From IMG/VR virus record IMGVR_UViG_3300013772_000034, positions 1 through 24,361 of that record: a stretch of 24,361 nt of DNA, one strand, 5' to 3'. Below are positions 1-24,361 of the stretch, in pieces. A model generated the notes under the pieces. That model made no database searches. It was given only the letters and a program-made list of their open reading frames with translations, and had not been told where the DNA came from. Made by a program: the position numbers and the translations under genes. This DNA is from a virus. How positions within the stretch are numbered: the stretch's first letter is position 1; the number at the start of each line of letters is the position of its first letter.

Positions 1-1
1 G

Positions 2-58
2 CTGAATGCCGCCCTCGCCAACTACGACTCCACCCTCGGAGGGAAGACCGATGAGTGA
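2..58 (+). CDS. C-terminal end of an upstream phage gene (partial)
   Basis: The second reading frame is open from the left edge to a TGA at 56-58 and reads LNAALANYDSTLGGKTDE. This looks like normal protein, whereas the other frames read as Arg-rich noise or as the leader of the next gene. It overlaps the next start (ATG at 51) by 8 bases, in keeping with the tight stop/start coupling elsewhere in the window. Only 18 residues are visible, so no function can be assigned. Confidence 0.5.
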   Translation: MNAALANYDSTLGGKTDE

Positions 59-383
59 GCCGAGGACGTTCATCGGGTATCGGCCAAAGGTTCCCGTGGG
101 CTATATCGAAGGCGGCTACGGCAATCTTCCCGACGAGCCGCAGTACGAAGGCGTTGTGTTCAGTGACGGGACGACGGTGCTCCGCTGGCTGACCGAGTTC
201 CGTTCAACGTCGGTCTGGTCATCGTTCGCGGAGATGGCGAAGGTCCACGGGCACCCCGACTACGAAACACACATCGAATGGCTCGACGGAGGGCCGTCAT
301 CGAGCACTGTGGCCCCCGAAAATCCTCCTCAGATCACCCACTTGAGTAACGGCCTGGAGTGCTGTGGGGAGCTGCACCAGTGA
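51..383 (+). CDS. hypothetical phage protein, 110 aa
   Basis: The start is ATG at 51, preceded at good spacing by GGAGGG (38-43). A longer in-frame start at position 6 exists but has no ribosome site and adds only a Pro/Thr-rich leader. The protein is small, acidic and soluble. It has aromatic-rich stretches (GYRPKVPVGYIEGGYGNLP near the N-terminus and VLRWLTEFRSTSVWSSFAEM in the middle) and a HGHPDYETHIEWLDG segment near residue 75. Similar HGHPEYG-type segments occur in uncharacterised proteins of other high-GC phages, but I know of no established function. There are no membrane segments. Its stop lies within a GTGA overlap with the next gene, so the two are probably translationally coupled. 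Confidence 0.8.
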   Translation: MSEPRTFIGYRPKVPVGYIEGGYGNLPDEPQYEGVVFSDGTTVLRWLTEFRSTSVWSSFAEMAKVHGHPDYETHIEWLDGGPSSSTVAPENPPQITHLSNGLECCGELHQ

Positions 384-655
384 GCATGAGCGGGCGGGTG
401 ACCTCGATACGGAAGGCCGAGGTGCTGTTTTGGTGGCAGCTCCAGGAGGCCCACCTTGCGGACGACTGCGAACGGGGGGTGCTCGGTTTCGTCTTCGTGG
501 AGCACAAGCTCGCGGTCGATATCGCGGGCCTCGACATCGAGCGGTCCAACGCTGCCGTCCTTGCGGGATGGCGGATCTTGCGGCTCACTCCAGACATGGT
601 CGAAAACGGCCAAGCTCTCGCGCTTGTCAAGGAGGCGCTATCGACGGCCAAATAG
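380..655 (+). CDS. shortened endonuclease-fold (DUF559/Vsr-like) protein, catalytic Asp apparently lost
   Basis: Start chosen as GTG at 380: it overlaps the previous stop as GTGA and has GGGGAG (366-371) eight bases upstream; an ATG at 386 is an alternative. The 91 aa product contains EHKLAVDIAGLDIE followed by RSNAAVLAGWRILRLTPDMV and ENGQALALVKEAL. This matches the C-terminal half of phage endonuclease-like proteins whose usual pattern is FDFAW...KLAVEIDGG, then N-A-x-x-x-x-GW-x-V/I-L-R/H-F-T/P-x-x-M-V-x-x-G-x-A-L. In the family the core is D-(x)n-E-x-K-like. Here the FDF position reads FVF and the Glu is Asp, and the middle of the fold is much shorter than usual. I infer a reduced, possibly inactive nuclease, or one repurposed as a DNA-binding protein. 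Recognition rests on the C-terminal motif only. Confidence 0.6.
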   Translation: MSMSGRVTSIRKAEVLFWWQLQEAHLADDCERGVLGFVFVEHKLAVDIAGLDIERSNAAVLAGWRILRLTPDMVENGQALALVKEALSTAK

Positions 656-663
656 GGGGGCGT

Positions 664-867
664 CTGACCCAGCGTGAGCTGGACGTCGTGAAGCTGGTGG
701 CGGCCGGCGACACGGCAAAGGAAATAGCGGTGGCGCTTGCGCTCACGGTGCCACGCGTGGAGAAGCGCATCATCAGCGCGCGGGGGAAGCTCGGCGCTCG
801 CAACGTCGCCCACCTTGCGGCGCTCTGGACGAAAGTCACCCCTAGCAACCGGCCGCGCGGTCGGTGA
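664..867 (+). CDS. LuxR/GerE-type helix-turn-helix protein, start uncertain
   Basis: The frame encodes a full LuxR-type HTH: LTQRELDVVKLVAAGDTAKE, then EIAVALALTVPRVEKRII and ARGKLGARNVAHLAALW. This follows the family pattern LTxRExxVLxLVAxGxxxKEIAxxLxxSxxTVxxHxxxxxxKLGxxxxxxL, so a sequence-specific DNA-binding role is likely. There is no sensor domain. The start is unclear. The domain begins at CTG 664. The nearest ATG in frame is at 568, but it lies deep inside the preceding gene in what looks like shadow sequence. A strong AAGGAGG at 629-635 precedes an in-frame ATC at 640. I give the minimal domain (67 residues from CTG). Possible explanations are a non-canonical start, a start at 568, or decay after loss of the proper start. 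The stop forms GTGA with the next gene. Confidence 0.65.
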   Translation: MTQRELDVVKLVAAGDTAKEIAVALALTVPRVEKRIISARGKLGARNVAHLAALWTKVTPSNRPRGR

Positions 868-1028
868 CAGTGTCCCCCGAGATGGAGTCAGACCAGCTCC
901 TTGAAGCCATCATCCGGGGCCTGCGCGCTATCCGGGCGGGTACTGGGTACGGCAGGCTCACAGTGACCCTGCGGCTGGAGCGGGACGCGGAGATCGAGAC
1001 CAGCGTCACGGAGAGAGTGGCGGCGTGA
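864..1028 (+). CDS. small hypothetical protein, 54 aa
   Basis: GTG at 864 overlaps the preceding TGA as GTGA. The reading frame runs to TGA at 1026-1028 with good G/C-ending codons. The peptide begins MTVSPEMESDQLLEAIIRGL, continues RAIRAGTGYGRLTVTLRLER and ends in a charged DAEIETSVTERVAA. It looks like a helix followed by a beta-hairpin. No ribosome site is convincing, so expression would depend on coupling to the gene upstream. No family was recognised. Confidence 0.55.
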   Translation: MTVSPEMESDQLLEAIIRGLRAIRAGTGYGRLTVTLRLERDAEIETSVTERVAA

Positions 1029-1183
1029 ACGAGGCGAAGTTCGGGGACAAGGCGTACATCCTCGAAGGCATCATTTGTCCAGTAAATGAGATGTTGGCGC
1101 CCGAGCGGGAGATGTGCGAGGTCGCCGGGTTCGGCGTCTACGAATGGGATGGGCGGGCGTGGGTCAAGCAGGCGGTGGCGTGA
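1025..1183 (+). CDS. small hypothetical protein, 52 aa
   Basis: GTG at 1025 again forms a GTGA overlap with the preceding stop. The 52 aa product begins MNEAKFGDKAYILEGIICPV and ends GVYEWDGRAWVKQAVA. It contains two Cys and a small aromatic C-terminal strand pair (VYEWDGRAWVK) typical of small phage beta-rich proteins. It is soluble with no membrane segment. No function can be inferred. It is the third of four genes in a row joined by GTGA overlaps. Confidence 0.55.
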   Translation: MNEAKFGDKAYILEGIICPVNEMLAPEREMCEVAGFGVYEWDGRAWVKQAVA

Positions 1184-1527
1184 ATCTCGTCGAGATGCTG
1201 TCGCGTCTTGCGGGCGACCCGGACTACGGGGCGATTGTGACGCTCTCACCATGGCCAGACGGGGGTTGGATGGCGAGCGTTTGTGTCATCGACCGCGACT
1301 ACCTCGTGGAGCAACGCGCCGATGTTGACCAGGAGTCCGAGCGTCTATTCGACGGACTTATGACGCTTGCGGAGAGCGAGAATTTCCCCGCCTACGACAT
1401 GATCGACGGCTTCGGGGGTCTGCCGACAGCGTTCACGGCTCACGGCGAAGGGCCAGAGGAAGCCGTACGCGAGTTGTACCGCAAGGTCGTTGACGCATCC
1501 GGTTGGAATGTGAGGCCAACCGCATGA
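1180..1527 (+). CDS. hypothetical phage protein, 115 aa
   Basis: GTG at 1180 overlaps the previous TGA (1181-1183) and is preferred to an in-frame GTG at 1114, which would place 22 extra residues over the preceding gene. The protein opens MNLVEMLSRLAGDPDYGAIV and has a beta-rich middle (WPDGGWMASVCVIDRDY). An acidic part, LMTLAESENFPAYDMIDGFG, follows, and the end is a helical EEAVRELYRKVVDASGW. The layout of strand-strand plus a final helix resembles small phage proteins of unknown role. The gene is followed by a strong hairpin at 1573, so it probably ends a transcription unit. Confidence 0.75.
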   Translation: MNLVEMLSRLAGDPDYGAIVTLSPWPDGGWMASVCVIDRDYLVEQRADVDQESERLFDGLMTLAESENFPAYDMIDGFGGLPTAFTAHGEGPEEAVRELYRKVVDASGWNVRPTA

Positions 1528-1572
1528 CCTAACCGCATCCGAACGCGCACCGACTCGCCACAGGACCAACAG

Positions 1573-1606
1573 GCCGTGGCTCCCGACAACGGGAGTCGCG
1601 GCTTTT
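1573..1606 (+). terminator. rho-independent terminator
   Basis: A 13-base left arm (1573-1585, GCCGTGGCTCCCG), a four-base loop ACAA and a 13-base right arm (1590-1602, CGGGAGTCGCGGC) pair along their whole length if two G-U pairs are allowed. Four T follow at 1603-1606. It sits in the gap between the stop at 1527 and the GAGGAGG ribosome site of the next gene. It probably ends the upstream cluster. Confidence 0.8.
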
Positions 1607-1628
1607 CGATTATCCGAGGAGGAAAGCA

Positions 1629-1940
1629 ATGTTGCCAGTCAAGGTCAAGACGAGCACGGGTACCTACGGCGCGCCGCTTGGCGAGGGGCATCGCATCGGT
1701 GGCCTGCCGTTTTGGCGGTCGCACGATCCAAACAATGGGCGCACCACGGTCTACTCCGCCTGGAAGCCAGACGCGGACGAGATCAAGGCGCTCCAACTCG
1801 GCGGGACTGTCATTCTCGGCATTCACGGCTTCGAGCCCATCCCGCCCGTGTCCATCGGCGTCGCGTGGCTCGGGCGCAACGAGGATGACACCCCGAACCC
1901 GGCCGCCGACGATCCGCGCGCGGTGGTCGTCGCGGCATGA
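1629..1940 (+). CDS. hypothetical phage protein, 103 aa
   Basis: ATG at 1629 has a strong GAGGAGG (1616-1622) six bases upstream. The 103 aa protein is compact and probably all-beta: MLPVKVKTSTGTYGAPLGEG, then a GGLPFWRSHDPNN loop, VYSAWKPDADEIKALQLGG and VILGIHGFEPIPPVSIGVAW, ending in an acidic Asp/Ala tail. There is no signal peptide or membrane segment. It is the first gene after a terminator, so it probably heads a new transcript that runs through the 2-3.4 kb genes. I do not recognise the family. Confidence 0.8.
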   Translation: MLPVKVKTSTGTYGAPLGEGHRIGGLPFWRSHDPNNGRTTVYSAWKPDADEIKALQLGGTVILGIHGFEPIPPVSIGVAWLGRNEDDTPNPAADDPRAVVVAA

Positions 1941-2272
1941 ACATCATCACCCGACTCATCCACGCGATCCGCCGGCTGGCAGACGCGCCACTCCACGTTC
2001 AGCCCACCCTCAATCGCAAGCAGCGCCGCACCCTCGCACAGATGAAATCCGGCGAGCTCCGAGCACGCAGGGAACGCACGTTCTTGATGCAGGCCAAGCG
2101 TCGTTCCTCGAAGCGCGGCGACCACGGCGCCAAGGCGAAGCGTGCGTTCACCTACGGCGTCCAGAAGGGCACCGAGTTCACGATCGAGCGGACCCAGAGC
2201 GCCTACCTCATGGGACTTGAGAATGGTCGAAAGGCGCAACCGTTCTGGAAGCGCTGGGTGCCGGCTTCATGA
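1937..2272 (+). CDS. basic hypothetical protein, 111 aa
   Basis: ATG at 1937 overlaps the previous stop as ATGA. The protein is strongly basic: it contains PTLNRKQRRTLAQMKSGELR followed by an Arg/Lys cluster (RARRERTFLMQAKRRSSKRG). The C-terminal half is more ordered, with FTYGVQKGTEFTIERTQSAY and LMGLENGRKAQPFWKRW. The charge suggests binding to nucleic acid, but no named domain is visible. It is coupled in both directions, sharing ATGA overlaps with its neighbours. Confidence 0.75.
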   Translation: MNIITRLIHAIRRLADAPLHVQPTLNRKQRRTLAQMKSGELRARRERTFLMQAKRRSSKRGDHGAKAKRAFTYGVQKGTEFTIERTQSAYLMGLENGRKAQPFWKRWVPAS

Positions 2273-2589
2273 CCGCCGACCTGACCGCGTACGACAAGGT
2301 CCTCCGTGACCTTGTTCGTGACGCGCTGTTCAAGAAGTACGGCATCGACCCCGACGCTCCCGCGAAGTATCGGAAGGTCCCGCTCACCGACGAACAAGAG
2401 GCCGAGAACGAAGCGTGGCGTGAGCGCGCCAGTCTCGCAGACCATCAGCTCAAGAGTGGTATCGAGGCGCTCGTCGCGGTCGTAGAGGCGACATTCAATG
2501 TGGAGGTCACGCACGACGAGGATGGCGAGTACTGCGTCAGCGACGATTGGGACGATGCCCCACACCATCACACGTGGGTGCCAGTCTGA
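2269..2589 (+). CDS. acidic hypothetical protein, 106 aa
   Basis: ATG at 2269 overlaps the previous stop as ATGA. The 106 aa protein is mainly helical at the start (MTADLTAYDKVLRDLVRDAL, FKKYGIDPDAPAKYRKVPLT). A charged helix (DEQEAENEAWRERASLADHQ) follows. The C-terminus is an acidic, His-containing tail (HDEDGEYCVSDDWDDAPHHH). Its acidity contrasts with the very basic product just upstream; whether they interact is unknown. No family was recognised. Confidence 0.75.
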   Translation: MTADLTAYDKVLRDLVRDALFKKYGIDPDAPAKYRKVPLTDEQEAENEAWRERASLADHQLKSGIEALVAVVEATFNVEVTHDEDGEYCVSDDWDDAPHHHTWVPV

Positions 2590-2948
2590 TGGCCCCCTAC
2601 CGCCAGTCCTGTTCCGCCTGTGTCGGCCGCTCCGCTACCGCGTACCACGACCTCGAGCGGTACGAGCGCGACGTCCGCGTTCATCGGTCGGCTGAGCGGG
2701 TCGCCCGCGCCCGAGCTCAACACCCCGATCTCCGGGATGGCATCCACGACGGGACTCCCCAATCGTGGGTCGACGAGGCCGACTACCACGCCGAGAAGGC
2801 CCGCACCGCCGACCGGCTGCTGACCCGCGCCAGAGGTCGTGTGCTCGCGTCGTTCTCGGTTGACGGCTGCGTGCTCTGCGGGGGGACCGGCTACATCCAA
2901 GCCCCCGGTACGTTCGTCCGCGGCGCGCAACTGCCCAAGTTTTTCTGA
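2589..2948 (+). CDS. zinc-knuckle protein with DnaJ-type CxxCGGTG motif
   Basis: ATG at 2589 overlaps the preceding stop as TGATG. The 119 aa product has one CxxC near the N-terminus (C8, C11 in SCSACVG) and a second in CVLCGGTGY (C94, C97). The latter fits the CxxCxGxG repeat of DnaJ-type zinc fingers. Between them lies a charged helix rich in Arg and Ala (HRSAERVARARAQHP and HAEKARTADRLLTRARGR). The two pairs could join to hold one zinc. I infer a small zinc-binding phage protein; the partner is unknown. A longer in-frame start at 2547 would extend into the previous gene and is not preferred. Confidence 0.7.
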   Translation: MAPYRQSCSACVGRSATAYHDLERYERDVRVHRSAERVARARAQHPDLRDGIHDGTPQSWVDEADYHAEKARTADRLLTRARGRVLASFSVDGCVLCGGTGYIQAPGTFVRGAQLPKFF

Positions 2949-3439
2949 TGAAACCGCAGACGCTCGGCTCACTGTGGGCTTGGGCCTACCAAGAAGGCCG
3001 CGACGCCGCCCCGCCCATCCCCGACCACCTCCACGTCCGCGACTGGCCGGCGAACAAGCCCGACAAGGATGGCAAGATCACCGGCCACCCCGGCAGGTGG
3101 GCCGCCCGCCATCGACCGCCCACGATCGGCGCCCCCCCGTTCGCTCCAGCGTTCGTCCGCTACCTTGACGGCCAACGACGCTGGACACCCATCAGGCAAG
3201 CCCTGTTCGAGATGCGCTCCCGCGACAAGGCCCAGAGCCTCGAATACCTCGTCACCCACGCCATCGTCGAGGGCGGCTACGAGACCGTGACCCAAGTCGC
3301 CGTGGTCCTTCGGGCGAACGAGGAGGTCATTCGGGTCGCGGCGCACAGAGGCCTGTCATGCCTCTACGACCTCACCGAGCGCGCGATTGCAAACGAACGC
3401 CGCTCACCCTTGACACCTACCGCGGTTCCATCAAGATGA
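2948..3439 (+). CDS. hypothetical phage protein, 163 aa
   Basis: ATG at 2948 forms TGATG with the upstream stop. The N-terminal half is Pro/Arg-rich and loop-like (WAYQEGRDAAPPIPDHLHVR, PANKPDKDGKITGHPGRW). The C-terminal half, roughly residues 77-150, is helical: RWTPIRQALFEMRSRDKAQS, LEYLVTHAIVEGGYETVTQV and VVLRANEEVIRVAAHRGL. That pattern could form a small winged or tri-helical DNA-binding fold (a VTQVAVVLRANEEVIRVAAHR helix-turn-helix-like segment), but this is inference. No family was recognised with certainty. It is the last gene before the hairpin at 3513. Confidence 0.75.
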   Translation: MKPQTLGSLWAWAYQEGRDAAPPIPDHLHVRDWPANKPDKDGKITGHPGRWAARHRPPTIGAPPFAPAFVRYLDGQRRWTPIRQALFEMRSRDKAQSLEYLVTHAIVEGGYETVTQVAVVLRANEEVIRVAAHRGLSCLYDLTERAIANERRSPLTPTAVPSR

Positions 3440-3512
3440 GCGTCGGCACGTCTACCTGTCTCTGGGCTCATAGTGGCCCTAGCGCCGGAAGTACCGCCGA
3501 GGTCCCGGCGCG

Positions 3513-3532
3513 AAGCAACGGCCCCGTTGCTT
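3513..3532 (+). terminator. hairpin, probable weak terminator
   Basis: AAGCAACG (3513-3520) and CGTTGCTT (3525-3532) are perfect inverted repeats around a four-base GCCC loop, ending in TTT(3531-3533)GTC. The stem is followed by the GGAGG ribosome site of the 3556 gene. The T-tract is short, so termination may be partial. Confidence 0.55.
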
Positions 3533-3555
3533 TGTCATGCCCCGCGGAGGCACAC

Positions 3556-3837
3556 ATGGCCTCACCAGATCACGCCCCCGACTGGACCTTCCACCTCTGG
3601 GCTGCGATGCAGCCGGTCACGAAGCTCAGCGACATGGGCATCTTCCCGCCTCAGCGTTGGAGGCTCACCGGCAGATGCTCGTGGCACGGCCCCCAGTCGC
3701 TGATGGTCGACACCTGCGAGCTCCTGACCGACGACATCCTCGCCGGCTACGTCCGCTGCGAACCCTGCCTCGACGGTGGCGTCACTCGCTGGCTGCCTAT
3801 AAGTGAGAGCCGCTTGTTGCGTGAGGGAGAGAAGTGA
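3556..3837 (+). CDS. Cys-rich putative zinc-binding protein, 93 aa
   Basis: ATG at 3556 follows GGAGG (3546-3550) directly after a hairpin. This decides the start, although the frame is open further upstream. The 93 aa product has C41, H44, C54, C68 and C71 (GRCSWHGPQ, DTCELL, VRCEPC), a plausible CxxH...C...CxxC zinc site. The N-terminal third is Trp/Phe-rich (DWTFHLWAAM). No catalytic motif is visible. The gene is coupled to the next through a GTGA overlap. No named family was recognised. Confidence 0.75.
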   Translation: MASPDHAPDWTFHLWAAMQPVTKLSDMGIFPPQRWRLTGRCSWHGPQSLMVDTCELLTDDILAGYVRCEPCLDGGVTRWLPISESRLLREGEK

Positions 3838-4019
3838 CTGTCCTCTACGTCTACCGATGCACCGCGGGAAATGAGCCGATAGAGCACTTCTTCCCTCTCG
3901 GTGAGGCCCCAGACATCGTGCTTTGTCCCGACCACGACTCCCCAGCCAAGCGCATCCCCGGCTCAGTGACCTTCCTCAAAGTCCCAGGCGGCCACAACGC
4001 GACCTACACCAAGCCCTAG
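3834..4019 (+). CDS. FmdB-like zinc-ribbon protein, first knuckle degenerate
   Basis: GTG at 3834 overlaps the previous TGA as GTGA. The 61 aa product has the layout of FmdB-family ribbons: YVYRCTAGNEPIEHFFPLGE, then IVLCPDHDSPAKRIPGSV. The family normally has CxxCG, a short linker with a conserved Phe, and CPxCG. Here the first knuckle keeps only C9, and the second is CPDH (C31, H34), so at most three usual ligands are present. Short FmdB-like ribbons are common in phages; the role is unknown. The stop lies seven bases before the tRNA gene. Confidence 0.65.
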   Translation: MTVLYVYRCTAGNEPIEHFFPLGEAPDIVLCPDHDSPAKRIPGSVTFLKVPGGHNATYTKP

Positions 4020-4025
4020 CACCAC

Positions 4026-4096
4026 TCCGGTCTCGCCAAGTGGTAAGGCACGCGGCCCTGGACCGCGCATCCGAGGTTCGAGTCCTTGGACCGGAA
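4026..4096 (+). tRNA. tRNA-Gln (anticodon CUG), C at position 33
   Basis: The full cloverleaf can be drawn. The acceptor stem TCCGGTC (4026-4032) pairs perfectly with GACCGGA (4089-4095). The D-arm is GCC-AAGTGGTAA-GGC. The anticodon stem CGCGG (4051-4055) pairs with CCGCG (4063-4067) around the loop CCCTGGA. The T-arm is CGAGG-TTCGAGT-CCTTG with one G-U pair. The GCCAAGTGGTAAGGCA segment is the usual bacterial tRNA-Gln D-arm. Anticodon 4058-4060 is CTG, which reads CAG. Position 33, nearly always U, is C here. The discriminator is A4096 and no CCA is encoded. CAG is the main Gln codon in this window and the downstream internal protein is very Gln-rich, so a supply role is plausible. Confidence 0.85.
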
Positions 4097-4148
4097 CAGC
4101 AAGCAACCGAGCACCACCGTACCTGCCGGGTAAGCAGGGGAGGCACCA

Positions 4149-4568
4149 ATGACCAAGGCAAGTCCCGATAAGACCACGCCCACTCGAGCACTCCAGATCG
4201 ACTACGTCTCCTGGCTGCTCGACCCCGAGAAGTCGCCCCGAACGCAGCAGGCTTGGGCCGAAGCGCACGGGATCACGGCCGTCACGGTTTCACGCTGGAA
4301 GCGCGACGAGTATGTGCTCGAGCTCCTGAAGCACGCGAACGACCTCATCGAGCCCATGTGGGCGCGCGCGCTGGCGACGCTCATCAAGGTTGCGACCGAC
4401 CCAGACCACATGAGCTGCGTCTCAGCCATCCGCGAGCTCGGCAAGCTCCTCGGCAAGTACCCGAGCGAGAAGGTCGACCTGAATGTGGTCGATCGGGTGG
4501 CTTACGTGATGCCATCTGCTCTTCGCGATCTGAGCGGCCCCGAGGCACCGACCCCGCGTGCCAACTGA
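4149..4568 (+). CDS. terS: terminase small subunit
   Basis: ATG at 4149 has GGGGAGG eight bases upstream. The 139 aa protein has an N-terminal helix-turn-helix: SPRTQQAWAEAHGITAVTVS followed by RWKRDEYVLELLKHAND. In phBC6A51-type small terminases this element binds the packaging site. A helical oligomerisation region (WARALATLIKVATDPDHMSC, SAIRELGKLLGKYPSEKVD) and a Pro-rich tail follow. Terminase small subunits mark the viral DNA and assist the large subunit. Its position 11 bases into an overlap with the large subunit supports the call. Identification rests on fold pattern and neighbour, not on a diagnostic residue. Confidence 0.85.
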   Translation: MTKASPDKTTPTRALQIDYVSWLLDPEKSPRTQQAWAEAHGITAVTVSRWKRDEYVLELLKHANDLIEPMWARALATLIKVATDPDHMSCVSAIRELGKLLGKYPSEKVDLNVVDRVAYVMPSALRDLSGPEAPTPRAN

Positions 4569-5853
4569 GTCGCAGGTTGTCTACGCGCCCCACGCGTTCC
4601 AGAAGCAGGTCCACCGGAGCACGGCAAACTACCGCGTCATAGTCGCGGGACGGCAGTCCGGGAAAACCTTGGCTGCGGTCCACGAGACGGCCACATGGGC
4701 CATGAGTGCCCCGAGGCGCTGGCCGGACGAGAAGCGTCCCCAGTTCTGGTGGGTCACAGCCTTTGACGGCACGCAGGGTAAGGCCTGGCGCGACTTCGAG
4801 GCCACCATCCCGCTCGAGATCGTCGCCCGCAAGCATGAGTCCGAGGCGTGGTTCGAGCTGAAGAACGGCTCGCGGATCTCGATGCAGTCGGCCGAGGGTA
4901 TGAAGTCCTTGGTGTCCGAAAAGCTCCACGGCTTGGTCTGCGACGAGTTCTGCCAGTACCGCGAGGCCGTGTACGAGCAGTACCTGGGGCCGATGCTCCT
5001 CACGACCGGCGGTCCGGTCATCTTCTGCGGCTCCCCGTGGGGCATGAACTGGGGCTACCGAACGGCTCTTTCGGCGCAGCGGACCCCCAACTGGTCGTAT
5101 CACCACTGGTCGAGCTTCGATAGCCCGTACGCGAATGCCGCCTATCTCGAGCAGGAGCGGTTGCGGATGCCCGAGCGGGCATTCCGGCAGCAGTACCTCG
5201 CGGAGTTCCTCACCGATGGCGGCGAGCTGTTCCGCAACATCGACAACGCGATCGCTCCCGCAGGCGTGCCCGACGACAGCGTGGTCATCGGTTTGGACCT
5301 GGCGCGGACCAAAGACTGGAGCCACCTGTACGCCTTCAATGCCCGCGGCGAATGGGTGGACTCCAAGCGCATCGGCCATCTGGGCTGGGACGTTCAGCGC
5401 ATCGCGGTCATGGAGATGTACCGCCGACTGAAAGCCAGGAAGGTCGTCATCGACGTCACAGGCATCCGTCTCGGCGAAGAGGCTGTTGCGGGTGATCTGC
5501 GCCGCGAAGGTCTGATCGTCGAGGCGATCAACCTGGGTGGCGAATCGAAGACTGCGGTGATCCGCAACCTCATGTGGCGCTTCGACATGAACGCCATCCG
5601 TATCGCGATGGACACGGCTGAAGAGTTCCGCCGCTACACCGCGGTCAGCCTGGCGTCTGGACACGAGCGATACACGGCCCCCGAGGGTGAGCACGACGAC
5701 CAAGTCATGGCCGCCGCGCTCGCGATGTGGGGGCTGCGTCAATACAACGCGGTCAGCCTGCCCGAATCCAAGACCGAGCTCGACAACGCTCTGGACCGCG
5801 AGATGCGTGACGACCCGGACAACTGGACGGGTGGCCCCGAGTTCAACGACTAG
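4558..5853 (+). CDS. terL: terminase large subunit (ATPase-nuclease)
   Basis: The motor that pumps DNA into the procapsid and cuts it. The 431 aa protein has all expected landmarks. Walker A is VAGRQSGKT (residues 29-37). Walker B is LHGLVCDEF (D129, E130). The coupling motif is VIFCGSPWG (154-162). The C-terminal RNase H-like nuclease domain has acidic residues D247 (VIGLDLARTKDWS), D299 (KVVIDVTGIRLG) and D380/D381 (GEHDDQVMAAALA). The length fits the family. The start is GTG at 4558, overlapping terS by 11 bases in another frame. All key residues are intact, so it should be active. The packaging type (cos, pac or direct repeats) cannot be read from this window. Confidence 0.97.
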   Translation: MPTESQVVYAPHAFQKQVHRSTANYRVIVAGRQSGKTLAAVHETATWAMSAPRRWPDEKRPQFWWVTAFDGTQGKAWRDFEATIPLEIVARKHESEAWFELKNGSRISMQSAEGMKSLVSEKLHGLVCDEFCQYREAVYEQYLGPMLLTTGGPVIFCGSPWGMNWGYRTALSAQRTPNWSYHHWSSFDSPYANAAYLEQERLRMPERAFRQQYLAEFLTDGGELFRNIDNAIAPAGVPDDSVVIGLDLARTKDWSHLYAFNARGEWVDSKRIGHLGWDVQRIAVMEMYRRLKARKVVIDVTGIRLGEEAVAGDLRREGLIVEAINLGGESKTAVIRNLMWRFDMNAIRIAMDTAEEFRRYTAVSLASGHERYTAPEGEHDDQVMAAALAMWGLRQYNAVSLPESKTELDNALDREMRDDPDNWTGGPEFND

Positions 5854-5906
5854 CGCGACTGGTAGACGCGGGCTCTCGCATCTGAGAACACGGCAGGGCT
5901 AGTAGC

Positions 5907-5920
5907 GGTGAGCGCTCACC
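5907..5920. promoter_or_regulatory. 14-bp perfect palindrome, possible operator
   Basis: GGTGAGCGCTCACC is a perfect 14-bp palindrome in the 150-base gap between terL and the next gene. A smaller hairpin, CCCGC-TGA-GCGGG, lies 40 bases further on. No T-tract follows either, so an operator or RNA processing site is more likely than a terminator. No protein partner can be named. Confidence 0.35.
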
Positions 5921-6003
5921 TGACCCGTCCGACCGCACGCGATCCACGGCCTCTGAACCCGCTGAGCGGGAGTCTAGCCGATAGCGCAGAAGGAGACCCA
6001 CCA

Positions 6004-6306
6004 ATGGCACGACCGAATGGCTTCAGCATGGTCCTCGACACCGTCGCCCGTCCCCGGATGTGCGATATCTGCACCTCCCAGCAGGACCGGCACTGGGTCC
6101 AGAGTTTTGTGGGGGAGATTCCGCAGTCTGACCAGTGCCTCAGTTGCACCGGCGACAGCACGGTCATCGGGTTGCAAAACCTCGCTCTGCTCGATCCGGA
6201 CGTTCAGGAGCAGGTCATGGTCGAGGTACGGAAGCTCGTCGCTCCTGACCGTATGGCCGCGGCGCGTGCCGCCAAAGCCGCGAAGCGCGAAGCGGTAGCG
6301 GTCTAG
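6004..6306 (+). CDS. zinc-ribbon protein with basic tail, 100 aa
   Basis: ATG at 6004 has AAGGAG (5990-5995) eight bases upstream. The frame is open further upstream but only through the palindromic gap. The 100 aa protein has two well-spaced knuckles, C20/C23 (MCDICTSQQ) and C45/C48 (DQCLSCTGD), the spacing of a zinc ribbon. It ends in a basic Ala/Arg/Lys helix (DRMAAARAAKAAKREAVAV). It lies between terL and the portal gene. A small DNA- or virion-binding accessory protein is plausible, but no family was recognised. Confidence 0.75.
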   Translation: MARPNGFSMVLDTVARPRMCDICTSQQDRHWVQSFVGEIPQSDQCLSCTGDSTVIGLQNLALLDPDVQEQVMVEVRKLVAPDRMAAARAAKAAKREAVAV

Positions 6307-6307
6307 C

Positions 6308-6952
6308 GTGGCCACTGCCGCCAAGTACCCCGCCGCGCTCCTGACGCTGGCGAACGTCGGCGGCGAGATGGGGGGCATCGTCACGGCGATCCTGTCGGGT
6401 CAGCACTCGGCCACCGTCACGACGATCACGCTCACCGCGACGGTACCTACGACTTGGCCGACCACGGGCGGGTGGGTGACGATCGACTCGGAGATCATCC
6501 AGTACGCCGGCGTCTCCGGCTCGACCCTGACCGGCTGCACCCGCGCCGCCCAGACCGCGTATGGCGGCGGTGCTGCGGCGATCCACAACGATCAGTCGGT
6601 GGTCGGGTTCTACCTGCCCCCGAAGGCCGTGAACCAGATCATCGCCGACCTCATCGCGGTCGAGACCCTACTTGGGGTAAACGGTGTGGCGGTCGGCTCG
6701 CATCACACGGGGACGGCGTCCTGGACTCCTGGCGTGATCGCGGCCGGCGGCTTTGCGAACGTGAACGTCGCTGTCACCTGCGCGTTTGGCGACACGGCGC
6801 TCGGCGGCTTCTCACTTGCGCTTCCCGCCGGGATGACGATCAGCGCATGGGTGATCGCGTCGAACACCGTGCAGGTCGTCCTGTACAACAGCACCGGAGC
6901 CTCACAGACCATCGGTGCTGGCACCGTGCGAGCCGACACATGGAACCAGTAA
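6308..6952 (+). CDS. putative virion structural protein with C-terminal beta domain
   Basis: GTG at 6308 starts two bases after the previous stop. The 214 aa protein has two parts. Residues 40-100 form a beta-rich module with WVTIDSEIIQYAGVSGSTLT and GCTRAAQTAYGGGAAAIHND. This resembles a repeat found in phage neck and fibre proteins, where an initial I-D-x-E-x-x-x-Y is followed by GCTRG-type turns. The last 80 residues (VNVAVTCAFGDTALGGFSLA, GMTISAWVIASNTVQVVLYN, STGASQTIGAGTVRADTW) match the C-terminal beta-sandwich often seen in phage fibre-like virion proteins. A virion role is therefore inferred; whether head or tail is unknown. Its position before the portal gene is unusual. Confidence 0.6.
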   Translation: MATAAKYPAALLTLANVGGEMGGIVTAILSGQHSATVTTITLTATVPTTWPTTGGWVTIDSEIIQYAGVSGSTLTGCTRAAQTAYGGGAAAIHNDQSVVGFYLPPKAVNQIIADLIAVETLLGVNGVAVGSHHTGTASWTPGVIAAGGFANVNVAVTCAFGDTALGGFSLALPAGMTISAWVIASNTVQVVLYNSTGASQTIGAGTVRADTWNQ

Positions 6953-7242
6953 TGGCAGGCGAAATCATCGACACCATCGCCCTGCTCGTCCTCGCCGCGG
7001 CGCTCGCGGGTCTCGGGTACTTCCACTGGCGCGAAGCGCAAGCCTGGCGCACCGAGCGGGCGGACCTGCTCAACCGGCTGATGGCCCGCACCTACCAAGA
7101 GTTCGTCTACTCGACACCGCCTGACACGACCGTGGCGACTCCGCCGCCGCCCGACATATCAGACCAGGCCTGGCATGAGAAGAACCGCGACGCGCACCCG
7201 GATCAGTACCCCGACGGTCTGCTCGGGGGCGATGACACCTAA
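6952..7242 (+). CDS. small single-TM membrane protein
   Basis: ATG at 6952 overlaps the preceding stop as TAATG; an in-frame ATG at 6940 is an alternative. The 96 aa product has one N-terminal transmembrane helix (IIDTIALLVLAAALAGLGYF, residues 5-24). A charged helical stretch (HWREAQAWRTERADLLNRLM) follows, then a Pro-rich acidic tail. The charge on either side suggests an N-out/C-in orientation, but this is not firm. Small one-TM proteins in phages include holins and membrane-tethered morons; the long soluble tail is not typical of a holin. It joins the portal gene by another TAATG overlap. Confidence 0.7.
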   Translation: MAGEIIDTIALLVLAAALAGLGYFHWREAQAWRTERADLLNRLMARTYQEFVYSTPPDTTVATPPPPDISDQAWHEKNRDAHPDQYPDGLLGGDDT

Positions 7243-9413
7243 TGGCACTCGCTCAGGGCATCGGGAACACGATCAAGGGATGGATGGCCGGCATTGGTGA
7301 GGATGGCAATACCGACGCGCGCGACAAGGCCGCGCTGCGCGACGACTCCAAGACGACCGCTGACCTCGACATCAAGTACAAGAAGGCCCGCGACGACCGT
7401 CGCCAGTACGAGTCCGAATGGCAGACCAACCTCGCCTTCCTGAAGGGCTACCAGTGGGTCAAGTGGTCGGAGCAGCGGCAGGCGCTGTTCCTGCCGCCAA
7501 GCCCGCCGTGGCGCGTTCGGCTGACGACGAACCTCATCCAGCCGATCTACCGGACCATCCTCGGCAAGATCACCAAGGAGGTCTCGCAGAACAAGGTCCA
7601 GCCGGCGAACGAGACCACCGAGGCCGAAGAGGACGCGCGCGCCCAGGACGAGCTGCTCGACTACTTGCGCGACAAGAACAACTCCATCAACCGCTCGGAA
7701 GAGGCGCTCAAGTGGGCGATCATCACCGGGACCGGACTCCAGTACGTCTGCTGGGACAAGTCGCTCGGCGACGAGCTGACCAACCCGGACACGCAGCAGG
7801 TCGACGACGGGCAGGGTGGCCAGATCGAACAGCCCCACCCGCAGGCCGGCCAGCCAGTCCACGAGCCGAACGCCGACGGCGAGGATGACGGGACCGGCAA
7901 CGTCGTCCACATGGGCGAGATCGACCACATCACGGTCTCGCCGTTCGAGTTCTTCCCCGAGCCGTTGGCCGAGACGACCGAGGACATGGAGTGGTGCTTC
8001 TACGTCAAGGTCCGGCCGTCGTCGTACATCAAGCGCAAGTTCGGCGTGGACATCGAGGACGAAACGATCGCGGCCGACGACTTCCTCCAGTTCACCTCGA
8101 CCGGTGACCAGGCCCGCTCGAGTTCGCAGACCAAGGGCGTGCTCGTCAAGGCGTATACGGAGCGGCCGAACACCGAGAACCCTGAGGGCCGCTACGTCGT
8201 CTACTCCAAGAGTCAGGTCTTCTACAACGGGCCGAACCCCTACCCGAAGGTCCCGATCCCGTTCTTCGAGTGCAAAGAGGGCATCGTCCCCGGACGGTTC
8301 TGGGGCCGCTCGGTCGTCTCCGACCTTGTCCCGGTCCAGCAGGCCTTCAACAAGACCCGCTCGCAGATGATGGAGATCCAGAACTCCACCGCCCGCCCGA
8401 AGTGGGCCGTGGTCAAGAACGCACTCGACGTCGGCAAGACCATCACCACCGCCCCGGCCGAGGTCATCGTCTACAACCCGGTCCCCGGCGCGTTCGAGCT
8501 CGGCAGGCCGTCGAAGATCGCTGGCGGCGATATCCCGGTCGGGATGTTCCAGCAGCTCGAACGGTTCCAGGCCGAGTTCTACGAGATCGCCGGTATCCAC
8601 GACTTCTCGCACGGTCTCTCCGGTCTCGGAGGGGTGCGGGCGGGCTTCGCGCTCCAGATGCTGCTCGAGGAGGACGCCACCCGGACCGGCATCCTCAAGC
8701 GGGCGTTCGATGAGTCGTGTATCAAGACCGATCGGGCCAAGCTCCGACTGGCGAAGCAGTTCTACATCGAGCCGCGCACGGTCACGATCGTCGGGGCCGA
8801 CTCATCGGCCGAGGTCAAGCAGTTCTACGGCGACAAGATCCCTGATGACGTGCAGGTCCGGATCGTCGCCGCCGGCGCGCTGCCGAACTCGATGGCCGCC
8901 AAGCAGCAGCTCATCATGGAACTCTTCTCAGAGAAGCTCATCCCCGACCCCCACCTCGCGCTGAAGCTCATGGGCATGGGCAACGTCGAGGGCGTCTACG
9001 ACGACGTGAACCGCGACACCCGCCAGGCCCAGCGTGAGAACGAGCTCCTGCGGACCGGCGTTCAGGTCCAGGCCCACGACTACGACAACCACCTCGTCCA
9101 CGGCCAGGAGCACGACAACGACCGCAAGGGCGAGCAGTACGAGCAGCTTGCCGCGCAGAACCCGGCCATCGCCGCGGTCTACGACCAGCACATGGCCGAG
9201 CACCGCGCGCTCATCCAGGCCGCGATGGGCCAGCCGCAGGCACCCGCGCCGGTCTCGCCGATCAAGGACCGCAACATCACGCAGCCCGCGTCGGTCGAAC
9301 CGATCAGCCTCCCGGTCAAGACCGACCTCCAGACGCCGACGACGGTGCCAGCCGCGACCACCCAGCAGGGCAACCAACAGGCCGGCGCGGACGCGCTGCT
9401 CAGCCTGCGCTAG
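7242..9413 (+). CDS. portal protein, P22-like size
   Basis: ATG at 7242 overlaps the previous stop as TAATG. The 723 aa product matches the large portal class of podoviruses (P22 portal is about 725 residues). Features include an N-terminal helical region with RRQYESEWQTNLAFLKGYQW and a loaded clip/stem region with PFFECKEGIVPGRFWGRSVV, SDLVPVQQAFNKTRSQMMEI and NSTARPKWAVVKNAL. A GLSGLGGVRAGFALQMLLEE segment lies in the C-terminal half. Gln/Ala-rich helices near 580-650 could form a barrel-like extension. The portal is the dodecameric ring at the vertex through which DNA enters and leaves. The N-terminal acidic insert (DGQGGQIEQPHPQAGQP) is loop-like. Confidence 0.92.
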   Translation: MALAQGIGNTIKGWMAGIGEDGNTDARDKAALRDDSKTTADLDIKYKKARDDRRQYESEWQTNLAFLKGYQWVKWSEQRQALFLPPSPPWRVRLTTNLIQPIYRTILGKITKEVSQNKVQPANETTEAEEDARAQDELLDYLRDKNNSINRSEEALKWAIITGTGLQYVCWDKSLGDELTNPDTQQVDDGQGGQIEQPHPQAGQPVHEPNADGEDDGTGNVVHMGEIDHITVSPFEFFPEPLAETTEDMEWCFYVKVRPSSYIKRKFGVDIEDETIAADDFLQFTSTGDQARSSSQTKGVLVKAYTERPNTENPEGRYVVYSKSQVFYNGPNPYPKVPIPFFECKEGIVPGRFWGRSVVSDLVPVQQAFNKTRSQMMEIQNSTARPKWAVVKNALDVGKTITTAPAEVIVYNPVPGAFELGRPSKIAGGDIPVGMFQQLERFQAEFYEIAGIHDFSHGLSGLGGVRAGFALQMLLEEDATRTGILKRAFDESCIKTDRAKLRLAKQFYIEPRTVTIVGADSSAEVKQFYGDKIPDDVQVRIVAAGALPNSMAAKQQLIMELFSEKLIPDPHLALKLMGMGNVEGVYDDVNRDTRQAQRENELLRTGVQVQAHDYDNHLVHGQEHDNDRKGEQYEQLAAQNPAIAAVYDQHMAEHRALIQAAMGQPQAPAPVSPIKDRNITQPASVEPISLPVKTDLQTPTTVPAATTQQGNQQAGADALLSLR

Positions 9414-9422
9414 GAGATCGAG

Positions 9423-9557
9423 ATGGCGAAGAACCGTCAGGCCCAGCTCGCCGCGCTGTACCGGGCCAGGGACAAGGCCAGGGCCACAGACACCGCAGCC
9501 CAAGAAGAGGCCGCCGAGTCAGCACAGCAAGAAGCCACCGAAAAGCAGGGGGAATAG
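9423..9557 (+). CDS. small Ala/Arg-rich helical protein, 44 aa
   Basis: ATG at 9423 has TAGGAG eight bases upstream. It lies just after the portal gene. The 44 aa peptide is one predicted helix: MAKNRQAQLAALYRARDKAR followed by an acidic Glu/Ala/Gln tail. Its N-terminus is a clear paralogue of the next gene (NRQAQLAALYRARDKAR against NARLAKLAALKRARDKAA), with matching codons at many positions. A local duplication is likely. See the finding on the shared motif. Function unknown. Confidence 0.65.
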   Translation: MAKNRQAQLAALYRARDKARATDTAAQEEAAESAQQEATEKQGE

Positions 9558-9559
9558 CC

Positions 9560-9844
9560 ATGGAGAACAACGCCCGCCTCGCGAAACTCGCCGCGCTCAA
9601 GCGGGCCCGTGACAAGGCTGCGGCCGAAGAGCCCGGCGAGATCGAGGACAAGAACGAGACCGCCCCGCAAGAGACCGACGAAGAGGCTGGAGAGTCAGGC
9701 GGTAGTCCAACATCTTCTAAGACAGCCACAAGAACAGCCACAAAAACATCCACAAACGCAGATACAAAGCACAACATCACAGTGACAGGTGGGGCAGGAA
9801 AAGGTGCTACCACGACCGTTCGCATAGGTCTTCCGGGCCGTTAG
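9560..9844 (+). CDS. helical protein with A-rich low-complexity tail, 94 aa
   Basis: ATG at 9560 begins two bases after the previous stop, inside a GGGGGAATAGCC leader that includes GGGGG. The N-terminus (NARLAKLAALKRARDKAAAE) is a paralogue of the preceding gene. A short acidic linker follows. From about residue 48 the sequence turns Thr/Lys-rich (SSKTATRTATKTSTNADTKH) and is encoded by A/T-ending codons (aca, aga, aaa), unlike anything around it. The tail looks disordered. Function unknown; it is placed among head genes. Confidence 0.65.
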   Translation: MENNARLAKLAALKRARDKAAAEEPGEIEDKNETAPQETDEEAGESGGSPTSSKTATRTATKTSTNADTKHNITVTGGAGKGATTTVRIGLPGR

Positions 9845-9897
9845 GGCACGACGTTTCCGTAGCAAAGAGACCAACGAAGAGAAGCAGGAGAAAGATC

Positions 9898-10074
9898 ATG
9901 ACGATGGCGCCAGGACTCCCGAACGTTCCCCAGCAGGCCCCCCTCAATACACAGGACCCGCGCATGGCCCGTCTCGCCGCAATGCGTCGCGCGTTGCAGA
10001 TGCAGCAGCAGACCCAGCAAGGCCAGTCCCCGACACCCGCCGCGCCGAACCTGCCGACCGGGCCAGGGATGTAG
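9898..10074 (+). CDS. small Gln/Pro-rich protein, 58 aa
   Basis: ATG at 9898 has CAGGAG eight bases upstream. The product starts MTMAPGLPNVPQQAPLNTQD and continues with a short helix, PRMARLAAMRRALQMQQQ, before a Pro-rich end. The helix repeats the RLAAMRRAL motif that also occurs in the two genes before it and in the 19564 protein. No membrane segment. The protein is disordered outside the helix. Function unknown. Confidence 0.65.
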   Translation: MTMAPGLPNVPQQAPLNTQDPRMARLAAMRRALQMQQQTQQGQSPTPAAPNLPTGPGM

Positions 10075-10077
10075 CGC

Positions 10078-10437
10078 GTGCCGATCGCGATCCCGCCCGG
10101 CAACCCATTCCCGAAGCACAAGATCCACACCGGCACGAAGGTCATAGCCGTGGATTTCGATAGAACGGTCCACGACATCGACCACCCGGTAGAGGGTCGC
10201 CGGATGGGGCCGCCAATGCCCGGCGCGGTCGAGGGGATGCAGGCGCTCAAGGCCAGGGGCCACGAGCTCGTCGTCTTCACCGCCCGACCCGACCCGACCC
10301 ATGTCGAGGCGTGGCTTCGGTTCTACGGAATCCCGTTTGCGCGAGTCACGAACGTAAAGGACGCGACCTTTGACGTGATCCTCGACGACCGGGCGATCCG
10401 GTTCACATCCTGGGCTGAGGTCCAGATCGGAGGCTGA
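10078..10437 (+). CDS. HAD-superfamily phosphatase-like protein
   Basis: GTG at 10078 follows the previous stop by three bases. The 119 aa protein has the HAD core with four motifs in order: VIAVDFDRTVHD (D26 nucleophile, D28; R replaces the common Gly), VFTARPDP (T68), VTNVKDA (K94) and DVILDDRA (D103, D104). The family transfers phosphate through a phospho-aspartate. The cap is minimal, which suggests a nucleotide, sugar-phosphate or end-processing phosphatase. It is intact by motif. Its place between the portal and scaffold genes is unusual for an enzyme and suggests a late moron or a DNA-end function. Substrate unknown. Confidence 0.85.
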   Translation: MPIAIPPGNPFPKHKIHTGTKVIAVDFDRTVHDIDHPVEGRRMGPPMPGAVEGMQALKARGHELVVFTARPDPTHVEAWLRFYGIPFARVTNVKDATFDVILDDRAIRFTSWAEVQIGG

Positions 10438-10461
10438 CCCCGCGCGTTCCTGCTCCTCGAT

Positions 10462-10505
10462 CGCCGGCTGACTGAAGGCCCTGCGCGCTTTCAGTTCGGC
10501 CGGCG
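10462..10505 (+). other. long intergenic stem-loop
   Basis: CGCCGGC (10462-10468) pairs with GCCGGCG (10499-10505). Inside it ACTGAA (10471-10476) pairs with TTCAGT (10490-10495), with a small bulge of TG against TCG. The loop is GC-rich. It fills the 118-base gap between the HAD and scaffold genes. No T-run follows (TTCC only), so it may stabilise the RNA or give weak termination. Confidence 0.5.
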
Positions 10506-10555
10506 TTCCAGGCGCAGGCACGGTTACCGGCACCTGGCCGGGAAAGGAACTACAG

Positions 10556-11251
10556 ATGTCCAGCGAACTCGACCCCGGCACGACTGGCACCCAAGACCCC
10601 ACGGGCGGGGAACAGCCCGGCAGTCAGTCAGCGTCACAGCAGGGCACGCCGGCCCCACAGGCTCCGGCGGGGCGTTCATTCAGCGATGCCGACATGGCCG
10701 CCGCGAGACGGTCGTGGGAGGCGGATTCCCAGCGCCGCGAAGCCCGGCTCCGGCAGGAGTTCACGCAGCAGTTCATTCCGCGCGAGCAGCCGAAGCCGAA
10801 CGACCCCTACGCGGCGTTCGACCCGCAGGTCGCCGCGGCCCTTCAGGCCGCGATCGACGCGCGGCTCCAGCCGTTCCAGCAGTTCCAGAAGCAAGCCCAG
10901 GATCGGCAGGATGACCTCGACTTCCGCAACGAAGAGGTCGACGTCCGAACCAAGTACCCGGACTACGCCAAGAACCGCGCCGAGATCCTGGAGTTCGCCG
11001 TCAAGAACGGCATCGCCACTCCCGACGCCGCCTACCACGCCTGGCGGTCGATGAACCAGTGGCCTGACGAGAAGGCCATTCGCAACGACGAGCGCACCAA
11101 GTACTACGCGAAGAAGACCGCACAGGCCGCCGGCACCCCCTCGGTGGAAGGCCGGGGCGGCGGCGCTCCAAGTTCCAAGCAGCCGTTCAAGTCCAGGGAA
11201 GATATGGACGAGGCGGCGATGGCCATGATTCAGGCGGCCCAAGACCAGTAG
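10556..11251 (+). CDS. scaffolding-like protein
   Basis: ATG at 10556 has AAAGGA nine bases upstream. The 231 aa protein is highly charged and Gln/Ala-rich. An unstructured N-terminus (Gly/Gln/Pro-rich, residues 1-40) precedes a long helical section: RRSWEADSQRREARLRQEFT, AAALQAAIDARLQPFQQFQK, QAQDRQDDLDFRNEEVD. A C-terminal Lys/Arg-rich part, with KYYAKKTAQAAG and a SREDMDEAAMAMIQAAQDQ helix, follows. Placement between the portal (and HAD) genes and the capsid gene, helical content and disordered N-terminus fit a scaffolding protein. Scaffolds direct capsid assembly and are removed or cleaved. No protease motif was seen. The SFSDADMAAARRSWE segment resembles the shared small-protein motif weakly. 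Confidence 0.75.
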   Translation: MSSELDPGTTGTQDPTGGEQPGSQSASQQGTPAPQAPAGRSFSDADMAAARRSWEADSQRREARLRQEFTQQFIPREQPKPNDPYAAFDPQVAAALQAAIDARLQPFQQFQKQAQDRQDDLDFRNEEVDVRTKYPDYAKNRAEILEFAVKNGIATPDAAYHAWRSMNQWPDEKAIRNDERTKYYAKKTAQAAGTPSVEGRGGGAPSSKQPFKSREDMDEAAMAMIQAAQDQ

Positions 11252-11290
11252 CACGCACGAGCGCAGCGTGACACCGAAAGAGTCAATCCC

Positions 11291-12496
11291 ATGGCATCCG
11301 ATGTCACCACCTACGACGCGGCCCTCAAAGAGGTCTACGCGTCGATCCCCAGCGACGAGCTCAACAACGCAACTCCGCTCTACGACCGCATCAAGCGGGT
11401 CAAGCGCCCGCTGACCGACGGTCGGGAGTTCGTCTACGCGCTCCACGGTCGGCGTAACCAGCAGGTCGGCGCACAGCCGCTCGCTGGCGCCGTCGTTCCG
11501 ACTGCTGCCAACCAGGCACAGGAGGGCTACGACAACGCGAAGTACAAGCCGACACAGATGGTCGGCGCGATCAAGATCGAGCACTCCCTGATGGAACTCT
11601 CTCGTACCAACGAGGGCTCGTTCGTCCGGGCGCTTCGGTCAGAGGTCGAGGCGATGGCCGAGAACTTCGCGGTTGACTTCAACCGCCAGCTCTTCGGTGA
11701 TGGCACCGGCGCACTCAGCGTCTGTGGCGTCACGGCCGCATCCACGAGCGTCGTCCTTGCCGCGAACGGCACGGCCCCCCTCGAGGTCGGCATGGGCGTC
11801 GACGTCATCGTGACGGCCGATGGCACCACCAGCACTGGCGCCGTCGGGCGCTACGTCTCCTCGATCACCAACACGACTACGTTCGTCATCTCCGGTGCGG
11901 CGATCACCACGGACGCGACGTTCTCCGTGTACCGCGCCGGCTCACGGACCAACGAGGTCAACGGTCTCCAGATCATCGTCAAGGCATCCGGCGCACTCGG
12001 CGGGATCAACCCGTCAACGGCCGGTATCGAATACTGGGCTGCCGCTACGGTCGACAGCACCACCACCGTCCCCACCGAGGTCGCGCTCCAGAAGGTCTAC
12101 GAGGCCCCGCAGGAGCAGAAGCGCGGTGGCGGCGGCAAGCCGAACTTGCTCATCGGTTCCTTCGGCGCTCGCCGGAGCTACCAGGGCCAGCTCGTCGCGA
12201 TCAAGCGCATCACCCAGAGCGTCATGCGGATGGTCGGTGGCTTCGAGGCCCTCGACTACAACGGTCTGCCGTTCTACGCGGACCGTCTCTGCACCGCCAA
12301 GACCATCTACATGCTCGACACCGCACGTCTCGCGTTCCTCCAGACCCGCGACTCGCACTGGGTCGAGGACGACGGCCACATTTTGAAATGGGTTTCGGAT
12401 ACCCTCGCCTTCAAGGGCGTCTACGACTGGATCGTCCAGCTCGCGACTGACGCTCGCAACGCGCATTCGAGTCTTACCAACATCACGGAATCGTAA
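11291..12496 (+). CDS. major capsid protein (HK97 fold)
   Basis: The 401 aa protein follows the scaffold gene. ATG at 11291 lies in a weak AAAGAG context. The N-terminal arm is followed by DGREFVYALHGRRNQQVGAQ and a long helix, SFVRALRSEVEAMAENFAVD, like the HK97 spine helix. Residues about 143-216 form a Thr/Val/Ala-rich beta insertion (STSVVLAANGTAPLEVGMGV, STGAVGRYVSSITNTTTFVI). The C-terminal P/A-type region includes NLLIGSFGARRSYQGQLVAI and NGLPFYADRLCTAKTIYMLD. Assignment rests on position, size and fold pattern. It is expected to form the icosahedral shell. No delta-domain cleavage site is evident, in line with a separate scaffold. Confidence 0.88.
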   Translation: MASDVTTYDAALKEVYASIPSDELNNATPLYDRIKRVKRPLTDGREFVYALHGRRNQQVGAQPLAGAVVPTAANQAQEGYDNAKYKPTQMVGAIKIEHSLMELSRTNEGSFVRALRSEVEAMAENFAVDFNRQLFGDGTGALSVCGVTAASTSVVLAANGTAPLEVGMGVDVIVTADGTTSTGAVGRYVSSITNTTTFVISGAAITTDATFSVYRAGSRTNEVNGLQIIVKASGALGGINPSTAGIEYWAAATVDSTTTVPTEVALQKVYEAPQEQKRGGGGKPNLLIGSFGARRSYQGQLVAIKRITQSVMRMVGGFEALDYNGLPFYADRLCTAKTIYMLDTARLAFLQTRDSHWVEDDGHILKWVSDTLAFKGVYDWIVQLATDARNAHSSLTNITES

Positions 12497-12508
12497 GGAG
12501 GGGTTGAC

Positions 12509-12820
12509 ATGACCGCTGCTCTCGTCACCCCCATCCACAACCCGCATCCACCGGGAAACCGTCTGTGGACCATCGTCGACTTCACGTTCAGCACCTCATA
12601 CCCGGCAGGCGGCGAGCCGATGACGGCTTCGCTGTTCAACCTGAACACGGTCGACGCCGTCGTTCCGCTTGGCTCGCCCCTCGCGGCCGCGGCGGTGATC
12701 CCCGTCTACGACTCCGCCAACAACACCCTCGCCCTCTACACCGCATCGACCGGTGCGAAGGTCGGAACCGCGAGCGATCAGTCCGCCAACAAGATCAGGC
12801 TTCTCATCCTCGGCATCTAG
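12509..12820 (+). CDS. small beta-rich capsid accessory (decoration-type) protein
   Basis: ATG at 12509 has AAGGAGG eight bases upstream. The 103 aa protein is all-beta: RLWTIVDFTFSTSYPAGGEP, NTVDAVVPLGSPLAAAAVIP, NNTLALYTASTGAKVGTASD and NKIRLLILGI. Genes directly after the major capsid gene often encode head decoration or head-completion proteins, and the composition fits. No named family was recognised. The following gap carries the first copy of an intergenic stem-loop. Confidence 0.65.
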   Translation: MTAALVTPIHNPHPPGNRLWTIVDFTFSTSYPAGGEPMTASLFNLNTVDAVVPLGSPLAAAAVIPVYDSANNTLALYTASTGAKVGTASDQSANKIRLLILGI

Positions 12821-12834
12821 CGACCATCGGCAGG

Positions 12835-12856
12835 CCCGCCGCCAGAAGTTGCGGGC
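12835..12856 (+). repeat. intergenic stem-loop repeat, copy 1
   Basis: This 22-base block (starting CCCGCCGCCAG, ending AAGTTGCGGGC) is identical to 13622-13643. CCCGC pairs with GCGGG; here the flanking G and C extend the stem to GCCCGC/GCGGGC. It sits before the TAGGAG ribosome site of the 12881 gene. Role unknown: transcript end, processing or regulation. Confidence 0.7.
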
Positions 12857-12880
12857 GAAATCCTCTTAGGAGTCAAACCA

Positions 12881-13591
12881 GTGACCGACCAGAATCAGAC
12901 CCGCGATCCCAACTACCCTGCGAATCCCACCACCACGGCTGCGGCCGCCAATGCCGCCCCGTCCCAGGGTTACGAAACCCCAACCGCTTACCCGACAACG
13001 ACCAGCGGTCAGTACCCGGCCACCACCCGCGCTCAGGACGCACGGTTCTCGAATCCCGTGACTGACCAGAATCCAACCCAAGAAGAGTTCGCCACGGGCC
13101 GCAAGCAGTACGCGACATCGACCGTTGCGTCCTCAGCTACCCAAGACGAGCTGAACGCCGCCGCCGACAGGGCGGAAGCGGCATCGAACGACGCGGCCGC
13201 GAAGGCCGCCGCGAATGGTGCTCCTCAGTCCGACAAGGACGCCGCCGCGAAGGCTGCGTCCGACGCGACAGCTGCCCGGGCTGCCGCAGATGAAGGCCCG
13301 ACCCACGGGACCGTCACCGTGAGCCTCACCGGCTCATTCGCGCCCTTCAAGGACTCCACGAGGGAGTTTCTCCACACGGCCGACAAGAGCTTCAGCGGAG
13401 CCATTTCGGGTGCGATCGCATTCCTCAATCGTCTCGAGACGGACATCAAGGCCGAACTCCAGCAGAACGCCAACGATCAGCGCGAAGTCGCTGACGCGGA
13501 AGCCCGTGACGCGCGCATCGCCAACATCAAGGCCGGCAGGCCAGCCAACGAGTACGACCCCAACGCCGGCAGGGACACCACGACCACCTAG
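12881..13591 (+). CDS. Ala-rich virion-type protein, 236 aa
   Basis: GTG at 12881 has TAGGAG eight bases upstream. The N-terminal 75 residues are disordered, rich in Thr, Pro, Tyr and Ala, and contain two TDQN repeats (TDQNQTRDPN and VTDQNPTQEE). Residues about 90-140 are a low-complexity Ala-rich helix (AADRAEAASNDAAAKAAANG, KDAAAKAASDATAARAAADE). The C-terminal part (KSFSGAISGAIAFLNRLETD, IKAELQQNANDQREVADAEA) is a charged coiled coil. Position and composition suggest a structural or minor head protein. No catalytic motif was seen. Confidence 0.7.
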   Translation: MTDQNQTRDPNYPANPTTTAAAANAAPSQGYETPTAYPTTTSGQYPATTRAQDARFSNPVTDQNPTQEEFATGRKQYATSTVASSATQDELNAAADRAEAASNDAAAKAAANGAPQSDKDAAAKAASDATAARAAADEGPTHGTVTVSLTGSFAPFKDSTREFLHTADKSFSGAISGAIAFLNRLETDIKAELQQNANDQREVADAEARDARIANIKAGRPANEYDPNAGRDTTTT

Positions 13592-13621
13592 CAACCCGAA
13601 CGACGTGTTTCGTCTGGCCGT

Positions 13622-13643
13622 CCCGCCGCCAGAAGTTGCGGGC
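13622..13643 (+). repeat. intergenic stem-loop repeat, copy 2
   Basis: Identical over all 22 bases to 12835-12856, with CCCGC and GCGGG arms. It lies in the 93-base gap before the 13685 gene, directly followed by a second, different hairpin. The two copies are about 790 bases apart and flank the 12881 gene exactly. Confidence 0.7.
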
Positions 13644-13646
13644 ATC

Positions 13647-13664
13647 GCCCGTCGCATGACGGGC
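13647..13664 (+). other. second stem-loop of a tandem pair
   Basis: GCCCGTC (13647-13653) and GACGGGC (13658-13664) are perfect 7-bp arms around GCAT. It follows the repeat stem-loop by three bases and precedes the GGAGG (13672-13676) of the 13685 gene. No T-tract, so it is not a typical terminator. Confidence 0.55.
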
Positions 13665-13684
13665 ACCCACCGGAGGCATAACGA

Positions 13685-13972
13685 ATGTCCAAGACCAACT
13701 GGTCCGAGTCCGTCCTTGCCAGTGCGGCTCATACCACGACCCAGACATCGAGCGACTACGTGAACGACATCTCGCGGGGGCTGCACCTGATCGTTGATGT
13801 GACCTCCGCTGGTACGGGCTCGATCACGCCAATCCCCGACGCAGCCACAGGAGGTACTCGTGAGCATCCAGAACATCCGCGACCCGCGCGACTTCCTCCC
13901 CGACATCCTCCGTCCCTCTGGCAACGCTTTGGCGCTCGAGGAGACTGCCTATGTCCAGACCGAACTGGGTGA
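13685..13972 (+). CDS. truncated beta-rich structural protein, overlaps next gene
   Basis: ATG at 13685 has GGAGG eight bases upstream. The first 50 residues (NWSESVLASAAHTTTQTSSD, RGLHLIVDVTSAGTGSITP) match the start of a family of phage structural beta-sandwich proteins, in which LASAARTAT...ARGIHVVIDVT is followed by about 70 more residues. Here the family pattern ends at residue 50. The remaining residues read as Arg/Pro-rich out-of-frame sequence (EHPEHPRPARLPPRHP) running 113 bases into the next gene. The gene has probably lost its C-terminus by deletion or frameshift. A shift of one base would place a TGA at 13861-13863 in the GTGA overlap common here. It may still encode a short peptide. 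Confidence 0.55.
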   Translation: MSKTNWSESVLASAAHTTTQTSSDYVNDISRGLHLIVDVTSAGTGSITPIPDAATGGTREHPEHPRPARLPPRHPPSLWQRFGARGDCLCPDRTG

Positions 13973-14339
13973 CGACGGCTTCCGGGTGATGTTCAACCAC
14001 GAGCGCCAGAAGTTCGTGGTCATGGACACCAAAGCACCGGGTGGACCCTCGGCCGCCTACGTGATGGTCGTCCAGAACGAGGACGGCTCATTCCGCCCGG
14101 TGGACGAGCGGACGATCAAGACCCTCCGCAAGATGCTCGGCCAAGGGCACAAGGCTTCGGCCGACGAGCTCATCCAGGCCGAGCTCTCGCGCGAGCGGCA
14201 GAACAAGAGCCGCCGCGAGTCGGTCGCCAGTGCGGTCGCAAGCGATTTCAAGTGGTTCGGGCGGGGCGTCACCCCGACAACCGGATGGCGCGATCGCTCG
14301 CTCGCGCGCGATCAGATTCGCAAAGAGGCAGGACTCTAG
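13860..14339 (+). CDS. hypothetical phage protein, 159 aa
   Basis: GTG at 13860 has AGGAGG (13849-13854) five bases upstream. The 159 aa protein contains DDGFRVMFNHERQKFVVMDT and GPSAAYVMVVQNEDGSFRPV, a beta-rich N-terminal domain. A charged helical C-terminus (DERTIKTLRKMLGQGHKASA, LSRERQNKSRRESVASAVAS) follows. The tail is basic. I do not recognise the family, but it lies in the virion region between a capsid-type and a fibre-type gene. It abuts the next gene, whose GTG follows its stop directly. Confidence 0.75.
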   Translation: MSIQNIRDPRDFLPDILRPSGNALALEETAYVQTELGDDGFRVMFNHERQKFVVMDTKAPGGPSAAYVMVVQNEDGSFRPVDERTIKTLRKMLGQGHKASADELIQAELSRERQNKSRRESVASAVASDFKWFGRGVTPTTGWRDRSLARDQIRKEAGL

Positions 14340-15821
14340 GTGGCCGAGGGTTTCATTGAGGTTGCCGCCGACTCCACAGGGAAGAAGGTCCGCACCGAGG
14401 AACTGACCGTCGGCGCGAACACCGTCGAGCAGCAGGTCATCAGCCTGGCGACTTCGACCGGCACGCTCCTCGACGATCCGTCGCGGTCCTCGGTCACCCA
14501 GCCGATATCAGTTGCGTCGCTCCCGCTCCCCGCCGGGGCCGCGACCGAAGCCGGTCACCTTGCGGCCATCGACACCTCGACCGCGCGCATCCCGGCACAG
14601 GGCCAGGCCCTCGCCGCGGCTTCGGTGCCCGTCGTCCTCACCGCTGCACAGCAGACCGCTCTCACGCCCCCCGCGGCCATCACTGGCTTTGCTCTCGAAG
14701 CGGGTCATCTCGCGGCGATTGACACCGCGACAGCAGCCATCAAGACCGATGTCGATAAGATTCCGGCTCAAGGTCAGGCGCTAGCCGCGGCCTCAATGCC
14801 GGTCGTGCTCACCGCCGCGCAGCAGACCGCGCTTACTCCACCCGCAGCCATCGCCGGGTTCGCTCTCGAAGCCGGGCACCTTGCCTCGCTGGACACGAAG
14901 GCTCCTGCGCTCGGTCAGGCGCTTGCGGCGGCATCGGTCCCAGTCATCCTTCCCGCGGCCACAGTCACGACCCTCACGCCCCCAGCCGCGATCACCGGGT
15001 TCGCTCTCGACTCGACCGTGGCGAAGGACGGCGCCGACATCACCACGCCGTCGCCCGCGATGCCCGCCGGCGGTGTCGGCATTCGCGGCTGGCTCTCGGC
15101 GATCTGGACGAAACTCAACGGCACCATCGCCGTTACGGGCACGTTCTGGCAGGCCGTTCAGCCCGTCTCAGGCACCTTCTGGCAGGCGACGCAGCCGGTG
15201 TCAGGTACGTTCTTCCAGGCCACTCAGCCGGTGAGCGGCACCGTCGCGGTCTCAGCCCTCCCCGCTACGCCAGCAGGCACGAACGTCATCGGCCATGTCA
15301 TCGCGGATACAGGCAGCACGACCGCCGTGACGAGCCTCCCGGCGATCACGAAGGGCACGCAGGGCACGACGGGAGTCTCGGTCCAGGACCTCAAGGACAG
15401 CGGACGAACGAGCATTCTCCTGTTCCTCGATGCAGTGACGGGGATAACGACCGAAGCACTGGCCACCATGTCGATCAACAAGGGCGGTGTGGCCCAGACG
15501 GCAGCCACCTCCTACACGGTTACCGCGGGCAAGACACTCCGCATCTCCGGGATGCACACCTCGGTCAAGAACACCAGCACCGTTGCGTCGGACAGCCGCA
15601 CTAGGTTGCGACAGGCCGCGTCGAGCTTCTCGGTCTCATCCCCAATCGTTCTTTTGAACGAGGCCGGCTCGGTGGCCGCAATTGCCAATGCGGTCGGCAC
15701 GGATGACACGAGCATCCCCGACGGTCTGGAGATAGCCGGGGGTCAGATCATCGGCATCTCCCACATAGAGTCAGCCACCACCTGCACGGTATCGGTCGTG
15801 ATTACCGGCTACGAGTACTAG
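14340..15821 (+). CDS. repeat-rich fibre-like virion protein
   Basis: GTG at 14340 follows the previous stop with no gap. The 493 aa product has a short N-terminal beta domain. Three imperfect repeats of 47-57 residues lie at about 69-224 (unit EAGHLAAIDT...IPAQGQALAA...QQTALTPPAAITGF). Three 11-residue repeats, GTFWQATQPVS, lie at 267-299. A C-terminal beta-domain (about 340-493) with VQDLKDSGRTSILLFLDAVT and AATSYTVTAGKTLRISGM follows. The GTFWQATQPVSG unit recurs in phage fibre and head-fibre proteins, so a trimeric fibre or spike stalk is the best guess. The C-terminal domain could be the receptor or attachment head. Whether it sits on head or tail is unknown. Confidence 0.75.
   Translation: MAEGFIEVAADSTGKKVRTEELTVGANTVEQQVISLATSTGTLLDDPSRSSVTQPISVASLPLPAGAATEAGHLAAIDTSTARIPAQGQALAAASVPVVLTAAQQTALTPPAAITGFALEAGHLAAIDTATAAIKTDVDKIPAQGQALAAASMPVVLTAAQQTALTPPAAIAGFALEAGHLASLDTKAPALGQALAAASVPVILPAATVTTLTPPAAITGFALDSTVAKDGADITTPSPAMPAGGVGIRGWLSAIWTKLNGTIAVTGTFWQAVQPVSGTFWQATQPVSGTFFQATQPVSGTVAVSALPATPAGTNVIGHVIADTGSTTAVTSLPAITKGTQGTTGVSVQDLKDSGRTSILLFLDAVTGITTEALATMSINKGGVAQTAATSYTVTAGKTLRISGMHTSVKNTSTVASDSRTRLRQAASSFSVSSPIVLLNEAGSVAAIANAVGTDDTSIPDGLEIAGGQIIGISHIESATTCTVSVVITGYEY
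14544..15008 (+). repeat. three imperfect coding repeats (47-57 codons)
   Basis: Protein repeats EAGHLAAIDT with QGQALAAAS(V/M)PV and LTPPAAITGFAL start at about residues 69, 119 and 176 of the fibre protein. The second is longer by an insert (ATAAIKTDVDK). Third-position differences show that the copies have diverged, so the duplication is not recent. Confidence 0.75.
15138..15236 (+). repeat. three 33-base repeats encoding GTFWQATQPVS
   Basis: Three successive 11-residue units at residues 267-299 read GTFWQAVQPVS, GTFWQATQPVS and GTFFQATQPVS, then GTVAV. The strict 33-base period and the Trp/Phe change suggest a tandem duplication in a stalk segment. Confidence 0.8.
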
Positions 15822-15824
15822 GTA

Positions 15825-16067
15825 GTGCTGCTCGCGCTTCGCTCCCTCGTAGAGAGCGCGGTGGCCACGGTCACCGCCACGGTCACCAGCGCCGGTTTCG
15901 TCATGTTCACCTGGCCGGTCAGTGAATCGTTCTCGGCCAAGGCGATCGCGGTGGGTGCCACCTACGGCGCGGTCATTTCGTCGGTCGGCCAATTCACAAC
16001 GCAGGCGTCCTCGGCCGGTCCCGCGTTCGTGGCGATCGTTCCATCGACCGGCGGGACGTTCTCGTAA
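15825..16067 (+). CDS. small beta-rich protein, 80 aa
   Basis: GTG at 15825 starts three bases after the previous stop, without a clear ribosome site, so translation is probably coupled. The 80 aa protein is Val/Ala/Ser/Thr-rich: AVATVTATVTSAGFVMFTWP, SESFSAKAIAVGATYGAVIS and PAFVAIVPSTGGTFS. It looks like one beta-domain. It could be a spike or neck accessory protein by position before the adaptor gene. No family was recognised. Confidence 0.6.
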   Translation: MLLALRSLVESAVATVTATVTSAGFVMFTWPVSESFSAKAIAVGATYGAVISSVGQFTTQASSAGPAFVAIVPSTGGTFS

Positions 16068-16077
16068 AGGAGCCGTA

Positions 16078-16734
16078 ATGGCAACTCGACTCACCATCGT
16101 CACCAATGCCAGGACAGAGCTCCAGGAAAGTACCGCCGGGTTCTGGGCCGATACCGAACTTCAGCGGTGGTACGACGACGCGAACTCCGAGATCACCACA
16201 TCCACAAAGCAGGAGGCGACCGCGTCCTCAGTGCTCGTGAGTGGGACCGAGGCGTACGCGCTGCCCGCCGACTTCTACCTCGCCCGCCGGGTCGAACTCC
16301 AGTCCACGGCCGGGTCAGCCTCCAACTGGTTCAACGTCCTGCCGTACCCGCTCGACCTGCGCCGTCCCGGCGACCCGATCAACACGACCAACCTCACCTC
16401 GACCCCGGTCGGGTTCTTCATCTTCGCCGGGGATATCTACTTCGTCCCGATCCCCGACCAGGCCTACTCGAGCACGCTCTACTACTACAAGAACGCGGTC
16501 ATCTCATCGTCGGACTCCGACACGCCCTCGTATCCCGAGGGCATCGCGCAGCAGCGGGTCGACACTGCGATCAAGCTCTACATCTGCGCGATGGCCCTTC
16601 GGAAGCGCCAGGACAGCGCCTACATCACGTACAGCGGCGATTACAACATCGCACTCGCGGGCATCGTGAAGGACGCGCTCGACCGCGGCAGCACAGCACC
16701 GCTCCAAGTCCTCGATGACTGGGCGTACGACTAG
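16078..16734 (+). CDS. head-to-tail adaptor protein
   Basis: ATG at 16078 has AAAGGAG (16066-16072) five bases upstream; an in-frame start at 15922 overlaps the previous gene and is rejected. The 218 aa product has the adaptor pattern of podoviruses. A helical N-terminus is LTIVTNARTELQEST, then FWADTELQRWYDDANSEITT. The middle has ALPADFYLARRVELQ and later YLYYYKN-like strands (YSSTLYYYKNAVISS). The helical end is AIKLYICAMALRKRQDSAYI. The order adaptor, then nozzle is typical of T7- and P22-type short tails. It binds the portal and closes the vertex. Confidence 0.82.
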   Translation: MATRLTIVTNARTELQESTAGFWADTELQRWYDDANSEITTSTKQEATASSVLVSGTEAYALPADFYLARRVELQSTAGSASNWFNVLPYPLDLRRPGDPINTTNLTSTPVGFFIFAGDIYFVPIPDQAYSSTLYYYKNAVISSSDSDTPSYPEGIAQQRVDTAIKLYICAMALRKRQDSAYITYSGDYNIALAGIVKDALDRGSTAPLQVLDDWAYD

Positions 16735-18660
16735 ATGCCAGTCGCGGTTCCGGTGCGTTCGCCGTTCGGGAAGAAGGCCGCAAAAAAGCTCATTGACTTC
16801 AGTGGCGGCCTGAACAACAAGTTCTCGCCGCTCCTGATCGACGACAAAGAGCTGCAAGACATCCAGAATTTCAACTACGACGAGAAGGGCGCGCTCACCA
16901 AGCGCAAGGGCTTCCTCGCGCACTACGCCGCGACGTTCAACTCCAGCCCTGCTCGTGATTCGTACAACTACCGCAAGCAGGACGGCACCTCCCGACTCGT
17001 GCTCGCCGCGAGCGACAAGCTCTACGCGGATAACCCGCAGTTCGTCCGGCTCTATGACGTCGAGGCCGACTGGGAGACCGTCGGGGTCCAGACATCGAAC
17101 GTCTCGACAAGCACCGTCTCGGGCGACATCGTCCTGAACCAGCAGGGTCCGCTCGGCCTGTTCCTGCTCGGGACGCTCTCCGCACTGCTCGGCGGTCCGG
17201 TGGGTGCATCCCGCAGCGGGACGTGGCAGAGCGAGGCGATCAACATCTCGGCGGTTTCGAACCAGACCTCGGGTGTCGTGGCGATCAGCCAGACCCTGCC
17301 AGCGAGCACGACGATCACGGTCAAGACTCGGACCTCGGCTGATGGCTCGACCGGCTGGAGTGCGTACGCCGCGCTTGGCGCCTCGAACACCATCGTCTCG
17401 CCGGCCAACAGCTACCTCCAGGTCCAGGTCACGATGACCAGCACGGTCCCGGCCAGTCCATCGGTCCAGTCGCTCCAGGTGACGTTCGACACCACTGCGA
17501 CCGTCACCCAGATCGCGTCTGGAAAGTCCACCCTGGCCCGCTACCTCTTCGCCACCCAGAACGACATCCTCTACATCTTCAACGGGGCCGACGCGAACAT
17601 GAAGTGGGACGGAACCACGTTTGGCACGCAGGGCGGCACCCCACCGACCGCGAAGTACGTCCAGGTCCACAAGAACATCATGTTTCTCGCCGGGAACTCG
17701 ACCAATCCGTCGCGGCTCTACTTCTCCGACATCGCGCTCCCCGAGTCCTGGCCGGCCCTGAACTTCATCGACGTGGGCAAGGGCGACGGGGACCAGATCA
17801 CCGGCCTCGCGATCCTGCTCGACCGTCTGGTCATCACCAAGAACAACTCGGTTTGGCTGCTCGAGGGTGACGCCGCCAGCAACTTCATCCTCCGCCGCAC
17901 GACCAACATCGCCGGCTGTGTTGACCAGCACTCGATCGTGACGGTGAAGAACACCCTCGGGATGCTCGCTCGCGATGGGTTCTACTTCTTCGACGGCGTG
18001 AACATGGTCCTTGCGTCCGAGAAGATCTACTCGACCTTCAACGCGCTCAACAGCTCGCAGTTCGGACTCGTCGCCGCAATCTACGATCCGACGATCCGTA
18101 AGGTCTTCGTCTCGGTCCCGAGCGCGGCGATGACGAGCAACGATACCGTCCTCGTGTACGACGAGCTTCGGGTCGCCTGGACGATCTACAAGGGGATCAA
18201 CGCCGCGTCGTGGGTGATCTGGAGACAGTTCAACACCGACCACCTGCTGTTCGGGGACGCGAGCGTGGGCCAGCTGTACGACGCCGAGACCGGGTACAGC
18301 GACAACGGCGCCGCGATCGCGGGCTACATCGTCACGAAGGAAATGGACCTCGGCGGCACCGAACTCGCGAAGAATGTGATGGAAGTTTTCCTGGATGCGA
18401 AGGAGAAGAGCGGGACCGGCGACACCACCGCAAACCTCTCCTTCTTCAAGGACCTCAGTACGACCGAATCGTCCACCATTTCAGTCACGGTGACGCAGGC
18501 AACTGCCAGCGCAAGTCGCGTATCCCCGTCTGCCGTCGGTGCCGGTCAGGTCCGTTCTATCGCGGTGAAGGTCGCGCACTCCAGCGCGACGGCCTCGATC
18601 ACGATTTACGGGGTTACCACCGAGTACGTCCCGCTCGCCGGGTTGCGGCAGACGACCTAA
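16735..18660 (+). CDS. tail nozzle/stabilisation protein with embedded beta-sandwich
   Basis: ATG at 16735 follows the adaptor stop directly. The 641 aa protein begins with the nozzle signature DFSGGLNNKFSPLLIDDKEL and NFNYDEKGALTKRKGF. Residues about 139-156 are a hydrophobic, Gly-rich segment (LGLFLLGTLSALLGGPVG). Residues 157-255 form a beta-sandwich (TWQSEAINISAVSNQ, TITVKTRTSADGSTGWSAYA, YLQVQVTMTSTVPASPSVQS) like carbohydrate-binding inserts of tail proteins. The rest is propeller-like: ITKNNSVWLLEGDAASNFIL, TLGMLARDGFYFFDGVNMVL, YDPTIRKVFVSVPSAAMTSN. It probably plugs the portal channel and forms the tail stub, as in P22 gp10 or T7 gp12. The exact class is uncertain. Confidence 0.75.
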   Translation: MPVAVPVRSPFGKKAAKKLIDFSGGLNNKFSPLLIDDKELQDIQNFNYDEKGALTKRKGFLAHYAATFNSSPARDSYNYRKQDGTSRLVLAASDKLYADNPQFVRLYDVEADWETVGVQTSNVSTSTVSGDIVLNQQGPLGLFLLGTLSALLGGPVGASRSGTWQSEAINISAVSNQTSGVVAISQTLPASTTITVKTRTSADGSTGWSAYAALGASNTIVSPANSYLQVQVTMTSTVPASPSVQSLQVTFDTTATVTQIASGKSTLARYLFATQNDILYIFNGADANMKWDGTTFGTQGGTPPTAKYVQVHKNIMFLAGNSTNPSRLYFSDIALPESWPALNFIDVGKGDGDQITGLAILLDRLVITKNNSVWLLEGDAASNFILRRTTNIAGCVDQHSIVTVKNTLGMLARDGFYFFDGVNMVLASEKIYSTFNALNSSQFGLVAAIYDPTIRKVFVSVPSAAMTSNDTVLVYDELRVAWTIYKGINAASWVIWRQFNTDHLLFGDASVGQLYDAETGYSDNGAAIAGYIVTKEMDLGGTELAKNVMEVFLDAKEKSGTGDTTANLSFFKDLSTTESSTISVTVTQATASASRVSPSAVGAGQVRSIAVKVAHSSATASITIYGVTTEYVPLAGLRQTT

Positions 18661-19157
18661 TGGCTCGCGTCGGCATCTCTGGCAAGCTGCAAGCCTTCAC
18701 TCGTTTTGTCGATGCGATCCCAATGCTCGAATACATCACCCACAGCATCGAGAACACCATCAACGGCCAGATTGATAGCACCAACTTCGCCGCAGGTGCG
18801 GTGACGGCTGCTGCACTCGCGGCTGGCGCGGTCACGCCGGTCGCGACCTCGGGCGGCATCGCGCAGATCGCGTCCGGCACCTATCTCGGAGACGGGACCA
18901 CGGCGAACAGAACGATCACCCTCACCTTCACTCCGAAGTACGTCCTGGTCCTGCGGACCGATGCGACCCCGATCACGTTCGAGTCGATCGCCTCGTCGGG
19001 GGACACCCGGTCATGGATGCGTAGTGTCACCGGGGCGTACACGTCGGACACCACACAGTGGCAGGGCATCGCGGCGTTGGCAATCAAGCTCGGGTCGAAC
19101 GCCGCAGGCTCATCGAACGTGGCCGCTGTGACCTACGCCTACCTGGCGACAGGCTAG
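18660..19157 (+). CDS. short fibre-type protein with C-terminal beta domain
   Basis: ATG at 18660 overlaps the preceding stop as TAATG. The 165 aa product has a helical N-terminus (GKLQAFTRFVDAIPMLEYIT), an Ala/Gly/Val trimer-like linker (NFAAGAVTAAALAAGAVTPV) and a C-terminal beta domain. That domain includes GTYLGDGTTANRTITLTFTP, KYVLVLRTDATPITFES and AIKLGSNAAGSSNVAAVTYA. The linker repeats (AAGAVT twice) are typical of trimeric tail fibre or spike stems. The C-terminal domain resembles phage fibre tips where a GTYTGxG...ITL.FTPK pattern occurs. It may be the receptor-binding protein of the short tail. It is the last + strand gene before the reverse-strand pair. Confidence 0.7.
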   Translation: MARVGISGKLQAFTRFVDAIPMLEYITHSIENTINGQIDSTNFAAGAVTAAALAAGAVTPVATSGGIAQIASGTYLGDGTTANRTITLTFTPKYVLVLRTDATPITFESIASSGDTRSWMRSVTGAYTSDTTQWQGIAALAIKLGSNAAGSSNVAAVTYAYLATG

Positions 19158-19173
19158 TTCGCGCAGGCTCCGG

Positions 19174-19338
19174 CTAGATAGCCATCCACGGCGCGCTCCA
19201 CCCGAATAGCAGCCATGCCGCGAGGAGCAAGAGGGCGATAACGAAGTTGCCCGCGATGATCCCCAGCCAGCGCACTAGTGCTTGAACGTTCGGGTCCAGG
19301 TCTGTCCACCGCATGGCCGCGAAGTCTAGTCCCGCCAT
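19174..19338 (-). CDS. small single-TM protein on the reverse strand, 54 aa
   Basis: The reverse frame from ATG (complement of 19336-19338) to TAG (19174-19176) encodes MAGLDFAAMRWTDLDPNVQA, then LVRWLGIIAGNFVIALLLLA and AWLLFGWSAPWMAI. The hydrophobic run from about residue 25 to 46 is a clear transmembrane helix with aromatic ends. The + strand here has no plausible gene. No ribosome site is visible; the start lies seven bases after the stop of the lipoprotein ORF, which fits coupling. A membrane effector or a partner of the lipoprotein is possible. Short hydrophobic ORFs arise by chance, so the call is tentative. Confidence 0.5.
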   Translation of the reverse strand: MAGLDFAAMRWTDLDPNVQALVRWLGIIAGNFVIALLLLAAWLLFGWSAPWMAI

Positions 19339-19345
19339 TGGCTAG

Positions 19346-19522
19346 TTACTGAGGCGGTCTCTGTGGACCGAAGTCTCCGGCCTGTCCCCGGCCAATGCCA
19401 GCTCGAGCAGACGTGATGAATCCGCCTCCCCGATAGCCACCAGTCGTATGAGGCGCCGGTAGCACAGGCGCAGTGGCCGGCGAACACGCGACGACGAGAA
19501 CGAACACCAGCACCCAACGCAT
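19346..19522 (-). CDS. putative phage lipoprotein on the reverse strand, 58 aa
   Basis: The reverse frame from ATG (complement of 19520-19522) to TAA (19346-19348) encodes a 58 aa protein. MRWVLVFVLVVAC is a short signal peptide with a V-V-A-C lipobox (C13). A small Pro/Gly-rich mature part follows (SPATAPVLPAPHTTGGYRGG, ARAGIGRGQAGDFGPQRPPQ). This architecture is that of a bacterial-type lipoprotein, such as phage Rz1 or the Cor and Llp exclusion lipoproteins. There is no clear ribosome site. A TANNNT-type box (TAGACT) lies seven bases before the ATG, which could give a leaderless transcript. Found in neither sense nor annotated neighbours, so it is easy to miss. Confidence 0.6.
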   Translation of the reverse strand: MRWVLVFVLVVACSPATAPVLPAPHTTGGYRGGGFITSARAGIGRGQAGDFGPQRPPQ

Positions 19523-19563
19523 GACCGCGAGTCTACCCCGCTGGTCAAAGAGGAGAACGCGAG

Positions 19564-21369
19564 ATGGCTAATTTTGGAGACCCCACCGCTGGCATCAGCG
19601 ACCCCGATGCACTCAACGCGGCGCGAATGGCCGCGATGCAGCGGGCGCTCGGCGGTGGCGTCGCTGGCCCGACGGGACCGCTCGGCCCGGGCGACACGCC
19701 CGCGACTTCCTATCCATCTGCGGCATTCCTCGGGGGTCAGCAGATGGGTGGGGTGGGGGCTGTCAACAAGTTCGGCGGCAACCCGATGCCTGGCGTTGAC
19801 CCGGCGAACAACGACTACGGGTTTCCCTCTACCGCGCCGGTCCCGCAGGCCGCCAACGCGAACACAGGACCGGCCGGGGTGCAGGGCGATCTCGGTCCAC
19901 AGGGACCGAACCCTATCGACGCGACCAACGCGATGAACCGCGCGGCAGCCGACGCGCAGCGCCAGGGCTCGCTCGGTACGGGCGCCGCGCCCGCTGCGCC
20001 CCCGCCCCCCGCTGGCGTCACCATCCTCACGCCCCAGCAGGCCGCAGCGGGAGGCTCGCTCGCCGGTGGCGGCGGTGGCGGCGCGCCGGCCGCGGCAACT
20101 ACCGGCGGCTCGCTCGGTCCCGCACTGACCCCGAAGGCGGCCCCCGCTGGCGTCACGATCCCGACGCCGAATGCGGTCGCTGCCGCGAAGGCCGCCGCGC
20201 CCGCCGCCGGTCCAGGTGCGCCGAACCCGGCAGCCGCCGGTCCAGGTGCGCCGCCGCCCCCCGCCGGCACCGCGAACCAGGCGGGCGCAGGGACCGGAAA
20301 CCTCTCGGACCTGACGAACTCGATCATGTCCCAGCTTCAGCAGGTCCAGTCGGGACTCGGGAGCACCGGCCAGTCCGCGGACGTGAGTGCGGTCTACCTC
20401 CGGCAGTCGCAGTCGATCCTCGACATGCTGAACCAGGAGGAAGCGACCCTCCGCGCCGACGCCCAGAAGAACGGCACGACCGTCGACCCGGCGACGCAGT
20501 TCACGATCAGCAAGCTCCAGGAGACCCTTGACGCGAACATCAAGACCACCAAGGAGAACCTGAACTCCCGCGGGCTGTACGACTCGGGCATCGAGCTCCA
20601 GTTGGAGAACAACCTCCAGAAGGGCTCGGCCTCCGACCAGGCGATGGTCCTCAACGACCGTCTGACGAAGCTCCAAGACCAGCTCCAGGCCGGACTCACG
20701 AACATCGGCAACCAGCGCGTGTCCACCGCCAGCCAGTTCGGGCTCGCGGGTGCGAACGCCCAGAGCACCGCAAACGCGGCATCGACGCTCGCTGACCAGA
20801 CGCGGCAGGAGAATGCCGTCCGGGACATGCTCTCCCTCCGCGGACAGCAGAGCCAAGAGCAGAGCGCCGCGGCCTCCCTTGCCCAACAGAATTCGGAGTT
20901 CGGGCTGTCACAAGCCCAGCAAGCGTCCCAGTTCGGCGCGTCACAAGCGCAGACGGTTGCCCAGGCCCAAGCCCAGCGAGACTTCGAGGGTGCCCAGGCG
21001 GCGCTCGCCCGCGCCGCGACCGCCGCGAACCAGCAGGCTGCCGAGCAGGCTGCTGCGAACCTCGCCGCGGCGAACCGGGCCGCTGCCAGCGCTCGGGTCA
21101 CCGCTCCGGTCCCCGCCCAGATCAACAACCCGTTCGGCGGCACGACCAAGACACCGGGCGTAGACGCAGCGTTGACCAACCAGGCCATCGCAGCGGTGCA
21201 GGGCGCTCAGGACCGCACCGCGGCGCTCAACTCCCTGGCGACGAACCAGGCCGCCCTCGCGGCTCGGGGCGTGGACATCCAGGCCGTCCAGGACGCCATC
21301 GACGCGCAATTCCCCGAGAGTCAGGCCTCCATCGCTGGCAACCGTCGGGTCGGCGGACCTCAGACCTAG
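19564..21369 (+). CDS. internal virion/ejection-type protein, Gln/Ala-rich
   Basis: ATG at 19564 has GAGGAG (19551-19556) seven bases upstream. The 601 aa product starts with a DALNAARMAAMQRALGGG helix. A long Pro/Gly/Ala low-complexity part to about residue 245 follows, with two AGVTI(L/P)TP repeats and two AAGPGAP repeats. A helical coiled-coil section of about 300 residues, rich in Gln and Ala, comes next (NLSDLTNSIMSQLQQVQSGL, QAAEQAAANLAAANRAAASA). It includes ENLNSRGLYDSGIELQLENN, a turn seen in phage internal proteins. The layout and position before a giant ORF fit an ejection protein of podoviruses. It is very rich in CAG codons. Function inferred, not proven. Confidence 0.72.
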   Translation: MANFGDPTAGISDPDALNAARMAAMQRALGGGVAGPTGPLGPGDTPATSYPSAAFLGGQQMGGVGAVNKFGGNPMPGVDPANNDYGFPSTAPVPQAANANTGPAGVQGDLGPQGPNPIDATNAMNRAAADAQRQGSLGTGAAPAAPPPPAGVTILTPQQAAAGGSLAGGGGGGAPAAATTGGSLGPALTPKAAPAGVTIPTPNAVAAAKAAAPAAGPGAPNPAAAGPGAPPPPAGTANQAGAGTGNLSDLTNSIMSQLQQVQSGLGSTGQSADVSAVYLRQSQSILDMLNQEEATLRADAQKNGTTVDPATQFTISKLQETLDANIKTTKENLNSRGLYDSGIELQLENNLQKGSASDQAMVLNDRLTKLQDQLQAGLTNIGNQRVSTASQFGLAGANAQSTANAASTLADQTRQENAVRDMLSLRGQQSQEQSAAASLAQQNSEFGLSQAQQASQFGASQAQTVAQAQAQRDFEGAQAALARAATAANQQAAEQAAANLAAANRAAASARVTAPVPAQINNPFGGTTKTPGVDAALTNQAIAAVQGAQDRTAALNSLATNQAALAARGVDIQAVQDAIDAQFPESQASIAGNRRVGGPQT

Positions 21370-24361
21370 ATGAGCCTCGATCCGTTTGGGGACCTACTGA
21401 AGCAGCCGTACAACGGCAGCGGCGTCGACTCGCAGAACGTCTTTGGCGACATGGCGTCCGGCGGTCCGCTGAACGACCGGACGGCCTCCGACGCGTGGCG
21501 CTCCCAGCCCGCCACGACCATGCCGGTCTCGCAGGCGACCGGGGATTCCGTCGCCCCGCCGCCCGACCCAGGCTTCTTCGGCAACATCGGGAACGCGGTC
21601 GGGAACTGGCTCAAGCCTCAGCCCCCGCCGCCGGACCAGACCAACACGAGTGGCGGTCTGTTCGGCATGGGCAACCTCAGGATCGGGGGCAGCCTCGGTG
21701 CGGGTCTCGCATCGGGGCTACGGGACTTCGCGAGCAGCAGCGTCCAGCCCATCGTCAACATCGCCCGCGACCCGCTCGCGTATCTCCGTGGCGACCCACA
21801 GACCCCGTACGTCTACAAGCCGAGCGGGATGGCCCCGTACCAAGAAGGGCCGCAGGCGCAGAACGCGATGGGCCTGTTCGGGCTTGTCGGTGCGGGCGCG
21901 CTCCCGTACGGCGCTCCTGAAGCCGCGCTCTCCCGTGGCTCTCTCGGCGCTGATGCCGCGCGCCCGATCGACATGGGCTCGCTCGGCCACGTCGCCCCCG
22001 ATGTCGTTCCCGGCTCGATAGGGGACCTCGGGCGGGTAGCACATCCCGAAGGTGCTCCAGTCCAGAACCCGACCGCCGGGACGCTTCGTACACGGCTGGA
22101 CCTGGCCCCACCCGAGCCGCCAGTCCCAACCGCGCTGTGGAACGACCAGTTCCTGAACCCGACGCCGGAGAACCCCTACCCGGCATCCGGCGAGCCGGTC
22201 CGCGCCGCACCCGACGCCATCCAGATCCCGGCCAACACCCGCACCACCGGCCTGGCGCCCATCGAGGCTGGGCCAGGACCGGCCCCGCTCACGGACACCG
22301 GCACCCTCATCCCCGGTCGTCCGGACTCGTTCGCGGACCTCGCACGTCGCGCGAACGTCCCCGAGGGCCAGCCGCTCTTCAACCCCGGTGAGCGGCCGAT
22401 GGGCGTGGAGCCGTCGCCGATCACCGACCTCAGTGCCGCCGCCGCTGCGCAGCCGAGCGCCGCCGCGAACGAAGCCCTCGCAACCGCCCGAGGAGCAGCG
22501 TTCGAGCCGGGCACGGGTGCCGCAATCCGTCCCTCGCTCATTGGCGCGAATGAACTTCGGCCGTCAACAATCGGTGCCTCTGAGGTCGCGCCCGATCTCT
22601 ACAAGAAATACCTGACGACCACGCCAAACTCTGGGTACGACATCTTTACCGGGCAGTTTGGCCGCTTCGGCCAGCAGGCGCGGATTCGTGTCGTGGATGA
22701 CGTCCCTGGACCGCCGGGCACCATCGCATCTACGCAGAACCTCTCTCAGGGTCCAGTCATCCTGATCCGCAGTGACCTATTGCCGGGGCAGTTCACTACT
22801 GCGATCACGCACGAACTGGAACACGCAGGGCAGCGAGGAATGGACGTTGCTTCTGCGGAGCGTGCGGCGTATGCGACTCACGGAGAAACCCCTGGACCAA
22901 TAGCGCGTGCGGCGATGCCGACCCTCCCCGAGCGTCCCGCCGGTGGCCTCACGGCCCGTGGGGTAGAAACCGCCCCTATCACGCGGGCCGACCTCTCGGT
23001 CAAGAACCCGACCATCCCGACTGGGGCGCAGGCCGAACCGCTCACCGCCGCCGACCTCCGCGCGCGAATCGGCGCCCCGTCCGTGCAGACGCCACTCGCC
23101 CCCGCCGGACCGCTCGGCCAGGAGATGCTTGCGAATGAGCACCCGATCATCCAGGCCGCCGCGCGGGGCGAGTCGTGGGTCACGCCGGAGTTGCTGACCA
23201 CGCACTTCGCCAATGTTGACCTCGTCAATGCGCTGAAGGGGACCGGCGGCGATGTCGGTGCGGCCATCGACAAGCTCGAGGCACTGGGCGCGAAAGCATC
23301 GAGCACCGCAAGCCACCTGCGCGCCGAAGGGGTGAACATCCCGAAGGTGCCCGGTCGGCCGATGAGCACGATGACCTACGCGGACCTGCGTACGCGCTTG
23401 GGCACGACCGCGCCTGCCGGCAACGTCCTGTCGCTCCACGACCAGCTCGCCGCATCGCTCCGCGCGGGCGGTCGGGCTGACCAAATCATTCCGCAAGAAG
23501 CAACTGGAGGAACCAATGGCACTCCTACGACACCTGCGACGCTTCCTGGTGGAGGACGAGGGCTCCTCAATCGACTGGGCAACGCCGTTCGCAAGGCGAA
23601 TGCTGACGAAGTTGGCTCGGGTCGGCTAGACCTCGGACTGACTGGGGCGGACAAGCCGCTTCCACCGCGCCGCGCGGACACGATGAGTGACGCGATTGCG
23701 ATGAGTTCGCCAGATGGGAAGATGTCGGCGTCTGCCCGCGCTTCTGCCAAAGCACGTCTGAGCGAAGCCCTCTTCGGACCGGGTGGACTCCAGCGGCCAG
23801 GACTCCCCGCGCAGCCGACTGAGGCTGCGAGTCTCCTGCAACAGGCGCAAGAACTCCGCGACTTGGCCGCTCGTGGCATGAAGCCGCAGGCGTATGTGAA
23901 GCAGGCCACCGCACTTGAGGCACGCGCAGCGCAACTGTCAGGCTTCCTCAAGGACGACATTGGTGGTGGCCGGCTGCCGTTCGACAAGAACACTCGCTAC
24001 GGCACTCCGGCAGAAGTAGCAGCAGCCAACGACCCACGACTCGCCGCTATCGGTCAGGCCCCGAAGACCACCGACCTCGCCACGCAGCAGGCCAAGCAGG
24101 CACTGGCGGACCGGATGGGCACCGACACGAATGGGCGCGCGCTCAGTGGGGGTCAGTACGTCCCACCGCCCACGACCCCTGGTGGACGCGGTCCGATCAC
24201 GATGGCCAGTCTCGCGCGGGGTGTGGAGAACGCGACCGGCATCGGCAAGACCCTCTCGACGGCCGCGTCACCGTTCCACTTCATGTTCCGCCACGCGCTC
24301 CCCGCGATCGCCCACCCGCAGGCGTGGCTCAAGGGCAGCGTCAAGGGCCTGAGTGAAGGGC
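21370..24361 (+). CDS. giant internal protein with zinc-protease motif, no stop in window (partial)
   Basis: ATG at 21370 follows the previous stop directly. The frame stays open to the window edge, at least 997 codons. Residues 1-430 are disordered and Pro/Gly/Ala-rich. A globular section from about 415 includes LIRSDLLPGQFTTAITHELE and H481-E-L-E-H485, with E497 (ASAERAAYATHG) as a possible third ligand. This is the layout of gluzincin-type metallopeptidases. A long helical, low-complexity region follows (AAIDKLEALGAKASSTASHL, SARASAKARLSEALFG). The visible end (GKTLSTAASPFHFMFRHALP, AIAHPQAWLKGSVKGLSEG) resembles the LPD38-type domain of large polyvalent phage proteins. It may be ejected into the host and act as a protease. 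The true C-terminus is missing. Confidence 0.85.
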   Translation, partial: MSLDPFGDLLKQPYNGSGVDSQNVFGDMASGGPLNDRTASDAWRSQPATTMPVSQATGDSVAPPPDPGFFGNIGNAVGNWLKPQPPPPDQTNTSGGLFGMGNLRIGGSLGAGLASGLRDFASSSVQPIVNIARDPLAYLRGDPQTPYVYKPSGMAPYQEGPQAQNAMGLFGLVGAGALPYGAPEAALSRGSLGADAARPIDMGSLGHVAPDVVPGSIGDLGRVAHPEGAPVQNPTAGTLRTRLDLAPPEPPVPTALWNDQFLNPTPENPYPASGEPVRAAPDAIQIPANTRTTGLAPIEAGPGPAPLTDTGTLIPGRPDSFADLARRANVPEGQPLFNPGERPMGVEPSPITDLSAAAAAQPSAAANEALATARGAAFEPGTGAAIRPSLIGANELRPSTIGASEVAPDLYKKYLTTTPNSGYDIFTGQFGRFGQQARIRVVDDVPGPPGTIASTQNLSQGPVILIRSDLLPGQFTTAITHELEHAGQRGMDVASAERAAYATHGETPGPIARAAMPTLPERPAGGLTARGVETAPITRADLSVKNPTIPTGAQAEPLTAADLRARIGAPSVQTPLAPAGPLGQEMLANEHPIIQAAARGESWVTPELLTTHFANVDLVNALKGTGGDVGAAIDKLEALGAKASSTASHLRAEGVNIPKVPGRPMSTMTYADLRTRLGTTAPAGNVLSLHDQLAASLRAGGRADQIIPQEATGGTNGTPTTPATLPGGGRGLLNRLGNAVRKANADEVGSGRLDLGLTGADKPLPPRRADTMSDAIAMSSPDGKMSASARASAKARLSEALFGPGGLQRPGLPAQPTEAASLLQQAQELRDLAARGMKPQAYVKQATALEARAAQLSGFLKDDIGGGRLPFDKNTRYGTPAEVAAANDPRLAAIGQAPKTTDLATQQAKQALADRMGTDTNGRALSGGQYVPPPTTPGGRGPITMASLARGVENATGIGKTLSTAASPFHFMFRHALPAIAHPQAWLKGSVKGLSEG

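Follow-up and report, generated by a model that had tools for sequence, protein, structure and literature searches.

Our analysis points to a compact zincin-like domain, organized around the motif HELEH and, according to structural modelling, probably located at residues about 430-510 of a giant protein encoded among the late genes of a tailed phage. The complete picture, in which this predicted domain belongs to the giant protein of a phage with a P22-type portal and serves self-processing, is a tentative one, to which we would give somewhat less than even credence. The stretch of DNA analysed here, referred to as the window, comprises bases 1-24361 of a 35745-base IMG/VR virus record, and its main features are collected in Table 1.

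Table 1. Features of the window on which the argument draws, in order of position
Feature	Position	Strand	Basis or remark
Portal protein	7242..9413	+	Pfam P22_portal 1.1e-22; phrog_156 3.8e-45
Major capsid protein	11291..12496	+	phrog_14242 3e-58; phage capsid matches
Stabilization-type virion structural protein, upstream of the giant ORF	16735..18660	+	phrog_3287 1.7e-29; phage matches
Giant ORF (P0001)	21370..24361	+	at least 997 codons, still open at the window end
Low-GC3 segment holding the motif, residues 368-513	22471..22908	+	two-state segmentation, GC3 0.63
Candidate compact zincin-like domain, residues about 430-510	22657..22899	+	predicted structure
HELEH, residues 481-485	22810..22824	+	sequence; putative ligands H481 and H485, putative general base E482
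Glu497 (in SAERAAY), putative third zinc ligand	22858..22860	+	sequence; second predicted helix, pLDDT about 59
Second, stronger low-GC3 segment, residues 701-895	23470..24054	+	GC3 0.59

Pfam and PHROG searches placed the terminase, the P22-type portal, the major capsid protein and the stabilization-type structural protein in a single run of genes. The capsid protein matches, at 26-29% identity, those of Arthrobacter, Microbacterium and Cellulosimicrobium phages and of Manatee Spring phages. Together, the gene run and the capsid matches indicate that the source is a tailed phage whose structural genes resemble those of podoviruses. Directly before the giant ORF lies an Ala/Gly/Gln-rich protein of 601 residues (19564-21369), with local GC of up to 0.81, for which a family search gave no match. 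Within another ORF (14340-15821), a 33-base tandem repeat of 2.9 copies (15138-15233) would encode 11-residue protein repeats.

The giant protein is large, is encoded beside late virion genes and follows the stabilization-type protein, as expected of a polyvalent protein. Pfam, PHROGs and NCBIfam recognise no domain in it, and hence no second enzymatic domain, the gene being interrupted by a gap. This gap, a run of 10 N at contig 24362-24371, starts at the first base past the window end and most likely represents a missing piece of unspecified length. Past the gap, three codons and a stop are followed by a further ORF, P0002 (contig 24387-25490). In Manatee Spring phage MW202497, whose giant has 1582 residues, residues 944-1138 of that protein match P0002 (E 6.7e-7). 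A 1004-residue open frame in locus L192 does so too (E 2.8e-11), and the end of P0001 (residues 804-914) matches this frame as well, in the correct order and very weakly (E 0.0065, two sequences searched). Because the counterparts of P0001 and P0002 share one frame in MW202497, and weakly so in L192, this phage may make the two as a single protein. Judging from these alignments, the giant ORF probably extends past its listed stop. Elsewhere in the giant protein, residues 601-645 (about 23170-23304) surround LVNALKGTGGDVGAAIDKLEALGAK, a stretch that we take to resemble a UBA or EF-Ts-type helical motif; a Pfam search of the entire giant protein gave no match there.

HELEH has the HExxH form of zincin metallopeptidases. 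A sequence-only reading that preceded this work had pointed to this motif at residues 481-485 and to a candidate glutamate, Glu497 in SAERAAY, and both are indeed present, with the glutamate 12 residues past the second histidine. Among the 18 plausible genes of the window (6199 aa) this is the sole HExxH, where composition leads one to expect 0.103, and only 0.005 within the giant protein; such rarity is suggestive, not decisive. The hydrophobic fraction of the region before the motif is 0.32, compared with 0.17-0.20 in the flanks. The pattern HELxHAxQ(8x)ExxA occurs at 56 loci in IMG/VR, mostly in short zincin-like ORFs, and thus the spacing between HELEH and the glutamate is in use among phages. 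A nearly identical motif, THELEHAIQ, is found at positions 2465-2491 of locus L191, inside a 601-residue ORF that by eye reads like a terminase; claims of a zincin from the motif alone therefore call for caution.

Structure prediction from the single sequence (residues 371-537) placed a single long helix over the motif, preceded by three strands, with a mean pLDDT of 40.5. For AlphaFold, the alignment (A8) consisted of 25 small phage zincins picked by HELxHAxQ(8x)ExxA from 44 distinct references. Supplied with these rows, AlphaFold predicted strands at 435-442, 450-453 and 463-467 and helices at 472-487 and 493-504, with HELEH on the first helix and Glu497 on the second. The pLDDT is about 70-80 in the core and about 59 in the Glu497 helix, and 44 residues fall between 70 and 90. 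The two-helix geometry that structure prediction was meant to reveal was thus recovered with motif-picked rows, but not from the single sequence, and because the rows were chosen by the motif, the test is partly circular and its outcome amounts to compatibility rather than proof. A motif-free profile was made from the N-terminal halves of 42 loci, six of the 56 (L022, L034, L048, L050, L063 and L068) and duplicates having been dropped; against its own shuffles (2001 given), the giant-protein region ranked 177th of the 1535 reported, which is not significant. The nearest solved and viral structures were, weakly, mostly zincins, including IrrE/PprI, a DPC-repair protease and minimal zincins, and phage SprT-like or IrrE-like proteins were also among the top matches; none of the matches in these structure searches reached E 0.001 or Z 8. 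A PDB profile search with A8 also touched botulinum light chains (E 0.012 or worse, ~22 residues around HELxHA), which we regard as only a shared motif, claiming no kinship.

Overall, we consider it likely that residues about 430-510 adopt a zincin fold. The opposite explanation, that HELEH arose by chance in an unrelated segment and that there is no zincin, would fit the roughly 0.1 HExxH expected over the genes read, the L191 ORF, in which the longer motif arises outside zincins, and the insignificant motif-free test. It sits poorly, however, with the strand-strand-strand-helix order predicted without an alignment, with the hydrophobic character of the region before the motif and with the enrichment of HExxH among giants of the same gene slot, described below. 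We hold chance to be an unlikely explanation.

Known families offered little purchase on the domain region, which has no match in Pfam, PHROG or NCBIfam. At E 10, the MPTase-PolyVal model (PF18818) had no match in 41 records, among them this contig, and the giants of MW202497, L164 and L177, in which HExxH is clearer, were also without a match to it. On this contig, the models of Peptidase_M78 (IrrE, PF06114), SprT-like (PF10263) and DUF6782 (PF20573) found nothing. Peptide and motif scans for relatives of the domain returned none that could be aligned, and a capsid scan gave no result. A scan with the portal protein as query collected 80 relatives, 41 of which were taken as whole records and combined with eight named phages. 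Among these 49 records no relative extends across the motif, the one match (G037, E 0.005) covering query positions 8-49 only. Two further candidates were set aside: gp72 of MaAM05 has a HExxH, but at E 2 is too weak to use, and the match in TribleTrouble runs opposite to its gene.

Since no sequence relatives of the domain were found, we compared the gene slot instead, with the stabilization-type protein as landmark. A giant gene follows this protein in ten named phages, and one of the ten giants has a HExxH (MW202497, HELGH at 436). Downstream of the portal, 36 stretches from portal relatives were read; an ORF of at least 700 residues is present in 26 and absent from 10. With the giant defined as the longest ORF and 700 aa as the minimum, the set numbers 37 (the 26 stretches, the ten named phages and the window), and HExxH occurs in five of the 37, as opposed to a shuffle mean of 0.61; four were reached in one of 500 shuffles and five in none, in a count that keeps near-duplicates (L158, L159 and L161, all 910 aa) and includes the window, itself chosen for its motif. 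By eye, L164 (HEHAH, 2380 residues) and L177 (HEVGH, 2652 residues) are zincin-like; the HELPH of L175 is not, so that one of the five is doubtful. L193, which has the P0002 block, shows no HExxH in its 710-residue frame, and this lack, shared with nine of the ten named slot giants, appears to count against our preferred reading.

LPD38, a domain known from polyvalent proteins, exceeded the cut-off in three of 50 records, each time inside the giant gene: L177 (G035), L005 (MW202692) and L012 (Bacillus phage Pony), all portal or structural relatives. The L177 giant has both LPD38 and HExxH. LPD38 was not found in this contig; its presence in the neighbouring P0002 was considered and dropped, as comparing profiles with the giants that bear LPD38 revealed no match. 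Taken together, the LPD38 and HExxH findings indicate that, as far as these sequences can tell, some relatives at least have polyvalent-type proteins in the slot and that a zincin is an occasional part of them. For one giant gene of this slot (L007 7077-11327, MW202554) the annotation reads 'large tegument protein UL36', apparently in error. The original proposal of a zincin in the giant protein of the window stands in part: the predicted order of elements fits and HExxH is enriched in the slot, but the confident part of the model depends on motif-picked rows, the motif-free test was insignificant, and Pfam, PHROG and NCBIfam offer no matching family.

The sequence-only reading had further described a shift toward A- or T-ending codons around the motif and had taken the zincin for a later insertion. 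The shift itself is confirmed, GC3 being 0.63 within residues 368-513 and 0.85-0.86 on both sides, with an amino-acid-adjusted codon z of -6.75 for residues 393-513. The low-GC3 block does fit the domain, but the block at 701-895, to which the sequence-only reading made no reference, is stronger (codon z of -8.89 for residues 681-890 of the giant ORF) and contains neither HExxH nor a recognised domain, so codon usage fails to single out the domain. A stretch in a different gene of the window reaches a codon z of -5.63. Because of the second low-GC3 segment, and because no alignable relative runs across the region to provide an empty site, we do not accept a domain insertion.

How might such a domain work? 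Residues about 430-510 would comprise three strands, the HELEH helix, a short loop and the Glu497 helix, forming one folded bead amid the Pro/Ala/Gly-rich stretches of the late-gene giant protein, most of which appears loosely structured. His481, His485 and Glu497 would coordinate zinc, with Glu482 as the residue that activates water. Given a zincin fold, the domain has a good chance of being catalytic. Its substrate would then most likely be the giant protein itself, in the same or an adjacent copy, and cleavage while virions assemble or once the protein has been ejected would release functional pieces. The motif, the place of the gene and the codon block are observed directly and the order of strands and helices is predicted, whereas everything from zinc binding and activity through packaging and ejection to self-processing is what we infer. 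By analogy, we favour self-processing first, a host target next and a non-catalytic role last, because the passages of PMC5512222 on such domains weight self-processing above host attack.

The idea that the same zincin is ejected with the DNA and acts on a host protein, put forward in the sequence-only reading, would suit the place of the giant gene among virion genes, which fits an ejected protein, and the PMC5512222 passages allow host attack for some MPTase domains. Nevertheless, packaging, ejection and target are all inferred in that scheme, and the same passages give self-processing the greater weight, so we deem it unlikely. It also seems rather improbable that a zincin-like fold has lost its cutting activity and persists in the virion protein for structure or binding. 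N4 vRNAP would be a precedent, since according to the PMC5512222 passages it is packaged uncut although its HExxH-domain region is required for encapsidation, and by analogy this counts against self-processing as well; yet here the complete HExxH and the downstream glutamate are intact. We regard it as very improbable that the giant virion protein of this phage group picked up, as a cassette, a minimal zincin outside all described families that enters the host cell and cuts a specific host protein as infection begins, with the various giants of the slot exchanging one effector for another.

Returning to the preferred reading, a self-processing zincin within the giant protein, its significance is best seen against known systems. 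In a literature search no listing named this contig; giant phage proteins that carry a zincin within them have been described before. In the PMC5512222 passages (2017), zincin MPTases are the commonest domain of phage polyvalent proteins, with a core of three strands, HExxH and a later glutamate. The roles proposed there are self-processing before or after packaging and, in some cases, an attack on proteins of the host. For P1 DdrB, cutting ahead of packaging is reported. The portion of PMC12633501 on the N4 vRNAP structure describes an HExxH subdomain. The novelty lies in the present example, from a phage group with unannotated giants, and possibly in a compact form without a family match. 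If our reading is true, the polyvalent-protein idea gains a phage group in which the giants carry next to no annotation, and E482 is the residue whose removal would distinguish self-processing from host attack, a choice left undecided in the PMC5512222 passages.

Like the polyvalent MPTases of those passages (the C-terminal region of N4 vRNAP, P1 DdrB), the present protein is a large late-gene product with an embedded HExxH and a later glutamate, and a three-strand core is predicted within the giant. Unlike them, it has neither an MPTase-PolyVal match nor a recognised second enzymatic domain, and the spacing to the glutamate is short. The MW202497 giant occupies the same gene slot and has its own HExxH, but no similarity is detectable around it. 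IrrE and SprT-like structures are among the nearest to the predicted domain, whereas the M78, SprT-like and DUF6782 models match nothing on this contig. The small stand-alone phage zincins (L013-L067, motif-picked) share its motif, its spacing and its predicted order of elements; in contrast to them, the candidate domain described here is embedded in a giant protein.
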